DNA from: Cryobacterium sp. HLT2-28 | Lineage (GTDB): Bacteria > Actinomycetota > Actinomycetes > Actinomycetales > Microbacteriaceae | Length of the DNA: 64,000 bases | NCBI RefSeq assembly: GCF_004402495.1 | Contig: NZ_SOFH01000022.1 | Coordinates: forward strand, 1-64,000 | Reading direction: 5' to 3' | In this document: positions 1 to 64,000 of the stretch, piece after piece | Layout of the letters: each line of letters opens with the position of its first letter | Numbering within the stretch: the stretch's first letter is position 1 | Position numbers and translations under genes: made by a program | Notes under the pieces: generated by a model | What the model was told of the DNA's origin: nothing | The model's database searches: none | What the model saw: the letters and a program-made list of their open reading frames with translations, nothing else

Positions 1-59
1 CAGCCGGCATCCGCCTCGGTGAAGGCGGTGGTGGCACTGGGATCAGGGGTTCCTGCCAT
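1..59 (-). CDS. N-terminal fragment of an unidentified protein, cut by the window edge
   Basis: An ATG at 57-59 (minus strand) opens a frame that runs off the window after about 19 codons, reading MAGTPDPSATTAFTEADAG. A weak purine-rich stretch (CTGGGGTC) lies just before the ATG, and the DNA further upstream (60-150) is AT-rich, as expected of a promoter. Too little is present to assign a family. It would be transcribed in the same direction as the HAD gene next to it. Confidence 0.35.
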   Translation of the reverse strand, partial: MAGTPDPSATTAFTEADAG

Positions 60-173
60 GACCCCAGAATACCATAATTCGAACAAAGATACGAGTATTA
101 ATCAGATTTAAAGCTCAACTCATGCGAACATAGAATCGTATTGAGACGGTGATGCCGTCGGCGAAGATCCCGG

Positions 174-1031
174 TCAGATCAGACCACGGCGGCGGAAGGC
201 ATTCCAGACGCCGTCATCGAGCACGGACGTGGTGACCTCGTCGGCGTGGGCCTTCACCTCATCAGTGGCGTTGCCCATCGCGATGCCGACCCCGCACACC
301 TGCAGCATTTCGATGTCGTTGGTGCTGTCTCCGAGCCCAATCGCGGATGCCGCGTCGATGCCGAGCAGGTCGAGGAGCTGCACGATCGTGCTGCCCTTGT
401 TCACCCCGCCGAGGGTCACCTCGCCGCTGCCGCGCCCCAGGTGCGGGATGGTACCGGTGATGACGTGGAAGTCTCCGCCGAGGGCTTCCGATACGCGATC
501 GAACGCCATCAGGTCGCCGGCGAGGAACACTGACTTCGCGATCCCGGTGAAGCTGAGCGGGCGCACAGCGGCAAACGCTCTCAGGGCGGGATGCTCGGCG
601 TGCTCGGCGACTGATTCGGAAACGGTTCGGGTCTCCCCCCTGCGCTCCCGGTCGTCGTCGAGGTAGGTCGCGAAACGCCCGCGCACCCCGGGGCTCGGAT
701 ATAGCTGGTCGAATGCCTGCAGGTAGAAGTCGTATCCCGACTCCTCGTAGAAGCCGACCATGCGCGCCACCGCGTCTTCGGGCATCGTGCGGGTGATCAC
801 CAGTTCGTCGCCGACCTCGGCGAACCCGCCGCCGGCGCTGATGGCGCCGTCGAATCCGATCTCGCGGATCGCGGGATAGATCTCGACGGAGGCCCGCCCG
901 GTGCTCAGGTACACCAGATGGCCGTTCTCCCGGGCGGTCCGCACCGCCTCGATTGTCGACGGTGCGATCACCTCGCCCGAGTCGATGAGGGTGCCGTCGA
1001 CGTCGAGGAACGCGATGCGAGGAGAAACCAT
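174..1031 (-). CDS. Cof-type HAD superfamily phosphatase
   Basis: A 285-residue cytosolic HAD hydrolase. Motif I reads FLDVDGTL at residues 8-15, giving the nucleophile Asp10 and acid/base Asp12. Motif IV near the C-terminus reads GLGDSTNDIEM, and the long insertion between them fits the Cof/type-IIB cap. Such enzymes dephosphorylate sugar phosphates or nucleotides; the substrate cannot be read from sequence. I chose the ATG at 1031 because GGAG stands about 8 bases upstream and the protein then starts directly at the HAD fold; a longer frame to 1103 has no recognisable domain. The gene lies just outside the repeat that bounds the tRNA-Arg island, so it is probably old chromosomal flank. Confidence 0.85.
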   Translation of the reverse strand: MVSPRIAFLDVDGTLIDSGEVIAPSTIEAVRTARENGHLVYLSTGRASVEIYPAIREIGFDGAISAGGGFAEVGDELVITRTMPEDAVARMVGFYEESGYDFYLQAFDQLYPSPGVRGRFATYLDDDRERRGETRTVSESVAEHAEHPALRAFAAVRPLSFTGIAKSVFLAGDLMAFDRVSEALGGDFHVITGTIPHLGRGSGEVTLGGVNKGSTIVQLLDLLGIDAASAIGLGDSTNDIEMLQVCGVGIAMGNATDEVKAHADEVTTSVLDDGVWNAFRRRGLI

Positions 1032-1113
1032 GGTGTGCTCCAAACGATACCCCGAGCACCCGGGGCAGACTGAATTGCGTTCCCGTGTCAAGCAGTGCAT
1101 CAAGACAGGATTG

Positions 1114-1138
1114 GGTGCCCCTGGAGGGATTCGAACCC
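1114..1138. repeat. Distal attachment-site repeat (copy of tRNA-Arg 3' end)
   Basis: The 25 bases here are identical, in the same orientation, to 14479-14503, where they form the 3' end of tRNA-Arg(CCU). Identity stops sharply: the base after the repeat is G at 1139 and C at 14504. The sequence at 1139-1180 does not complete a tRNA: the T-stem pairs G49 and G50 of the real tRNA are lost. It therefore reads as a recombination junction rather than a second tRNA gene. Confidence 0.75.
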
Positions 1139-1282
1139 GAGTCGCAGGGCTCGAATGGACAGCCGTTGTGCCAAAAAAGCCCGAATTTCCGGCAGATTCT
1201 TGACCTCATAACTCTCTTGAGATCACCTGACACTCGACCCACACGCGATCACCCTGACGACCCCGGGCCGACAGCGAAACGG

Positions 1283-2302
1283 CTATTGGTTGGCAAAGGC
1301 CGAGTCGAAAGACGACGCGGGACGTGGCCACAGAAGCGACCGCACGAACCCGATTGCCTCGCTCGCACCATGCAAACGATCCATACCGGCGTCTTCCCAC
1401 TCGATCGAAATTGGACCCGAATACCCAATCGATTCGAGCGCTCGGAAGGCGTCCTCCCAGGGCACGTCACCGCGTCCGGTCGAGACGAAATCCCAACCAC
1501 GACGCGGGTCGCCCCAGGGCAGATGCGAACCCAGGACTCCGGCACGACCATTGCTCGGGCGCAGGCGAGTGTCCTTGCAATCCACGTGGTAAATGCGGTC
1601 TTTGAAGTCCACGATGAACCCCACCGGATCGATGTTCTGCCACATCATGTGACTGGGATCCCAGTTGAATCCGAATGCGGACCTGTGGTCGATTGCCTCC
1701 AGGGCTCGCACGCTCGACCAGTAGTCGTAGGCGATCTCGGACGGATGCACCTCATGGGCGAATCGCACTCCCTCGGCATCGAAGACGTCGAGGATCGGAT
1801 TCCACCGCGCAGCGAAGTCCTCAAACCCCTCCTCGATCACTGAGGCTGAAACCGGGGGAAATTGGGCCACGTATGGCCAGATCTTCGAACCGGTGAACCC
1901 AACGACGACATCCACCCCGAGTTTGCGCGCGACCCGCGCCGAACGCTTCATATCCTCGGCCGCCCGCCGCCGGACTCCCTCAGGATCCCCGTCGCCCCAG
2001 GTGGAAGACCTCACGATTGCCTTGTGGCGAAAGTCGATCGGGTCGTCGCAGACAGCCTGTCCGGTGAGGTGGTTGGAGATAGCGAAGGCCCGTAGATTGT
2101 TGCGCTCGAGGATCTCGAGGCGCGATGCGAGGTAGGCGTCGTCCTGGTCGGCACGTTCCAAGTCAAGATGGTCACCGGATGCCGCGATCTCCAGGCCGTC
2201 GTAACCCCAGCCCGCCGCGAGCTTTGCCACCTCTTCGAATGGCAGATCTGCCCACTGTCCAGTGAACAAGGTCACAGGGCGTTTTGCTGTAAATTCGCTC
2301 AT
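1283..2302 (-). CDS. Sugar phosphate isomerase/epimerase-family TIM barrel, candidate 3-keto-sugar eliminase or hydratase
   Basis: About 339 residues of the xylose-isomerase-like AP-endonuclease-2 TIM-barrel fold. Visible metal-site style segments are GLEIA near the N-terminus, AHEVHPSEI mid-protein, [19 protein letters not shown] and [10 protein letters not shown] near the C-terminus, all typical of the IolE/IolI/IolH group. It is the last gene of a minus-strand operon with two Gfo/Idh dehydrogenases and a sugar ABC importer. In levoglucosan clusters two proteins of this family carry out beta-elimination and hydration of 3-keto intermediates; which step this one would do is not readable. I place the start at the ATG at 2302 (GAGAGAG upstream); an in-frame ATG at 2323 is the alternative. 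Confidence 0.8.
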
Positions 2303-2356
2303 GGTCTTCACTCTCTCGCTCATTCATCGCTTGCCTGCAGAAAGACGAATCCGCGC

Positions 2357-2701
2357 TCAGGGGCGCGTTTCGCCGCGCGGCTCGACGGGTCGGAGCTCGG
2401 ATACGCCGAACGGACCGGCCAACCACTCGTCCGACAGCGCAAAGAAGCTGCGGGCGTGATCCTTCTCATTGTGGTCCGCCAACGCCTGTCGGGTTGTCCA
2501 CTCTTCATAGAGCACGAATCGCTCGGGGGCGGCCCGGTCCACGAAAACCGAGTAAGCAATGCAGCCCTCGTCGTTCCGGCTGAGTAGCTGGAGACTTGCC
2601 AACTCTTCCTCCAGCCGTGCACCGAAGCCCGGCTTTGCTGTGAAGACCGGCATCAGAATCACAGTTTCGCGACCGGGCTTCTGTTCTTGGTCGACACTCA
2701 T
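2357..2701 (-). CDS. Small ABM-domain (YgiN-like) protein in the sugar operon
   Basis: A 114-residue protein of the antibiotic-biosynthesis-monooxygenase dimeric alpha+beta barrel family. It shows the family pattern: an opening beta strand (VILMPVFTAKPG), then NDEGCIAYSVFVD, then FVLYEEWTTRQALADHNE with the conserved E-x-W and H. The start at 2701 is supported by AGGAAG about 5 bases before the ATG. The family includes quinol and anthrone monooxygenases and many proteins without a known reaction. Its position between the dehydrogenase and the second TIM barrel, 28 bases past the dehydrogenase stop, says it is co-transcribed; its job in sugar use is unknown. Confidence 0.8.
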   Translation of the reverse strand: MSVDQEQKPGRETVILMPVFTAKPGFGARLEEELASLQLLSRNDEGCIAYSVFVDRAAPERFVLYEEWTTRQALADHNEKDHARSFFALSDEWLAGPFGVSELRPVEPRGETRP

Positions 2702-2729
2702 GGTCTTCCTACCTCCACTGGCATCGGGT

Positions 2730-3902
2730 TCAGTTCTCGATCGCGGGGACGTCGACCCAGGCGCCGGTCTCCCCGGACTCGATGATCGCGTCATCGATCA
2801 ATGCGATCTGGTAGCCGTCGGCGAAGTTGGGGCTGACGGTGCCGCCTTCGACGATCGCCGTGAAGAAGTCGTGAGCCTCGATGATTTTCGTCTCGCCGTA
2901 CCCGATGCCCAACGCCGGGATCGGCCAAAGCGCAGCTCCGTTGGGATGGGCGGGACCGGTGTAGATCGTGCGAAATCCGCGACGATCCCCCGGATCGTTG
3001 GCGAAGCAGACCTGAAGCTCGTCACGACGCTCATAGTTGAAGATGATGCTTCCTCCCGTCCCATGGATCTCGAAGGTGATGAAGTTGTTTCGTCCGTGGG
3101 CATTCCTCGTCGCCTCGATGGAGCCGACCGCACCGTTCGAGAATCGGATCATCGTCATCACCTCGTCGTCGACATCGACCGCCCCACGAGGCCCCTCGCC
3201 GCCGGTGACGTTCCCGAGGGCATCTGCGCCACTCACCTGGATCGGACGTTCCGTAATGAAGGTGGACAGAAGTGCGTTTACCTGCGCGACGTCGCCGACG
3301 AGGTAGCGGGCCAGGTCGATCACGTGTGTGGCGATGTCACCCAGCGCGCCCGAGCCCGCGATCTTCTTCTGGAACCGCCAGGAGAGGGGAGAATTCGGGT
3401 CGGCGCTCCAGTCCTGGAGGTAAGTTCCCCGGAAGTTCGTGATCCGACCGATTGCCCCTTCCTCGATGAACTTCTTTGCCAGCGCGACTGCCGGGGTGCG
3501 GCGGTAATTGAATGCCACCATGTGGACGACCCCGGCATCCTTCACCGCGTCGTACATCTGTTTCGCCTCCTCGCTGGTGCGGGCGAGCGGCTTTTCGCTG
3601 ATGATGTGCTTGCCGGCCTTCGCCGCGGCAATGGCGATTTCCGCGTGCAGGTGGTTGGGTGTGGCGATGTCGATGACATCGATTTCGGGGTCTTCAACGA
3701 CCTCTCGCCAGTCAGCGGTGTACTTCTCGAAACCGAAGCGACGCGATGCCTCCTCGGCCAGTGGCGCGGTGGCCTCAGCAATAGTCTTTCGCACCGGCAT
3801 GGCGGGGGCAGGCCAGAAGAACATGGGCATGGCCGCGTAAGCGAGGGAGTGCGCCTTGCCCATAAACCCGGCTCCGATGAGCCCGACGTTCAGGTTTTCC
3901 AT
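2730..3902 (-). CDS. lgdA: Gfo/Idh/MocA dehydrogenase, probable levoglucosan dehydrogenase
   Basis: 390 residues with an N-terminal Rossmann fold (GLIGAGFMG at residues 7-15) and the catalytic EKP motif at 103-105, followed by the family's C-terminal alpha/beta domain. The segment AHSLAYAAMPMFFWPAPA and the later stretches NYRRTPAVALAKK and TYLQDWSADPNSPLSWRFQ agree, from memory, with the crystallised levoglucosan dehydrogenase of a Pseudarthrobacter. That enzyme uses NAD+ to oxidise C3 of 1,6-anhydroglucose. Length matches. The ATG at 3902 is preceded by GAGAAAGAAAG. The gene sits mid-operon with partner enzymes and an importer. If the resemblance were only to the wider family, the next best call is a generic 3-position sugar dehydrogenase. 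Confidence 0.75.
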   Translation of the reverse strand: MENLNVGLIGAGFMGKAHSLAYAAMPMFFWPAPAMPVRKTIAEATAPLAEEASRRFGFEKYTADWREVVEDPEIDVIDIATPNHLHAEIAIAAAKAGKHIISEKPLARTSEEAKQMYDAVKDAGVVHMVAFNYRRTPAVALAKKFIEEGAIGRITNFRGTYLQDWSADPNSPLSWRFQKKIAGSGALGDIATHVIDLARYLVGDVAQVNALLSTFITERPIQVSGADALGNVTGGEGPRGAVDVDDEVMTMIRFSNGAVGSIEATRNAHGRNNFITFEIHGTGGSIIFNYERRDELQVCFANDPGDRRGFRTIYTGPAHPNGAALWPIPALGIGYGETKIIEAHDFFTAIVEGGTVSPNFADGYQIALIDDAIIESGETGAWVDVPAIEN

Positions 3903-3956
3903 GATCTTTCTCTTTCTCTTGTTGGACGCTGTGTTAGTGGACTGCAGGCCTACTGA

Positions 3957-4778
3957 CTACTGCTCGAGGAGCCGGTCCAGGTAGGCCTTGGAGATCTCTG
4001 CCGCGCGACGCGGGTCCCCGTCGTAGGAGTCGAGCTCGACGAGAAGCCAACTGTCGTACCCGCTCTCCTGTATCGCCCTGATGATGTCCGGGAAGTCGAG
4101 GTCGCCCTCCCCGAGGGGGAGGAACTGAAATGGCTCGCGTCGAAAATCCTTGAGGTGAACGTGACGAATCCGATCCGAGTGCGCGCGGATCATGGTCGCG
4201 GGATCGCCGCCTCCGGCGGCAAGATGGGCCGTATCGGGGCAGAACCCGATCCTGGTCAAGTCCATGAGTTTTGCTAGCTCATCAGGGTTTTCGACGATCG
4301 TGCTGAGATGCGGATGATAGCTCGCCGAGAGTCCGAAGCCCTCCGCGATGTCAGTGACGCGATCGAGGCTTTCGCCCAGACGCAGATAGTCGTCTTCGCT
4401 GGTTCCGGCCGCGCGACGCGCCCCCCCACCGACCACGAGTCGCTCGGCACCGAACTGTGCCGCAAGTTCCGCCGCACGGGTAATCCGGTGCAGCTCGTCG
4501 GGAAGGATGTCGGCATAGATGAAGTTCGCCCCCGTATAGACGCTCACGAGCTCGAGCTTCGCGTCAGCGAGAAGCTGGCGGAATTCCTCCGGTCGGTCCG
4601 CATATTCGAGCAGGTTTCCATCGAACATCTCAGTGCCCTCGTACCCGGCCGCGCTGATGTCGCGAATGGCGGTCTCCATCGAGCCATTCGTGCGGTAGAA
4701 GAGGTCTTTGACACTCGTGACCCCTGTCGCGTCGCCGACGACGCCTCCCCAGGTGATCGTGCAGTAGCCCAAACGCAT
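3957..4778 (-). CDS. Sugar phosphate isomerase/epimerase-family TIM barrel, second copy in the operon
   Basis: A 273-residue TIM barrel of the AP-endonuclease-2 / IolE-like family. It carries GYEGTEMFDG (first metal ligand region), SYHPHLSTIVEN, GFCPDTAHLAAGG, RHVHLKDFRRE and LLVELDSYDGD, the usual Glu/Asp/His metal-binding strands. It shares the fold but little sequence with the protein at 1283-2302, so the two probably catalyse different steps. Start at 4778: the ATG shares its first base with the TAA stop of the upstream dehydrogenase gene, and GAGAAAGG lies just upstream, so translation is likely coupled. In the levoglucosan route it would be the beta-eliminase or the hydratase (inference). 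Confidence 0.8.
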   Translation of the reverse strand: MRLGYCTITWGGVVGDATGVTSVKDLFYRTNGSMETAIRDISAAGYEGTEMFDGNLLEYADRPEEFRQLLADAKLELVSVYTGANFIYADILPDELHRITRAAELAAQFGAERLVVGGGARRAAGTSEDDYLRLGESLDRVTDIAEGFGLSASYHPHLSTIVENPDELAKLMDLTRIGFCPDTAHLAAGGGDPATMIRAHSDRIRHVHLKDFRREPFQFLPLGEGDLDFPDIIRAIQESGYDSWLLVELDSYDGDPRRAAEISKAYLDRLLEQ

Positions 4779-5923
4779 TATCGTTGCCTTTCTCTCGCGG
4801 TCGGAACCGTTATCAATTCGGGGACGGATACCCATTCATCCGCTGCGGCTGACCTCAGAACCGCGTCGGTTAGTTGCGCAGCGCGCACCCCGTCAAGAAA
4901 AGTGGGCAGCCCTTCAACTGAATCGCCCGCTATGGCGCGGTGGGCATCCGTCACGAAGGCGGTGAAAGCATCCTGATAGCCCTGCGGGTGCCCGGAGGGC
5001 ACGAGCGCATATCTCCGTGCCTCGTCGGCCGATAGACTCTCCGACCCCACCGTGATGGCGCGGGTCGAGTCGACTTCGCCGATCCACAGCGTCTCCGGAT
5101 GTTCCTGGTCGAAGCGGAAGGACGCATTCGTCCCGTCAAAGGAGAACGAGAGACGGTTCTTTCGACCCGGCGAGACCTGACTGACGACAAGAGATCCAAG
5201 AGCCCCCCGGTCGGTTTCGAAGACCACGGCCGCGCCGTCCTCGGTGTCGACCCGTGTCGATCCGCGCCGGGCAGTTCGTTCGCCAAAAGCGCGGGCCGTC
5301 TTCGCCATCACCCGGGTGATCCGGTGACCGGTAACGAACTCCGTCAGGTCACACCAGTGCACACCGATGTCCCCAAAAGCCCGGGAGGAACCGCCGAGCA
5401 GGGGGTCGATACGCCAATTGGTCGTCGCGGGATCGGCAAGCCAATCCTGAAGGTAGGAACCGTGCAGCAGCCAGAGCGGTCCGGCTTCGCCCGAACGGAT
5501 CCGCGCTCGCGCCTCACGGACGGCCGGATAGAAGCGGTAGACGAACGGGACTGCAGCCACCCGGCCGGATTCCTCGGACAGCGCCGCTAGCTCGACCGCA
5601 TCCTCCACCGTCGTCGCTAGCGGTTTCTCGCAGATCACGGACTTCCCCGAGGCGATCACCTGTGCGGCAAAGTCGGCATGCGTCGAATTCGGCGTGCAGA
5701 TGTGAACTACATCGATGTCGTCGCGTGCGATCAGAGCTTCGGGCGAGTTGCTCGCCTCTTCCGCACCGAACCGAGTTGCGGCAGCCTGCGCCGCTTCGGG
5801 GCTTCGACTGGCGACGGCAGCGATGGTGCCACCGGACATCCTGATGGCATTCGCGTGGACCGTTCCCATAAAGCCAGTGCCGATGATGCCGGCGCGGAGG
5901 CGAGGCCCGGGCTGCGCGATCAT
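4778..5923 (-). CDS. Gfo/Idh/MocA dehydrogenase, candidate 3-keto-glucose reductase (LgdC-like)
   Basis: 381 residues. The N-terminal NAD(P) fold shows GIIGTGFMG at residues 12-20 and the EKP motif at 99-101; the C-terminal half has SYLQDWLADP, GDIGVHWCDL and SFSFDGTNASFRF, typical of the family. It is paralogous to the dehydrogenase at 2730-3902 but clearly divergent, which suits a pathway that begins with one C3 oxidation and ends with a C3 reduction. The start ATG overlaps the permease stop by 4 bases (ATGA), and its stop overlaps the next gene's start, so the three genes form a tightly coupled unit. The reductase role is inferred only from the gene set. Confidence 0.75.
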   Translation of the reverse strand: MIAQPGPRLRAGIIGTGFMGTVHANAIRMSGGTIAAVASRSPEAAQAAATRFGAEEASNSPEALIARDDIDVVHICTPNSTHADFAAQVIASGKSVICEKPLATTVEDAVELAALSEESGRVAAVPFVYRFYPAVREARARIRSGEAGPLWLLHGSYLQDWLADPATTNWRIDPLLGGSSRAFGDIGVHWCDLTEFVTGHRITRVMAKTARAFGERTARRGSTRVDTEDGAAVVFETDRGALGSLVVSQVSPGRKNRLSFSFDGTNASFRFDQEHPETLWIGEVDSTRAITVGSESLSADEARRYALVPSGHPQGYQDAFTAFVTDAHRAIAGDSVEGLPTFLDGVRAAQLTDAVLRSAAADEWVSVPELITVPTARERQR

Positions 5924-6906
5924 TTCCGACGCGCCAAGGCAACAGCCAGAATGATGATCGCACCGCGCACGATCTGCTGCTGACTACTGTCCAGACCGGC
6001 CAGCACCAGCCCGTTGTTGATCAGTCCGATGAGCAATGCGCCGAACATCGTGCCGATGACGGTGCCGCTTCCTCCAAAGAGGCTTGTGCCGCCCAGGATC
6101 ACCGCGGCGATCGCGGAGAGCTCATCCCCGTCTCCCCACTGGAATCGACCGGACTGCAGCCGACCGGCGTAGAGCATGCCGGCGATACTTGCGACGACTC
6201 CCGACAGCAGGAGCACGGTGAATTTGATGCGCTTGGTGTTAATGCCTGTGAAGTCGGCCGCTTTGCGGTTGCCTCCTGTGGCGAGCACCTGGCGCCCGAA
6301 CTTGGTGCGAGAGAGCACGAGCGCACCAGCGGCGACAAACACGGCAGCCCAGATGACGAGGCTCGGCACCGGCCCGATATTTCCGGAACCGAACATGTTG
6401 TTGAAAGCGTCGCTGAGGATTGGCTGGGGAGCGGAGTTCGTGATCCATTGGGCAGTACCCACGGCGACGCCCAACATGCCGAGCGTGACCAGGAAGGACG
6501 GGATACCCAGGAGACTGACCAGTGTTCCGTTGATCCCGCCCACGACGACCCCGACCACGAGTCCTGCGGCGATTCCCGGAACCACGCCGAAGGCGGAGAT
6601 CGACATTGCGGTGACGACGCTGGAGAGGCCGGCGATGGAACCGACGCTGAGGTCGATCTCGGCTGCGGAGATGACGTAGGTCATCCCCACGGCGATGACC
6701 ATGATGGTCGATGTCTGCCGAAGGATGTTCAAGAGGTTCGTCGCGGAGAGGAAGCCCTGGTTGCCCAGAAGGATCGCGAAGAAGATGAAGACAACGACAA
6801 AGCCGATGTAGATGACGTAGCGTCGCCAGTCGATCCCGGCCAGTGTCGTGGAGATGGTGCGCTTGGGCGCGGCGTCGATCGACTGAGCCGAGGTGGGGGT
6901 TTGCAT
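5920..6906 (-). CDS. Sugar ABC transporter permease (RbsC/BPD_transp_2 family)
   Basis: 328 residues of mostly hydrophobic helices, about eight to ten membrane spans, with the family landmarks GMTYVISAAEIDLSVGSIAGL near residue 80-100 and the loop AIAAVILGGTSLFGGSGTV in the C-terminal third. It forms the membrane channel of a monosaccharide-type importer. AAGGAGT precedes the ATG at 6906, and only 2 bases separate it from the stop of the ATPase gene. Only one permease gene is present, so the channel should be a homodimer, as in ribose transporters. Confidence 0.9.
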   Translation of the reverse strand: MQTPTSAQSIDAAPKRTISTTLAGIDWRRYVIYIGFVVVFIFFAILLGNQGFLSATNLLNILRQTSTIMVIAVGMTYVISAAEIDLSVGSIAGLSSVVTAMSISAFGVVPGIAAGLVVGVVVGGINGTLVSLLGIPSFLVTLGMLGVAVGTAQWITNSAPQPILSDAFNNMFGSGNIGPVPSLVIWAAVFVAAGALVLSRTKFGRQVLATGGNRKAADFTGINTKRIKFTVLLLSGVVASIAGMLYAGRLQSGRFQWGDGDELSAIAAVILGGTSLFGGSGTVIGTMFGALLIGLINNGLVLAGLDSSQQQIVRGAIIILAVALARRK

Positions 6907-6908
6907 GA

Positions 6909-8417
6909 TCAGACTCCTTGGACTACTAGTTGGAGTGCTTCCTCGTCAACGATCTCGTTGCGGGGAATGTCACGGATGACGGAACCGTCCCGAACGACCA
7001 ACACGCGATCGCTGATCGCGAGAAGTTCGGGATATTCCGAGGAAATGATGATGACGCCCTTGCCTTCGTCGGCGAGGGCGCGCACCCGGTCGAGGATCTC
7101 GCTCTTGGTACCGATGTCGACGCCCGCCGTGGGCTCGTCGAGGATGAGCACATCCGGATTCGTGCCAAGCCACTTGGCGAGCACGACCTTCTGTTGGTTG
7201 CCACCGGAAAGGAGACTCACTGCTCGACCGGGGTTGTCGACCTTCACTGCGAACTGCTTGATGAGGGAATCTGCGAGCAATTTGCCCTTTTCCGCGCTCA
7301 GGAAGGGGCCGTTGCCAATCTGGCCGAGCAGCGGCAGCAGCAGGTTGTCTCGAACGGAGTGATCGAGCACGAGCCCCTGATCTCGGCGATCCTCGGGGAT
7401 GAGTGCCAGTCCCGCATTAATCGCGCGTTGCGGGGAGGACAGCCTGGCTTTCTTTCCGCGGATCAGCACTTCACCGCTGTCGATTCGATCGATACCGAAA
7501 AGTGCTCGGGCCAACTCGGTCCTGCCGCTGCCCATGAGCCCTGCCAGCCCAATGATCTCACCGGCGTGCAGGGTGAAGGACACTTCCTTGACACGGGTGC
7601 CGGCGCTCAGCCCACGCACTTCGAGCAGTGGTTCGGTGTCGGATTCTGCCGCCTCCCGGACGCGATAACTCAGCTGGCCCTCGATCTTCTTCCCAACGAT
7701 CCCCTCAATAATCTGTTCCGGCGTGATCTCTGTTAGCGGCTCGGTGAACAGCTTGCGTCCATCACGAAGAACGGTGATCCGGTCTGCGATCCGGTAGATC
7801 TCATCCATGCGGTGCGAGATGTAGATGATGGAGATGCCGCGTGCCTTGAGACGGCCGATGAGCGCAAAGAGCGCCTCGGTCTCGTGCTTGGCGAGGCTCG
7901 CTGTTGGCTCGTCCATGATGAGCACGCGAGCGTTCTGCGCGAGTGCCTTGGCGATTTCGGTCAGTTGCCAGTACGCGGTTCCCAAGCGCGCGACCTCGGC
8001 GCGCGGGTCCACTTCGACCTCCATGTCCGCAAATATCTCTCGTGCGCGGCGTCTGGCTTCGCTATCGTTGATCAGGCCAGCTCTATTCAGCGACTCTGCA
8101 TTGAGGAAGATGTTCTGCGCGACGGTGAGGCTGGGAACGAGGCTGAATTCCTGAAACACCATTCCGATTCCGGCTGTCTTCGCGGCCTGGATCGACGTTA
8201 TCTTCACAACCTCACCCTCGACCAGAATCTCTCCGGAGTTGGGCTGGTAGACGCCTTGCATGATCTTCATGAGTGTCGACTTGCCCGCACCGTTGCCGCC
8301 GGCAAGAGCATGAACCTCGCCGCTTCGGACGTCGAAGTCGACGTCGGTGAGAACGGTTACCCCGTTGAAGCTCTTGGAGATGCCACGCATCTCGACTGCA
8401 TTTACCGTCGCGTTCAT
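6909..8417 (-). CDS. Sugar ABC transporter ATPase with two nucleotide-binding domains (RbsA/MglA type)
   Basis: 502 residues comprising two tandem ABC domains. Domain 1 has Walker A GGNGAGKST at residues 40-48 and Walker B VLIMDEPTASL; domain 2 has a degenerate Walker A (GLMGSGRTEL), an intact signature LSGGNQQKVVLAKWL and Walker B VLILDEPTAGVD. A degenerate second Walker A is normal for this family. The usual Glu of the first Walker A (GENGAGKS) is Gly here. AAGGTGG precedes the ATG at 8417. It energises the permease encoded directly downstream. Confidence 0.92.
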   Translation of the reverse strand: MNATVNAVEMRGISKSFNGVTVLTDVDFDVRSGEVHALAGGNGAGKSTLMKIMQGVYQPNSGEILVEGEVVKITSIQAAKTAGIGMVFQEFSLVPSLTVAQNIFLNAESLNRAGLINDSEARRRAREIFADMEVEVDPRAEVARLGTAYWQLTEIAKALAQNARVLIMDEPTASLAKHETEALFALIGRLKARGISIIYISHRMDEIYRIADRITVLRDGRKLFTEPLTEITPEQIIEGIVGKKIEGQLSYRVREAAESDTEPLLEVRGLSAGTRVKEVSFTLHAGEIIGLAGLMGSGRTELARALFGIDRIDSGEVLIRGKKARLSSPQRAINAGLALIPEDRRDQGLVLDHSVRDNLLLPLLGQIGNGPFLSAEKGKLLADSLIKQFAVKVDNPGRAVSLLSGGNQQKVVLAKWLGTNPDVLILDEPTAGVDIGTKSEILDRVRALADEGKGVIIISSEYPELLAISDRVLVVRDGSVIRDIPRNEIVDEEALQLVVQGV

Positions 8418-8476
8418 TTCACACCACCTTTCGGGACGGGTGCGGCGCGAGAAGCTCGCGCCGCACCGGCCGCTTG

Positions 8477-9643
8477 TTACTTCTTGTAAGAGTTGGCGAC
8501 GTCGGCCGGCGGGTCAGCGTGGTAGACCTGCTTCCACGCCTCAAGGACGTTCGAGTGGTCCACCGGCAGAGCTGGGACCGCAACGTACGCGGGCACGGAC
8601 TTGCCGAGCAGCGCGAGGGCTCCAAGCCGCGCCTCAGTAATGCCCTGGTCGAATGGCCGCTGGGCTCCCAAGCCAACAATGAGCTGGTTCTTAGCAAGGG
8701 CGATGGCGACGTTCGTTCCAAGATCTTCGGTGGCGATCTTGAGGTCCGAGTTGCCAGCAGCACGAGCGGCAGCCATGACACCCTCGGCTGGCACATCCCA
8801 GACCCCCCAGATTCCTGAGAGGTCAGGGTGTTTGGTCAGCATCGCGCTCGCCGCCAACTGTGCCTGACCCGCAAAATCAGGGCCGGCGATTCCAGTCTCC
8901 TGCACGATCTTGATGTCGGGGAATTCCTTGGTAATCGTTGCCTTGAAACCCTCGTAACGCTGTTTGGTCACGAAGAAGTCGGCCTGGTGGAATATCACGC
9001 CGATCTTGCCCGTGCCACCGAGAGCCTTGGCCATCTCATAGGCGGAGACGACGCCGTTGCCGTAGTTGTCCGCGGAGACGACCGATGCGTAGTCCTTGCC
9101 GGCCGTCATGCCGTTCGGGACGTTGTCCATGAAGACCAGCTTGGTTCCGGCCGCCGCGACAGCCTTGAACGCAGATTCTGTCGCGACCGGGTCGGTCGGG
9201 ATGGAAACGATGATGTTGGGCTTCTGGGTCATGATCGTCTCGAGCTGCGACACCTGCAGATCCGGCTTGAAGTCCGCATCCGTCGTGGCGATCACCTTGA
9301 TCCCGAGCTTGCCGAACTCACTCTTGAGTCCCGCAATCTGGGCGGTTGCCCAGTCGTTTCCGCCATAGTGCATGGCGATGGCCGCTGTCGCACCGAGCGC
9401 TTTGACCTGAGCGATCTCGGCGGGGGTCATGTCCGCGGACGATGCTGGCGATGCCGTTTCGCCGTTCGGGCCCTCGCTCAGAACATCGCCTTTGACAATG
9501 TCGGCGAGAGCCTTCGTTGCTTTGAGGACAGAAGCATTCTGCGCGTCGGGACCTGCGGAGGAAGTGCCGGCGGAAGAGCTGCAGCCGGCGACGGCGAGGA
9601 GCACCGCCCCCGCCGCTGCAATCAATGCAATTGACTTTTTCAT
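8477..9643 (-). CDS. Sugar ABC transporter substrate-binding lipoprotein
   Basis: 388 residues with a lipoprotein signal peptide: lysines at positions 2-3, a hydrophobic run and the lipobox LAVAGC, lipidated at Cys21. The mature part is a type-1 periplasmic-binding fold of the ribose/galactose class (KVIATTDADF, NIIVSIPTDP, LVFMDNVPNGM, YEGFKATI, GIWGVWDVPAEGVMAAA). It is anchored outside the membrane and delivers the sugar to the permease. It is the first gene of the operon and faces the ROK regulator; GGAG lies 8 bases before its ATG. Ligand specificity cannot be read; the operon suggests an anhydro-sugar. Confidence 0.9.
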   Translation of the reverse strand: MKKSIALIAAAGAVLLAVAGCSSSAGTSSAGPDAQNASVLKATKALADIVKGDVLSEGPNGETASPASSADMTPAEIAQVKALGATAAIAMHYGGNDWATAQIAGLKSEFGKLGIKVIATTDADFKPDLQVSQLETIMTQKPNIIVSIPTDPVATESAFKAVAAAGTKLVFMDNVPNGMTAGKDYASVVSADNYGNGVVSAYEMAKALGGTGKIGVIFHQADFFVTKQRYEGFKATITKEFPDIKIVQETGIAGPDFAGQAQLAASAMLTKHPDLSGIWGVWDVPAEGVMAAARAAGNSDLKIATEDLGTNVAIALAKNQLIVGLGAQRPFDQGITEARLGALALLGKSVPAYVAVPALPVDHSNVLEAWKQVYHADPPADVANSYKK

Positions 9644-9869
9644 GAATATTCTCCAATGAATATCGGGGGACGCCCTCTGAAGGGGATGTCACTGACCGCG
9701 TCAAGCGAGACGCCTCGGAATCAGCAGCTGTCCTGATCATCACCATCGTTGGGACACGATCGCGACATCAGTATGACACGAACTACGCATCTTTTGCCAG
9801 AAAAAGTGAAAAGTTGGCTTAAGATAAACTATTCGCGACCTCAACTGGCGCAAAGACGCATACATTGGG
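9644..9869. promoter_or_regulatory. Divergent promoter region of the sugar operon and its ROK repressor
   Basis: These 226 bases separate the binding-protein gene (minus) from the ROK gene (plus). On the plus strand TTGCCA (9794-9799) and the AT-rich TAAGATAAACT (9820-9830) are possible promoter elements, though their spacing is not canonical. Before the binding-protein gene the octamer ATATTCAT occurs twice around the ribosome binding site. I see no strong palindromic operator, but a ROK repressor next to its target operon normally binds here (family knowledge). Confidence 0.5.
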
Positions 9870-11114
9870 GTGGCTAATAAGTCGCGTCGATCAGAAGGGA
9901 ATCGGTGGGTTATGTCATCGGTGGGCGGAGCGTATGAGCTGCTGCAGGTTATGCGGGACGGAAAACCGCGAACTCGCTCGCAGCTAGCGGACATCACCGG
10001 CATGGCGAGAACGACGGTCAGTCTGCGCATAGATGCCCTTCGGGAACTCGGCCTGGTTGTGCCGGTGTCTGATGCGACCTCGACCGGCGGGCGACCCTCT
10101 TCCCAGATCGCATTCAATCCGGGCACGCGGGTGGTCGCGGCGGCTGACCTCGGCGCTACGCACGCGCGGATCGGCATCTGTGATCTTTCCGGGGCAGTTC
10201 TCGCCCGTGTCAGCACTCCGCTGGAGATCACAGACGGGCCCGAGAAGGTGCTCGCCAGCGTAAGGGCGCAGATTTCTGCGTTGCTCGCGCAAATCGGTCG
10301 CCCCCAGGCGGACCTGCTGGCCATCGGACTCGGTCTGCCTGGCCCGGTCCAACATAGTTCGGGGAGACCGGCACGGCCGCCGCTGATGCCGGGTTGGGAT
10401 AATTTCGACGTTCCGGGCGAAATGCGAAAGTCCTTTGCCGTCCCGGTACTCGTTGACAACGATGTCAATATCATGGCCCTCGGCGAATACCGGAGTCGTC
10501 AGCCGCCAACCGAGAACATGATCTTCGTCAAAGTCGCCACCGGCATTGGCTCAGGGATTATCAGCGACGGCAGACTGCAGCGCGGTGCCGATGGCGCGGC
10601 CGGCGACATTGGCCATATTCCGATCGCTCGCGGCGCTGGAGTTCCGTGTCGTTGCGGCAAGACAGGTTGTGTAGAAGCAATAGCTGGTGCACCGGCCATC
10701 ACCGCTGCCCTCCACACCGCTCGTCCGGACATCGCGTCGGCAAGTGACCTCATCGACCGGGTACGGGCCGGTGATCTTGACGCGATTCGCGCCGTGCGCC
10801 AAGCCGGCCGAGACATCGGCGAGGTCCTGAATACGTGTGTGAGCATTGTGAACCCGTCGGTCATCGCGATCGGGGGATTGATGGCTCAAGCGGGCGAGCA
10901 TCTGCTCGCCGGAATCCGCGAGGTGGTCTACGGGAGCTCCACGCCACTGGCAACGGAACACCTCGTGATCGAACAATCCAGGAGCGGGCCGGATGTGGGC
11001 CTCATTGGCGCGAGCATCCTGGCCATCGAGCACGCTCTGGCTCCCGAACGCCTCGACTCGAAGCTGCGGAACGTCGACGCTGAGTTCGCGAGTCATTTCC
11101 ACAACATGCTGTGA
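9870..11114 (+). CDS. ROK-family transcriptional repressor of the sugar operon
   Basis: 414 residues. Residues about 15-70 form a winged helix (RSQLADITGMARTTVSLRID is the recognition region); the rest is a ROK sugar-kinase-like domain with AADLGATHARIGICD, the ROK signature region VATGIGSGIISDGRL and the zinc motif CRCGKTGCVEA. NagC/XylR-type ROK repressors bind DNA near their operon and release it on binding a sugar or sugar phosphate. It is divergent from the operon, which fits local control. The GTG at 9870 has no clear ribosome binding site; the in-frame ATG at 9912 has AGAAGGGAA upstream and may be the real start. Confidence 0.88.
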   Translation: MANKSRRSEGNRWVMSSVGGAYELLQVMRDGKPRTRSQLADITGMARTTVSLRIDALRELGLVVPVSDATSTGGRPSSQIAFNPGTRVVAAADLGATHARIGICDLSGAVLARVSTPLEITDGPEKVLASVRAQISALLAQIGRPQADLLAIGLGLPGPVQHSSGRPARPPLMPGWDNFDVPGEMRKSFAVPVLVDNDVNIMALGEYRSRQPPTENMIFVKVATGIGSGIISDGRLQRGADGAAGDIGHIPIARGAGVPCRCGKTGCVEAIAGAPAITAALHTARPDIASASDLIDRVRAGDLDAIRAVRQAGRDIGEVLNTCVSIVNPSVIAIGGLMAQAGEHLLAGIREVVYGSSTPLATEHLVIEQSRSGPDVGLIGASILAIEHALAPERLDSKLRNVDAEFASHFHNML

Positions 11115-11139
11115 CCTTCGCTCTGGCCCATTGAGAACT

Positions 11140-11463
11140 TCAGCTGCGCCAGTGACGGCACTTTCGACCCCGTCTATCTTCGTGCGGGCGCCCGCGCCCA
11201 ATGACCCTCGCCAGGTGAGTGTGGGATTCGATCAACGGAGACTCGTTCTCCCGGATGTGGGTCACGCCAGACGCCTTGACCTGTCGATACTCCTGAAATT
11301 CGGTGGCGAGGCCAAAGGCATCACCGGTGACGAACGGGAAGACATCGAGCGCGCGGCCGAGCAGGATCTTCCAACCGGTGTCAGTGACAATCGAGCGGTC
11401 GTGAATCGTGTCATCACATGCGGCGTCGAGGGCCGAGTCCCTTGCGACAATCGAATTGGGCAT
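11140..11463 (-). pseudogene. Relic of an MIT_C (PLD-like) domain protein
   Basis: The minus-strand frame contains HDRSIVTDTGWKILLGRALD followed by VF, and later ESHTHLARVIG. The block H-D-R-S-I..T-D-x-G-W-K-I-x-L-G-R-x-L-D is the core of the phospholipase-D-like domain known from the C-terminus of MIT proteins and from bacterial homologues. Only about 70 recognisable residues remain, with no N-terminal half, no good start and a nonsense-like basic tail, so this is a truncated remnant. The bacterial role of the family is poorly known; it adds to the signs of decay inside the island. Confidence 0.5.
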
Positions 11464-11510
11464 GGCCTCTGCATGCCGGCCTGTCGTCCCGCACCGGGCT
11501 TAAAGCGCGG

Positions 11511-12623
11511 TTACGCGCCGCGCGCGCGGGTGCCTGGTCTGAGGATCGTGTCGGCCACCCGCATCACCTCATCGATCAGCGCGAGAGCGTCGTCGTGGCG
11601 GATCAGCGGCGAACCCTGCCCGGCCCACAGCGACATCAGGTCGTCGATGCCGCGTTCGGCCGCGGTAGGCCGGAAGCGGCCGGTCACCCAGTTCTGAACG
11701 GGGAAGGCGGCAATCCGGCCCGAGGCGTCGAGGTCTCGCGTGATGCGGTTCGGGATGCCGCGGGCGAGCCTCCCGCTGAGGGCGCGGGTCAGCACGGTGT
11801 GGCCGGCCTCCTCACCGCGTAACGCCGCCCGGTACACCGGTGCGGCCGCGGACTGCTCCGTGGCCAGAAAGGCCGAACCGATAACCGCCGCACCGGCCCC
11901 GAGCGCGATGGCCGCCGCCAGACCGCGTCCGTCTGCGATTCCACCGGCGGCAATGACGGGCACCGAGACGGCGTCGACGATCTGGGGCACGAGTGCGAAG
12001 GTGCCGACGAGGGAGTCCTCCGGGCTGGCCAGGAAGGACACGCGGTGCCCGCCCGCCTCCATCCCGGTGGCCACGATGGCGTCCAGGCCCGCCGCGTCGA
12101 GGGCCACGGCCTCGTCGACGGTCGTTGCGGTGCCGACCGTGAGGATGCCGCGCGAGCGCGCGGCATCCAGCACAGGCGCGGACGGCACGCCGAAGACGAA
12201 GCTGAGCACCGCCGGCCGCGCGTCGAGCGCCGCCGTGATCTGATCGTCGAAGGAGGGGAACCAGACTGCCGGGCGCTGCGGGAGCGCGATCCCCAGTTCG
12301 TCGAAGTAGGGCCTCAGGGTGTCGAGGCACTCGTCGAAGCCGTCGCCGTTCGTTCCGGGGTCCTCGCCGGCACCGAGCGGCAGCCAGAGGTTGAGCGCAA
12401 AGGGTTTCGAAGTCGCCAGCGCCAGTTCCCGTGCGACCTGGCTGATCCGATCGGGGCCGTAGCCGAACAGCCCATAGGAACCGAGTCCGCCCGCCTCGCT
12501 GACGGCGGCGGTCAACCGGGTGTTGGAGAGTCCGCCGAACGGGGCGAGCACGATCGGGAGGTCAATGCCGAGCAGCCGCGTTGCGGAGCTGCGGGCCCAG
12601 GAGTTTTCGAGGTTCACATTCAT
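11511..12623 (-). CDS. Nitronate monooxygenase family protein (NMO/2-nitropropane dioxygenase)
   Basis: 370 residues of an FMN-dependent TIM barrel. It has LPIVLAPFGGLSNTRLTAAV at the N-terminus, the FMN-phosphate loops IVATGMEAGGH and VPVIAAGGIADGRGLAAAIA, and GAGAAVIGSAFLATEQS. The His in AGGH corresponds to the catalytic His of class I NMOs. Such enzymes oxidise alkyl nitronates, and some relatives have other flavin roles. A strong AAGGAGATTG leads to the ATG at 12623; the frame extends upstream to 12824 but without domain content. It stands alone within the tRNA-Arg island. Confidence 0.85.
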   Translation of the reverse strand: MNVNLENSWARSSATRLLGIDLPIVLAPFGGLSNTRLTAAVSEAGGLGSYGLFGYGPDRISQVARELALATSKPFALNLWLPLGAGEDPGTNGDGFDECLDTLRPYFDELGIALPQRPAVWFPSFDDQITAALDARPAVLSFVFGVPSAPVLDAARSRGILTVGTATTVDEAVALDAAGLDAIVATGMEAGGHRVSFLASPEDSLVGTFALVPQIVDAVSVPVIAAGGIADGRGLAAAIALGAGAAVIGSAFLATEQSAAAPVYRAALRGEEAGHTVLTRALSGRLARGIPNRITRDLDASGRIAAFPVQNWVTGRFRPTAAERGIDDLMSLWAGQGSPLIRHDDALALIDEVMRVADTILRPGTRARGA

Positions 12624-12658
12624 CAATCTCCTTCTATAGCCGAGATGCCCTGCGACAC

Positions 12659-12686
12659 CGTGACCCCCGATCGCGCGGGGGTCACG
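12659..12686. terminator. Perfect 10-bp hairpin, possible transcription end
   Basis: CGTGACCCCC (12659-12668) pairs perfectly with GGGGGTCACG (12677-12686) around an 8-base loop. No T-run follows on either strand, so it is at best a weak terminator. It lies just past the stop codon of the dehydrogenase relic at 12700-12771 and was probably that gene's transcription end. Confidence 0.5.
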
Positions 12687-12699
12687 CTGTGCCGACGAG

Positions 12700-12771
12700 T
12701 TAGTACTGGATGACGACGCGGCCGTCGACCTTGCCGTGACGCGTCTCATCGAGAACGGTGTTCTCGACAGC
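12700..12771 (-). pseudogene. C-terminal stub of a zinc-type alcohol dehydrogenase
   Basis: Read on the minus strand, 23 codons before a TAA give AVENTVLDETRHGKVDGRVV then IQY. This is the typical last strand of medium-chain zinc alcohol dehydrogenases and quinone reductases (H-G-K-x-x-G-R-x-V). The frame is closed by TAG directly upstream, and no other part of such an enzyme is visible in the next 600 bases, so the rest was deleted. It marks a deletion scar inside the island. Confidence 0.6.
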
Positions 12772-12774
12772 CTA

Positions 12775-13363
12775 CGTCGTCGTGCGTTCCCGGCAGCTCG
12801 TACCGGACGCCGCGGCGGCAGCAAGGCGGCTGGCCGACCATGCGGCTGGTCCCGCGTCTCACAAGAGGAACGGGCGTGGACGCAACAGAGGTTTGTGGTG
12901 ACGAACGGTCTGCCCGCGCCCGAGAAGGTCCTTCGATTTCATTCGGGGATGCTGGCGGATGAAACAGGACAGCCTGTTCACGTTCAGCCTACCGCTCGGG
13001 GGATTCTCGTCGAACGAAGGAGGCACCGGGCTGCGGATGACGCCCGGACCGTGGGGTGGACCGCATGGTGACAGACGCTCACGGTACGCCCGGTGCCGAC
13101 CTGGGCCTGGCGCAGGGGCGTTGGGGCACTGTGGTTGCCGCACCGCGTTGGCAAGGACGCTCTCGGAGTGAACTGATCATCAATTTCGGAACGTCTCCGG
13201 GCCCAACGGGCAGCTCCAGCGGGTTCATTTCGCAGTCGAATGTGGGCTCACCCTGCGATGTTCCCAGGCCGAGGTATCGCCCCAACCGATACGGTCGAAT
13301 CGCGAGAGTGTGAGCTTCTCGTTCACCTCAACCTGCCAGATGCGCCGACCCGGAGAGCTGACA
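12775..13363. other. Gene-free stretch within the island
   Basis: About 590 bases with no open frame that resembles a known protein, no good ribosome binding site except that of the HAD gene at its right end (GGAGAG, 13352-13357), and no clear repeat. Given the dehydrogenase stub on its left, I read it as scrambled remains of deleted genes. Confidence 0.5.
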
Positions 13364-14038
13364 ATGAACAAAACACCATCAGTGATCGTTTTCGATGTCA
13401 ACGAAACCCTCTCGGACATGTCGCCCCTGAAGACCCGATTCGTTGACGTTGGCGCGCCGGACTATCTCGCCCGGGTTTGGTTCGCCGCCCTATTGCGGGA
13501 CGGGTTCGCCCTCGCAGCGGCAGGTGGCAGCGCGAAATTTGCGGTGATCGGCGCCGACGTCCTGCGCGAGGTCCTCCGCGACGTCGCCCTGACCCGGAGC
13601 CTGGATGACGCCGTGACCCACGTCATGGACGGCTTCGCGGGATTGAACCTGCACCCCGACATCGCAGAGGGGATCCGGACGCTGAAAGGCGCGGGATTCC
13701 GGCTCGTGACCTTATCCAACGGGTCCGCGCAGGTGGCCCACGCCCTGCTCACCAAGGCGGAGATCCGAGAGGCCTTCGAGTTTCTCCTCACGGTCGAGGA
13801 CACCACAGCATGGAAACCCGTCCGTACCGCCTACAACTACGCCGCGGATGCCAGCGGGGTCCAGCCGGCAGACATGCTCCTGGTCGCCGTGCACCCCTGG
13901 GACATCCACGGGGCAAGCCGAGCAGGCATGCGCAGCGCCTGGCTGAACCGAACGGCCGCGGTCTATCCCAGCTACTTCACGGCACCGGATTACACCGTTT
14001 CCACTCTGAATGAGCTTGCTTCACGTTTGCTGACGTGA
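13364..14038 (+). CDS. Type II haloacid dehalogenase-like HAD hydrolase
   Basis: 224 residues. Motif I is FDVNETL at the N-terminus with the nucleophilic Asp, motif II LVTLSNGS, motif III Lys in AWKPVRTAY, and a final acidic region near VAVHPWDIHGASRAG. This is the layout of L-2-haloacid dehalogenases (the second motif-I Asp is absent in that subfamily too). It could dehalogenate short acids or act on another small substrate. The ATG at 13364 follows CGGAGAG; an upstream in-frame start at 13310 adds no domain. It is the last intact cargo gene before the integrase relic. Confidence 0.8.
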   Translation: MNKTPSVIVFDVNETLSDMSPLKTRFVDVGAPDYLARVWFAALLRDGFALAAAGGSAKFAVIGADVLREVLRDVALTRSLDDAVTHVMDGFAGLNLHPDIAEGIRTLKGAGFRLVTLSNGSAQVAHALLTKAEIREAFEFLLTVEDTTAWKPVRTAYNYAADASGVQPADMLLVAVHPWDIHGASRAGMRSAWLNRTAAVYPSYFTAPDYTVSTLNELASRLLT

Positions 14039-14235
14039 ACCTCGGCGCGGAACGCCACGGCGAGGCGACAGGCGATCACACGGGCCATTACGGCCTGGGC
14101 AACCTGGTTGCGATGTGCTGGGCGTCGACGCCGGGGTGCACGTTCGCGAACGCCCGGGCGACGCGTTGGGCGGCCGCGGCGTCAATTCCAGGTCCGCGAC
14201 ACCATTTCGATGATCGTGCGGCCCACATCGGCGAG

Positions 14236-14442
14236 GATACCGCGCCCATGGTTGAGGCACTCCGCAACCGGGCGATGCCAGCCGGTCCCAGCGGCCTGCT
14301 GTTCGCCTCACGGAACGATACGCTGCTCGACCTGCACACCATGCGTGAGTCCTGGAGCCACATTCGGGAGGCTGCGGGTCTGGGCTGGATGAAGCCGCAT
14401 CGCCTGCGGAAGACGGCGTTGAGCAAATCGCGGACGCAGAGA
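14236..14442 (+). pseudogene. C-terminal fragment of a tyrosine recombinase (island integrase relic)
   Basis: The plus-strand frame reads LLFASRNDTLLDLHTMRESW followed by SHIREAAGLGWMKPHRLRKT. This matches the part of a tyrosine recombinase between the second catalytic residue and the H-x-x-R box (here HRLR). The first catalytic Arg region, the final His/Trp and the active-site Tyr are all missing. The remnant points toward the 3' end of tRNA-Arg, 40 bases away, the usual position of the integrase in a tRNA-inserted element. Confidence 0.65.
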
Positions 14443-14478
14443 CCCGGAGAAATCCGGCCCCTGCATCCCTTTGTTTTC

Positions 14479-14503
14479 GGTGCCCCTGGAGGGATTCGAA
14501 CCC
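14479..14503. repeat. Proximal attachment-site repeat inside tRNA-Arg
   Basis: Exact 25-base direct copy of 1114-1138. It covers the discriminator, the 3' acceptor strand and most of the T-arm of tRNA-Arg(CCU), the classic target of tyrosine integrases, which leaves the tRNA intact after insertion. Confidence 0.75.
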
Positions 14504-14552
14504 CCAACCGTTTCCTTAGGACGGAACTGCTCTTCCGTTGAGCTACAGAGGC
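14481..14552 (-). tRNA. tRNA-Arg(CCU)
   Basis: Read on the minus strand the gene folds into a full cloverleaf. The acceptor GCCTCTG pairs with CAGGGGC, the D-stem is GCTC/GAGC, and the anticodon loop GTCCTAA gives anticodon CCU. The T-loop is TTCGAAT between GGGGG and CCCTC. The 3' end reads ACCG, so CCA must be added by enzyme. It is the insertion site of the island to its left. Confidence 0.9.
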
Positions 14553-14586
14553 TAGCGGTGAAAGCTTAGCCGGTCCAGGCCGCCGG

Positions 14587-15672
14587 TCAGGCCGGCGGGT
14601 AGAGGAACAGCGGCACTTCGCTGGCCTTGATCGTGCGCTTGTTGTACGCGTGGGAACCCATCCAGTTGTATTCCTCCAGCACGACCGACCCGTCGCCACC
14701 GACCGACTGCACGTAGGCGACGTGGTTGAAGTTGAACCAGGCCACTGCACCGACGACGGGCGTCTTGCTGGTCGCCCAGCCGTGGTTCGACCAGGCGTTC
14801 GCCCAGCTGCTGGCGTTTCCGCCGCCCGGGGTGAGGTTGCTCCAGGTCCACTTGAACGGCGCACTCGTCGAGCCGGCGTCGCGGTTGAGGCGCCAGGCGA
14901 CGAAGTCGACGCATTCGCGGTAGTAGTAGCTGAGCGGGGAGAGCCCGCCGCCCTGGGATTCGGTGCCCCGGTCGAACCAGGGGTAGTCGTCGCCCTCGGC
15001 GCGCACGCCGTAGACGGCGAAGGATGCGGCGGTCGCCCGGGCCGATTCGGCGGCCTTCTGCGCCGCCAGGGCGCGCTTCGCGTCGGCTTCCTTCTGGGCG
15101 AGTTCTTCCTTGCTCGTGGCGGTGAAGCCGTCCCGGGCCACGGTCGCCGCCGAGGCGCCAGCCGCCACGGTGACGCCCTGGGCGCCGGCCTCGGCCAGCG
15201 AACGGGTGGATGCCGCGCCATGGTTCGCGCCGGCGCCGGGTGAGAAGGCGTAGGCGGGAAGACCCGCGGTGAGGAACAGTCCGGGAATCGCGAGAAGTGT
15301 GACGGCGATCTTCAGCGGGCTGCGCCGGTTGGAGACCCTGGCCGGGCGCGGGGCCGGGCGGGGCGCGGATGCAGCGGACGCAAGACCGCGGCGGGCGGCC
15401 GGTGTGCGGGCGAGCGGAGTGGAGGACACCCCAGAGCGGCGGCCGGCCTGGGCCACGATGAGCGCGACATCCTGGTCGGCGCCTGGAGTGGAGACGGCGG
15501 GCACGGATGCCAGGGGAACCGACGTCATCGGGATGGACTCCGCGGGGACCTCGACGGACGCGTCCGACGGGGCGGAACCGGCCTCCCGCTGCGCGCGCAA
15601 CTCGCGTCGCGACGGGAAAGCGTTCTGGTTCTCTGAAGGAGCGGATGTGCCGGGTTCGCCGGAATGGGGCAA
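14587..15672 (-). CDS. Secreted CHAP-domain peptidoglycan hydrolase
   Basis: 361 residues. Residues 1-117 are a Pro/Ala/Ser-rich cytosolic tail; 118-142 form a signal/membrane segment ending in AGLPAYAF. A shared motif VARDGFTAT lies at 178-186, then an Ala/Lys-rich helix and the CHAP domain. Its catalytic Cys254 is in RECVDFVAW, the His in NHVAYVQ, and the third residue in EEYNW. CHAP enzymes cleave peptidoglycan amide bonds outside the membrane. The start is a TTG at 15672 with GAGGACC upstream. An MtrA-like repeat lies about 80 bases further up. It resembles the NlpC/P60 protein at 16619-17470 in N-terminal layout. Confidence 0.85.
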   Translation of the reverse strand: MPHSGEPGTSAPSENQNAFPSRRELRAQREAGSAPSDASVEVPAESIPMTSVPLASVPAVSTPGADQDVALIVAQAGRRSGVSSTPLARTPAARRGLASAASAPRPAPRPARVSNRRSPLKIAVTLLAIPGLFLTAGLPAYAFSPGAGANHGAASTRSLAEAGAQGVTVAAGASAATVARDGFTATSKEELAQKEADAKRALAAQKAAESARATAASFAVYGVRAEGDDYPWFDRGTESQGGGLSPLSYYYRECVDFVAWRLNRDAGSTSAPFKWTWSNLTPGGGNASSWANAWSNHGWATSKTPVVGAVAWFNFNHVAYVQSVGGDGSVVLEEYNWMGSHAYNKRTIKASEVPLFLYPPA

Positions 15673-15752
15673 AATCTGGTCCTCTGCGTGGCTTGGTTCG
15701 GGTCGAAGCTCCCTCCACCCTATGGGAATCCGCGCGGGATGTCACCCCCGTG

Positions 15753-15770
15753 CGTTACCTTTTCGTTACA
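15753..15770. promoter_or_regulatory. MtrA-like direct repeat upstream of the CHAP gene
   Basis: The plus strand reads CGTTACCTTTTCGTTACA: two GTTAC units 11 bases apart, one helical turn. In actinobacteria the response regulator MtrA binds direct repeats of this kind before cell-wall hydrolase genes (recalled family knowledge). A matching repeat with the same 11-base spacing stands before the NlpC/P60 gene at 17659-17674. Confidence 0.5.
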
Positions 15771-15778
15771 TCTGCTGG

Positions 15779-16276
15779 TCAGGCGGCAGGAGCGAGGAAC
15801 TCATCCCATTGCGGCAGCGGCCGCTCGGCGCCGCGCACCACCCAGGTCGTGCCCAGCGGCATCCGCGGGTGGAAGAGCAGATTCCAGCCCATCTCTCCGG
15901 GCGTCCGGTCGCTTTTAAGGTTGTTGCAGCGCAGGCAGCACGCCACGAGGTTGTCCCAGGTGTCCCGGCCGCCGCGCGACCTGGGCAGCACGTGATCGAT
16001 CGTGTTCGCGGTCTTGCCGCAGTAGCAGCAACGGTGATCGTCCCGCCGCAGCACGCCCCGCCGGCTGACCGGTACCGACCGCAGCCGCGGGATGCGTACA
16101 TACCGGGTGAGCAGGATCACGCTCGGCCGGTCCCACGACCCGGATGACGCCCAGACCGGGTGGCCCTGGTCGGCCTGGACGATCGTGGCCTTCTGGTTCA
16201 TGACCAGGATGAGGGCCCGTTTGAAGGAGACCACGGCGAGGGGCTCGTACCCCGCGTTGAGGACCAGTGTGCGCAT
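15779..16276 (-). CDS. HNH endonuclease family protein
   Basis: 165 residues. The N-terminal half (TLVLNAGYEPLAVVSFKRAL) is the conserved lead of the actinobacterial HNH family. The nuclease core follows with the zinc pairs CCYCG and CLRCNN and the catalytic NTIDHVLPRSRGG and DNLVACC. Such proteins are widespread single-copy genes in actinobacteria and their biological role is not established. The ATG at 16276 has AAGGGAA upstream, and the protein begins at the conserved block. Confidence 0.88.
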   Translation of the reverse strand: MRTLVLNAGYEPLAVVSFKRALILVMNQKATIVQADQGHPVWASSGSWDRPSVILLTRYVRIPRLRSVPVSRRGVLRRDDHRCCYCGKTANTIDHVLPRSRGGRDTWDNLVACCLRCNNLKSDRTPGEMGWNLLFHPRMPLGTTWVVRGAERPLPQWDEFLAPAA

Positions 16277-16364
16277 GCGTTCCCTTTCGAAAAGGGCTGG
16301 ACGGCTTCCAGCCATTCGAACTACGTCCCGATGCGGCGAGGGGGAAGCGAGCAGGCAAACAAAA

Positions 16365-16391
16365 AGGGCGTCGTCACAATGACAACGCCCT
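16365..16391 (-). terminator. Intrinsic terminator downstream of the NlpC/P60 gene
   Basis: AGGGCGT-C-GTCA pairs with TGAC-A-ACGCCCT around a 3-base loop, with a single mismatch. On the minus strand the stem is followed by a T-run (from 16364 downward). It lies 228 bases past the stop of the NlpC/P60 gene and before the HNH gene. The rest of 16277-16618 holds no gene; a GTTAC/GTTCAC repeat near 16586-16602 resembles the MtrA-like boxes but sits at the wrong end of the hydrolase gene. Confidence 0.75.
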
Positions 16392-16618
16392 ACGGGAAAC
16401 AACGTGGCTGAGACACGCGCGACCGAGACATGCTTGACTGCTGCGCCGTGGCGCGAAGCGGCAGCGCACATCCATGGTGTGGATCGTGCGCCGCTCGCGC
16501 CGTGGCTCTTCCGAAAATTCGCAGAACATCAGAGCAACAGGTTAACCCAGATTCGGCAGCGCACGAAGCGCGCGGCTCAGAATCCGCCAGCTGTTACGAA
16601 ACGTTCACATTCCGGGAT

Positions 16619-17470
16619 TCAGATGCCGAGCCGGACGATGTAGTACGAGCTTGTCCAGATCGGCTGCACGCGCACGGCGGTGCCTTCGTACGGTGCGTGC
16701 AGGATGTTCCCGTTGCCGGCATAGAAACCGTCGTGACCGTCCATGATCACCAGGTCGCCTGGTTGGGCATCGGCCAGGGCGATCCGGGTCCCGGCGGCAC
16801 CCTGGCCGACCGAGGAATGCGGGAGGCTGATCCCGAACTGGGCGTAGACGTACATGACGAAGCCCGAGCAGTCGAAGCCGGCCGGGGTGGCCCCGCCATA
16901 GACATACGGGACACCCTGGTACTGCGACGCGACGCCGTACACCGACGCCAGGTCGAAGCTCGGATGGGACGGATTCGCGAGGTACTCCGCCACGGATGGG
17001 CCGGAGTACGACGCGGCATAGGACGACATCTGCGCGGCGACCTCGATCCGGCGGGCTTCCGCGGCCTTCGCGGCGGCCGCGGCCGCGAGTTCCTCGGGCG
17101 TGGTCGCGGTGAAACCGTCCCGGGCGACGCTCACGGTGGCCGCCTGCTCGGCGACCTCAACGGTCTGCGCCCCCGACCGGGTGAGCTCGGTGGCCGCCGT
17201 GGCGCCGAAGTTCGTCTCCTTCGAGCTCGGGGCGAATGCATAGGCCGGGATGGCCATGGTCGCGACGAGCCCGCCGGCCAGGGTCATGAAGACAACATTG
17301 GCCAGCGCTCCGCGGCGGCGGCGGGAGATGGATCGTTTCGGCGGGGCGGCGCCGGGCTCGCCGCGCGGGCTGAGCGCCGTGCCGGACCGAAGCACGGCCC
17401 GGGATTCGCCTGCCGAGTCGGCTGACGGGCGTGTTGATCGAATGACGGGTTTTCTACCTGAAGCGGCCAC
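16619..17470 (-). CDS. Secreted NlpC/P60-family peptidoglycan endopeptidase
   Basis: 283 residues. A basic segment (KRSISRRRRGA) precedes a hydrophobic signal ending in MAIPAYAF, then the motif SVARDGFTATTPEEL and an Ala-rich helix. The C-terminal NlpC/P60 domain has its nucleophile near residue 200 in GFDCSGF, the His in DGHDGFYAG and a third polar residue in ILHAPYEG. It should cut D-Glu-diaminoacid bonds in wall peptides. The GTG at 17470 has GGAGG at ideal spacing; the longer frame from 17545 lacks a ribosome binding site. A MtrA-like repeat lies upstream and an intrinsic terminator downstream. Confidence 0.87.
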   Translation of the reverse strand: MAASGRKPVIRSTRPSADSAGESRAVLRSGTALSPRGEPGAAPPKRSISRRRRGALANVVFMTLAGGLVATMAIPAYAFAPSSKETNFGATAATELTRSGAQTVEVAEQAATVSVARDGFTATTPEELAAAAAAKAAEARRIEVAAQMSSYAASYSGPSVAEYLANPSHPSFDLASVYGVASQYQGVPYVYGGATPAGFDCSGFVMYVYAQFGISLPHSSVGQGAAGTRIALADAQPGDLVIMDGHDGFYAGNGNILHAPYEGTAVRVQPIWTSSYYIVRLGI

Positions 17471-17658
17471 AGTGGGAACCTCCGGCGCCTCGGCAACACT
17501 AGGGAGTTGCCCCGTCCACTGCGCTGATCGCGGGTGGTACCGCACCTGGAGACGGAGAAAGGCGTCCTGGTCCGGGTCCGTCGGCCGGTTTCCGGCCTGT
17601 TGACGCCACCGAGGCTACGTGACCTTCATCCGTTTGTCACCCGAAATTCACATTCTTC

Positions 17659-17674
17659 TAACAAATTGGTAACG
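17659..17674. promoter_or_regulatory. MtrA-like direct repeat upstream of the NlpC/P60 gene
   Basis: TAACAAATTGGTAACG holds two TAAC units 11 bases apart, the same spacing as in the repeat at 15753-15770 (which reads as GTTAC units on the plus strand). It lies in the only AT-rich part of the 240-base gap upstream of the NlpC/P60 gene. Confidence 0.5.
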
Positions 17675-17710
17675 AAGCCCGCGCCGTTTGGCACCCTCGG
17701 GCTTCGAGAA

Positions 17711-18418
17711 TCAGGCCGGGACGCGCGGCGTGGCGACGAAGATGTGGCTGGCGACCTCGTTGGGAAGTTCGAGCCCCTCGCCGCATCCGTCGACCCGCAC
17801 GAGCACGTAGGAACCGGCCGCGGAGAACACCCCGGTGTTGCCCGGAAGCACCCCGGAGTTCTTCAGCTGGGCCAGAAGCTCCGGGTCGAATTGCACGGGT
17901 TCGCCGAGGCGACGGATGACCGCGGTGACCGGTTCCGCGGAACTGGCGACCACGTCGACCAGGCTGGTCACTCCGGCCATGAACGCGACCGCGGGGGAAT
18001 CGCCCAATTCATCGAGGCCGGGGATCGGATTGCCGTACGGGGATTCGGTGGGATGGCCCAGGATCTCGAGGATCTTGCGCTCAACCTGCTCGCTCATCAC
18101 ATGCTCCCAGCGGCATGCTTCGTCGTGCACGAACTCCCATTCGAGCCCGATCACGTCGCTCAACAGGCGTTCGGCGAGGCGGTGCTTGCGCATCACATGC
18201 ACGGCCTTACGGCGACCGGGCAGGGTCAGCTCGAGGTGCCGGTCACCGGAGACGACGACGAGGCCGTCCCGTTCCATCCTCGCGACGGTCTGCGACACGG
18301 TCGGGCCCGAGTGGCCGAGCCGCTCGGAGATGCGCGCCCGGAGGGGAACGATGTTCTCTTCCTCGAGGTCCAGAATCGTCCGGAGATACATCTCGGTGGT
18401 GTCGATCAGATCAGTCAT
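17711..18418 (-). CDS. ideR: DtxR/IdeR-family iron-dependent repressor
   Basis: 235 residues: winged helix (1-70), dimer domain (71-140) and a C-terminal SH3-like domain. Starting at the ATG at 18418, every metal ligand falls at the DtxR number: Met10, Cys102, Glu105 and His106 for the primary site, and His79, Glu83 and His98 for the ancillary site. This fixes both the start and the family. It binds DNA with Fe2+ and represses iron uptake. GGAAGG precedes the ATG. Mn-specific relatives have different residues at the Met/Cys positions, so iron is favoured. Confidence 0.9.
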   Translation of the reverse strand: MTDLIDTTEMYLRTILDLEEENIVPLRARISERLGHSGPTVSQTVARMERDGLVVVSGDRHLELTLPGRRKAVHVMRKHRLAERLLSDVIGLEWEFVHDEACRWEHVMSEQVERKILEILGHPTESPYGNPIPGLDELGDSPAVAFMAGVTSLVDVVASSAEPVTAVIRRLGEPVQFDPELLAQLKNSGVLPGNTGVFSAAGSYVLVRVDGCGEGLELPNEVASHIFVATPRVPA

Positions 18419-18483
18419 CCCCAGAGCCTTCCGGTCGGCCTCCATGCAAGTGACAACCTTACCGTCGCGGCACCGACAACTAG

Positions 18484-19611
<1,128 letters not shown>

Positions 19612-19619
19612 GCGGCACC

Positions 19620-19853
19620 GTGCGTCTCTGGTTGAAAGACAGCGAACGCCGGCCTGACCCGCTGCCCGCTCGCACGGACGCCCGGATGGCGATCCTGGCG
19701 GGCTCGGCCGGCTGGCTCCTAGCCCTGGTGCTCGCTGTCTTCTTCCAGGACGACCTTGCGGCGGCGGGACTTGGCTGGTGGACGGCGTGCGCCGCCATCG
19801 GCCTCGGCCTCGGGCTCGTCGGCCTCGGCTGGGTTCAGTTCCGGCGTCGGTAG
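19620..19853 (+). CDS. DUF2530 small membrane protein
   Basis: 77 residues, from a GTG at 19620 with AGGCGG upstream, 8 bases after the serC stop. The N-terminus LKDSERRPDPLPARTDAR is followed by two hydrophobic helices (ILAGSAGWLLALVLAVFF and WWTACAAIGLGLGLVGLGW) and ends FRRR. This fits the actinobacterial DUF2530 family of two-span membrane proteins of unknown function. Its last 135 bases overlap, antisense, the end of the DUF3027 gene on the other strand. Confidence 0.75.
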   Translation: MRLWLKDSERRPDPLPARTDARMAILAGSAGWLLALVLAVFFQDDLAAAGLGWWTACAAIGLGLGLVGLGWVQFRRR

Positions 19854-20360
19854 CGCCTCACCGAAGTCGATCCCGTCGAGCACGTCTTCGCCGTGGTCGT
19901 CGAAGTCGTCGTCGAGGGCGAGCGGGTCTTCATCCGACTCGTCGTCTTCGTCGTCGTCCGACTCGTCGTCTTCGTCGTCGTCCGACTCGTCGTCTTCGTC
20001 GTCCGTGTCGAGCGTCTCGGCCGCAGCGACCGCGGCGGCGAGCTCCTGCGCGGTGCGGTAGTCGGCGAGCCGGTCCGACCACGGGATCCAGTCGGGGGCG
20101 ACCAGCCCTTCATCGCCGGGAGTGAGCTCGGTCTCGAGAACCGACGGCAGGGAATCCTCGTCGACCCGGGACAGGCTCACCGTCCACCGCCAGCCCGGGT
20201 ACCCGGGCATGGTGCAGTCGAGGAGCAGAGTCAGCACGTGCTCGCCCTCGACCACGTGCCCGACGAGCTCGCCGATCGTGTCGGCCGGGGTGATGTCGAG
20301 CAGGGCCGCTCGGGCCAGGTCAACGGCCGCCAGGAGGGTCGGGTCCGCCTGGTCAAGCAT
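19719..20360 (-). CDS. DUF3027 domain protein with an acidic repeat tail
   Basis: 213 residues. The conserved part (1-120) includes GHVVEGEHVLTLLLDCTMPG, YPGWRWTVSLSRVDE and VAPDWIPWSDRLADYR, matching actinobacterial DUF3027. A strongly acidic tract of DDEDDESD repeats follows, and the tail is basic (KSRRRKVV). The ATG at 20360 overlaps the stop of the cold-shock-domain gene by 8 bases, so the two are co-translated. Function is unknown; acidic-basic tails of this kind are often flexible and nucleic-acid or partner binding (inference). The final 135 bases overlap DUF2530 antisense. Confidence 0.8.
   Translation of the reverse strand: MLDQADPTLLAAVDLARAALLDITPADTIGELVGHVVEGEHVLTLLLDCTMPGYPGWRWTVSLSRVDEDSLPSVLETELTPGDEGLVAPDWIPWSDRLADYRTAQELAAAVAAAETLDTDDEDDESDDDEDDESDDDEDDESDEDPLALDDDFDDHGEDVLDGIDFGEALPTPELNPAEADEPEAEADGGARRPPAKSRRRKVVLEEDSEHQG
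19933..20004. repeat. 24-bp tandem repeat coding an acidic octapeptide
   Basis: Three head-to-tail 24-base units lie at 19933, 19957 and 19981. The first two are identical and the third differs in its last base. In the DUF3027 frame they encode DDEDDESD repeats. In-frame slippage would change the tail length by 8 residues at a time. Confidence 0.85.
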
Positions 20361-20733
20361 CGAGTTCCTCCGCGACCTTGCGCAGCATCGCGGCGATCTT
20401 GTGGCTGTGCGCGCTGTCGGGGTAGCGACCCCGGCGCAGGCTCGCACCGATGCCGTCGAGAACCTTCACGAGGTCCTCGATGATGATCGCCATGTCGTCG
20501 GCCGGCTTGCGGCTGAGTTTCACCAGGCTCGGCGGCGCCTCGATGATGCGCACGGAGAGCGCCTGGGCGCCCCGCTTGCCATCGGCGATTCCGAATTCGA
20601 GTTTCGTCCCTGCCTTGACCGTGACTCCGGCGGGCAGCGCAGAAGCGTGGAGGAAGACCTCGTGGCCGTCATCGGAAGTGATGAAGCCAAAACCCTTCTC
20701 CTCGTCGTAGAACTTGACCTTGCCGGTGGGCAT
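20353..20733 (-). CDS. Cold-shock-domain protein with a C-terminal extension
   Basis: 126 residues. Residues 1-65 are a cold-shock OB fold with RNP1 (KGFGFIT) and RNP2 (VFLHASAL). A roughly 60-residue extension (PSLVKLSRKPADDMAIIIED through KIAAMLRKVAEELDA) is helical and not part of classic CspA. The arrangement is common in Microbacteriaceae-type genomes together with the DUF3027 gene that follows with an 8-base overlap. It probably binds single-stranded RNA. The start at 20733 aligns with CspA; the upstream frame to 20847 has no domain. Confidence 0.85.
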   Translation of the reverse strand: MPTGKVKFYDEEKGFGFITSDDGHEVFLHASALPAGVTVKAGTKLEFGIADGKRGAQALSVRIIEAPPSLVKLSRKPADDMAIIIEDLVKVLDGIGASLRRGRYPDSAHSHKIAAMLRKVAEELDA

Positions 20734-20826
20734 CTGGACCTCGCTGCATTCCGGGCGCGCGGAATGCGCGCCAACCGCACCCAGCCTATTCGGTCGGACC
20801 GAGAGATGCCCCGTATCCTTGGGAGT

Positions 20827-21102
20827 GTGACCAATCAAACTCCACACGCCGCCGGCCGGCTCGAACGCATCCTGGCTTACATGGTTGCGGGTGTGGTGGG
20901 TCTGTCCATCCTCGCCTTCCTCGCCGTCATCATCGGCACCGCCGCCGGAGCCGGAGCCGACAACGGTTTCGGCCAGGGAGTCTGGCCGGTCGTGCTGGCC
21001 CTGCCGCTCTTCGGCCTGCCGCTCGGGTTCCTCCTGATCATCGCCCTCATGGTGATGACCGCTCTTCGCCGCGCACGCGAGGCACGACAGAACAGGGAGT
21101 AG
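20827..21102 (+). CDS. Small two-helix membrane protein
   Basis: 91 residues beginning with a GTG at 20827. There are two membrane spans (ILAYMVAGVVGLSILAFLAV and VVLALPLFGLPLGFLLIIAL) and a basic C-terminus RRAREARQNRE. No family is recognised. A TATCCT (20815-20820) sits 7 bases before the GTG, and the only purine stretch is too close to act as a ribosome binding site, so the mRNA may be leaderless. It ends 5 bases before the helicase-associated gene, hinting at one transcript. Confidence 0.65.
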   Translation: MTNQTPHAAGRLERILAYMVAGVVGLSILAFLAVIIGTAAGAGADNGFGQGVWPVVLALPLFGLPLGFLLIIALMVMTALRRAREARQNRE

Positions 21103-21107
21103 CCGCC

Positions 21108-22985
21108 ATGCTCACGCTCGCCTCACGCCTCCGGGCACTCGACGACGCAGCGTTGCGTCGCACACTCGAAATCCGCGCCGTCCCGGCCACCGGCATCCGT
21201 GACTTCTTCGACCTCGCCGAGACCCTTCTCGAACCCGAGGCCGTCCAGCGCACCCTGGCCCAGCTCGACCGGGCCACCCTCGCGGTGCTGGCCGTCGCCG
21301 GCGAACTAGCCGTCGAGACCGACCCGGACTCGGCGCCGTCCGCGCCTGCCCTCGCCGAGTTGACCGAGCGCCTGTCCGACCTGGCCGGCTCCCCCGTTCC
21401 CGAAGCGGATGTCGCCGCCCGGGCCGCCGTGTTGGATTCCCTGATGCTGGGCCGCCTCGCCGACGACCGGTTCCGGCCGTACGACGCCGTGGCCGCCCAG
21501 TTGCTGGCCTGGCCGGCCCTCGGGCTACCGACCGCGACCGAACTGGCCGGGGCGGCCGCGCCCTCCGCCCTGGCAGGCGTGTCCGCCACTGACACCCGTT
21601 TCACCGACCGGCTCGCCGCCGAACGCGCGTTCGCCGCCGTGTCATCGATCGCCGAGCTCGTCACCGAGCTCGCCCGGGAACCGGCGAGGGAACTCAGCCG
21701 CGGCGGCCTCGGGTTGCCTGACACGAAGCGCCTGGCCGCCGTCATGGGCGTCGACCTGGAGGCTGTCGCCTCCGTCGTCGCCACCGCGGCCCGCGCCGAC
21801 CTGATCGCCCACTCCGACGGCTACTGGAACGAGACGGAGGCCGGCGAAGCCTGGCTGCTCGAGGGCACCGCGCGTCGCTGGGCCACGATCGCGCAGTCCT
21901 GGCATGCCGCTCTGCCGCCGGACGTGCGCGGCATCCTCGCCCGGCGTCCCGGCGTATCCTGGGGCGAGGGCCTGCGTTCCTTCGTCGCCTGGCTGTACCC
22001 GGCCGGCGGCGAATGGATGGACGATCGGGTCACCGAGTTCGCCGACGACGCCGAACTCATCGGGATCACCGCCCATCAGACCACGAGCCCGGCCGGGGCC
22101 GCGGTGCTGGCCGGCGACCTCGACGCGGCGATCGCCACGATGACGGCAGCACTCCCGGCCGAGGTCGGTGCCGTGTACCTGCAGAACGACCTGTCCATCG
22201 TCTCGCCCGGTCCGCTCGCCCCGTCGATCGACGCCCGGCTGCGCGGACTCGCCGATGTCGAGAGCCGTGAACTCGCCCTCAGCTATCGCATCTCGGCGAC
22301 CTCGGTCAACCGGGCCCTCGCCGCCGGCGAGAATGCGGATTCGCTGCTCGACTTCCTCCGCACGGTGTCCCTGACCGGGATCCCTCAGCCGGTCGACTAT
22401 CTGATCCGCGAGTCGGCGGCCCGGTACGGCCGGGTGCGGGTGGGCGCGACCGACCCGGCCGAGTCACCGGCCCAGAGCTATGTGCAATCGGAGGATCCCG
22501 CCCTGCTCGGCACGATCGCCGTGGACCAGACCCTCGCCCCGCTCGGCCTCGTCCGAGTCGACGAGAACCGGCTGGCCAGCAGGTTCGGCAGCGACGTCGT
22601 GTTCTGGGCCCTCAGCGACGCACGCTACCCGGTCGCCGCCGAGAACGCGGCGGGCGAGATCGTGCACCTGCGCCGCCACCAGCTCGCCCGGGTGCTGCCG
22701 GTGTCCACCGTCGACCCCACGATCGCCCTGGTCGAGAAGTTGCGCGCCAGCGACGGCGGCGAGGGACAAGCGGCGGATGCCTGGCTCGCCAGGCAGCTCG
22801 ACTCGGCGATCAAGTCCAAGCAGACCGTCGTCGTCAGCATTGCCATGCCGGGCGGCGTGGTCGTGGACTATCTGCTTGAACCGGCCAGCGTGGGCGGCGG
22901 ACGCTTCCGGGCCCGGGACCGGCGGGCCGACATCGAACGTACCCTCCCCCTCTCGAGCATCATCAGCATCACACCTGCCCCGTAA
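21108..22985 (+). CDS. Helicase-associated protein of the XPB locus (XPB/Ssl2-like N-terminal domain family)
   Basis: 625 residues, starting with ATG at 21108 after AGGGAG. It has winged-helix-like repeats in the N-terminal half (RTLAQLDRATLAVLAVAGE and similar) and a C-terminal block LARVLPVSTVDPTIALVEKL then VVVSIAMPGGVVVDYLLEPA. This is the Helicase_C_3 type family found directly before bacterial XPB genes in actinobacteria. It has no Walker motifs of its own, so it is probably a partner or loader for the helicase 44 bases downstream (inference from constant pairing). Confidence 0.8.
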   Translation: MLTLASRLRALDDAALRRTLEIRAVPATGIRDFFDLAETLLEPEAVQRTLAQLDRATLAVLAVAGELAVETDPDSAPSAPALAELTERLSDLAGSPVPEADVAARAAVLDSLMLGRLADDRFRPYDAVAAQLLAWPALGLPTATELAGAAAPSALAGVSATDTRFTDRLAAERAFAAVSSIAELVTELAREPARELSRGGLGLPDTKRLAAVMGVDLEAVASVVATAARADLIAHSDGYWNETEAGEAWLLEGTARRWATIAQSWHAALPPDVRGILARRPGVSWGEGLRSFVAWLYPAGGEWMDDRVTEFADDAELIGITAHQTTSPAGAAVLAGDLDAAIATMTAALPAEVGAVYLQNDLSIVSPGPLAPSIDARLRGLADVESRELALSYRISATSVNRALAAGENADSLLDFLRTVSLTGIPQPVDYLIRESAARYGRVRVGATDPAESPAQSYVQSEDPALLGTIAVDQTLAPLGLVRVDENRLASRFGSDVVFWALSDARYPVAAENAAGEIVHLRRHQLARVLPVSTVDPTIALVEKLRASDGGEGQAADAWLARQLDSAIKSKQTVVVSIAMPGGVVVDYLLEPASVGGGRFRARDRRADIERTLPLSSIISITPAP

Positions 22986-23029
22986 GCGGGTGGCCGTCGT
23001 TCCAGCACACGCGGGTAGGATTGACGGTT

Positions 23030-24685
23030 ATGTCTGATGGCCCCCTGATCGTCCAAAGTGACCGCACCGTGTTGCTCGAAGTCGCGCACCCTCTCGCCGA
23101 GGACGCCCGGCACGATCTGGCCGTGTTCGCCGAGTTGGAACGCGCGCCGGAACACATCCACACCTACCGGATCACCCGGCTCGGCCTCTGGAATGCGCGC
23201 GCCGCCGGACACGACGCCATCGACATGCTCGCCACGCTCGAGAAGTACTCGAAGTTCGCCATCCCGCAGACCGTCAGCGTCGACATCACGGAGACCGTCG
23301 GCCGCTACGGACGCCTCGTCATCGAGCGGGATGCCGAGGGCCGGCTGGTCCTGCAGAGCAACGACCAGGCGGTGCTCACCGAGGTCGCCGGCGCCAAGCG
23401 CATCTCACCGCTGCTGATCGGGCATCCGTCCCCCGACTCGTTCCTGGTCGAGCCGTGGGCCCGCGGGCAGCTCAAGCAGGAGCTCGTGAAGCTGGGCTGG
23501 CCGGCCGAGGACCTCGCCGGGTACACGCCGGGCACCCCGCATCCGATCGCGCTGCTCGAAGACGGCTGGGCGCTCCGGGACTACCAGAACAAGGCCGTCG
23601 CCAGTTTCTTCGACGGCGGTTCCGGAGTGGTCGTGCTCCCCTGCGGCGCCGGCAAGACCCTCGTCGGGGCCGGGGCCATGGCAACCGCCAAGACGAACAC
23701 GCTGATCCTGGTCACGAACACAGTCTCCGCCCGCCAGTGGCGCGACGAGCTGCTCAAGCGCACCACTCTCACCGCCGACGAGATCGGCGAGTACTCCGGC
23801 CAGGTCAAGGAGGTCAAGCCGGTCACCATTGCGACCTACCAGATCCTCACCGCCAAGCGGAAGGGCGAGTACGCCCACCTCGAGCTGCTCGACGCCATGG
23901 ACTGGGGCCTGGTGATCTACGACGAGGTGCACCTGCTGCCCGCGCCCGTTTTCAAACTCACCGCCGAGCTCCAGGCGCGCCGCCGCCTCGGGCTGACCGC
24001 GACGCTCGTGCGCGAGGACGGCCGCGAGGGCGATGTGTTCAGCCTGATCGGCCCCAAGCGATTCGACGCCCCGTGGAAGGAGATCGAGGCCCAGGGCTTC
24101 ATCTCGCCGGCCTCCTGCTACGAGGTGCGGATCGACCTGCCGCAGTCGGAACGGCTGAGCTACGCCGCGGCGGCGGACGACGAGCGCTACCGGATGGCGG
24201 CCACGGCGCCGGCGAAGCTGGACGTCGTCCGGCGGCTGGTCGCCAAGCACCCGGGCGAGCGCATCCTCGTGATCGGCCAGTACCTCGACCAGATCGACGA
24301 ACTCGCCGACGCCCTGAACGCACCCAAACTGACCGGCGCCACGCCCGTCGACGAACGCGAACGCCTCTACCAGGCGTTCAGGGTGGGCGAGGAGAACCTG
24401 CTCGTGGTGTCGAAGGTCGCGAACTTCTCGGTCGACCTGCCGGAGGCCACCGTCGCCATCCAGGTGTCCGGGTCGTTCGGCTCACGCCAGGAGGAGGCCC
24501 AGCGCCTCGGCCGTCTGCTCCGCCCGAAGGAGTCCGGCCTCTCGGCGAACTTCTACACCCTCGTCGCCCGGGACACCGTCGACCAGGACTTCGCCCAGAA
24601 CCGGCAGCGCTTCCTCGCAGAGCAGGGCTACAGCTACACGATCCTCGACTCGCAGAACCTGGACTCCCCCACCCTCGTCGCCTGA
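23030..24685 (+). CDS. DNA repair helicase XPB
   Basis: 551 residues, an SF2 3'-5' helicase of the bacterial XPB family. An N-terminal damage-recognition-like domain (1-170) precedes Walker A VLPCGAGKTLVG, motif II YDEVHLLP, motif III LGLTATLVRED and motif VI QEEAQRLGRLLRPK. The RED element after motif III is the XPB hallmark. In actinobacteria it unwinds DNA with ATP; its cell role (repair or transcription) is not settled. The ATG at 23030 is preferred over a TTG three codons earlier. The gene ends at a large inverted repeat shared with the convergent RibD-C gene. Confidence 0.9.
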   Translation: MSDGPLIVQSDRTVLLEVAHPLAEDARHDLAVFAELERAPEHIHTYRITRLGLWNARAAGHDAIDMLATLEKYSKFAIPQTVSVDITETVGRYGRLVIERDAEGRLVLQSNDQAVLTEVAGAKRISPLLIGHPSPDSFLVEPWARGQLKQELVKLGWPAEDLAGYTPGTPHPIALLEDGWALRDYQNKAVASFFDGGSGVVVLPCGAGKTLVGAGAMATAKTNTLILVTNTVSARQWRDELLKRTTLTADEIGEYSGQVKEVKPVTIATYQILTAKRKGEYAHLELLDAMDWGLVIYDEVHLLPAPVFKLTAELQARRRLGLTATLVREDGREGDVFSLIGPKRFDAPWKEIEAQGFISPASCYEVRIDLPQSERLSYAAAADDERYRMAATAPAKLDVVRRLVAKHPGERILVIGQYLDQIDELADALNAPKLTGATPVDERERLYQAFRVGEENLLVVSKVANFSVDLPEATVAIQVSGSFGSRQEEAQRLGRLLRPKESGLSANFYTLVARDTVDQDFAQNRQRFLAEQGYSYTILDSQNLDSPTLVA

Positions 24686-24713
24686 CCTGCCCCCCGCGAC
24701 CTGAGCATCCCAC

Positions 24714-24779
24714 CTCGCCGAACTGTGAGTTCGGCCGGGTTTCAGGCCGGCAAAGGGGCCGAACTCACAGTTCGGCGGG
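24714..24779. terminator. Large near-perfect inverted repeat between convergent genes
   Basis: Arms 24718-24736 and 24757-24775 are perfectly complementary over 19 bp, and four outer pairs (one G-T) extend the stem to about 23 bp around a 20-base centre. It lies midway between the XPB stop (24685) and the RibD-C stop (24800), as expected of a two-way terminator. There is no T-run, and the outer half-site CAGTTCGGCGGG is repeated directly at 24768-24791. It could also be a dispersed intergenic palindrome. Confidence 0.65.
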
Positions 24780-24799
24780 CAGTTCGGCGGGCTCCGGGG

Positions 24800-25510
24800 T
24801 CATGCCGGGCGGCGGGCGTAGCGCAGGAAGAGCATGTCGCCGGCGGTGAGCACGTGCAGCAGCGCCATCGGCCGGGTGGCTCCGGAGTCGCCGCGGGCGA
24901 TCCGGCCGGCAGCGCCGCCCTCGAGCACCGGGCTGATCGTCAGGCAGAGTTCATCGACGCAGTCCGCCGCGATCAGCGCGCCGAACAGGTGCGGGCCGCC
25001 CTCGCAGAGAATCTGGGGGAGCCCTCGGGCGGCGAGAGCCGCAACCATCACGGTCGGGTCAACGTCCCGTTCCCCGCAGACCAGCACGTCGGCCACCTCG
25101 GCGAGTTCGGCCCGGCGCCCGGCCGGCGACCCGGCGTGCGTGACGACGATCGGGCGCACGGCCGCGTCACGGAAGAACGGATGCCCCGGCTCCAGCTCGA
25201 GCCGGGACGACACGACCGCCACCGGCACCTGAGCCGGCAGCCCCTGGCCGAGCCGCCAGGCGGCATCCGCCGGGCTGAGCCGGATGCCGCCGTACCCCTC
25301 GGCGCGCACGGTCCCGGCACCCACGACGATCACGTCGGAGAGCAGCCGCAGGGTGTCGAAGACGAGTTTGTCATCGTCGTTGCCCAGCCCCCCGCTCAGC
25401 CCCTCCACCGTGACGGCCCCGTCGAGGCTGGTGATGAAGTTCACCCGCACCCGTGTCTCGGCGCGGTCGGCCACTCGGTAGCGCCGGATCAGTTCGGCCT
25501 GGTCCAGCAT
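24800..25510 (-). CDS. Pyrimidine reductase family protein (RibD C-terminal domain)
   Basis: 236 residues of the RibD_C / dihydrofolate-reductase-like fold: RVNFITSLDGAVTV, DVIVVGAGTVRAEGYGG, ILCEGGPHLFGALI and VDELCLTISPVLEGG. Stand-alone proteins of this type reduce a ribosylaminopyrimidine with NADPH in riboflavin or related pathways, and some act on F420-like or unknown substrates. It lies 2 bases after the FolP2-like gene's strand partner (stop at 25513), so the two form an operon on the minus strand. Confidence 0.85.
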   Translation of the reverse strand: MLDQAELIRRYRVADRAETRVRVNFITSLDGAVTVEGLSGGLGNDDDKLVFDTLRLLSDVIVVGAGTVRAEGYGGIRLSPADAAWRLGQGLPAQVPVAVVSSRLELEPGHPFFRDAAVRPIVVTHAGSPAGRRAELAEVADVLVCGERDVDPTVMVAALAARGLPQILCEGGPHLFGALIAADCVDELCLTISPVLEGGAAGRIARGDSGATRPMALLHVLTAGDMLFLRYARRPA

Positions 25511-25512
25511 GC

Positions 25513-26421
25513 TCAGGCCTGGTTGTGGCGCAGGTAGGCGGGCGGGCGAAAGCCCAGGATGGCCTCGGTCATCCGCACCGCGTCCACGGCGGCCGTCACA
25601 TTGTGCATCCGCACGATCCGGGCGCCCTGGAGGATGCAGTAGACCGCGGCGGCAAGGGACCCCTCGACCCTGGCCCCACGTTCGCGGTCGATGCTCTCCC
25701 CCACGAAGTCCTTGTTGGACACCGCGACCAGGGTCGGGTAACCGAGGGCGGTGATCTCCGCGAGCCGCCGGGTGAGCTCGAGCGAGTGGGACGTGTTCTT
25801 GTTCAGGTCGTGGCCCGGGTCGACGATGATCCGTTCGGCGGGGATCCCATGATCCCGGGCGAGCGCGACCCGTTCCCGCAGGAACGCGGAGACCTCGTCG
25901 ACGACATCGACGTAGCTCGGCGCCGGGTGCGGCGTGCGCGGCGGGGCCAGGCTGTGGGTGATCACCAGGGTGGCGTCGCTGTCCGCGACGACGTCGGCCA
26001 TCGCCGGATCATGGATGCCGGTGGTGTCGTTGATCACGTGGGCGCCGGCCGCGATGCCGGCGGCCGCGACCTGCGAGTGGAAGGTGTCGATGGAGATGAC
26101 GGCGCCGGAGCCGCGGAGGGCCTCGACGACGGGGACCACCCGGTCGATCTCCTCCTCGATCGGGATAGCCGGGCCGGGAGCGAACTTCGCGCCGCCGATG
26201 TCGATCCAGTCCGCGCCGTCCTCGATCGCCCGGCGGGCGGCGCTCACGGCGGCGTCCAGGGCGAAGGTGGCGCCCCTGTCGTAGAACGAGTCCGGTGTGC
26301 GGTTGATGATGGCCATCACGGCCACTTCGCGGGAGAAGTCGAACACCCTCCCGCCGATCAGACGGCGGGGCCGGATCAGCTCGGGAAGCGCGACGAACGG
26401 TCGGGCGGGCGCGGTGTCCAT
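25513..26421 (-). CDS. FolP2-type dihydropteroate-synthase-like protein
   Basis: 302 residues with a DHPS TIM barrel: INRTPDSFYDRG, DWIDIGGAKFAPG, VISIDTF, VINDTTG, IIVDPGHDLNKNTSHS, VAVSNKDFVGE and RMHNV. In true DHPS the second loop is DIGGxSTRPG and later loops carry Lys/Arg for pterin; here they are changed exactly as in the mycobacterial FolP2, which is reported not to have DHPS activity. The reaction is therefore unknown. The ATG at 26421 has AGGGGAA upstream. The partner gene encodes a pteridine-like reductase, which keeps a pterin or flavin link open. Confidence 0.82.
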   Translation of the reverse strand: MDTAPARPFVALPELIRPRRLIGGRVFDFSREVAVMAIINRTPDSFYDRGATFALDAAVSAARRAIEDGADWIDIGGAKFAPGPAIPIEEEIDRVVPVVEALRGSGAVISIDTFHSQVAAAGIAAGAHVINDTTGIHDPAMADVVADSDATLVITHSLAPPRTPHPAPSYVDVVDEVSAFLRERVALARDHGIPAERIIVDPGHDLNKNTSHSLELTRRLAEITALGYPTLVAVSNKDFVGESIDRERGARVEGSLAAAVYCILQGARIVRMHNVTAAVDAVRMTEAILGFRPPAYLRHNQA

Positions 26422-26533
26422 GTCAATTCCCCTGGTCGGCTGCGGCGGCGAGGATTCCCTCGAGTGCAATGCTCTCATTCCCGGGCAGTCCAGCTCTCAG
26501 GAAACCACCAGCTAACGCGCAGATACTTGGGGC

Positions 26534-27226
26534 ATGACCGATGGCCCCCGCATTCTTATTGTCGACGACGAGCCCAACATCCGGGATCTCCTCACCACCA
26601 GCCTGCGCTTCGCCGGTTTCGCCGTGCGCGCCGTCGGCAATGGGGCGCAGGCGATTTCCGCCGTGCTGGAGGAAGAGCCCGATCTCATCATCCTGGACGT
26701 GATGCTGCCGGACATGAACGGCTTCGGCGTAACCAAGCGCCTCCGTTCGGCCGGATACACCGCGCCCATCCTCTTCCTCACCGCCAAGGACGACACGGAA
26801 GACAAGATCACCGGGCTCACCGTCGGCGGCGACGACTACGTCACCAAGCCGTTCAGTCTGGACGAGATCGTCGCCCGGATCAAGGCGATCCTCCGTCGCA
26901 CCATGCACGCGGACGAAGACGCGGTCATCCGGGCCGGCGAACTCACCATGGACCAGGACACCCATGAGGTGCTCGTCGGCGACGTGCCGATCGAGCTCAG
27001 CCCGACCGAGTTCAAGCTGCTGCGCTACCTGATGCTGAACCCGAACCGGGTGCTCTCCAAGGCCCAGATCCTCGACCACGTCTGGGAGTACGACTTCAAT
27101 GGCGACGCCGGGATTGTCGAGTCCTACATCTCCTACCTCCGCCGCAAGGTCGACGCGCACTCGAGCGAGCCCCTCATCCAGACCAAGCGCGGTTTCGGTT
27201 ACATGCTCAAGGCCGCCAAGGCGTAG
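26534..27226 (+). CDS. OmpR/PhoP-family response regulator
   Basis: 230 residues. The receiver domain has ILIVDDEPNIRD, phospho-acceptor Asp in LIILDVMLPDMNG, the Thr in FLTAKD and the Lys in YVTKPFS. The C-terminal winged helix has LSPTEFKLLRYLMLNPNRVL and SYISYLRRKVD. The cognate kinase starts 31 bases downstream. It resembles the TcrA/TrcR and PhoP groups of actinobacteria but cannot be assigned to one. Confidence 0.9.
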   Translation: MTDGPRILIVDDEPNIRDLLTTSLRFAGFAVRAVGNGAQAISAVLEEEPDLIILDVMLPDMNGFGVTKRLRSAGYTAPILFLTAKDDTEDKITGLTVGGDDYVTKPFSLDEIVARIKAILRRTMHADEDAVIRAGELTMDQDTHEVLVGDVPIELSPTEFKLLRYLMLNPNRVLSKAQILDHVWEYDFNGDAGIVESYISYLRRKVDAHSSEPLIQTKRGFGYMLKAAKA

Positions 27227-27257
27227 TCCCAGACTCCGTCTCTACACTGGGGGTCTG

Positions 27258-28988
27258 ATGCATCAGTCACTAATGGAGCGGTGGAGCCGCATTTCCCTCC
27301 GTTCCAAGATCACCGGCGTGACCGTGCTCATGCTGACTCTCGGGCTGCTCGTGTCCGGGGTCGGCACCATGGCCATGCTGCGCCAGTACGTGATCCAGCA
27401 GGTCGACGCCCAGCTGCAGGCGGATGCCCAGACCGCGTCCAACGGCTACTCCGCCAGCGCACTCGGCCAGGGCAATCCCGCGGTGGTCTCGGCCGACTAT
27501 TTCGTCGCCCTCTACGACGAACACGGCACCCTCAAGGACCACACCTGGAAGGACCGCCCGGTGCGGGAGCTCCCGGTGATCAGCTCCTCCCTCGACCTGC
27601 AGTCGGTCATCGAACTCGACGGCAGGACCCTCACTCTCAAGGATTCGGCGCGCGACACCGAATACCTGGCCGTCGCCGTTCCCCTGGTCATCACTCCCCA
27701 GGGCACCCTTGGCACGCTCGTGATGGCGGTCTCGCTCAAACAGACCGAGAACACGATGGCCACCTACCTCACCATCTTCCTGGGCTTCGGACTCGGCGTG
27801 GTGCTTGTCGGCGCCCTGCTCACCCGGCTGCTGGTCACGACCACGTTCGCACCCTTGCGCGAGGTGGAGCGCACCGCGGCGGCGATCGCCGACGGCGACT
27901 TCAGCCAGCGACTCGGCGGGGCGACGCCGAACACCGAGGTCGGCCGACTCAATCGATCCCTGAACACCATGTTGAGCCGCATCGACCGGCTCTTCAAGGA
28001 TCGGGCGCGAACGATCGACCAGATGCGCCGCTTCGTCGGGGACGCCAGCCACGAGCTGCGCACCCCCCTGGTTTCGGTGCGCGGCTACGCCGAACTCTAC
28101 CGGATGGGCGCTCTGCAGTCACCCGAAGAGGTGGCCCAGGCCATGGAACGCATCGAGAAGGAAGCGATCCGGATGGGCGGCCTGGTCGAGGACCTCCTCG
28201 AACTGGCCCGCCTCGATGAGACCAAGCCGCTCGCCCTCGCCCCCGTCGACCTGATGCCCCTCGCCCGGGACGCCGCCCTCGACGCGATGGCGTCCTCCCC
28301 CGGCCGGAGCGTCACCGTCGTCACCCCCATCCCGACCGAGTTCGAGGACGCCGGCGACCGGCCGCAGATCGACCTGGCGCGCTCCACGGGGGAGGTCACG
28401 ACGCCGGCTCCCGTCCCCTCGTCCGCGGCGGTCCCGCCCAAACCGGAGGAGCAGGCCGTCCACGCCGGCTCCGTCTCCTTCGCCGGCGCCACCCTCGCCC
28501 GGCTGCGCACCCGAAAGCCGCGCAAGACGGATGCCATCGCCCCGCTCCCGGCGGCAGGGCCGCTGACCCCGCCCGGCAACGTGCAGGCGGTCATCATGGC
28601 CGAGGAGAACAAGATCCGGCAGGTGATCACCAACCTGATGGGCAACGCCCTGCGCTTCAGCCCACCCGACAGCCCGGTCGAACTTGAGGTCTCGGTCGAC
28701 CGCAGGAACCAGCGGGCCTCGGTGGCCATCGTCGACCATGGCGAAGGAATTCCGCCGCAGATCCGGGACAAGATCTTCCAGCGCTTCTGGCGCGCGGACA
28801 CCTCACGCGCCCGCGAGACCGGCGGAAGCGGCCTCGGCCTCGCCATCGTCGCCTCCATCGTCGCCAGCCACAACGGCACCGTGCAGGTTCTTGACACGCC
28901 GGGCGGAGGGGCCACCTTCCGGGTCTGGTTCCCGCTCGCCGGGTCGCCGAACGCGCCGCAGCGACTGCATGTGCCGTCCACCTCGTAG
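27258..28988 (+). CDS. HAMP-containing sensor histidine kinase with an insertion in the ATPase region
   Basis: 576 residues from the ATG at 27258. There is a membrane span at about 15-40, an extracytoplasmic sensor (about 40-165), a second span (ATYLTIFLGFGLGVVLVGAL), then HAMP. The dimerisation helix has the phospho-acceptor His in DASHELRTPLVSVRGYAELY. The ATPase domain has N-box NLMGNALRF, VDHGEGIP, FWRADTS and GGSGLGLAIV. Between the first strand of the ATPase domain and the N-box there is an extra Pro/Ala-rich segment of about 80 residues (28340-28580), unusual for the family. It pairs with the regulator upstream. Confidence 0.88.
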   Translation: MHQSLMERWSRISLRSKITGVTVLMLTLGLLVSGVGTMAMLRQYVIQQVDAQLQADAQTASNGYSASALGQGNPAVVSADYFVALYDEHGTLKDHTWKDRPVRELPVISSSLDLQSVIELDGRTLTLKDSARDTEYLAVAVPLVITPQGTLGTLVMAVSLKQTENTMATYLTIFLGFGLGVVLVGALLTRLLVTTTFAPLREVERTAAAIADGDFSQRLGGATPNTEVGRLNRSLNTMLSRIDRLFKDRARTIDQMRRFVGDASHELRTPLVSVRGYAELYRMGALQSPEEVAQAMERIEKEAIRMGGLVEDLLELARLDETKPLALAPVDLMPLARDAALDAMASSPGRSVTVVTPIPTEFEDAGDRPQIDLARSTGEVTTPAPVPSSAAVPPKPEEQAVHAGSVSFAGATLARLRTRKPRKTDAIAPLPAAGPLTPPGNVQAVIMAEENKIRQVITNLMGNALRFSPPDSPVELEVSVDRRNQRASVAIVDHGEGIPPQIRDKIFQRFWRADTSRARETGGSGLGLAIVASIVASHNGTVQVLDTPGGGATFRVWFPLAGSPNAPQRLHVPSTS

Positions 28989-29108
28989 CGCCCCGGCATC
29001 CCTCCCCCGCGGCTTCCCGCATGTTCCCTGCACGGCCTGGACGATGGTCAGCCGCGCACCCGGCCATGGTTCCTAGCCTGTTCGGCATCCCCTGCCGAAA
29101 GGACAACC

Positions 29109-29399
29109 ATGACCCGCTACCAGGTCGACAGCGAGGCCGTGCTGAGCACGACCGTCACGTCACGCGCCGCGATGGGACGCATCCAGTCCGAGGTCGCCGC
29201 GCTCATCGCCCTGCTCACCGCACTGGAGGGAACGTGGTCCGGCCAGGCCGCCACGGCCTTCCAGACGGCAGTGGCAGACTGGCGCGCCGCCCAGGAACAG
29301 GTGGCCCAGTGCGCGGAGGCGCTCGGCCAGGCCCTGAACCAGGCCGGGCACCAGTACGCGGAGATCGAGCAGGCGAACGTGCGGCTCTTCTCCCAGTGA
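29109..29399 (+). CDS. WXG100-family (ESAT-6-like) protein
   Basis: 96 residues, all helical, with the hallmark W-S-G turn (ALEGTWSGQAATAFQTAV) at about residue 38-54 between two amphipathic helices. Proteins of this family dimerise and are exported by ESX/type VII systems. AAGGACAACC precedes the ATG. No EccC ATPase, partner WXG100 gene or toxin lies nearby, so it is an orphan here. It is flanked by the sensor kinase on one side and, convergently, groEL on the other. Confidence 0.85.
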   Translation: MTRYQVDSEAVLSTTVTSRAAMGRIQSEVAALIALLTALEGTWSGQAATAFQTAVADWRAAQEQVAQCAEALGQALNQAGHQYAEIEQANVRLFSQ

Positions 29400-29417
29400 G
29401 CGGCCGGGCACACGAAA

Positions 29418-29446
29418 GCAGGGCGCCCCCGAAGGAGACGCCCTGC
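29418..29446. terminator. Terminator hairpin between the WXG100 gene and groEL
   Basis: GCAGGGCG (29418-29425) pairs with CGCCCTGC (29439-29446), extended by partial inner pairing. On the minus strand the stem is followed by TTTCG, so it should end groEL transcription. Confidence 0.75.
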
Positions 29447-29463
29447 CGTGAATCGGTTCGGAC

Positions 29464-31154
<1,691 letters not shown>

Positions 31155-31158
31155 AACG

Positions 31159-31187
31159 ATTCTGGCACTCTGGGGTCGAGAGTGCAA
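31159..31187 (-). promoter_or_regulatory. Probable groEL promoter
   Basis: On the minus strand TTGCAC (31187-31182) and CAGAAT (31164-31159) are spaced by 17 bases. The -35 box lies in the right arm of the second CIRCE, and transcription would start next to the first CIRCE, so both operators cover the promoter. Confidence 0.6.
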
Positions 31188-31188
31188 G
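31162..31188. promoter_or_regulatory. CIRCE operator 2 (HrcA site) of groEL
   Basis: CTGGCACTC and GAGTGCAAG flank a 9-base spacer. The inner seven positions match CIRCE; the outermost two pairs are imperfect. Centre-to-centre distance from operator 1 is 34 bases. Confidence 0.8.
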
Positions 31189-31201
31189 TGAACGGCGGGG
31201 G

Positions 31202-32269
31202 CTACGGCACCAGGGTGACCGAGCCGCGATCCACCGGGACCAGCTCGATCCAGGTGTTGCCCGGGGCGAGACGGATCACGACCCCGTTGTCGTCGGTCAG
31301 GCGGATCGGCGCGGCCTGCCCCGCCTTGGTCCAGAGCGCGTGCAGGGTCTTGCCGCCGGTGGACAGCCAGGCCTCTCCAGAGCCGATCATCGTGGTCTTC
31401 GGAACGTTGAGGTAGGTGTCGTCGATGGCCACGCGGAGGGCGAGCACGTTCGTCGACCGAAGTTGCACGCCGCCCGCGTCGAGGTCGGGCGCTCCCTCCT
31501 GTTTGCGCAGGTAGGAAGTCGACGCGGCATCCCAGGTCCAGTCGGGCCAGCGCGAGTCGGAGAACCTCGAGCTGATCGTGGTTACCGGGGTGCCGTCGAC
31601 CGCTGCGGATGACTCCGGGACCGTCGCCGCATAGGCGAATTGCTGCGGTGGTGCCGGCACGGTGTCATTCCGCTCGACCAGCGCCTTCGCCTGCAGGACG
31701 ACGTTGTGCGGCGCGTCCCGTTCGTCCGTGCGGGAGAACAGGCCGGTCACGTCGGAATCGAAGGCCGCGTTGACCACGGACGTTGCGGTCATCATGTCGA
31801 TGAATTGTTGCTGGCCGCCCGAGTAGGCCACGATCCCGCCCAGCGGCGCGATGATGTCAGGGTCCATCGGCCGGATCGACCTGATCGGTCCGACCACGTC
31901 GGGCACGTCGGAGTGCCAGACGGCGACGTAGCGGGTCAGTCCGCCCTCGACGAGTTCCTCGAAGACGAGGTCGGTGCGCTCGAGCCCGAACTGGGGCCTC
32001 GCCGCCTCATGGTCGTCGATCTTCGCCGCCAGGGACGGATGCGCCAGGCTGCCGGTCGGCACGCCGGTGCCGCGCAACGGGGCCATCTCGGTCGCGGGCG
32101 GCGCGGTATACGTCGACTCCGCCTGGCCGGCCGGTGGGCTCGCCGTGGGCGTCGGCCGGTCAGCGGTGCACGCCGCGAGCAGGAGCGCACAGGGAAGAAG
32201 CACGGCACCGATGATCCGGGCCGTGCTTCTCCGCTTGTCTGGTGTTCTCAACGCGCTCACGTCCCACAC
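31202..32269 (-). CDS. DUF3048 (YerB-like) lipoprotein
   Basis: 355 residues. A signal peptide with lipobox LLLAAC (Cys at about residue 34) is followed by a Thr/Pro linker and the DUF3048 core: SLAAKIDDHEAARPQFGLER, VGPIRSIRPMDPDI, GLFSRTDERDAPHNVVLQ and PGNTWIELVPVDRG. It is anchored outside the membrane; function is unknown. The first GTG (32269) has little upstream signal; a GTG at 32260 follows GGGTGTGGGAC and may be the true start. Confidence 0.85.
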   Translation of the reverse strand: MWDVSALRTPDKRRSTARIIGAVLLPCALLLAACTADRPTPTASPPAGQAESTYTAPPATEMAPLRGTGVPTGSLAHPSLAAKIDDHEAARPQFGLERTDLVFEELVEGGLTRYVAVWHSDVPDVVGPIRSIRPMDPDIIAPLGGIVAYSGGQQQFIDMMTATSVVNAAFDSDVTGLFSRTDERDAPHNVVLQAKALVERNDTVPAPPQQFAYAATVPESSAAVDGTPVTTISSRFSDSRWPDWTWDAASTSYLRKQEGAPDLDAGGVQLRSTNVLALRVAIDDTYLNVPKTTMIGSGEAWLSTGGKTLHALWTKAGQAAPIRLTDDNGVVIRLAPGNTWIELVPVDRGSVTLVP

Positions 32270-32342
32270 CCTAACGCCACGCGGTCAACCCGCCTGCGCG
32301 CGAGGGGGCGTGCCCTGAGATCCGGTACGCCTGGTCTGAGAA

Positions 32343-32546
32343 TCAGACCGGACGAACCGATTCAGCTTGTGGCCCCTTTGCCCCGGTCCCCAGTTCGAAG
32401 ATGACGTGCTGGCCCTCTTCGAGAACTTTGTAGCCGTGCATGTCGATGGCGGAGTAGTGGACGAATACGTCCTGTCCACCCCCGTCGACCGTGATGAAGC
32501 CGAAGCCTTTTTCAGCGTTGAACCATTTGACGGTTCCGTTCGCCAT
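32343..32546 (-). CDS. cspA: CspA-family cold-shock protein
   Basis: 67 residues, the full classic length. RNP1 is KGFGFIT and RNP2 is DVFVHYSAI, with [14 protein letters not shown] at the start. It binds RNA and single-stranded DNA as a chaperone. An AAGGAG site lies about 8 bases upstream (AGGAGTAAGAC). A gene-free leader of about 270 bases precedes it, typical of cold-shock mRNAs. Confidence 0.95.
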
Positions 32547-32815
32547 GTCTTACTCCTTGTTGCAGCAGTTCCTTCAGCACTCGCCTCGTGGCCGTACCGG
32601 GCCTGGCGCAGTGACTGCGTCCATCGTTTCCGAGCAGTGGAATACGCCCCCTGCGGAGCGCCTGTGCGAATAAATGTGCGACCAATTCCAGATGTTACTG
32701 AAGCGTCCGGCGAACGAAAGGGGGTTGACGACGAGCAAGCCGACGTATATACGGCCAGTGGAAAGTGGAGTCTCGCCTGCACTTTCAGCGGCTGCGGCCC
32801 CGGCCGGGCGCGAGG
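32547..32815 (-). promoter_or_regulatory. Gene-free upstream region and probable long 5' leader of the cold-shock gene
   Basis: No open frame of note. An AT-rich TATATA lies near 32746-32751, inside the near-palindrome GCCGACGTATATACGGC (32740-32756). A TATATA about 200 bases before the ATG would give a long leader, the hallmark of CspA mRNAs that refold with temperature (family knowledge). The promoter call is tentative. Confidence 0.45.
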
Positions 32816-33379
32816 TCAGCCTGCCGGGACGTAGTCGTTGCCGACCACGACGGTGAGGTCCGCACCGGATTCGGCGAAGTCAGTGGCGAGTAGCACGTCC
32901 GCCCCGGGAAGAGACGCTGCAACACCGCGGGCCGCGCCCTCCAGTTTCGCGTCGGCGTAGTAGACGATCGTCTTGGGCACGTCTTCGGTGCTGGCGTTGC
33001 TGAGCGCTCCGACGGTCCAGCCGGCGGCAGTGAGCAGGTCGCCCACGTCGGCGGCCACGCCGGCGCCGGCGGTGCCGTTGAGCACCGTGACCGAGAGTCC
33101 GGGGTCGACGGTGGCCACGGCCGTGGGGGCCGCCGCCGGCGTCTCGGCCGGCGCGGAGGCGCTGGAGGAGGGGGACGTTCCGGGCAGGTCGAAGCTGAGG
33201 CGGTTGTTCAGTGCCGCGAGCACGGCCACCCCGATTCCGATGAGCAGGACGGTCGCGGCGAACGCCCACCAGAAGGCGACCCAGCCTCGGCCCTTCCTGG
33301 GCGGGGCGCGGTGCGCTCCGACCCGTTCCGTGGAGTGCGGGAGGTGGTCGAATCGGTCTTTGGGGTGCGAGGTCGTCAT
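32816..33379 (-). CDS. LytR C-terminal domain membrane protein
   Basis: 187 residues. A cytosolic lead with a basic patch (APPRKGRG) precedes one membrane span (WVAFWWAFAATVLLIGIGVAVLAAL), a Ser/Ala/Pro linker, and an extracellular LytR_C domain (SVTVLNGTAGAGVAADVGDL, DVPKTIVYYAD, DLTVVVGNDY). It lacks the LytR-CpsA-Psr catalytic domain, so it is a binding or accessory wall protein rather than a ligase. It is followed upstream by the DUF3263 gene in the same direction. Confidence 0.85.
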   Translation of the reverse strand: MTTSHPKDRFDHLPHSTERVGAHRAPPRKGRGWVAFWWAFAATVLLIGIGVAVLAALNNRLSFDLPGTSPSSSASAPAETPAAAPTAVATVDPGLSVTVLNGTAGAGVAADVGDLLTAAGWTVGALSNASTEDVPKTIVYYADAKLEGAARGVAASLPGADVLLATDFAESGADLTVVVGNDYVPAG

Positions 33380-33436
33380 CGTGGGACTGAGTCGTTCCTT
33401 TTTCGGCTGTGCATTGGTTGGTCGAGCGGAGGCGCG

Positions 33437-33736
33437 TTAATCGGTGGGGCCGAGAGATCGGCTGTCCCGGGCCTGCGCCCGGGCGTCCCGCATCCGATGC
33501 AGGCGCTTCACCAGCATCGGATCGTGGGCCAGCGCGGCCGGCGATTCGATCAGGACGGCCAGGAGCTGATAGTACCGGGCTGCCGAGAGGTCGAACTGGG
33601 CGCGGATGGCTTGCTCTTTCGCTCCCGCGTGCCTCCACCATCGCCGTTCGAAGGCGAGGACGGTCACATCCCTGTCGGTCAGACCGGAGGGAGGCACGAC
33701 GAGCCCGGCCGCGTTCGCTGCCTGTGTTCCGTCCAC
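33437..33736 (-). CDS. DUF3263 helical protein
   Basis: 99 residues with the family core LTDRDVTVLAFERRWWRHAG and KEQAIRAQFDLSAARYYQLL. The second block looks like a helix-turn-helix, as in small DNA-binding proteins, but no function is established. The GTG at 33736 has a strong GGAGG. It heads a two-gene unit with the LytR_C protein (57 bases apart), a pairing common in actinobacteria. Confidence 0.82.
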   Translation of the reverse strand: MDGTQAANAAGLVVPPSGLTDRDVTVLAFERRWWRHAGAKEQAIRAQFDLSAARYYQLLAVLIESPAALAHDPMLVKRLHRMRDARAQARDSRSLGPTD

Positions 33737-33927
33737 CTGCCACCACCTCCTTGCCTGTCATCCTATTTGTCAGGGTCTGGATACTCGCTGGACCACCCCG
33801 GCAGGGTGAAATGGGATGTGAATCCGCTGTACGGTCTCTCAGGCCGGAATACCGACCGGGCCGGCCGAGTTTAGGGTTGGAAAGAACAGAAGTCGGCCGC
33901 GCCCCGGTCGAGACGGAAGGACGCACG

Positions 33928-34329
33928 ATGGACTACGAAGTCAAGAAGTCAGACGCCGAGTGGCGCGAAGAACTCAGCCCCGAGAAGTACGCCGTCCTGC
34001 GCGGAGCAGCGACCGAGCGCGCCTGGACCGGGGAACTGCTCGACGAGGCCCGCTCCGGCGTCTACACCTGCGGAGCCTGCAACGCCGAGCTCTTCAAGAG
34101 CGGAACCAAGTTCGACTCCGGCTGCGGCTGGCCGAGCTTTTACGAGTCGGTGCGACCGGAGGCTGTCCAGTTGATCGAGGATCGCTCGCTCGGCGTCGTG
34201 CGCACAGAGGTGCGGTGCGCGAATTGCGGTTCGCACCTGGGCCACGTCTTCGACGACGGTTTCGGCACTCCCACCGGGGACCGGTACTGCATGAACTCCA
34301 TCTCGCTGAACTTCACTCCGGTCGAGTAA
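33928..34329 (+). CDS. msrB: Peptide-methionine (R)-S-oxide reductase MsrB
   Basis: 133 residues. It reduces methionine-R-sulfoxide in proteins. The zinc site is formed by YTCGACN and VRCANCGSHLGH; the catalytic Cys is in DRYCMNSISLNF; the conserved GCGWPSFYE is present. The ATG at 33928 follows GGAAGGA. The frame is open far upstream, but that part is shadow of the DUF3263 and LytR_C genes. The nitroreductase gene starts 3 bases after its stop. Confidence 0.95.
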   Translation: MDYEVKKSDAEWREELSPEKYAVLRGAATERAWTGELLDEARSGVYTCGACNAELFKSGTKFDSGCGWPSFYESVRPEAVQLIEDRSLGVVRTEVRCANCGSHLGHVFDDGFGTPTGDRYCMNSISLNFTPVE

Positions 34330-34332
34330 CCG

Positions 34333-34881
34333 GTGCCCGTGGTCCTCGACGCGGTCGGCCGTCGCCGTTCCCATTCCAGGGTGACGTCCGCGGCACCCAG
34401 CCACGAAGACCTACTGCCCCTCGTCGCAGCGGCGGCCAGGGTCGCCGACCATGGCGCACTGCGCCCGTGGCGACTGATCGAACTCCGCGGAGACGCCCGC
34501 CGACGGCTGGGTGAGGCGATGGCGACGGCGGCCGGTGTCACCGGCGCTGACGCCGCCAGGCTGGTCGAGAAACCGCTCCGCGCGGAGCTGCTCATCGCCG
34601 TGGTCGCCAGTCGTCACGACAACGCCAAGGTCGCCGGCTGGGAACAGGATGCCGTGGCCGCCGGCGTCGGGCATACGTTGAGCCTCCTCCTCGCCGAAGC
34701 CGGCTGGGGCGTGATATGGCGTACCGGACCGCTGGCGAGGACCCGCCCCGTCCACGATCTGCACCGCCTCACCGAATCGGAGGATCTCCTCGGCTGGCTC
34801 TACGTCGGCGGGGTTCCCGAAGGCGCCAAACCCGGCGTGCGACAGCCCATCGACCCGTCGGAGTATCTGAGCGTGCTCTAG
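34333..34881 (+). CDS. Nitroreductase-family protein
   Basis: 182 residues of the FMN-dependent nitroreductase fold: ARVADHGALRPWRLIEL near residue 40, GVGHTLSLLLAEAGWGVIWR, and LLGWLYVGGVPEGAK. It would reduce nitro or quinone-like compounds with NAD(P)H; the substrate is unknown. It starts with a GTG 3 bases after the msrB stop, so it is probably translated with it. Compared with classic enzymes the N-terminal Arg-rich FMN phosphate segment is short (GRRRSHS). Confidence 0.82.
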   Translation: MPVVLDAVGRRRSHSRVTSAAPSHEDLLPLVAAAARVADHGALRPWRLIELRGDARRRLGEAMATAAGVTGADAARLVEKPLRAELLIAVVASRHDNAKVAGWEQDAVAAGVGHTLSLLLAEAGWGVIWRTGPLARTRPVHDLHRLTESEDLLGWLYVGGVPEGAKPGVRQPIDPSEYLSVL

Positions 34882-35209
34882 CGGACGGTGCCGGCACCCG
34901 GGCGGCCGGCGCCCTCGCCGACCTCGGTCCACCCCGAACGGACACCGGAACGTCACGGAACCGTCGGTTCGCGCTTCTCTTCGGCGCCACCGTCGCGTTC
35001 TACTCTCGAGCCGTGAGCACACACACCAGCACATCGACCGCCCGTCTCCCCGTCCTCCACGGAAAGGAGACCAGCAGGCCTGCCGGCCGCGTCGGACGCC
35101 TCGAGCCGCTGGTCGACGCCATCCTGCGGCAGCTCTGGCAACTCGTGGGCGCCTACGTCTGGCTGGTGCTGCTGGCCAAGGGGGAACGCCCGGCCCGAGC
35201 GGTCTGTGG
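34882..35209. other. Gap between the nitroreductase gene and tRNA-Thr
   Basis: About 330 bases. The only candidate is a GTG-start frame at 35012-35228 (72 codons) with a hydrophobic stretch LWQLVGAYVWLVLLAKG and a TACTCT box 8 bases before the start. However, it runs into the tRNA-Thr gene on the other strand and has no ribosome binding site. I do not call it a gene. Nothing else stands out. Confidence 0.4.
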
Positions 35210-35282
35210 GGCCGGCCACGGGACTTGAACCCGTAACCCCCACTTTACAAGAGTGGTGCGCTACCAATTGCGCCAGGCCGGC
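35210..35282 (-). tRNA. tRNA-Thr(UGU)
   Basis: Minus-strand cloverleaf: acceptor GCCGGCC/GGCCGGC, D-stem GCGC/GCGC, anticodon stem CCACT/AGTGG with loop CTTGTAA giving anticodon UGU, and T-arm ACGGG-TTCAAGT-CCCGT. CCA is not encoded. No sign of an inserted element at this tRNA. Confidence 0.92.
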
Positions 35283-35358
35283 ATGAGACGAGTGCCGCCT
35301 CGGAATCCCATCCTAAATGACGATCGCGGCCGGTGGGGCCACTACGGGGGCTCCGGCG

Positions 35359-36273
35359 CTAACCGGCCGGCGTCGGAGTGGGGGTCGGGGTGGACGTCGA
35401 GTAGGTTTCCCCGGCGGACTGCAGCACGAACGCGGCGAACTCCTTGGGATCGTCGAGTGCCCCGACGTACTGCTTGCCGTTGACGAGCACGGTGGGGGTT
35501 CCGGTGATCGCCTTGACCGCGCTGTTGGGCAGCGGTCCGGACAGCGCCCGATCGGTGGCGGCGACGACCCAGGACTTGAAGGTGGCCTCGTCGATGCAGG
35601 TGTTGATCTTCGAGCGGGCGGCACCGACCCCCGAGCTCTTCACCAGGCCCTTGATCTCCGTGTCGTCGAGCCCCGCCGTGCCTTCCTTGGGCTGGTCGCC
35701 GAACAAAGCCGCATTGAACGCGTAGAAATCGTTCGGGGAGTAGTTGGCGACGCAGGTCGCCGCGTTCGCCGCCCGGAGTGAGTACTGGGTGCCAGCCGAT
35801 TTGCTGGTCAGGATCGAAATGGGGTGGATCTCCACGGTCGCGGCCCCCGATTTCACCCAATTGATGATCTGTGCGCTGTTGGTCTTCTCGAACTGGCCGC
35901 AGAACGGGCAGAGGTAGTCGACGTAAACCCGGATGTCGGCCACGGTGCCGGTCGGGTCCGGCTTGGACGCGACCGGCTTTGCCTTGGGCTGCAGTGCGGC
36001 GGTCTTGACGACCGTCATTCCCTCGCCGATCAGGACGCCGTCGCTGGCCATGTTCGCAGGGCCGGGGCCGGCCGGGCGGATCGAATTCATGATGATGAGG
36101 GCGATGATCGCGACGACGGCGATGGACGCCACGGCAATGCCGCCCTGCAGGAATACCCGGTTGCGGCGGTCCTTCTTCTTCTGTTCCACACGTAACTGGG
36201 TGGCCTTGATCCGAGCCGCGTCGCGTCGCTGGTTCTTAGAGGGACGGCCCTCGGCTGATCCGCCAATAGTCAT
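35359..36273 (-). CDS. Membrane-anchored DsbA-like thioredoxin
   Basis: 304 residues. A basic cytosolic tail (KNQRRDAARIKA through KKKDRRNR) precedes one membrane span (IAVASIAVVAIIALIIM) and an extracytoplasmic DsbA/thioredoxin_4 domain. The active site CPFC lies in YVDYLCPFCGQFE, and the cis-Pro loop in AITGTPTVLVNG. It catalyses disulfide formation or isomerisation in exported proteins. The C-terminus is a Thr-Pro repeat. The ATG at 36273 follows GGAGCG; the longer frame to 36330 is not needed. Confidence 0.9.
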   Translation of the reverse strand: MTIGGSAEGRPSKNQRRDAARIKATQLRVEQKKKDRRNRVFLQGGIAVASIAVVAIIALIIMNSIRPAGPGPANMASDGVLIGEGMTVVKTAALQPKAKPVASKPDPTGTVADIRVYVDYLCPFCGQFEKTNSAQIINWVKSGAATVEIHPISILTSKSAGTQYSLRAANAATCVANYSPNDFYAFNAALFGDQPKEGTAGLDDTEIKGLVKSSGVGAARSKINTCIDEATFKSWVVAATDRALSGPLPNSAVKAITGTPTVLVNGKQYVGALDDPKEFAAFVLQSAGETYSTSTPTPTPTPAG

Positions 36274-36530
36274 GAATGTTCGCTCCGGGTAGACAAATGC
36301 ACGGCGGTTTCGGCTGCACGTGCATTCCAAATAGTAGGTGCCCAGTCTGGGAAATCCCCAGACGGAGCCTACTAACGGATTGCGCCGCCCAGCCGATCCC
36401 CCGCCGGGCGTTCCCCCGCACGTGACATACTGGAGAGGTCGTTCTTCTGCGAACAGCAGGTGAACGGCCGCTAAATCCCATCACTACGGATCGTCCGGCA
36501 CGTACCTGCCGGTGAAGGAGAATACAGATA

Positions 36531-37628
36531 ATGGCTTCAGTCACGTTCGACAAGGCAACCCGCCTCTACCCGGGTTCCACCCGCCCCGCGGTCGACCACC
36601 TCGACCTTTCGGTCGCCGATGGTGAGTTCCTCGTCCTGGTCGGCCCGTCCGGCTGCGGAAAGTCGACCTCCCTGCGCATGCTCGCCGGCCTCGAAGAGGT
36701 CAACGACGGCAACATCTTCATCGGTGAGCGCAACGTGACGGATGTCCCGCCGAAAGACCGCGACATCGCCATGGTCTTCCAGAACTACGCCCTGTACCCG
36801 CACATGACCGTCGCCGAGAACATGGGCTTCGCGCTCAAGATCGCCGGCGTCAACAAGGACGAGCGCGCTGCGCGCGTTCTCGAAGCAGCCAAGCTGCTCG
36901 ACCTCGAGCCCTACCTCAGCCGCAAGCCGAAGGCCCTCTCCGGTGGCCAGCGTCAGCGCGTCGCCATGGGACGCGCCATCGTGCGTCAGCCCCAGGTGTT
37001 CCTGATGGACGAGCCGCTGTCGAACCTCGACGCCAAGCTGCGCGTTCAGACCCGCACCCAGATCGCGTCGCTGCAGCGCCGCCTCGGCGTCACGACCGTC
37101 TACGTCACCCACGACCAGACCGAGGCCCTCACCATGGGCGACCGCATCGCGGTGCTCAAGGACGGCGTGCTCCAGCAGGTCGGCACCCCCCGCGACCTGT
37201 ACGCGAAGCCGAACAACGTGTTCGTCGCCGGCTTCATCGGCAGCCCGGCCATGAACCTGTTCCTGGCCGACACCGTCGACGGCGGCATCAAGTTCGGCAC
37301 CGCCACGGTTCCGGTCCCCCGGGAGACCCTCGCCGGCTCCACCGGCAAGAAGGTCACCATCGGAGTCCGCCCCGAGGACATCCACCTGTCGGCCACCCCC
37401 GGCGAAGGCCTCGAAGTGGCCGTGGACCTGGTCGAGGAACTCGGCGCGGACGGCTACCTCTACGGCCACTCCACTGTCGAGGGCAAGCGCACCGACATCG
37501 TCGCCCGCGTTGATGGCCGCTCGCACCCCGCAGCCGGCGACACCGTCTACCTCACCCCGACGGCGCACCACCTGCACGTGTTCGACGCAGAGACCGGCCT
37601 CCGCCTCGGCGGGGCAGTCGCAGACTAA
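36531..37628 (+). CDS. ugpC: Carbohydrate ABC transporter ATPase (MsmK/UgpC type)
   Basis: 365 residues. Walker [15 protein letters not shown] is at about 40, signature LSGGQRQRVAMGRAI, Walker B VFLMDEPLSNLDAK; the C-terminal TOBE/OB domain (GVRPEDIHLSA) is typical of MalK-like ATPases. It stands alone without permeases, as the shared ATPase that serves several sugar importers in actinobacteria does. The leader contains a hairpin CCGGCA/TGCCGG (36495-36512) directly before AAGGAG, which could influence translation. A strong terminator follows. Confidence 0.92.
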   Translation: MASVTFDKATRLYPGSTRPAVDHLDLSVADGEFLVLVGPSGCGKSTSLRMLAGLEEVNDGNIFIGERNVTDVPPKDRDIAMVFQNYALYPHMTVAENMGFALKIAGVNKDERAARVLEAAKLLDLEPYLSRKPKALSGGQRQRVAMGRAIVRQPQVFLMDEPLSNLDAKLRVQTRTQIASLQRRLGVTTVYVTHDQTEALTMGDRIAVLKDGVLQQVGTPRDLYAKPNNVFVAGFIGSPAMNLFLADTVDGGIKFGTATVPVPRETLAGSTGKKVTIGVRPEDIHLSATPGEGLEVAVDLVEELGADGYLYGHSTVEGKRTDIVARVDGRSHPAAGDTVYLTPTAHHLHVFDAETGLRLGGAVAD

Positions 37629-37648
37629 GACAGAGTTCACCACTGACA

Positions 37649-37683
37649 CGGCCGGACGGAGCATCGCTTCGTCCGGCCGTTTC
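37649..37683 (+). terminator. Intrinsic terminator of the UgpC-type ATPase gene
   Basis: Ten perfect pairs (CGGCCGGACG with CGTCCGGCCG) are extended by four inner pairs to a 3-base loop, followed by TTTCG. It lies 21 bases after the stop. Confidence 0.9.
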
Positions 37684-37707
37684 GCTACGCACAGTTAGGC
37701 CCCCGAC

Positions 37708-39036
37708 ATGAGCGGTTCTCTCAATATCACCTCGGCCACGGCCGACCCGGCACTGCTCGACCTGCCCTGGCAGCTTCCACTGGACGCCTGGCCGAACGAG
37801 AACATCGCGGCGCTGCCCAAGGGCATCTCCCGGCACCTGGTGCGGTTCGCGCACCTCAGCGGGCGTGTCGTGGCCATCAAGGAAACCACCAGCGAAATGG
37901 CCAGGCGCGAGTACGAGATGCTGCGCACCCTGCAGGGACTCGAGATCCCCTGCGTCGAGCCGCTGGCCGTGATCACCAACCGGACGACGGATGACTCCGA
38001 ACCGTTGAACTCGGTGCTCGTCACCCGGCACCTCAAGTTCTCCCTGCCGTACCGCGCGCTGTATTCGCAGACCCTGCGCCCCGACACCGCCACCCGCCTG
38101 GTCGACGCCCTCGCCCTTCTCCTGGTGCGGGTGCACATGGCCGGGCTGTTCTGGGGCGACGTGTCCCTCTCGAACACCCTGTTCCGCCGGGACGCCGGCG
38201 CGTTCGCCGCCTACCTCGTCGACGCCGAAACGGGCCAGCTCTACCCCGGGGGACTCTCCAACGGGCAGCGCGAGAACGACCTCGAAATCGCCCGCGTCAA
38301 CATCGCCGGCGAGCTGATGGACCTCGAGGCCGGCGGCCGCGTCGCCGACGAGCTCGACCCGATCCGGGTCAGCAACGGCATTGTCGCCGCCTACCGGTTG
38401 CTCTGGACGGAGCTCACCGGTTCCGAGTCGTTCTCGAGCGCGGAACGCTGGCGGATCACCGAACGCGTGGAACGTCTCAACGACCTCGGCTTCGACATCG
38501 AGGAACTCGCGATCAAGACCGACAGCGCCGGCACGACCGTGCGGATCCAGCCGAAGGTCGTCGACGCCGGACACCACCAGCGCCGCCTGCTGCGGCTCAC
38601 CGGCCTCGACGCCGAGGAGAACCAGGCCCGCCGCCTGCTCAACGACCTCGACTCCTATCGGGTCACCTACGGCGACCCGGACGGCGACGAGGAGATGCTC
38701 GCCCACGAGTGGCTCGTGCGGGTCTTCGAGCCGGTGATCCGGGCGATCCCCCGCGACCTGAAGGGCAAGCTCGAACCGGCCGAGGTTTTCCACCAGCTGC
38801 TCGACCATCGGTGGTTCATGGCCCAGAACCAGGGCAGGGACATCCCCCTTGCCGAGGCCGTCACGTCGTATGTCAAGGATGTGCTCCGTCACCGCCGTGA
38901 CGAGGCGACGGTGATCGAGCCGCCGACCGGGTCCATCACACTGCCGATCGACGTGACCGACGACGCGGTCGCCGCCGCGGCCAACGCGGCCGACACCGCC
39001 GCGGACGACGAGGCCGACTGGCGCCTCAAGGTCTGA
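37708..39036 (+). CDS. DUF4032 protein with a kinase-like N-terminal half
   Basis: 442 residues. The N-terminal half has a lipopolysaccharide-kinase-like pattern: VAIKETTSEMARREYEML (ATP lysine and following Glu region) and HMAGLFWGDVSLSNTLFR (catalytic H/W-G-D-x-x-x-x-N loop), then YLVDAETGQLY as the metal-binding D loop. The C-terminal half, DUF4032 (EVFHQLLDHRWFMAQNQGRD), ends in an Ala/Asp-rich tail. The kinase residues look intact, so phosphotransfer is possible, but no substrate is known. It stands alone between two terminators. Confidence 0.83.
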   Translation: MSGSLNITSATADPALLDLPWQLPLDAWPNENIAALPKGISRHLVRFAHLSGRVVAIKETTSEMARREYEMLRTLQGLEIPCVEPLAVITNRTTDDSEPLNSVLVTRHLKFSLPYRALYSQTLRPDTATRLVDALALLLVRVHMAGLFWGDVSLSNTLFRRDAGAFAAYLVDAETGQLYPGGLSNGQRENDLEIARVNIAGELMDLEAGGRVADELDPIRVSNGIVAAYRLLWTELTGSESFSSAERWRITERVERLNDLGFDIEELAIKTDSAGTTVRIQPKVVDAGHHQRRLLRLTGLDAEENQARRLLNDLDSYRVTYGDPDGDEEMLAHEWLVRVFEPVIRAIPRDLKGKLEPAEVFHQLLDHRWFMAQNQGRDIPLAEAVTSYVKDVLRHRRDEATVIEPPTGSITLPIDVTDDAVAAAANAADTAADDEADWRLKV

Positions 39037-39049
39037 TCCGGGCCCGAGC

Positions 39050-39096
39050 TACGGGAAAAGCGCCTTCATCCGGTGGATGAAGGCGCTTTTCCCGTA
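39050..39096. terminator. Two-way terminator between DUF4032 and rlmB
   Basis: A perfect 22-bp stem (39050-39071 with 39075-39096) around a 3-base loop. The GAAAAGCG/CGCTTTTC section supplies a T-run within the stem on each strand. It sits between convergent genes. Confidence 0.92.
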
Positions 39097-39135
39097 AGTC
39101 ATCGGGCCGATCGGCCTGCCGGGACCGACGGGCCG

Positions 39136-40212
39136 TCAGGCGGTCGCGACGGCCTTGGCGGCCTTGGCTGCCTTCGCGGTGGCGCGGAGGCGGGAGATCT
39201 CGTACAGGGTCACGCTCGCCGCGATGCCGGCGTTCAGCGATTCCGTCGTCGCGCTGATCGGGATCGAGACGATGGCGTCACAGGTCTCGGTGACGAGGCG
39301 GGACAGGCCCTTGCCCTCGCTGCCGACGACGACCACGATGGGTCGTTCGGCGAATCCGATGCCGAGTTCCGGCAGTGACGTGTCGCCGGCGCCGTCGAGG
39401 CCGATGACGAGCACGCCCTTCTCCTTGAGCGCCTTGAGCGTCTGGGTGAGGTTGCTGGCCATGGCGACGGGGGTGCGCGCCGCGGCGCCGGCGGAGGTCT
39501 TCCAGGCCGACGCGGTGACGCCGACCGAGCGGCGCTGCGGCACGATGATCCCGTGTCCGCCGAAGGCGGCGGTCGAACGGATGATCGCACCCAGGTTGCG
39601 GGGGTCGGTGATGCCGTCGAGCGCGACGAAGAGTGGCTTGTGCCCGCGGCTGATGGTCAGCTCGAGAAGTTCCATCGGGTGCGCGTACTCGTACGCTGGC
39701 ACCTTGAGGGCCAGTCCCTGGTGCACGGAGTCGCGGCCGGCCAGGCGGTCCAGTTCCGGGCGCATCACCTCGAGCACGGGGATGCCGCGTGTGGTGGCGA
39801 GGGAGAGGACTTCCTTGACCCGGTCATCCATTTCGATGCGCGTCGCGATGTAGAGGGCGGAGGCGGGGATCTTGGCTCGCAGCGCCTCGAGCACCGAGTT
39901 GCGGCCGGTGACGACCTCGTGCTCGTCGGCCTGTTTCGCCCGGCGCGTCGACGTGCCGCCGCCGCCGCTGTTGGCGGTGCTGCGGGGAGCCTGCGAGCCG
40001 GCGGTGCTGCGGCTGCGGCCGCCGCCGGCCGCGGCGAAGCGGTCCTGGGCTGCCTTGCGCTTGCCGGCGGGGTGGTACGGGCGGTCTTCGGCCTTGGGGG
40101 TGGGCTTCTTGCCCTCGAGGGCCTGCCGGCCCTGGCCGCCGGAGCCGACCTGCGGCCCGCGGCTGCCCTTGCGCACGGACCCGGTCCGGGCCTTGCGGTC
40201 AGTGTTCTTCAT
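39136..40212 (-). CDS. rlmB: 23S rRNA (guanosine-2'-O-)-methyltransferase RlmB
   Basis: 358 residues. An N-terminal extension of about 95 residues is rich in Lys, Arg, Gly and Ser. Then come the substrate-binding domain (VVTGRNSVLEALRAKIPASA) and the SPOUT knot: ALDGITDPRNLGAIIRSTAA, VVGSEGKGLSRLV, VSIPISATTESLNAGIAASV. It methylates the ribose of G2251 in 23S rRNA with SAM. Its ATG shares a base with the cysS stop (TGATG), so it is co-translated with cysS. Confidence 0.92.
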   Translation of the reverse strand: MKNTDRKARTGSVRKGSRGPQVGSGGQGRQALEGKKPTPKAEDRPYHPAGKRKAAQDRFAAAGGGRSRSTAGSQAPRSTANSGGGGTSTRRAKQADEHEVVTGRNSVLEALRAKIPASALYIATRIEMDDRVKEVLSLATTRGIPVLEVMRPELDRLAGRDSVHQGLALKVPAYEYAHPMELLELTISRGHKPLFVALDGITDPRNLGAIIRSTAAFGGHGIIVPQRRSVGVTASAWKTSAGAAARTPVAMASNLTQTLKALKEKGVLVIGLDGAGDTSLPELGIGFAERPIVVVVGSEGKGLSRLVTETCDAIVSIPISATTESLNAGIAASVTLYEISRLRATAKAAKAAKAVATA

Positions 40213-41627
40213 CAGTCAAAACTCCAATGCGCACCCGACGGGGTGTCTTCGATGGTAATTCCGGCGGCGACGAGCTCGTCCCGGATACGGTCTGCGGCCT
40301 TGTAGTCACGGCTTTGCCTGGCGATCTCGCGGTCGTCGAGCAGGCGCTCGACAAGGGCGGTGAGGGCGATCATGGCCGGTTCGTCGGTGGCGACGGCCCA
40401 GCCGGGCGACAACGGGTTGATCCCGAGGACTTCGCTCATCGCGAGCACGTGGCCGCGGGCGGCGGCCGCGGCGTGGAGGTCCTCGGCATCGAGTGCGGCG
40501 TTGCCGGTGCGCACGGTCTCGTGCAGCACGGCGAGGGCCTGAGGCACGGCCAGGTCGTCGTCCATGGCGACCGCGAATTCGTCCGGCACGATCTGCACGC
40601 CCGACCCGGCGAACCGGGTGTCGGCGAGTCGACGGTCGGCACGGTCGAGGAAGCTTTCGACGCGTTCGAGCGCGGCCTCGGCCTCGACCAGGGAACCCTC
40701 GTGGAAGTCGATGGTGGACCGGTAGTGAGCGGCGCCGAGGTAGTAGCGCACCACGATGGCACGGGCCTGTTCGAGCAACTCCGCCGCGAACACCGAGTTG
40801 CCGAGCGACTTCGACATCTTCTGACCGTTGACGTTGACGAGGCCGTTGTGCATCCAGTAGTTGGCGAAGGCATCCCCGGCCGCGCCGGACTGGGCGAGTT
40901 CGTTCTCGTGGTGCGGGAAGCGGAGGTCCAGGCCACCGCCGTGGATGTCGAACTGCACGCCGAGGTAGCGAGACGCCATGGCGGAGCACTCGATGTGCCA
41001 GCCCGGGCGACCGGCACCCCACGGCGAGGGCCAGGAGGCCGACTCCGGCTCATCCGCCTTGTGCCCCTTCCACAGGGCGAAGTCGCGCGGATCCTTGCGG
41101 GCGCGCGGGTCGGCATCCGTCGCCGACTCCATGTCGCCGGCGCCCTGGCGGGTGAGGGCGCCGTAGCTGGGCCAGCTCTTCGTGTCGAAGTAGACATCGC
41201 CGGAGCCGTCCGCGGCCGGGTAGGCGTGGCCGCGTTCGATCAGCCGGCCGATGAGGTCCTGCATCTGCTGCACGCTGGCGGTGGCTCTCGGTTCGTAGCT
41301 GGGGGCGAGGATGCCCAGACGCTGGTATCCGGCCGTGAACTCGAGTTCGTAGCGGTAGGCGAGGGCCCACCACTGCTCGGTGGTGCCGGCGGCGTTAGCG
41401 AGGATCTTGTCGTCGATGTCGGTGACGTTGCGCACGAAGGTCACGTCGAGGCCACGGTAGGTGAGCCAGCGGCGCAGCTGATCGTAGACCAGGGCGCTGC
41501 GCAGGTGGCCGATGTGGGGCGATGACTGCACGGTCGGTCCGCAGACGTAGATGCCGACCGCACCATCCTTCAGCGGAATGAAGTCACGGAGGGCCTGGGC
41601 CTGGGAATCGTAGAGTCGGATGGTCAC
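40212..41627 (-). CDS. cysS: Cysteinyl-tRNA synthetase
   Basis: 471 residues. The class I HIGH-like motif is in [13 protein letters not shown], and KMSKS is present ([11 protein letters not shown]). Zinc ligands are the Cys in IYVCGPTV, the Cys in WHIECSAM and the His/Glu in [11 protein letters not shown]. It charges tRNA-Cys. Its gene overlaps the IspDF stop by 4 bases and the rlmB start by 1, making a three-gene operon ispDF-cysS-rlmB. Confidence 0.96.
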
Positions 41628-42862
41628 GCCTCCCAGCTTAGAACAGGGCGCACGGCGAGAACGGGGAACAGAATCGCGGTCGCGAGGGCCGCGATGCCCT
41701 CGCCGCGGCCGGTGAATCCGAGCGCATCCGTCGTCGTCGCGGAGACGCTCACGGGCGCGCCGAGCAGCGATCCGAGGAGCGCCTCCGCCTCGGCGCGGCG
41801 CGGCGCCAGCTTCGGACGGTTGCCGATGATCTGCACGGTCACGTTGCCGACCCGGAAGCCTGCCTCGGTGACCCGCCGGAGGGTCTCCCGCAGGAAAACG
41901 TCGCCGTGCGCCTGCGCGAAGGCCGGGTCGCTGGTGCCGAAGACCCCGCCGAGGTCGCCGAGCCCCGCGGCGGCGAGCAGTGCGTCGCAGACGGCGTGCA
42001 CGGCGGCGTCACCGTCGCTGTGCCCCGAGAGCCCGCGCTCCCCCGGCCAGTGCAGGCCGGCGATCCAGAGGGCCGAGCTGTCGTCGAAGGCGTGCACGTC
42101 GAGGCCCGTGCCGACCCGGGGTCCCCGGTCGGCGGTCAGGCCTGCCGTTTCGGCTGTCGCCGACCCTGCGCTGAGCAGGGATTCGGCGCGGCGCAGGTCC
42201 CACGGCGTGGTGATCTTGAAGGCGAGGGCGTCGCCGGGGATGACGTTGACGGGGTGCCCGGCGGATGCCACCACCGCGGCGTCGTCGGTCGCCTCACCGG
42301 TCGCGGCGGCCGCGGCGGCGACGAGCACGTCCCGTGGGAACCCCTGGGGGGTCTGCACGGCGGACAGTTCGGACCGGTCGACCGTGCCGAGAATCGTTCC
42401 CCCGTCGTCGACGCGCTTGATGGTGTCGACCACGGCCAGGCCGGGAACGATCCCGTTCCCGGTCGCCCGGACGGCGTCGACCACCGCGTCGCAGAGGGCC
42501 GACGGGGTGAGCGCCCGGGCGGCGTCGTGCACGAGGACGGTCTGCACGCCGGGCCGCAGCACGGCGAGCCCGCGGTTCACGGAGTCCTGCCGGCTCGGCC
42601 CGCCGGCGATGACGTCCACGCGGTCGCCGAGTGGGCCGGCGACCGCGCCGGCGATCACCCGCGCCGCCTCGAGCCGGTTCTCGGGGGCGACGACGATCAC
42701 CTGGGCGGGCTCCCGCATCCCGAACACGGTCAGCAGGGCGCGCTCGAGCAGGGTGCGGCCGGCGAGGGGCACGAATGCCTTGGGTTCGCTGTGACCGAGC
42801 CGGCTGCCGCTGCCGGCGGCGACGACAATGACAGCGACCAGGGGCGCAGGGTGATCAGTCAT
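41624..42862 (-). CDS. ispDF: Bifunctional IspD/IspF enzyme of the MEP isoprenoid pathway
   Basis: 412 residues joining two enzymes. Residues 1-235 are IspD, with [11 protein letters not shown] and [12 protein letters not shown], which makes CDP-methylerythritol. Residues 250-410 are IspF, with the zinc [26 protein letters not shown] and a [17 protein letters not shown]-terminus, which forms the cyclic diphosphate. The intermediate IspE step is encoded elsewhere, as usual. The fused form occurs in some actinobacteria. It heads the operon with cysS and rlmB. Confidence 0.94.
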
Positions 42863-42933
42863 GTCTGGAGGCTATCTGGTGAGGTCGACGTCGAACAGGG
42901 CGGCTGCGCCGACTGCCGGGAGGGGAAACGCGA

Positions 42934-42959
42934 AGGGCGGCACCTTGCGGCGCCGCCCT
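42934..42959 (-). terminator. Terminator-like hairpin downstream of carD
   Basis: AGGGCGGC (42934-42941) pairs with GCCGCCCT (42952-42959), a perfect 8-bp GC-rich stem 17 bases past the carD stop. A T-run is short on the minus strand (TTC), so termination may be partial and carD may read through into ispDF. Confidence 0.6.
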
Positions 42960-42976
42960 CCAACGAAAGAACGGTG

Positions 42977-43459
42977 TTACGAAGCGAGAACCTCGTCGAG
43001 AACGGTGGATGCCTTCTCTTCGTCGGTCTTCTCGGCCAGGGCCAGTTCGGAGATCAGGATCTGGCGGGCCTTTGCCAGCATCCGCTTCTCCCCGGCGGAC
43101 AGACCGCGGTCCTGGTCGCGGCGCCACAGGTCGCGGACGACCTCGGACACCTTGATGACGTCGCCCGAGGCGAGCTTCTCCAGGTTCGCCTTGTAACGGC
43201 GTGACCAGTTGGTGGGCTCTTCGGTGAACGGCGCGCGGAGCACCTCGAACACCTTGTCGAGCCCCTCTTTACCGATCACGTCGCGCACGCCGACGAGGTC
43301 CACATTCTCGGCGGGTACTTCAATGGTGAGATCGCCCTGAGTGACATTGAGCTTCAGGTACAGTTTCTCTTCACCCTTGATGATCCGCGTCTTCACCTCG
43401 GTGATTGTCGCGGCTCCATGGTGGGGATAAACGACGGTTTCGCCAACCTCAAAAAGCAT
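42977..43459 (-). CDS. carD: CarD-family RNA polymerase-binding regulator
   Basis: 160 residues. The N-terminal Tudor-like RNA polymerase interaction domain reads [20 protein letters not shown] and [20 protein letters not shown]; the C-terminal helical DNA-binding domain includes [17 protein letters not shown] with the Trp that contacts DNA near the -10 box. It stabilises open promoter complexes, notably at rRNA promoters. AAGGGATA lies upstream of the ATG at 43459. Adjacent to ispDF, as in many actinobacteria. Confidence 0.95.
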
Positions 43460-43626
43460 GTATGTATATCCCTTCAGCAACGTCTAGGATACCACAGCTG
43501 ACGGTGGTAAGATTCGCCGCGCGAATTGCCGCCGCTCGCCGGGCCGCGGGCGACCAGTAGGCTAGGCTCAAAGCCAAATTTCCGGTGCTCCGCCTGGGCG
43601 GATCACCGAACTGTTGTGGAGGTCTT

Positions 43627-44118
43627 GTGAGGGCTCGAGTCTTAGTGTCTGTCGTTCTGGCGGCCGGCGTCCTGTTGGGCACCAGCGGCTGCAACCTCCT
43701 GGCACCGCAGTCGACCACCAAGCGCTACGACGCCAGTGACGGCGTGAGCGGCGACGTGGGCGACCTGGCCATCCGCAACGCGATCGTGCTCTCGAACGAC
43801 GGCACGACGGGCAGCCTCCTCGTCACGGTCGTCAATTCGAGCGACTCGGCGCACAGCCTCAGCGTGCAGTTCACCGGCGACTCCGGCAAGGTCACCCAGA
43901 AGGTCACCGTGAAGGCCGGCTCCACGACCGCCTTCGGCACCGAAGATTCCCCGGTCGTCGCCCTGGAGGCCATCGAAGCCCAGCCTGGCTCGCTGTTCCC
44001 GGTCTTCTTCCAGTACGGCAACGAAACCGGCGTCGAGCTCCTCGTGCCGGTGCTCGACGGCTCCCTCGGCCAGTACTCGACGCTCGTTCCCACGGCGACG
44101 CCCACGCCCACGCCGTAG
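43627..44118 (+). CDS. Hypothetical lipoprotein next to regX3
   Basis: 163 residues, starting with a GTG at 43627 after GGAGG. A signal peptide (RARVLVSVVLAAGVLLGTSGC) with lipobox GTSGC gives a lipidated Cys at about 22. The mature part is a beta-rich domain (LAIRNAIVLSNDGTTGSLLV, KVTQKVTVKAGSTTAFG) recalling the copper-chaperone-like or immunoglobulin-type folds, and ends in a Thr-Pro repeat. No family is firmly recognised. It is divergent from carD and convergent with regX3. Confidence 0.75.
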   Translation: MRARVLVSVVLAAGVLLGTSGCNLLAPQSTTKRYDASDGVSGDVGDLAIRNAIVLSNDGTTGSLLVTVVNSSDSAHSLSVQFTGDSGKVTQKVTVKAGSTTAFGTEDSPVVALEAIEAQPGSLFPVFFQYGNETGVELLVPVLDGSLGQYSTLVPTATPTPTP

Positions 44119-44258
44119 CCCGGCCGGCATTGCCGCCGGGCCCCGGCCAGGCGTGGAGTCGGCGGGCGTTGCGCGAGCCCGCGCCGGTTTCCGCAGCCCT
44201 CGGCGGCGGCGGCCGCGGGCTGCGGAAGCGGGCGCGCGGACCAGCGGCCGGGCGACGG

Positions 44259-44939
44259 TCAGGCCTCGAAGCGGTAGCCCAGCCCCCGCACGGTGACCAG
44301 CATGGTCGGCTCGGACGGCGTGGACTCGATCCGTGAGCGGATGCGTTTGATGTGCACGTCGAGCGTCTTCGTGTCACCGAAGTAGTCGGTGCCCCACACC
44401 CGGTCGATCAGCTGCCCGCGGGTGAGCACCCTCCCGGCGTTGCGGAGGAGGAACTCGAGCAGTTCGAATTCCTTGAGCGGCATGTTCACAACTTCGCCGG
44501 AGACGGACACGGTGTGCCGTTCGATATCCATGCTCACGGTGCCGGCGGTGAGGACGCTGTCATCCTCGAGCTCCACCTCGGTGCGCCGGCGGCCAACGGC
44601 CCGGATGCGCGCGAGCAGTTCCCTCGTCGAGTACGGCTTGGTGACGTAGTCGTCGGCGCCCAGCTCGAGCCCGACGACGATGTCGACCTCGGAGTCCTTC
44701 GCGGTGAGCATGATGATCGGGACGGTCGACCGGGTGCGGATCTCGCGGCAGACCTCGGTGCCCGGGATGCCGGGCAGCATGAGGTCGAGCAGGATGAGGT
44801 CGGCCCCGGTGCGGTCGAACTCACGGATGGCGCTTGGGCCGTCCTCGGCCACCGTGACCTCGTAGCCTTCCCGCTCGAGCAGGAAGCTCAGCGGCTCACT
44901 CAGGGCTTGCTCGTCTTCGACCAGAAGGATGTGCGTCAC
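44259..44939 (-). CDS. regX3: Phosphate-responsive response regulator RegX3
   Basis: 226 residues, OmpR family. The receiver has ILLVEDEQALSEPLSFLLER and the phospho-Asp in LILLDLMLPGIPG; the winged helix has MPLKEFELLEFLLRNAGRVL and DVHIKRIRSRIE. It activates the phosphate-starvation regulon by binding PHO-type direct repeats. The start is a GTG at 44939 with AGGAGA. It follows senX3 by 64 bases in the same operon; phoU lies divergently upstream, the usual actinobacterial arrangement. Confidence 0.93.
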   Translation of the reverse strand: MTHILLVEDEQALSEPLSFLLEREGYEVTVAEDGPSAIREFDRTGADLILLDLMLPGIPGTEVCREIRTRSTVPIIMLTAKDSEVDIVVGLELGADDYVTKPYSTRELLARIRAVGRRRTEVELEDDSVLTAGTVSMDIERHTVSVSGEVVNMPLKEFELLEFLLRNAGRVLTRGQLIDRVWGTDYFGDTKTLDVHIKRIRSRIESTPSEPTMLVTVRGLGYRFEA

Positions 44940-45003
44940 TGTGGATCTCCTGTTTCACTCTGCTGGAGGAGAGCCACCGGGCAGTGCGTCACCGCGTCAT
45001 GCG

Positions 45004-46158
45004 TCACTGTGCCTCTCCTGTCGTCAGTGGGGCGGGCTGGGGCGCCTCGGGGAGGCGGATGGTGAAAGTCGACCCGCTGCCGGGTTGTGACCAGACGCGG
45101 ATGTCGCCGCCGTGGATCTGCACGATGTGCTTGACGATCGACAGGCCGAGGCCGGTCCCGCCGGTGTGCCGGGACCTGGCCTGGTCGACCCGGAAGAAGC
45201 GCTCGAAGATGCGCTCCAGGTCTGCCTCGGCTATCCCGACGCCCTGGTCGGTGACGGTGATCTCCACCACGCCGTCGTGGCGACGCACCCCGACCCCGAC
45301 CCGGGAACCCTCCGGCGAGTAGTGCACGGCGTTGGCGACCAGGTTGTGCACGGCCATCACGAGCAGGCGTTCGTCGCCGCTGACCTCCGCGCCGGACTTC
45401 TTGCCGACGGCGATGGTGATCCGCGCCGCGTCGGCCACCACCCGGCTCTGGTCGACGGCGGCAGAGACGACCGCGTCCACGTTGAGCAGTTCCGGTTCGG
45501 AGAGCGAATCCTGGGCCTGAAGCCGGGAGAGTTCGATGATCTCCTGGGTCAGCCGGGTGAGCCGGCCCGACTCTGTGGTCAACCGGTTGGCGAACCGCCG
45601 AACCTGCACCGGTTCATCCGCTGCCTGGTCGAGCGCCTCGGCGAGCAGTCCGACCGCGGCGATCGGCGTCTTCAACTCGTGGCTGATGTTCGCGACGAAG
45701 TCGCGGCGCACCTCGTCGAGCCGGAAGGCCTCGGTGCGGTCCTCGGCCAGGATCAGCACGTACCGGGTGCCGAGCCGGGCCAGCCGCACCCGCACCCGCA
45801 TGCTCGCGTCGTTGAACGGGCCGCGGGAGAGGATCAGGTTCTCGGAGATCGGATCGCCGGAACGGCGAACCCGCCTGGCCAACTCGAGCAGTTCCGGATG
45901 CACCAGTTGCTGGTTCCAGACCAGGCCCATCGACACTGCCGCCGGTGACGCCTTGATGACATTGTTGGACGGGTCGAGCACGGCCCCCGCGCTTTCGAGG
46001 GCGTCGAGCACCTGGTCGATCCCGTCGGGGACCGCCGGGTTCACCACCTCGGCCGCGCGACGGCCGTGGCGTTCGGCAACGTGCAACAGGGTGACGAAGC
46101 CGGCACCGACGGCCAGGCCGAGTGCCAGCGACACCAGCACAAGCCATGTCGATTCCAT
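45004..46158 (-). CDS. senX3: Sensor histidine kinase SenX3
   Basis: 384 residues. One N-terminal membrane span (WLVLVSLALGLAVGAGFVTLL) precedes a PAS-like sensor region, the phospho-acceptor His in NISHELKTPIAAVG, the N-box NLVANAVHY, VTDQGVGI, RFFRVDQARS and GGTGLGLSIVK. It senses phosphate supply through the Pst transporter and PhoU and phosphorylates RegX3. Confidence 0.93.
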   Translation of the reverse strand: MESTWLVLVSLALGLAVGAGFVTLLHVAERHGRRAAEVVNPAVPDGIDQVLDALESAGAVLDPSNNVIKASPAAVSMGLVWNQQLVHPELLELARRVRRSGDPISENLILSRGPFNDASMRVRVRLARLGTRYVLILAEDRTEAFRLDEVRRDFVANISHELKTPIAAVGLLAEALDQAADEPVQVRRFANRLTTESGRLTRLTQEIIELSRLQAQDSLSEPELLNVDAVVSAAVDQSRVVADAARITIAVGKKSGAEVSGDERLLVMAVHNLVANAVHYSPEGSRVGVGVRRHDGVVEITVTDQGVGIAEADLERIFERFFRVDQARSRHTGGTGLGLSIVKHIVQIHGGDIRVWSQPGSGSTFTIRLPEAPQPAPLTTGEAQ

Positions 46159-46229
46159 TTAGCCAGATTACTGACAGTTAATCGGGCCGGTTGACGCGCG
46201 ACCGCCGAGCGCAAGCTACTTTAGGAAGT

Positions 46230-46262
46230 GTTCAAGCCCACGGCACCTGCCGTTAACCTCGG
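46230..46262. promoter_or_regulatory. Possible degenerate PHO box between senX3 and phoU
   Basis: Three 11-base units follow each other: GTTCAAGCCCA, CGGCACCTGCC and GTTAACCTCGG. They match the GTTCACC repeat of the clear PHO box before pstS only in part, but keep the 11-base phase. Located in the shared upstream region, it could mediate self-control by RegX3 (inference). Confidence 0.35.
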
Positions 46263-46339
46263 TCCAGCATGATTCGCTGGGGGCCAGGTGGGTCTCACGT
46301 GTCTGCGCGTAACGCGCGCCCAGGAAGGACCACACACTT

Positions 46340-47008
46340 ATGCGTGAAGTATTTCAACAGGAGCTCGCCGAAGTCCAGGACCGTCTCGTGGAGATTTCCC
46401 GTCTCGTGGCGATCTCGATCAACAAGGCGACCCGGGCGTTCAACGAGTCCGATGTGAGCCTGGCCGACGAGGCGATCAGCGAAGACGACAAGATCGACGA
46501 ACTGACGATCGAGCTCGACGAACTCGCGATCACGATCCTCGCCCGGCAGCAGCCGGTCGCCCGCGACCTCCGCATCGTCGTCAGCGCCCTGCGCATCAGC
46601 GCATCGCTCGAGCGGATGGGCGACCTGTCGACCCACATCGCCCAGCTGGCCCGCTATCGCTTCCCCGACAAGGTCGTGCCGAAGAGCCTGCGCGTCACGT
46701 TCGCCGAGATGGGCAGCCTCGTCACGGCGATCGCGAACATGCTCACCGAGCTCCTCACCAACGAGGACATGGTGCTGGCCGAGACGATCCGCAACGAGGA
46801 CGACAAGGTCGACGCCCTGCACCTGAGCGTCTTCGACGCGGTGCTCGGTGAGACCTGGAAGGGCGAGGCCGCCGACACCGTCGACGCGACCCTGGCCAGC
46901 CGCTACCACGAGCGGTTCGCGGACCACGCCGTCTCGATCGCGAAGAAGGTGCAGTACCTCGGTACCGGCGCCTGGCAGCAGAACACCGGCGCGGCGCACT
47001 CCGGCTGA
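46340..47008 (+). CDS. phoU: Phosphate transport regulator PhoU
   Basis: 222 residues forming two three-helix repeats with the metal-binding E-x-x-x-D pattern (ERMGDLSTHIAQLAR in repeat 1, ERFADHAVSIAKKV in repeat 2). PhoU couples the Pst transporter to the SenX3 kinase to shut the regulon off when phosphate is plentiful. AGGAAGGACC precedes the ATG region. It is divergent from senX3-regX3 and ends at a strong two-way terminator. Confidence 0.95.
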   Translation: MREVFQQELAEVQDRLVEISRLVAISINKATRAFNESDVSLADEAISEDDKIDELTIELDELAITILARQQPVARDLRIVVSALRISASLERMGDLSTHIAQLARYRFPDKVVPKSLRVTFAEMGSLVTAIANMLTELLTNEDMVLAETIRNEDDKVDALHLSVFDAVLGETWKGEAADTVDATLASRYHERFADHAVSIAKKVQYLGTGAWQQNTGAAHSG

Positions 47009-47029
47009 TACCGGCCGCCGCAGTCCCCG

Positions 47030-47073
47030 AACGAGAAAGCCCCGGAAGCGATTGCTTCCGGGGCTTTCTCGTT
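47030..47073. terminator. Two-way terminator between phoU and gpmA
   Basis: A perfect 20-bp stem (47030-47049 with 47054-47073) with a GATT loop; the flanks contain GAAAGC/GCTTTC runs on both strands. It serves both converging genes. Confidence 0.92.
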
Positions 47074-47094
47074 CGATCGGTTGGGGAGGGAAGG

Positions 47095-47847
47095 CTACTT
47101 CTTGGCGCCCTGGGCGGCGACGGCCGCGGCTCCGGCTGCGGCGGCCTCGGGGTCGAGGTAAGTGCCGGGGCCGAGAGGCATGAGGTCTTCGCCGAGGCGG
47201 TAGACCAGCGGGATGCCGGTCGGGATGTTCAGCTCGGCGATGTCGGCGTCGGAGATGCCGTCGAGGTGCTTGACCAGGGCGCGCAGCGAGTTGCCGTGGG
47301 CGGTGACGAGCACGGTCTTGCCGGCGCGCAGGTCGGTGGCGATGTCGGACTCCCAGTAGGGCAGCATCCGGTCGACGACGTCGCTGAGGCATTCGGTGCG
47401 CGGGAGGAGGTCGCCGAGGCCGGCGTAACGGGGATCGTGCGCCTGGGACCAGGGGGAATCGTCGGCGAGCACGGGCGGCGGCACGTCGAAGGAACGGCGC
47501 CACAGCTGGAACTGCTCCGGGCCGAACTTGGCCAGGGTCTCGGCCTTGTCGAGTCCCTGCAGCGCGCCGTAGTGGCGCTCGTTCAGGCGCCAGGACCGCT
47601 TAACGTCGATCCAGAGCCGGTCGGCCTCTTCGAGCGCGATGTTCGCGGTCTGGATTGCACGGGTAAGTAATGAGGTGTGCAGCACGTCGGGCAGGAGACC
47701 CGATTCGGCGATGAGCTCGCCGGCGCGGCGCGCCTCGGTCGCTCCCTGCTCGCTGAGCCTCACGTCCACCCAGCCGGTGAAGAGGTTTTCCTGGTTCCAT
47801 AGGCTCTGGCCATGGCGGAGAAGGATGAGATTGTATGTTTCTGACAT
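47095..47847 (-). CDS. gpmA: 2,3-bisphosphoglycerate-dependent phosphoglycerate mutase
   Basis: 250 residues. The phospho-His is in [20 protein letters not shown], the acid Glu in [10 protein letters not shown], and the second His in [20 protein letters not shown]. It interconverts 3- and 2-phosphoglycerate in glycolysis. The ATG at 47847 with GAAGGC upstream puts the start just before the conserved block. Its place next to phoU-senX3-regX3 is conserved in many actinobacteria. Confidence 0.96.
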
Positions 47848-47996
47848 GCCTTCAACTCTACCGAGGTGCCGGGTCGGGGCGGGTCGGCCCGGACCGAGAC
47901 TGAGAGCGCCTGGAGCGCCGTTGCGCGCCAAGCGTGCCTGGAGCGCGACGGCGCAAGTGGCGCGCTCGCGTGGGGACTGTCGCGGCCGACGGCCGG

Positions 47997-49160
47997 TCAG
48001 CGACCGGGGGTGCGGATGCCCAGCCGCGGCAGGCGGGGAATCTCCGCCACGGAGCCGGCCGATTGCGGCACGATGACCTCCTGGGCCGCCGCCACGGAGA
48101 TCCCCTGGGATTGAACATGCAGGGTGACGTCGGCCGGGACGGTGCGCTTGATCACCGCGAGGGCGATCGGACCGAGCTCGTGGTGCCGGGCGCTCGAGGT
48201 GATCACGCCGACCGCGCGCCGCTCCGTCTCACCGTCCGCCAGCTTCTTCGTCGCCTGCACCTCGTCACCGTGCACGGGCAGCACCGCGTCCGACCCGTCC
48301 AGGTGGAGCAGCACGAGCCGGCGCGGCGGGTGGCCGAGGTTGTGCACCTTCGCCACGGTTTCCTGGCCGCGGTAGCAGCCCTTGCTCAGGTGCACGGCGC
48401 TGCGCAGCCAGTCCAGTTCGTGCGGCAGGGTCTTCTCGTCGACCTCGGTGGCCCGGCGTGGGCGCCAGGCCGCGATCCGGAGCGCTTCGAGGGCCAGGGT
48501 GCCGGCGGCGGCGACCGTGCCTGCCCGCACGGCGTCGCGCAGCGCAGGCAGCCAGTCGCGGGGCACGAGCGCCTCGGTCCAGTGCCAGTCCGCGGCGGGA
48601 TGGGCCGGGGCGTCGGCGTACTGGAATCCGCCGTTGCCGACGGTGTTCCAGGGGTCCCGCCAGGCCAGCGCGACACCGTTCGGTGCGGCCGGGACCAGGT
48701 GCACGGCCGCCGGTTCGGCCGCCATCGTGCCGATCACCGCGTAGGCCAGGCTGTGGTCGACGACCTGCACGCGCAGGGTGAAGCGCATTCTGTCGAGCCA
48801 GGCGTGCAGGCCGGGCAGCTCGCCGGCCTCCAGGATCAGCCAGGTCTCCACACCGTCGTCCACGACGGCCATCGCGTATTCGATCCGGCCGTTCGGGTCG
48901 AGCAGCAGCGTCTCGGTCGATTCTCCCGGGGCGAGCCTGCGCAGTTCCTGGCTGGAGATCGAGTTGAGCCAGGTCAGCCGGTCGGGCCCGGCCACGCCGA
49001 GCACGCCGCGGTTGGAGAGGTCGACGACGGCCTCGCCGGCCAGCAGCCGGCGCTGCTCGATCATCGGGTTGCCGTAGTGCGCGGCGACACCGGCGTCGAG
49101 GCCGTCCGCCTGCACGGCGCCGTCGAGTTCGAGGAGGGGGGACACGGGTGCCGGGCTCAT
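47997..49160 (-). CDS. ygfZ: YgfZ/GcvT-domain folate-binding protein
   Basis: 387 residues. The signature K-G-C-Y-x-G-Q-E is present ([19 protein letters not shown]). YgfZ proteins use tetrahydrofolate to help assemble or repair iron-sulfur enzymes. N-terminal GcvT-like blocks include [20 protein letters not shown]. It lies 21 bases after the nitrobindin gene in the same operon. Confidence 0.92.
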
Positions 49161-49181
49161 GGTTGCTCTTTCCTTAAATCT

Positions 49182-49796
49182 CTACTCGACCCGCTTGAGC
49201 CGGCCGGAGGCGTGCGTGCGGAGCGGCTGGCCCAGCGCCGCGATGTCCCAGGCCCAGAGCAGATGGCCCTCGACGAGGCCGTACAACCGGGTGGCCGCCG
49301 AATACGCCTTGGCACCCTGCGTGCGCATGACGGCATCCGTGGCCAGGTCGATCCGGGGGCCCTTCACCTGGCCCAGGTAGATCTCGGCCACTCCCCCGGG
49401 GTGCACGAGGGTCACGTCGATGTCGAACCCGCCGTCGGCGTTGCGGAGCGTCTCGACCGCCGCTGCGGTGACGAACGGATGCTCGCCCTCGGCGGGCAGC
49501 AGGCCGGGGCCGGGGTCGCCGGGCCCCTGCGGTCGGCTCAGCCGCCAGTAGCCCGTCTCCGTCATCAACGGGGTCTTCTCATCGCTGCCGGAGCCCGGCA
49601 CCGGCTCGAGCCAGGTGTAGGAGCTGTAGTTCAGGTGCGGCAGGCCGTCATGGCTGAAACTCAGGCGATGGCCGAATTCCCGGTTGACCGACGTGTCGCC
49701 GATGGCGTAGTCGAGGATGCCGGAGCCTTCCCAGACGCCGAGAAGCCACGAAAGCGGGACGATTTCGGACGGGAGCTGGGTGGGAAGCTCGAACAT
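49182..49796 (-). CDS. Nitrobindin-like heme-binding protein (FABP/DUF1794 family)
   Basis: 204 residues forming a ten-strand beta barrel. The family motif G-x-W-x-G-x-G is seen in LLGVWEGSGILDY; the candidate heme-ligand His lies near the end in LVEGHLLWAWD, as in mycobacterial Rv2717c. Nitrobindins bind ferric heme and handle nitric oxide or peroxynitrite. It is followed by ygfZ and preceded by a 37-residue membrane peptide gene, giving a three-gene operon. Confidence 0.88.
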   Translation of the reverse strand: MFELPTQLPSEIVPLSWLLGVWEGSGILDYAIGDTSVNREFGHRLSFSHDGLPHLNYSSYTWLEPVPGSGSDEKTPLMTETGYWRLSRPQGPGDPGPGLLPAEGEHPFVTAAAVETLRNADGGFDIDVTLVHPGGVAEIYLGQVKGPRIDLATDAVMRTQGAKAYSAATRLYGLVEGHLLWAWDIAALGQPLRTHASGRLKRVE

Positions 49797-49802
49797 CGAA
49801 GG

Positions 49803-49916
49803 TTACCGCTGCCCCCGAAACAGCTTGAACAGGACGATTCCGGAGACCCAGGCGATCGACAGGCTCGCCAGCGCGAGGAGCCCCAGGAAGAAGATTTCGA
49901 GTGCGAGGGTTGACAT
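49803..49916 (-). CDS. 37-residue single-span membrane peptide
   Basis: Minus-strand ATG at 49916 with TTGAGGC upstream, ending at TAA 49803, six bases before the nitrobindin start codon. It reads [20 protein letters not shown] then [17 protein letters not shown]: a hydrophobic span of about 22 residues and a basic end, so the C-terminus should face the cytosol. The good ribosome binding site, close operon packing and clean membrane pattern support a real small protein. Function unknown. Confidence 0.7.
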
Positions 49917-49946
49917 GCCTCAACTCTAGCCCGCCCGCGGTCGAAT

Positions 49947-50237
49947 CTAGGCGAGGCCGGCCAGGGCGAAGATCCCGGTGGCACCGGCGAGCACGGCCAC
50001 GGCGCCGACGAGGCTCACCGTGACCCGGTTCACGTAGCCTTCCTTGCGGCCCGTCGCGAGCTGAACGCAGAGCGTTCCGATCACGCAACCGGCGAAGGAC
50101 AGCCCGATCCAGACCAGCGCCTGGCCCGGGAAGGAGTGCAGCCCGGTCAGCACCGCGCAGACGAGCGCGAACAGCCAGACCACCACGACGCTCTTCCACT
50201 GCCAGCTCACCCTCTCATTCTGCCCTGCCCAGGCCAC
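49947..50237 (-). CDS. Small three-span membrane protein
   Basis: 96 residues. Hydrophobic spans are [39 protein letters not shown] and [20 protein letters not shown]. No family is recognised with confidence. The first GTG is at 50237; an in-frame GTG at 50210 begins VSWQWKS. Neither has a well-spaced ribosome binding site; CATACT (50257-50252 on the minus strand) could be a -10 box for a nearly leaderless mRNA. It is divergent from glnR. Confidence 0.68.
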
Positions 50238-50282
50238 ATTCGCGGCACGCTAGTATGGGGCCACAATCCTTGGAGGGTGCGC

Positions 50283-50975
50283 GTGGCGCAGTTGTTGATC
50301 CTGACCTCGGCGGCCAACAGTGAGGTTCTCCCCGCCCTCGCGTTGCTGTCGCACGGCACACGCATCATCCCGGCCCAGCCGGACCAGCTCGTCAACGCGC
50401 CCGACTCCGACGCGATCCTGGTCGACGCCCGGACCAACCTGATCGCCGCCAGGTCGCTCTGCCAGATTCTTCGCACCACCGGGAACACGGTTCCCCTCCT
50501 GCTCGTGATCACCGAGGGCGGGCTGGCCGCGGTCAGCGCCGACTGGGGCGTCGACGACGTGATCCTCGACGCGGCCGGCCCGGCCGAGGTGGACGCCCGC
50601 ATCCGGCTCGCGATCGGCCGCGCCCCCCGGCCAGAGGAAACCGCCACCATCCGAGCCGCCGGCGTGGTCATCGACGAGGCCAGCTACTCGGCCAAGGTGC
50701 ATGGAAGGCCCCTCGACCTCACCTACAAGGAGTTCGAGCTGCTGCGATTCCTCGCCGCGCACCCGTCGAGGGTGTTCACCCGGGAGCAGTTGCTCAGCGA
50801 GGTCTGGGGCTACGACTACTTCGGCGGCACCCGCACCGTGGACGTGCACGTGCGCCGGCTGCGCGCCAAGCTCGGCGACCAGGAGTCGCTGATCGGCACG
50901 GTGCGCAACGTCGGTTACCGGTTCAACGTGTCGGAAGAGGACGGTGTGCGTGGAATTCATCCGGTCAGGGCCTGA
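50283..50975 (+). CDS. glnR: GlnR-like orphan OmpR-family regulator
   Basis: 230 residues from the GTG at 50283 with GGAGG. The receiver-like domain ([40 protein letters not shown]) lacks the acidic pocket and Lys of true receivers, as in GlnR, which works without a kinase. The C-terminal winged helix has [20 protein letters not shown] and [13 protein letters not shown]. GlnR controls nitrogen assimilation in actinobacteria. The next gene is mshD, the same neighbour as in mycobacteria (Rv0818-Rv0819), which supports the call. Confidence 0.85.
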
Positions 50976-51885
50976 TCTGGAGGATGGGCCTGAACCGGCG
51001 GAGGGTCCCGATCTCGCTGATGCCGCGTTCACCGCGGAGTTCCGTCGCATCGCGGCCGAGGCCGAGGAGGCGGACGGCTACCACCCGTTCAACGAGCAGT
51101 CCCTGTTCGACGTGTCGGCCGGGCGGCGTACCCCGCTGCTGCTCTCCGACGCCGGACACCCCGTCGGCGCCGTCGTCACCGGGCGGGGCGAACTCGACCT
51201 CGTCGTACGGCCGGCCGGCCGGCGCCGCGGGCACGCCACCGCCGCGCTGACGGCACTGCTGCCCGGCCTGCCCGGGGAACTGACCGCCTGGTCGCACGGT
51301 GACCATCCGGGAGCCAGAGCCCTCGCCGCCCGGTTCGGGTTCACCGCCGACCGCACCCTGCTGCAGCTGCGAATGTCACTCCCCGCGGGCACCGGCGGCA
51401 CCTCCGCTGCGGCAGAGCCCGTCGACACGCCGGGCGCCGCGACGGACATCGGCCCCTTCCTCCCCGGAACCGACGACGCCGAGTGGGTGGCCCTGAACGC
51501 CCTCGTCTTCGCGGGTCACCCGGAGCAGGGAGCGCTCACCCTGACCGACCTCGAGGCCAGGCAGTCCGAGCCCTGGTTCGACGCGGGCGATTTCCTGCTC
51601 GCCCGCGACCGGGCGAGCAGCCGCATCCTCGGCTACAACTGGCTCAAGATCGAGCCGGGCGATGCCGTCGGCGAGATCTACGTCATCGGTGTGCACCCGG
51701 ATGCCGCCGGGCAGGGCCTCGGCCGCCGACTGATGCTCGCGGGCCTGGAACGCCTGCGCTCCCGGGGCGCCGCCACCGCGGCGCTCTACGTCGAGGCGGA
51801 CAGCACCGGTGCGGTGCACCTGTACCGGTCGCTCGGTTTCGCCGACCACACCGTCGACGTGCAGTACCGCCGGGACACGCGTTAG
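50950..51885 (+). CDS. mshD: Mycothiol synthase
   Basis: 311 residues with two tandem GNAT acetyltransferase domains. The C-terminal, active one has [20 protein letters not shown] (acetyl-CoA loop) and [20 protein letters not shown]. It acetylates Cys-GlcN-Ins, the last step of mycothiol synthesis, so the organism is a mycothiol maker. I prefer the GTG at 50950, nine bases after GAGG; one at 50944 is also possible. The gene overlaps the end of glnR by 26 bases. Confidence 0.92.
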
Positions 51886-51942
51886 CCATCCGTTCATGAC
51901 GGATCGTCGCCTCGGCCCCGCACTCGGTGTCAAGATGGACAG

Positions 51943-54117
51943 ATGGACGGCGACAACATCCCGACGGACTCCGGTCTCGGCACGGACTTCGATGACGATT
52001 TCGATCCCCTGATCGGCACGAACGACCCTGCCCTGCCCTCGGACCGCTACCTCGACCGCGAACTGAGCTGGCTCGCCTTCAACCAGCGCGTGCTCGAACT
52101 CGCCGAAGACCCTGACCTGCCGGTGCTCGAGCGCACCAACTTCCTGGCCATCTTCGCGAGCAACCTGGACGAGTTCTTCATGGTGCGGGTCGCCGGGCTC
52201 AAGCGGCGCATCCTCACCGGCCTCGCCGTGCCCACCAACATCGGCCGAGCTCCCCAGGACGCCCTCTCGGATATCTCCGCGGCGGCGCACGTGCTCCAGG
52301 CCAGGCACGCGCACGCCTTCCAGGACCAGGTGATCCCGGCGCTCTCCGAGGCCGGCATCGACATCGTCAAGTGGGACACCCTCGACGAGGCCGACCACCG
52401 CTCGCTTCGGGGCTACTTCTCGAACCAGATCTTCCCGGTACTGATGCCGCTGGCCGTCGACCCGGTGCACCCGTTCCCATACATCTCCGGGCTCTCCCTC
52501 AACCTCGCCGTGCGGGTGCGCAACTCGAAGACCGGCAAGCAGGAGTTCGCCCGGCTCAAGGTGCCGACCATGCTTCCCCGTTTCATCCGGGTCGACCGGC
52601 GCGAGAACGTGGAGAGCGTGCGCTTCATCACGCTCGAGGACCTCATCGCCAACCACCTCGGCGACCTGTTCCCCGGCATGGACATCCTCGAACAGCATGT
52701 CTTCCGGGTGACCCGGAACGAAGACGTCGAGATCGAGGAAGACGAAACCGAGAACCTGATCAAGGCGCTCGAGAAGGAGCTCCTCCGGCGCCGTTTCGGC
52801 CCGCCCATCCGCCTCGAGATCACCGAGGACATGGACGAGGTGACCCTCGGCCTCCTCGTCCGCGAACTCGACGTGACCGAGCAGGAGGTCTACCGTCTGC
52901 CCGCCCCGCTCGACCTCGGAGGTCTCTTCGACCTGCGGATCGACCGGCCCGACCTGCACTACGCCAAGCACGTGCCGACCACGGCGGTGCAGCTGATGGC
53001 CGGCGAGCCCAACGCGCAACCGGACATCTTCAGCTCCATCCGCCGCCGGGACATCCTGCTGCACCACCCGTACGAATCGTTCGCGACCAGCGTGCAGGCG
53101 TTTCTCGAACAGGCCGCGGCCGACCCGAACGTGCTCGCGATCAAGCAGACCCTCTACCGCACCTCCGGGGACAGCCCCATCGTCGAGGCCCTGATCGACG
53201 CCGCGGAATCCGGCAAGCAGGTGCTCGCCCTGGTCGAGATCAAGGCCCGCTTCGACGAGCAGGCCAACATCTCCTGGGCCCGCAAGCTCGAGAAGGCCGG
53301 GGTGCACGTCGTCTACGGCCTGGTCGGTTTGAAGACGCACTGCAAGCTCGCCCTCGTCGTGCGCAACGAGGACGGCCTGCTGCGCCACTACAGCCACATC
53401 GGCACCGGAAACTACAACCCGAAGACCAGCCGGCTCTACGAGGACCTCGGGCTGCTCACCACCGACCCGCAGGTCGGCAAGGACCTCACCCGGCTGTTCA
53501 ACGAGCTGTCCGGCTACGCCATCGAAAAGAAGTTCAAACGCCTCCTCGTGGCGCCGCTGCACCTGCGTCGCGCCCTGCTCAAGAGCATCGCCGACGAGAC
53601 CGCGGCCGCGCTGGCCGGCAAGCCGTCCGGCATCCGGATCAAGGTCAACTCGATGGTCGACGAGGCCATCATCGACGCGCTCTACCGGGCCAGCCAGGCC
53701 AGGGTGCCGATCGAGATCTGGGTGCGCGGGATCTGCAGCCTCAAGCCGGGAGTCCCCGGGATGAGCGAGACGATCAAGGTGCGGTCCATCCTCGGCCGGT
53801 ACCTCGAGCACTCGCGGATCTTCTCCTTCCACAACGCCGGCGACCAGCAGGTGTTCATCGGCAGCGCCGACATGATGCACCGCAACCTCGACCGCCGGGT
53901 CGAGGCGCTCGTGCGCCTCGTCGACCCGGAACACCTCAGCGAGATCGATGCGCTGTTCAACCGGGCGATGGACGACCGCACCGCGTCGTGGTGGCTCGAC
54001 AGCACGGGCGAGTGGATGCGCCACCACCTCGACGGCGCCGGGCATCCGCTCGACGACATGCAGAACCGGCTCATGCAGCAGATCTCCCTCCGCAAGCGTC
54101 CGACGGGCCGCCGATGA
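51943..54117 (+). CDS. ppk: Polyphosphate kinase 1
   Basis: 724 residues. The phospho-His is in [20 protein letters not shown], and the second conserved site in [20 protein letters not shown]; the N-terminal domain begins [20 protein letters not shown]. It makes polyphosphate from ATP at the membrane, storing phosphate. Its stop overlaps the mutT1 start (ATGA), so the two are coupled. Placement upstream of pstSCAB ties it to phosphate supply. Confidence 0.96.
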
Positions 54118-55052
54118 CCGAGTCGCCCGTCTTCGCCGCCGGAGCCGTGTGCTGGCGCCTGATCGAGGGCAGGATGCACGTGCTCCTCATCCACCGCACG
54201 GTCTACGGCGACGTGACCATTCCCAAGGGCAAGGTCGATCCGGGCGAGACACTGCCGCAGACGGCGGTGCGGGAGATCGAAGAGGAGACCGGGCTTGCGG
54301 TGGCCCTCGGCGTTCCGCTGGGCATCTCCACCTACGCGATGCCGGGCGGCCGAGAGAAGATCGTGCACTACTGGGCCGCCGAGGTGAGCCCGGAGGCGAT
54401 CCAGCGCTCCACCTTCGTGCCCAACGGCGAGGTCGCCGCGATCGAGTGGGTCACCATCAAGAAGGCCAGGACCTACCTCAGCTACACCCCCGACGTGGAG
54501 ATCATCGACGCGTTCGCCAAGCTGGTGGACGCCGGCGTCACCCGCACCTTCGCGCTGATCGCGCTCCGGCACGGCAAGGCGGTGCAGCCCGGCAACTGGG
54601 ACGGGCCGGACAGCACCCGTCCGCTCACCGAGCGCGGGGTCACCCAGGCCGCCGGTCTCGTCGGCACCATCGCCGCGTGGCGCCCCCGCCGGATCATCTC
54701 CAGCACCGCCACCCGTTGCGTCACCACGGTGGCGCCGCTCTCGGCCGCCACCGGCATCCAGATCAAGCGCACCGAGACGTTCAGTCAGGACGCCTACGAG
54801 CAGGGTCTCGCCGACGTGCGCTCCGGAATCGGCAAACGGGTGCGCTCGCGCAAGTCCGCCGTGATCTGCAGCCACGGACCCGTGCTACCCGAGATCCTCC
54901 ACGAAATCGCCCTCGCCACCGGCACCACCTTCGGTTCGTTCGTCGCCGACGCCGCCAGCCTCGACACCGGGGCTTTCTCCGTCGTGCACCTCTCGGCCGA
55001 GAATCCGAGCGCGGGCATCGTCGCCATCGAAACGCACGCCCCCGCCGCGTAG
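54114..55052 (+). CDS. mutT1: MutT1-type Nudix hydrolase fused to a histidine phosphatase domain
   Basis: 312 residues. The N-terminal Nudix domain carries G-x5-E-x7-R-E-x2-E-E-x-G from about residue 40 ([18 protein letters not shown]). The C-terminal half is a phosphoglycerate-mutase-like domain with the RHG motif ([13 protein letters not shown]) and a second His in [11 protein letters not shown]. This is the layout of mycobacterial MutT1, which cleans 8-oxo-dGTP and diadenosine polyphosphates. It starts inside the ppk stop. Confidence 0.92.
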
Positions 55053-55088
55053 CCACCCGTGTGGGCGGGCGGCCCGCCCGACCGATTC

Positions 55089-55120
55089 GTTGACGCGCGT
55101 TCACCTCCCGTTCACCTGAC
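55089..55120. promoter_or_regulatory. PHO box upstream of pstS
   Basis: Two 11-base units GTTCACCTCCC and GTTCACCTGAC follow directly, preceded by the partial unit GTTGACGCGC. These are the direct-repeat units bound by RegX3 and PhoP in actinobacteria. They lie about 105 bases before the pstS start, a normal activator distance. Confidence 0.85.
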
Positions 55121-55224
55121 GGGGGGAGTGTCGTTAATCGCGGTGAATATGGTCTCACCGAGGCCAGCACCGGCCTTTGCCTTGCCCCAAGTAATTCTGC
55201 AGTCAACCCTCGAAAGGGATCCTT

Positions 55225-56313
55225 GTGAATTTCACGCGTTTTGGCCGACCCGCGGTCATCGCCGTCGTTGCCGCTCTTGCACTTTCTTCCTGCGCCGCGA
55301 ACGAGGCCGCACCTGCCGCCTCTGACGCCGCCAGCACCCTCACCGGCACCCTGACCGGCGCAGGCTCGTCCGCCCAGGGCTCAGCCCAGGAGGCCTGGAT
55401 CGCAGCGTTCCAGACCGCCAACCCCGACGTCACGGTCAACTACGACCCGTCCGGCTCCGGCGCAGGCCGCGCAACGTTCATCGCCGGCGGCTCCGACTTC
55501 GCCGGCAGTGACTCCTATCTGAAGGACGAGGAGCTGGCCGGCACGTTCGCCGCCTGCGCCCCCACCGGCAAGGCCGTCGACCTCCCGGTCTACATCTCCC
55601 CGATCGCCGTCATCTTCAACGTCGAGGGCGTCAAGGACCTCAACCTCGACTCGGCCACCCTCGGCAAGATCTTCAAGGGCGACATCACCACCTGGAACGA
55701 CCCGGCCATCGCCGCGTTGAACCCGAAGGCGACCCTGCCGACCACGGCGATCACCGCCGTGCACCGCTCGGACGACTCCGGTACCACGAAGAACTTCTCC
55801 GACTACCTCAACCAGACCGCACCCGACGTCTGGACCGAGAAGCCGGGCGACCCCTTCCCGTACCAGACCGGTGAAGGCGCCAAGGGCACCTCCGGTGTCG
55901 TCGACGCCGTCACCAACGGCACCGGCACCATCGGCTACGCGGATGCGTCCAAGGCCGGCAAGCTCGGCGTTGCGAAGATCAAGGTCGGCGACAAGTTCGT
56001 CGGCTACACGGCCGATGCCGCCGCCGCCGTCGTGAACGACTCGCCCCTCGTCGAGGGCCGCGACGCGAGCGACCTTGCCATCAAGATCGACCGTCTCACC
56101 ACGGACCCGACGCACTACCCGCTCGTGCTCGTGAGCTACGCGCTCGTCTGCACCGAGTACGCCAAGCCGGCCCAGGGTGAGCTCGTCAAGGCTTACGTCA
56201 GCTACATGGCCGGCACCGACGGCCAGTCCGTCGCCGCCTCCGCCGGTGGTGCAGCGCCGCTGTCCGCCGACCTGGCCGACAAGGTCGCCGCGGTCCTCGA
56301 GACCATCAAGTAG
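55225..56313 (+). CDS. pstS: Phosphate-binding lipoprotein PstS
   Basis: 362 residues. The start is a GTG at 55225 with AAGGGA. The signal peptide has lipobox LSSC. Phosphate-binding loops are GAGSSAQGSAQEAW and GSGAGRATFIAGGSDFAGSD, with later HRSDDSGTTKNFSDYL. It captures phosphate outside the membrane for PstCA. A hairpin follows its stop, which may keep pstS mRNA more abundant than the rest. Confidence 0.95.
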   Translation: MNFTRFGRPAVIAVVAALALSSCAANEAAPAASDAASTLTGTLTGAGSSAQGSAQEAWIAAFQTANPDVTVNYDPSGSGAGRATFIAGGSDFAGSDSYLKDEELAGTFAACAPTGKAVDLPVYISPIAVIFNVEGVKDLNLDSATLGKIFKGDITTWNDPAIAALNPKATLPTTAITAVHRSDDSGTTKNFSDYLNQTAPDVWTEKPGDPFPYQTGEGAKGTSGVVDAVTNGTGTIGYADASKAGKLGVAKIKVGDKFVGYTADAAAAVVNDSPLVEGRDASDLAIKIDRLTTDPTHYPLVLVSYALVCTEYAKPAQGELVKAYVSYMAGTDGQSVAASAGGAAPLSADLADKVAAVLETIK

Positions 56314-56327
56314 CACCGCCTGAAGTC

Positions 56328-56372
56328 TGCCCGGCCCGGGAGTCGCATTGCATGCGCCCCCGGGACCGGGCA
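56328..56372 (+). terminator. Hairpin between pstS and pstC (processing or partial terminator)
   Basis: TGCCCGG (56328-56334) pairs with CCGGGCA (56366-56372), and inner CCCGGG pairs with CCCGG after a one-base bulge on each side. There is no T-run. Such hairpins after binding-protein genes typically stabilise the upstream mRNA. Confidence 0.6.
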
Positions 56373-56448
56373 CACTTAGGTTTGTGGCCAGCGGCTCGAA
56401 CCTCCTCCCCCCAATCCAGCACCTCACCACTCCAGGGAGACGCCCGGC

Positions 56449-57393
56449 ATGACCACCACCGTTGCCCGTGACACGATCCGGGCACCCCAGCGAGCCGGCG
56501 ACCGCGTCTTCTCGACCGCGACCGTGGTGGCCGGCAGCCTCATCCTCGCCGTGCTCGCCGCCGTGGCGGCCTTCCTGCTCCTGCAGAGCCTCCCGGCATT
56601 CGTGGCCACGCCCGCCGACTTCAACGGCGACGCCGCCAACTTCTGGGCCTACGTCTGGCCGCTGGCCTTCGGCACGCTCTGGTCGGCATTGCTCGCGCTC
56701 CTGATCGCCATCCCGCTCGCGATCGGCATCGCCCTCTTCATCTCGCACTATGCCCCGCGCAAGCTCGCCCAGGGTCTCGGCTACATCATCGACCTCCTGG
56801 CCGCCGTGCCGTCGGTGGTATTCGGCCTGTGGGGCATCGGCGTGCTCGCCCCGCTGCTGCAGCCCTTCTACACGAGCCTGGTCGAATGGTTCGGCTGGAT
56901 CCCCCTCTTCGCCGGCCCCGTCTCCGGGACCGGACGCACGATCCTCACGGTGTCGATCGTGCTGGCCGTGATGGTGCTGCCGATCATCACCGCGATCTGC
57001 CGGGAGATCTTCCTGCAGACCCCCGTGCTCTACGAAGAGGCCTCCCTGGCCCTCGGCGCGACGCGCTGGGAGATGATCGCGATGGCAGTGCTGCCCTTCG
57101 GCCGCTCCGGCATCATCTCCGCGTCCATGCTCGGCCTCGGCCGCGCCCTCGGCGAGACCATGGCCGTCGCCATGGTGCTCTCACCCAGCCCCCAGGTCAT
57201 CTTCGCGCTGCTCACGTCCCAGAACCCGACGACGATCGCCGCGAACATCGCCCTGAACTTCCCCGAGGCGCACGGCACCGGCGTGAACATCCTCCTGGCC
57301 ACCGGCCTCGTCCTGTTCGTGATCACCCTGGCCGTGAACATGGTCGCGCGGGTCATCATCAACCGCCGCAAGGCATTCTCTGGAGCGAACTGA
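56449..57393 (+). CDS. pstC: Phosphate ABC transporter permease PstC
   Basis: 314 residues, six membrane spans; the EAA-type coupling loop is in EEASLALGATRWEMIAMAVL, and the PstC landmark is LDLLAAVPSVVFGLWG-like (DLLAAVPSVVFGLWGIGVL). It pairs with PstA to form the channel. Its stop overlaps the pstA start (TGATG). Confidence 0.95.
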   Translation: MTTTVARDTIRAPQRAGDRVFSTATVVAGSLILAVLAAVAAFLLLQSLPAFVATPADFNGDAANFWAYVWPLAFGTLWSALLALLIAIPLAIGIALFISHYAPRKLAQGLGYIIDLLAAVPSVVFGLWGIGVLAPLLQPFYTSLVEWFGWIPLFAGPVSGTGRTILTVSIVLAVMVLPIITAICREIFLQTPVLYEEASLALGATRWEMIAMAVLPFGRSGIISASMLGLGRALGETMAVAMVLSPSPQVIFALLTSQNPTTIAANIALNFPEAHGTGVNILLATGLVLFVITLAVNMVARVIINRRKAFSGAN

Positions 57394-58481
57394 TGAGCAC
57401 CACCACCGTGGCCGCGCCCCTCACCAACTCGCTCACCGCCGGCAAGCTGCCCCGGTACTCCGCGGTCGTCGTGCTGCTGGCGAGCTGGCTGGTCACCGCC
57501 GCCGTCTTCCTGATCGTCCAGCTCTCCGGCGGCGGCACGAGCTTCAACGTCGCGGGCACCCTGTTCTTCGGCACGGTGCTCTACTGCATCGCGATCTACC
57601 TGCTCTCCTACTTCGTCGAGGGCGTGCGGAAAGCCAAGGACCGGCTCGTCACGGCCCTCGTCACCGCCGCGTTCGTGATCGCCCTGCTCCCGCTGATCTC
57701 TCTCGTCGCCACGACGGTCATCAACGGGCTCCCGGCCTTCCTCACCCCGACCTTCTTCACCTCGTCCCAGCGCAACGTCGTCGGGGCCGGCGGCGGCGCA
57801 CTGCACGCCGTCATCGGCACGCTGTTCATCACGGGCCTCGCCACGGTGATCTCCGTGCCGATCGGGCTGCTCTCCGCGATCTACCTGACCGAGTACGGCC
57901 GAGGCCGGCTGGCGCGGGCGATCACCTTCTTCGTCGACGTGATGACCGGCATCCCCTCGATCGTGGCCGGCCTGTTCGCGTTCGCGCTGTTCTCACTCCT
58001 GTTCAACGACCCCGGGATCCGGTTCGGCTTCGGCGGCGCGATCTCCCTGTCGGTGCTGATGATTCCCGTGGTCGTGCGTTCGAGCGAGGAAATGCTCAAG
58101 CTCGTGCCGAACGAGCTGCGCGAGGCCGCCTACGCCCTCGGCGTGCCGAAGTGGTTGACCATCCTCAAAGTGGTGCTGCCGACATCCCTCGCCGGAATCG
58201 TGACCGGCATCATGATCTCGATCTCCCGCGTGATCGGCGAGACGGCGCCGCTGCTGATCATCTCCGGCTTCACCGCCAGCATGAACTACAACCTGTTCAG
58301 TGAGCGGATGATGACCCTGCCGGTGTTCGTGTACACCCAGTACGCCAACCAGGGCACGGACACGCAGGCCTACCTCGACCGGGCCTGGGCCGGGGCGCTC
58401 ACGCTGATCCTGATCGTGATGCTGCTCAACGCCCTCGCCCGGCTGATCGCCAAACTCTTCTCCCCCAAGCTCGGCCGTTAG
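57393..58481 (+). CDS. pstA: Phosphate ABC transporter permease PstA
   Basis: 362 residues. An N-terminal part of about 100 residues adds three extra hydrophobic segments typical of actinobacterial PstA. The conserved core has [20 protein letters not shown] and the coupling loop [20 protein letters not shown]. The ATG at 57393 overlaps the pstC stop. Confidence 0.95.
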
Positions 58482-58519
58482 GCTCCACCCGGCCGCTGGC
58501 CTCAAACTCGAAGGAATGC

Positions 58520-59299
58520 ATGTCCAAGCGCATTGAAGTCAACGACCTCAACGTCTACTACAGCAAGTTTCTGGCTGTCGAAGGCGTGTCGCTGACGATC
58601 GAGCCTCGCACCGTCACGGCCCTGATCGGGCCCAGCGGGTGCGGCAAGTCCACCTTCCTGCGCACGCTGAACCGCATGCACGAGGTCATCCCCGGCGCCT
58701 ACGTCAAGGGCGAGGTGCTCATCGACGGCAACAACCTGTACGGCCCCGGCGTCGACCCGGTGCTCGTGCGCCGCCAGGTGGGCATGGTCTTCCAGCGCCC
58801 GAACCCGTTCCCGACCATGTCGATCGGCGACAACGTGCTGGCCGGCGTGAAGCTGAACAACCGGCGGATGGCGAAGTCCGACGCGGACGACCTGATCGAG
58901 AAGTCGCTCCAGGGCGCCAACCTGTGGCAGGAGGTCAAGGACCGCCTCGACAAGCCCGGTTCGAGCCTCTCGGGAGGCCAGCAGCAGCGCCTCTGCATCG
59001 CCCGGGCGATCGCCGTACAGCCCGACGTGATCCTGATGGACGAGCCCTGCTCCGCCCTCGACCCGATCTCCACCCTCGCGATCGAGGACCTGATCGAGGA
59101 GATGAAGGCCGATTACACGATCGTCATCGTCACGCACAACATGCAGCAGGCCTCCCGGGTCTCGGACCGCACCGGGTTCTTCAACATCGCGGGAACCGGA
59201 AAGCCCGGCAAGCTGATCGAGTACAACGACACCACGACGATCTTCTCGAACCCGAGCATCCAGGCCACCGAGGACTACGTCTCCGGCCGCTTCGGCTGA
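58520..59299 (+). CDS. pstB: Phosphate ABC transporter ATPase PstB
   Basis: 259 residues. Walker A is in [20 protein letters not shown], the signature [16 protein letters not shown], Walker [16 protein letters not shown]. It powers phosphate uptake and, with PhoU, signals to SenX3. It closes the pstSCAB operon, 38 bases after pstA. Confidence 0.97.
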
Positions 59300-59324
59300 C
59301 CCGCGCGCCACACCCGTCAGGCGG

Positions 59325-60212
59325 TCAGGCCGTGCGGGCGAGGAGGTAGCCGTTGAGGGACCGGGTCAGGTCGAGGTCCGTCGGGCAGGGCTCACCATCG
59401 ATGGAGGTGACGGCCACGGCCAGGCGCACGCTGGAGACCAGCCAGACCGCCTCGGCGTTCCGCAGCTCCTCGAGCGTGACATCCCGGTACTCGGTCTTCT
59501 CCCCCGCGGCTTCGAGGTACTCGAACACGCTCTGCTGGGTGGTGCCGTGCAGGATGGCGCCGCTCGGCGCCGGCGTGACGTAGGCGCCGCCCGACCGGAT
59601 GATCACACTCGAGGTCGGCCCCTCCATCACATAGCCGTCGTGGGTGGTGAAGATCGTGTCGTCGGCGCCTCGGCGCTTCGCCTCGCGGATCGCCGCCATG
59701 TTGATGGCGTAGCTGAGCGTCTTCGCGCCCATCAGCAGCCAGGGCGCCTGCTCGGCCACCCCGCGCGGGTAGCCGCGGTCCAGGGTGACGACACGCACGC
59801 CCTGCTCGCGCACTGCGCGGTAGTCAGGCGCCGCCGTGGCGTGCAGCCACGCCGTCGGGGCCGGCCCCGATTCGACGCCGCGGCTGAGCACGAACTTGAG
59901 TGCGAGTTCTCCCTCGCCGGGGATCCGGTCCACGGCGTAGGCGATCGCCGCCCGCCACTGCCCGGCGTTGGGCACAGGCAGCTCACAGATCTCGGCCGAG
60001 TTCCGCAACCGGCTGATGTGAGGTTCGACCTCCTGGGGGTGGCCGTTCACCACGCTGAGGGTCTCGAAGATGCCGTCACCGCGCTGGGTGCTCAGCTCGC
60101 CCACCCGCAACGCCGGTGCGGTCGATTCCATCTCGTGGAAGGTATCGGCGAAGTCGGTGCGGGGCGAATCCGCGGGAACCGGGTCGATCAGCAGGGTGAA
60201 GGGCAGCGTCAT
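59325..60212 (-). CDS. pabC: Aminodeoxychorismate lyase / class IV aminotransferase
   Basis: 295 residues of the PLP fold type IV. The PLP Lys is in LMGAKTLSYAINMAAIREAK; RGDGIFETLSVVNGHP near residue 45 and MEGPTSSVIIRSGG near 200 are family blocks. PabC releases pyruvate from aminodeoxychorismate to give p-aminobenzoate for folate. Branched-chain or D-amino acid aminotransferases of the same family are less likely at this length and with the FETL block. Confidence 0.82.
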   Translation of the reverse strand: MTLPFTLLIDPVPADSPRTDFADTFHEMESTAPALRVGELSTQRGDGIFETLSVVNGHPQEVEPHISRLRNSAEICELPVPNAGQWRAAIAYAVDRIPGEGELALKFVLSRGVESGPAPTAWLHATAAPDYRAVREQGVRVVTLDRGYPRGVAEQAPWLLMGAKTLSYAINMAAIREAKRRGADDTIFTTHDGYVMEGPTSSVIIRSGGAYVTPAPSGAILHGTTQQSVFEYLEAAGEKTEYRDVTLEELRNAEAVWLVSSVRLAVAVTSIDGEPCPTDLDLTRSLNGYLLARTA

Positions 60213-60235
60213 ACCCCGAGCCTACTTCGATCGAA

Positions 60236-61102
60236 TCAGGAACTCTGGATGGCGACGATCGGGTCGGTCGTCGGCTGCGTGGAGCCGCCCTTGGGCTCGA
60301 CCGTGACCCCGATCAGGTCGCCGACCGTCATGCTGCCGTCGAGCACGCGCCAGACCGTGCCGGTGCCGGAGGAGTCGAAGGTCCCGGCCGAGACCGGGCC
60401 TTTACCGCCGATGTACCAGAGCTGGTAGTCCTTGTCGGAGGGCAGCGCCGGCAGGTCGTCGACCAGCAGTGCGGAGAGTCTGCGTTCGGCGGACCAGACC
60501 AGGGTGGCCTGGTGGCCGTCCGCGGTGGTGGTCGAGGCGCGCTTGGAATCGGGTGCCGAGTTGATCTGGGCCAGCCCAGCCGCCTGCTGCTGCTGGAACT
60601 GGTCGGAGTTGAACGCCTGGCCGACGAACGCGCCACCCACGAAGAGGGCGGCGGCCGCGGCGGCGGCCATGAGCAGGCCGACCGGCCCACGGAACCAACG
60701 CTGCCTGGCCCGCTCGGTCGCGGTGCCCCGCGAGGGCGCAGCCAGGGGCGTGACGGGGCCGGCGAATGCCTCGGCGGCGGTCCGGGCGGCATCCGGCGCG
60801 GCGCGCACGGCCGGGGCGTCCGCGGGAGCCTGGAGCGGGGGCAGCTGCGGGGTCGAGGAGAGCCGGGCCATCAGGGAAGCCTTGAGGGCAGCGGACGGCT
60901 GGACCGGCGCGGTCGCCAGGCCAAGGGCCACGGCGGTATCGCTGAGCTCAGCGGCCTCGATCCGGGCCTGCTCCGAGGAAGCGAGGTGCGCCTCGTAGCC
61001 CGCGGCCTCGTCAGGGTTGAGCGCGTGCAGGGCGTAGGCGCCGGACAGTTCGCCGGGGTTCTCGCCCCCATTGTCGACGCGGTTGTTGCCTGGGCCGGTC
61101 AT
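60236..61102 (-). CDS. rskA: Anti-sigma-K factor RskA
   Basis: 288 residues. The cytosolic N-terminal anti-sigma helices carry YALHALNPDEAAGYEAHLAS; one membrane span is GPVGLLMAAAAAAALFVGGA at about 155-175; the extracytoplasmic RskA domain ends in DDLPALPSDKDYQLWYIGG and GTFDSSGTGTVWRVLDG. It holds SigK at the membrane until intramembrane proteolysis. There is no zinc HxxxCxxC motif, as in RskA. It overlaps sigK by 4 bases. Confidence 0.92.
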   Translation of the reverse strand: MTGPGNNRVDNGGENPGELSGAYALHALNPDEAAGYEAHLASSEQARIEAAELSDTAVALGLATAPVQPSAALKASLMARLSSTPQLPPLQAPADAPAVRAAPDAARTAAEAFAGPVTPLAAPSRGTATERARQRWFRGPVGLLMAAAAAAALFVGGAFVGQAFNSDQFQQQQAAGLAQINSAPDSKRASTTTADGHQATLVWSAERRLSALLVDDLPALPSDKDYQLWYIGGKGPVSAGTFDSSGTGTVWRVLDGSMTVGDLIGVTVEPKGGSTQPTTDPIVAIQSS

Positions 61103-61695
61103 GACACCACCCCCAACTCGTCCCTCAGGCGGATCATGCCGTCTCGAAGGCGGGTCTTCACCGTGCCGAGCGGGATCTGCAGGCGTTCGGCGACTTCGCT
61201 GTGACTGAGACCGCCGTAGTACGCGAGGCTGATCGCCTGGCGTTGCAGTTCGGTCAATCTGGACATCGCCTTTTCCACCCTTTCATGCTCGATTCGTGTT
61301 TCGACGGTTTCGGACACGTTGTCGTACGCCACCGCGAGGTCGCGGATGCCGATCTTCGTGTCCCGGTCGCGGCCGGCCTGGGACGACCGGATCCGGTCGA
61401 CCGCACGCCGGTGCGCCATGGTCAGGATCCAGGTCGAGGCACCGCCACGCGCCGCCTCATACCGCGCCGCCGACTGCCAGATCTCCAGGAAGATCTCCTG
61501 GGTCACTTCCTCCGACTGCGCGTGGTCGACCAGCAGGCGTTTGACCAGGCCGAGCACCCGAGGGGCCATCTGGTCGTACAGGTCCCCGAATGCCGCTTCG
61601 TCTCCCCGGGCCACACGGCCCAGCAGCTCCTCCTTGGAGGCAGGAGCAGTCGACTCGAGGTCGAAGTCGAAATCAGCAGTCATGAGACCTAGCAT
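61099..61695 (-). CDS. sigK: ECF sigma factor SigK
   Basis: 198 residues. Region 2 reads AFGDLYDQMAPRVLGLVKRL and SEEVTQEIFLEIWQSAARYE; region 4 reads RLTELQRQAISLAYYGGLSH and SEVAERLQIPLGTVKTRLRD. It redirects RNA polymerase in envelope or redox stress. GGAAGAAG lies before the ATG at 61695; an ATG at 61683 is the alternative. It is translationally coupled with rskA. Confidence 0.92.
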   Translation of the reverse strand: MLGLMTADFDFDLESTAPASKEELLGRVARGDEAAFGDLYDQMAPRVLGLVKRLLVDHAQSEEVTQEIFLEIWQSAARYEAARGGASTWILTMAHRRAVDRIRSSQAGRDRDTKIGIRDLAVAYDNVSETVETRIEHERVEKAMSRLTELQRQAISLAYYGGLSHSEVAERLQIPLGTVKTRLRDGMIRLRDELGVVS

Positions 61696-61722
61696 GTCAG
61701 GTCTTCTTCCATTCCATGACTA

Positions 61723-61740
61723 GGGTTCGGTGCCGAACCC
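61723..61740. promoter_or_regulatory. Perfect 18-bp palindrome upstream of sigK
   Basis: GGGTTCGG, two bases, CCGAACCC: eight perfect pairs, 28 bases before the sigK start codon. It could be an operator or, as RNA, a leader hairpin. On the minus strand it contributes CGAACC, loosely like an ECF -35 box, but no matching -10 is obvious. Confidence 0.5.
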
Positions 61741-61931
61741 GGCTCGGATTGGTGAAAAGACGAATCAACGGCGAAGAGAACACAGAGTGAAGGCCGGGCC
61801 GCAGAACGCCTCTCGGCGCGAGGCCGCTCGGAGCGGCGAATATTGGAGCCCGGGGTTACTGCGGCCCGACCAGCATCCAGTGTAAACGACGACCTCGGGT
61901 GTTTTGTTCCCCGGCTCCGGAAGGTGGCGGG

Positions 61932-61976
61932 GACCCAGGCCGCGGTGACCCGGGCCGCGGTGACCCGGGCCGCGGA
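61932..61976. repeat. 15-bp tandem repeat between sigK and the downstream minus-strand gene
   Basis: Three head-to-tail copies of GACCCGGGCCGCGGT (the first and third with one change each) start at 61932, 61947 and 61962. The 61741-62003 interval holds no gene; this repeat is its only clear structure. Confidence 0.8.
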
Positions 61977-62003
61977 GACCGCCGGCGGCCGGTCTCCGAT
62001 GGT

Positions 62004-62633
62004 TCAGTCGAGGGACTCGCTGCGCCACAGCCGGGCGCAGGAGCCGAACTCCTGGGCCGTGGTCGAGAAGCGCAGCGCGCGGGTGGTGAGTTCGGTGGCT
62101 CGCGCCGACTCGGTTGATTCGTAGTCGTCGGCGACGCTCGTGCAGCCGATCGAGACCACCCGGCAGAACGCGGCGGCGCGATCGAGGGCCACGGCGAAGT
62201 CACCGGCGAAGACCCCGCGGAGAATCTGGTCGGCCAGGGCGATGATCTCGTCGGGCCCGGTCGGCGCCGCGACGCCGGCGACGACCGGGTCGATCGCCAC
62301 GGTGACTTCGGTGCCGCGCTGGTAGAGAAGGGCAGTGCCCTGCGGGTCCTGCCGGATCAGGAGCCGCACCAGATAGATCCGCCAGAGCGCACCCGGGAGG
62401 CTGCGGGCGGTCGCGCTCGCCCACAGTTCGGCGACGGCGTCGATGCCGTGCTCGTCGGTATAGGCGACCAGACGGTCGACGACGGCAGGATCCGGGTCCT
62501 CGCGCACCCGGGCGAGGAGAGCATGGGCCGTCTCGTGGGCGACCCGGCTGATCGAGGCGGGGTCGTCGCCGCCCTGGAAGGACTCGAATTTGCTGCCGGA
62601 GAACTGGGTCGGCTTGTGGAAATCGTCAGCCAT
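62004..62633 (-). CDS. Conserved actinobacterial protein of unknown function
   Basis: 209 residues, mainly helical, with blocks DPASISRVAHETAHALLARV, LPGALWRIYLVRLLIRQDPQ and FAVALDRAAAFCRVVSIGC. Relatives in Microbacteriaceae and Arthrobacter are often labelled RNA polymerase subunit beta, but nothing here resembles RpoB or RpoC, so that label should not be used. GGAGGATGCG sits directly before the ATG. It is transcribed away from tRNA-Lys. Confidence 0.78.
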   Translation of the reverse strand: MADDFHKPTQFSGSKFESFQGGDDPASISRVAHETAHALLARVREDPDPAVVDRLVAYTDEHGIDAVAELWASATARSLPGALWRIYLVRLLIRQDPQGTALLYQRGTEVTVAIDPVVAGVAAPTGPDEIIALADQILRGVFAGDFAVALDRAAAFCRVVSIGCTSVADDYESTESARATELTTRALRFSTTAQEFGSCARLWRSESLD

Positions 62634-62741
62634 CGCATCCTCCTGCTGGTCTCATCGGCACCGCCGCCCCGACGTTCACGGGACGCAGTTCAACGCTACC
62701 CAGAAAAACGCCGCGCGAATCCACGCTAGATTATTAACCGC

Positions 62742-62814
62742 GGGCCTCTAGCTCAGTTGGTAGAGCAAAGGACTTTTAATCCTTGGGTCGTCGGTTCGAG
62801 CCCGACGGGGCCCA
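62742..62814 (+). tRNA. tRNA-Lys(UUU)
   Basis: Plus-strand cloverleaf: acceptor GGGCCTC/GGGGCCC (one G-T pair), D-stem GCTC/GAGC, anticodon loop CTTTTAA giving UUU, T-arm GTCGG-TTCGAGC-CCGAC. CCA is not encoded. An integrase gene begins 17 bases beyond its 3' end, marking it as an insertion target. Confidence 0.95.
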
Positions 62815-64000
62815 CCCTTGTATCCCAGTGTTTATGCGGGGAGTACGGTCACTTTCGCTGTGGCCTCAGCGCGCTCTGCCCACGGCGTGCCCACAACTGA
62901 GGGATCGCCGGCGGCACTTAAAGCGTCTCCAACCGCGTCCAGATCATCATCAAACAGGTCGCTATAGACGTCGAGCGTCATTGCGGCCGACTTGTGCCCG
63001 AGCATCCGCTGGACGGCTTTCACGTTCGCTCCAGCGGAAATCGCTAGGCTTGCAGCTGTGTGGCGCAGGTCGTGAGGTGTCAGTCGAGGTAGAGAAGGGT
63101 GTGCTGCCCTCAGCTTGACCATCGCGGGGGTGAACGTTCGGATCCGCCAATTCCTGCTCATGAGCGGCCCACCTTTGGGCGCGGTGAACACGAGATCGTC
63201 GAGAGCCTTCCCTTGGCACCTGGCAGCGAGATCTTCAGCGAGGAACGCCGGAAAGGGAACGCTCCGCAGAGTGTGATTCTTTGGAGTCCCGTAGACCAGT
63301 TCCGATCCGATCAGTACGACCGCCTGCTCGACGCTCACCCGCCGGCGGAGCATATCGAGATCACGAACCCTCACCGCGGTGGCTTCGCCCCATCTGAGCC
63401 CGGTGTATCCGAAGAACAACACCAGATCACGATAAGTGCCGTTATACGCAGCGAGCTCATGCAACTGTGCGTGCGTCAGGTAACCGTGTTTGCGCTGGAC
63501 GATCCGCGGGAGAAGGATACCGTCCGCGACGTTACGCGAGATACGACCGTCTCGCACCGCGTACTTCAGCATCATGGAGAACACCCGGTGGTAATACCGG
63601 ACCGTTCGGGGAGAGACACGCTTCACCTGCTCCGAGATCCAGGATTGTAATCCTGAATGCGTGAGCTCGCCCAACGGCACTTGTCCCCACTTCGGGATGA
63701 TCCTGGCGCGCATGATGCTCTGATAGCTGACATAGGTCGACGGCTTGAGTTGCACTTGGGCCGCGAGCCATTGCTCGCCCCAATCCCCCACAGTCACTCG
63801 CGCTCGGCTCGCCTCAACGAAATCACCGCGCGCCTTCGAGACCTCGATCGACGCCAGGAAGAGCTCCGCCGCCTTCTTGGTCTTGAAGCCTCGCTTATCC
63901 GTCTGGCCGCGGTCAGGCTTTCGGTAACGAACCCTGTAGCGCTTACCGGCCAACGTTTCGTATGGCGTTATCGAACCCACACTGACTCCTTGGTCTAAGG
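62815..64000. mobile_element. Left edge of an integrative element in tRNA-Lys
   Basis: From the tRNA-Lys 3' end to the window end only an integrase gene is seen. Its catalytic C-terminus faces the tRNA, the usual arrangement of prophages and integrative elements. The other end and the cargo lie outside the window, so the type of element cannot be decided. Confidence 0.6.
62832..63980 (-). CDS. int: Tyrosine-recombinase integrase
   Basis: 382 residues. An N-terminal arm-binding domain (YRVRYRKPDRGQTDKRGFKT) and SAM-like core-binding domain (about 60-160) precede the catalytic domain. All residues are present: Arg in TGLRWGEATAV, Lys in YGTPKNHTLRSV, HDLRH, the His in LGHKSAAMT, and Tyr in LDVYSDLF. 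It looks active and of phage/ICE type. The stop lies 17 bases from tRNA-Lys. Confidence 0.93.
   Translation of the reverse strand: MGSITPYETLAGKRYRVRYRKPDRGQTDKRGFKTKKAAELFLASIEVSKARGDFVEASRARVTVGDWGEQWLAAQVQLKPSTYVSYQSIMRARIIPKWGQVPLGELTHSGLQSWISEQVKRVSPRTVRYYHRVFSMMLKYAVRDGRISRNVADGILLPRIVQRKHGYLTHAQLHELAAYNGTYRDLVLFFGYTGLRWGEATAVRVRDLDMLRRRVSVEQAVVLIGSELVYGTPKNHTLRSVPFPAFLAEDLAARCQGKALDDLVFTAPKGGPLMSRNWRIRTFTPAMVKLRAAHPSLPRLTPHDLRHTAASLAISAGANVKAVQRMLGHKSAAMTLDVYSDLFDDDLDAVGDALSAAGDPSVVGTPWAERAEATAKVTVLPA

Follow-up and report, generated by a model that had tools for sequence, protein, structure and literature searches.

A genomic island at a tRNA-Arg gene of a Cryobacterium carries a probably complete levoglucosan catabolic cassette with a candidate hydratase

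The window analysed here is a 64,000-nucleotide stretch (positions 1–64000 of contig C13) of the 3.7-Mb, 32-contig genome of Cryobacterium sp. HLT2-28. Between positions 1283 and 11114 it contains an eight-gene operon on the minus strand and a divergent gene of a ROK-family regulator on the plus strand. In the order of transcription, the operon encodes the substrate-binding protein of an importer (8477–9643; PF13407, 138.1 bits), a sugar ABC transporter ATPase with two ABC domains (6909–8417; two stretches matching PF00005), a sugar ABC permease (5920–6906; PF02653, 146.3 bits), a Gfo/Idh/MocA dehydrogenase (4778–5923), a TIM barrel protein (3957–4778), another Gfo/Idh/MocA dehydrogenase (2730–3902), a small ABM-domain protein of the LsrG/YgiN fold (2357–2701; PF03992, 60.3 bits), and a second TIM barrel protein (1283–2302). 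The regulator (9870–11114) combines a ROK domain (PF00480, 181.6 bits) with an N-terminal helix-turn-helix (HTH_20, 27.8 bits). All these genes are intact in the list of open reading frames, and each exceeds the curated Pfam cut-off of its family. The two dehydrogenases, two TIM barrels, importer and ROK protein of the original prediction were thus recovered at these positions, and the ABM gene, which it had missed, was added.

The permease gene and the first dehydrogenase gene overlap by four bases (5920–5923), and base 4778 is common to the latter and the following TIM barrel gene, an arrangement seen in operons with translational coupling. The gene at 1283–2302 starts with ATG, and use of an alternative upstream ATG would extend it to position 2323. 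The N-terminus of the substrate-binding protein reads as lipoprotein-like. A search for operators in the region 9620–9900 gave no convincing candidate: all it revealed were two short repeats, each in two copies, and an imperfect inverted pair separated by 158 nt. The order from the substrate-binding protein gene to the ABM gene recurs in 27 of the best 80 of 305 lgdA-related loci, and chance grouping of these genes is therefore excluded.

The protein encoded at 2730–3902 can be assigned, on the basis of its sequence, as the levoglucosan dehydrogenase LgdA, as originally predicted. It scores 739.8 bits with the levoglucosan dehydrogenase equivalog NF052479 (cut-off 650), its residues 1–388 align with residues 21–408 of PDB entry 6a3f (E 2e-220), and it contains the AMPMFFWPAPA block. 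Inositol dehydrogenases, whose appearance as best matches had been named in advance as grounds for rejecting the assignment, did not take that place: the inositol 2-dehydrogenase model reached 138 bits, compared with 740 for the levoglucosan dehydrogenase model. The protein shares 317 of 388 residues with LgdA of Paenarthrobacter nitroguajacolicus LG01, including E103, K104, D189 and H193. The two residues named as catalytic by Kaur 2023 (PMC10066097), E103 and H193, are at identical positions in the Cryobacterium enzyme.

The TIM barrel protein encoded at 3957–4778 corresponds to LgdB1, being 77% identical (209/271) to the LG01 protein. Its H155-x-H157, D182, H208 and E248 are invariant among 29 aligned sequences. 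The same H-x-H motif, a spacing of 26 residues from Asp to His, and a subsequent Glu characterise the Agrobacterium tumefaciens enzyme AtOGE, for which His132/His134, Asp163, His189 and a Glu after them were reported (PMC10628242). AtOGE (8bvk) matched LgdB1 with an E of 4.2e-4 by sequence and 6.4e-8 by profile; it was absent from the best 50 fold matches listed and from a second fold comparison. The nearest solved structures were IolE and Art22 (tied) and other PF01261 barrels. The dehydrogenase encoded at 4778–5923 corresponds to LgdC, a glucose 3-dehydrogenase that would reduce 3-keto-glucose; it shares 252 positions (66%) with LgdC of LG01 (381 versus 383 amino acids) and retains E99, K100, D185 and H189. 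LgdC homologues with at least 35% identity were found in 56 of the best 80 of the 305 lgdA loci. Homologues of LgdB1 and LgdC and an importer thus lie beside lgdA, the arrangement that defines an LGDH pathway cluster.

Strain LG01 was isolated on levoglucosan, and 19 of its proteins from two genomic regions, including LgdA, LgdB1 and LgdC, rose on this substrate (PMC10066097). Its operon has the same gene order as that of Cryobacterium from the substrate-binding protein to the ABM gene, and the enzymes are 66–82% identical. However, no match to the TIM barrel protein of 1283–2302 or to the ROK regulator was found in 21 kb around lgdA in LG01; a gene at 2905–3990 on the minus strand of that locus, LacI-like by reading, adjoins the operon, and homologues of the TIM barrel protein (74% and 65% identity) are located away from the lgd cluster. 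The lgdA-lgdB1-lgdB2-lgdC system of Bacillus smithii S-2701M (Kuritani 2020, PMC7676230) likewise comprises four enzymatic steps and an ABC importer, but it has a LacI regulator and a hydratase of the LgdB2 class, for which other Bacillus and Peribacillus loci were compared as stand-ins. Overall, the assignments of LgdA, LgdB1, LgdC, the importer and the ROK regulator hold against characterised or expressed relatives. The predicted four-enzyme route LgdA/LgdB1/LgdB2/LgdC stands for three of its members: the alignments matched LgdA, LgdB1 and LgdC of LG01 and yielded no close LgdB2.

The remaining enzyme, a protein of 339 residues encoded at 1283–2302, is of the SCO6571 type (2zds, E 2.5e-149). 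Over residues 22–333, it also matches AtHYD (8ro4, E 9.1e-38), which the title of the PDB entry describes as a 2-hydroxy-3-keto-glucal hydratase of A. tumefaciens. Its identification as a close LgdB2 was rejected, since it is only 25.5–27.0% identical to four Bacillus and Peribacillus candidates (L072, L077, L079 and L080), picked by position and length to represent the characterised B. smithii protein. It is a distant LgdB2 homologue on a separate branch of the tree. Its E184, D215 and E301 are also present in the LgdB2 candidates and AtHYD, whereas D241, within the segment HVDCKD, replaces the His that precedes KD in AtHYD and the Bacillus candidates; Asp at this position is a feature of its family. 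By analogy, these residues would act as ligands, and given the Asp for His exchange, the metal site may differ from that of AtHYD. The operon of A. tumefaciens to which AtOGE and AtHYD belong (PMC10628242; 8BVK, 8ro4) also proceeds by oxidation, elimination, hydration and reduction with a homologous hydratase, although it was demonstrated on a glucoside, 3-keto-phlorizin, and its elimination enzyme is only remotely similar to LgdB1. Taken together, the 1283–2302 protein is probably the hydratase of 2-hydroxy-3-keto-glucal. It is the leading candidate for the hydration reaction left open by Kaur 2023 (PMC10066097), where LG01 is described as having no LgdB2 and an LgdB3 is proposed, occurring in Actinobacteria and Proteobacteria and never together with LgdB2. 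The candidate hydratase perhaps belongs to this LgdB3 class, and its actinobacterial spread fits.

Copies of the candidate hydratase (at least 60% identity, at least 80 residues aligned) occur in 27 of the best 80 of the 305 lgdA loci, 1.2–8.4 kb from lgdA. Among the 27 loci with the conserved gene order, a hydratase match directly follows the ABM gene in 15, of which 10 extend over at least 329 residues and five are partial (35–138 residues), and does not follow it in 12. A less likely view, to be taken seriously nevertheless, is that the protein of 339 residues is a passenger of the operon, with the function of an epimerase or inosose dehydratase, and that hydration is performed by LgdB1 or occurs spontaneously. 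The many lgdA loci devoid of such a gene, the 126 organisms with LgdB1 only recorded by Kaur 2023 (PMC10066097), and D241 in place of His would agree with it. However, besides the homology to AtHYD, all 20 lgdA-bearing genomes examined have a copy with at least 65% identity. Of these, 19 were chosen because no hydratase match lay within 10 kb of lgdA; in all 19, the copy is located elsewhere. In the family of the host, the hydratase was detected in 18/20 genomes with lgdA versus 179/279 without it, and in the family of LG01, in 8/8 versus 79/141 (lgdA presence thresholds E 1e-100 and 1e-150). The hydratase is thus commoner with lgdA in both families combined (CMH z 3.3, relatedness ignored). 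Two genomes have lgdA but not the hydratase: G113, in which the top LgdA match is only 48% identical, and G166, which is 87% complete.

Since the hydratase is also common in genomes without lgdA, the family is not specific to the levoglucosan pathway. In eight such genomes, which are no random sample because they were picked for a hydratase identity of 82–89%, an LgdC homologue (49–53%) was always found in the same 11–20 kb stretch, adjoining the hydratase in five and 6–7 kb away in three; this association also argues against a passenger role for the TIM barrel. In one locus (L095), genes of a ROK protein, a TIM barrel, a Gfo/Idh protein, an LgdC-like protein and the hydratase lie side by side. 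We read the hydratase and LgdC as a common back end that would finish any route through 2-hydroxy-3-keto-glucal, with a variable front end; the Asp in place of the AtHYD His speaks against this reading. On a tree of 61 hydratase sequences, the Cryobacterium copy groups with those of L039, L058 and Microbacteriaceae. This placement conflicts with LgdA, whose best match is in the locus of Cryobacterium tepidiphilum NEAU-85 (L001), and the hydratase was therefore probably recruited separately from the rest of the cassette.

The ABM protein, which consists of 114 residues, has a homologue in 40 of the best 80 of the 305 lgdA loci, in 39 of them directly downstream of lgdA. A model of its structure (pLDDT 90.3) closely resembles PA3566, Rv0793 and LsrG (TM 0.80/0.93 for LsrG). 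An alignment of the Cryobacterium protein with 19 of the 40 homologues revealed 18 columns invariant in the 20 sequences, including R42, D44, Y50, E66, W68, H77 and H82. LsrG moves a carbonyl, and one may guess by analogy that the ABM protein perhaps acts as a carbonyl-shift isomerase. As a substitute for the hydratase it was discarded, because the two genes do not cleanly exclude each other: counting matches anywhere in the 80 loci, some of which end at contig ends, 15 have ABM and hydratase, 24 ABM only, 14 hydratase only, one ABM and an LgdB2-like gene, 10 an LgdB2-like gene only, and 16 neither. One could tentatively propose, although it seems doubtful, both that the actinobacterial hydration step is a widespread back-end module of SCO6571-type hydratase and LgdC common to several glycoside and anhydrosugar pathways, and that the LsrG-fold protein rescues carbonyl-shifted (2-keto/3-keto) intermediates. 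The main text of PMC10066097 contains neither the word 'monooxygenase' nor the word 'antibiotic', and a repair role, if true, would be undescribed in the text available of that paper and in the related pathway literature as far as covered.

Within the genus Cryobacterium, lgdA was identified in 12 of 57 genomes, and the type with 87–100% identity was limited to the host and a C. tepidiphilum genome (G368). As to the genus itself, a locus from a genome labelled as congeneric with the host (L094) is 92–94% identical in DNA, over a summed 9.7–17.6 kb, to the Cryobacterium loci L069, L070, L071 and L075. The closest LgdA, 87% identical, is that of C. tepidiphilum NEAU-85, whose operon has the same order; however, its ROK gene is located downstream of the hydratase rather than divergently, and its hydratase, 70% identical, belongs to a different branch. 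No tRNA was found in this 21-kb locus. The host genome itself contains a second lgdA (70% identity; C32:131137–132303) accompanied by homologues of LgdB1 (63%), the transporter and the ROK regulator. No separate LgdC or hydratase match was present in the 19.9 kb read there, and the hydratase of the window is the sole match in the genome at E 1e-100; judging from these sequences, the island may complete the second cluster. Gfo/Idh enzymes are often promiscuous, and the presence of a second lgdA, with LgdB1 and transporter homologues of its own, could mean divided labour. Both points would suit an operon dedicated to a different 1,6-anhydro sugar or a glucoside, such as galactosan, mannosan or cellobiosan, and acting on levoglucosan as a side substrate. 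We consider this improbable, given the equivalog score of LgdA, the conservation of its catalytic residues, and an operon arranged as in the levoglucosan isolate LG01.

With a threshold of E below 1e-80, LgdA-like proteins were also matched in 36 plasmid records, and in 14 of these records the identity is at least 60%. Plasmid pAAG24-80 of Arthrobacter agilis (NZ_CP117872.1, 81 kb), from a meltwater pond, has counterparts of all nine genes in an identical order, the ROK gene again being divergent, although the proteins are 37–81% identical, the ROK regulator being lowest, and the plasmid is typed in PLSDB as non-mobilizable. This plasmid twin suggests that the levoglucosan cassette moves.

In the Cryobacterium genome, the operon is enclosed by direct repeats. 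The outer repeat (1111–1138, minus strand, 28 nt) is a copy of the 3' end of tRNA-Arg(CCT) and forms the far border; the inner one (14476–14503, minus strand) overlaps the 3' end of the intact tRNA-Arg gene predicted by ARAGORN (14479–14552, minus strand), the insertion site. The two are identical at 27 of 28 nt (96%) and spaced 13,365 bp apart, and a scan of the whole genome for their 24-mer core, allowing up to two mismatches, gave these two sites only. Other cargo comprises a nitronate monooxygenase-like gene (11511–12824, minus strand; PF03060, 236.5 bits) and a HAD-family hydrolase gene (13310–14038, plus strand; PF00702, 53.2 bits). The G+C content, in 2-kb steps, is 0.60–0.64 up to 11 kb and 0.65–0.72 beyond (to 40 kb).

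The outer repeat is flanked by a HAD gene that is present in 30 relatives in the genus; in 11 of them the tRNA end lies on the same contig within 18 kb, and in the remaining 19 it is farther off or on another contig. Two of the 11 (G355 and G324) represent empty sites, with 14 and 70 bp between the tRNA end and the HAD match, and the other nine have 1.1–17.3 kb there. Nine of the 11 sites were inspected: tRNA-Arg(CCT) was present in all nine and a CHAP-domain neighbour in eight, and no matches to the lgd cassette genes were found. At least two copies of the tRNA end occur in 15 of the 57 genomes, suggesting that it is an insertion hot spot. The direct repeats and the empty sites in relatives demonstrate that the 13.4-kb segment is a tRNA-site genomic island, as had been predicted. 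The genome has six matches to the tyrosine-integrase family PF00589 and five to the serine-recombinase family PF00239, all of them outside C13:1–14503. The island thus shows no integrase match of its own, the mark of an autonomous integrative element, and may depend on mobilisation in trans or represent a remnant. The same lack of recombinase matches would agree with the segment being no island and the tRNA fragment a product of chance or ancient duplication, but the near-perfect repeats, their rarity in the genome and the empty sites make this very improbable.

We conclude that the tRNA-Arg island very probably carries a complete levoglucosan cassette, from import to glucose. From the gene identities, their order and the conserved catalytic residues, we infer the catalytic steps and the regulation in this strain as follows. 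Levoglucosan would be bound by the substrate-binding protein and imported via the ABC permease and ATPase; LgdA would oxidise C3 with NAD+ to yield 3-keto-levoglucosan; LgdB1 would open the 1,6-anhydro bridge by beta-elimination, giving 2-hydroxy-3-keto-glucal; the SCO6571-type TIM barrel would hydrate the latter to 3-keto-glucose; and LgdC would reduce this to glucose with NADH, which would complete the redox cycle. The divergent ROK protein would keep the operon repressed as long as neither the substrate nor a product is present.

Levoglucosan is a sugar from burning plants, and the pathway has already been published in related bacteria (PMC10066097). A literature search found no paper on levoglucosan in Cryobacterium, and a search for levoglucosan together with genomic islands returned nothing on this topic, including in the text available of PMC12169178. 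The pathway itself is known; what is added here is the demonstration of the island at the level of its insertion site, the related cassette on a plasmid, a concrete candidate enzyme for the hydration, and the ABM gene with its conservation. The levoglucosan trait thus sits on a discrete, bordered island in a Cryobacterium, and with this cassette one can test directly how actinobacteria that have no LgdB2 hydrate 2-hydroxy-3-keto-glucal.

A further LgdA, matching the levoglucosan dehydrogenase of the window at 70%, is encoded on another contig of the HLT2-28 genome (C32, 131137–132303; locus L093), together with LgdB1, ABC transporter and ROK homologues of its own. No separate match to LgdC or to the hydratase was found in the 19.9 kb around this second gene. 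The region matches locus L053 of C. ruanii at 92% across about 10 kb.

TIM barrels carrying an AHAQAKD motif represent a third class in lgd loci (L042, L044–L047, L049 and L054), and on the tree they are placed apart from both the Bacillus LgdB2 candidates and the proposed hydratase of the window (1283–2302). LgdA-like genes at 60% or above were present on 14 of the 36 plasmid records with an LgdA-like match, plasmids of Deinococcus, Klebsiella, Shinella and Rhizobium among them.

The island also carries a nitronate monooxygenase-like gene and a HAD gene (11511–14038), and the G+C content of this stretch is higher than that of the lgd operon. The right-hand end of the window contains a tRNA-Lys gene and, directly after it, a tyrosine-integrase gene (together 62742–63980; integrase 62832–63980, PF00589), and the pair probably marks a further integrative element. 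Two to four copies of the tRNA-Arg(CCT) 3′ end, with at most two mismatches, were detected in 15 of 57 genomes of the genus, in which this site is likely to be an integration hot spot.
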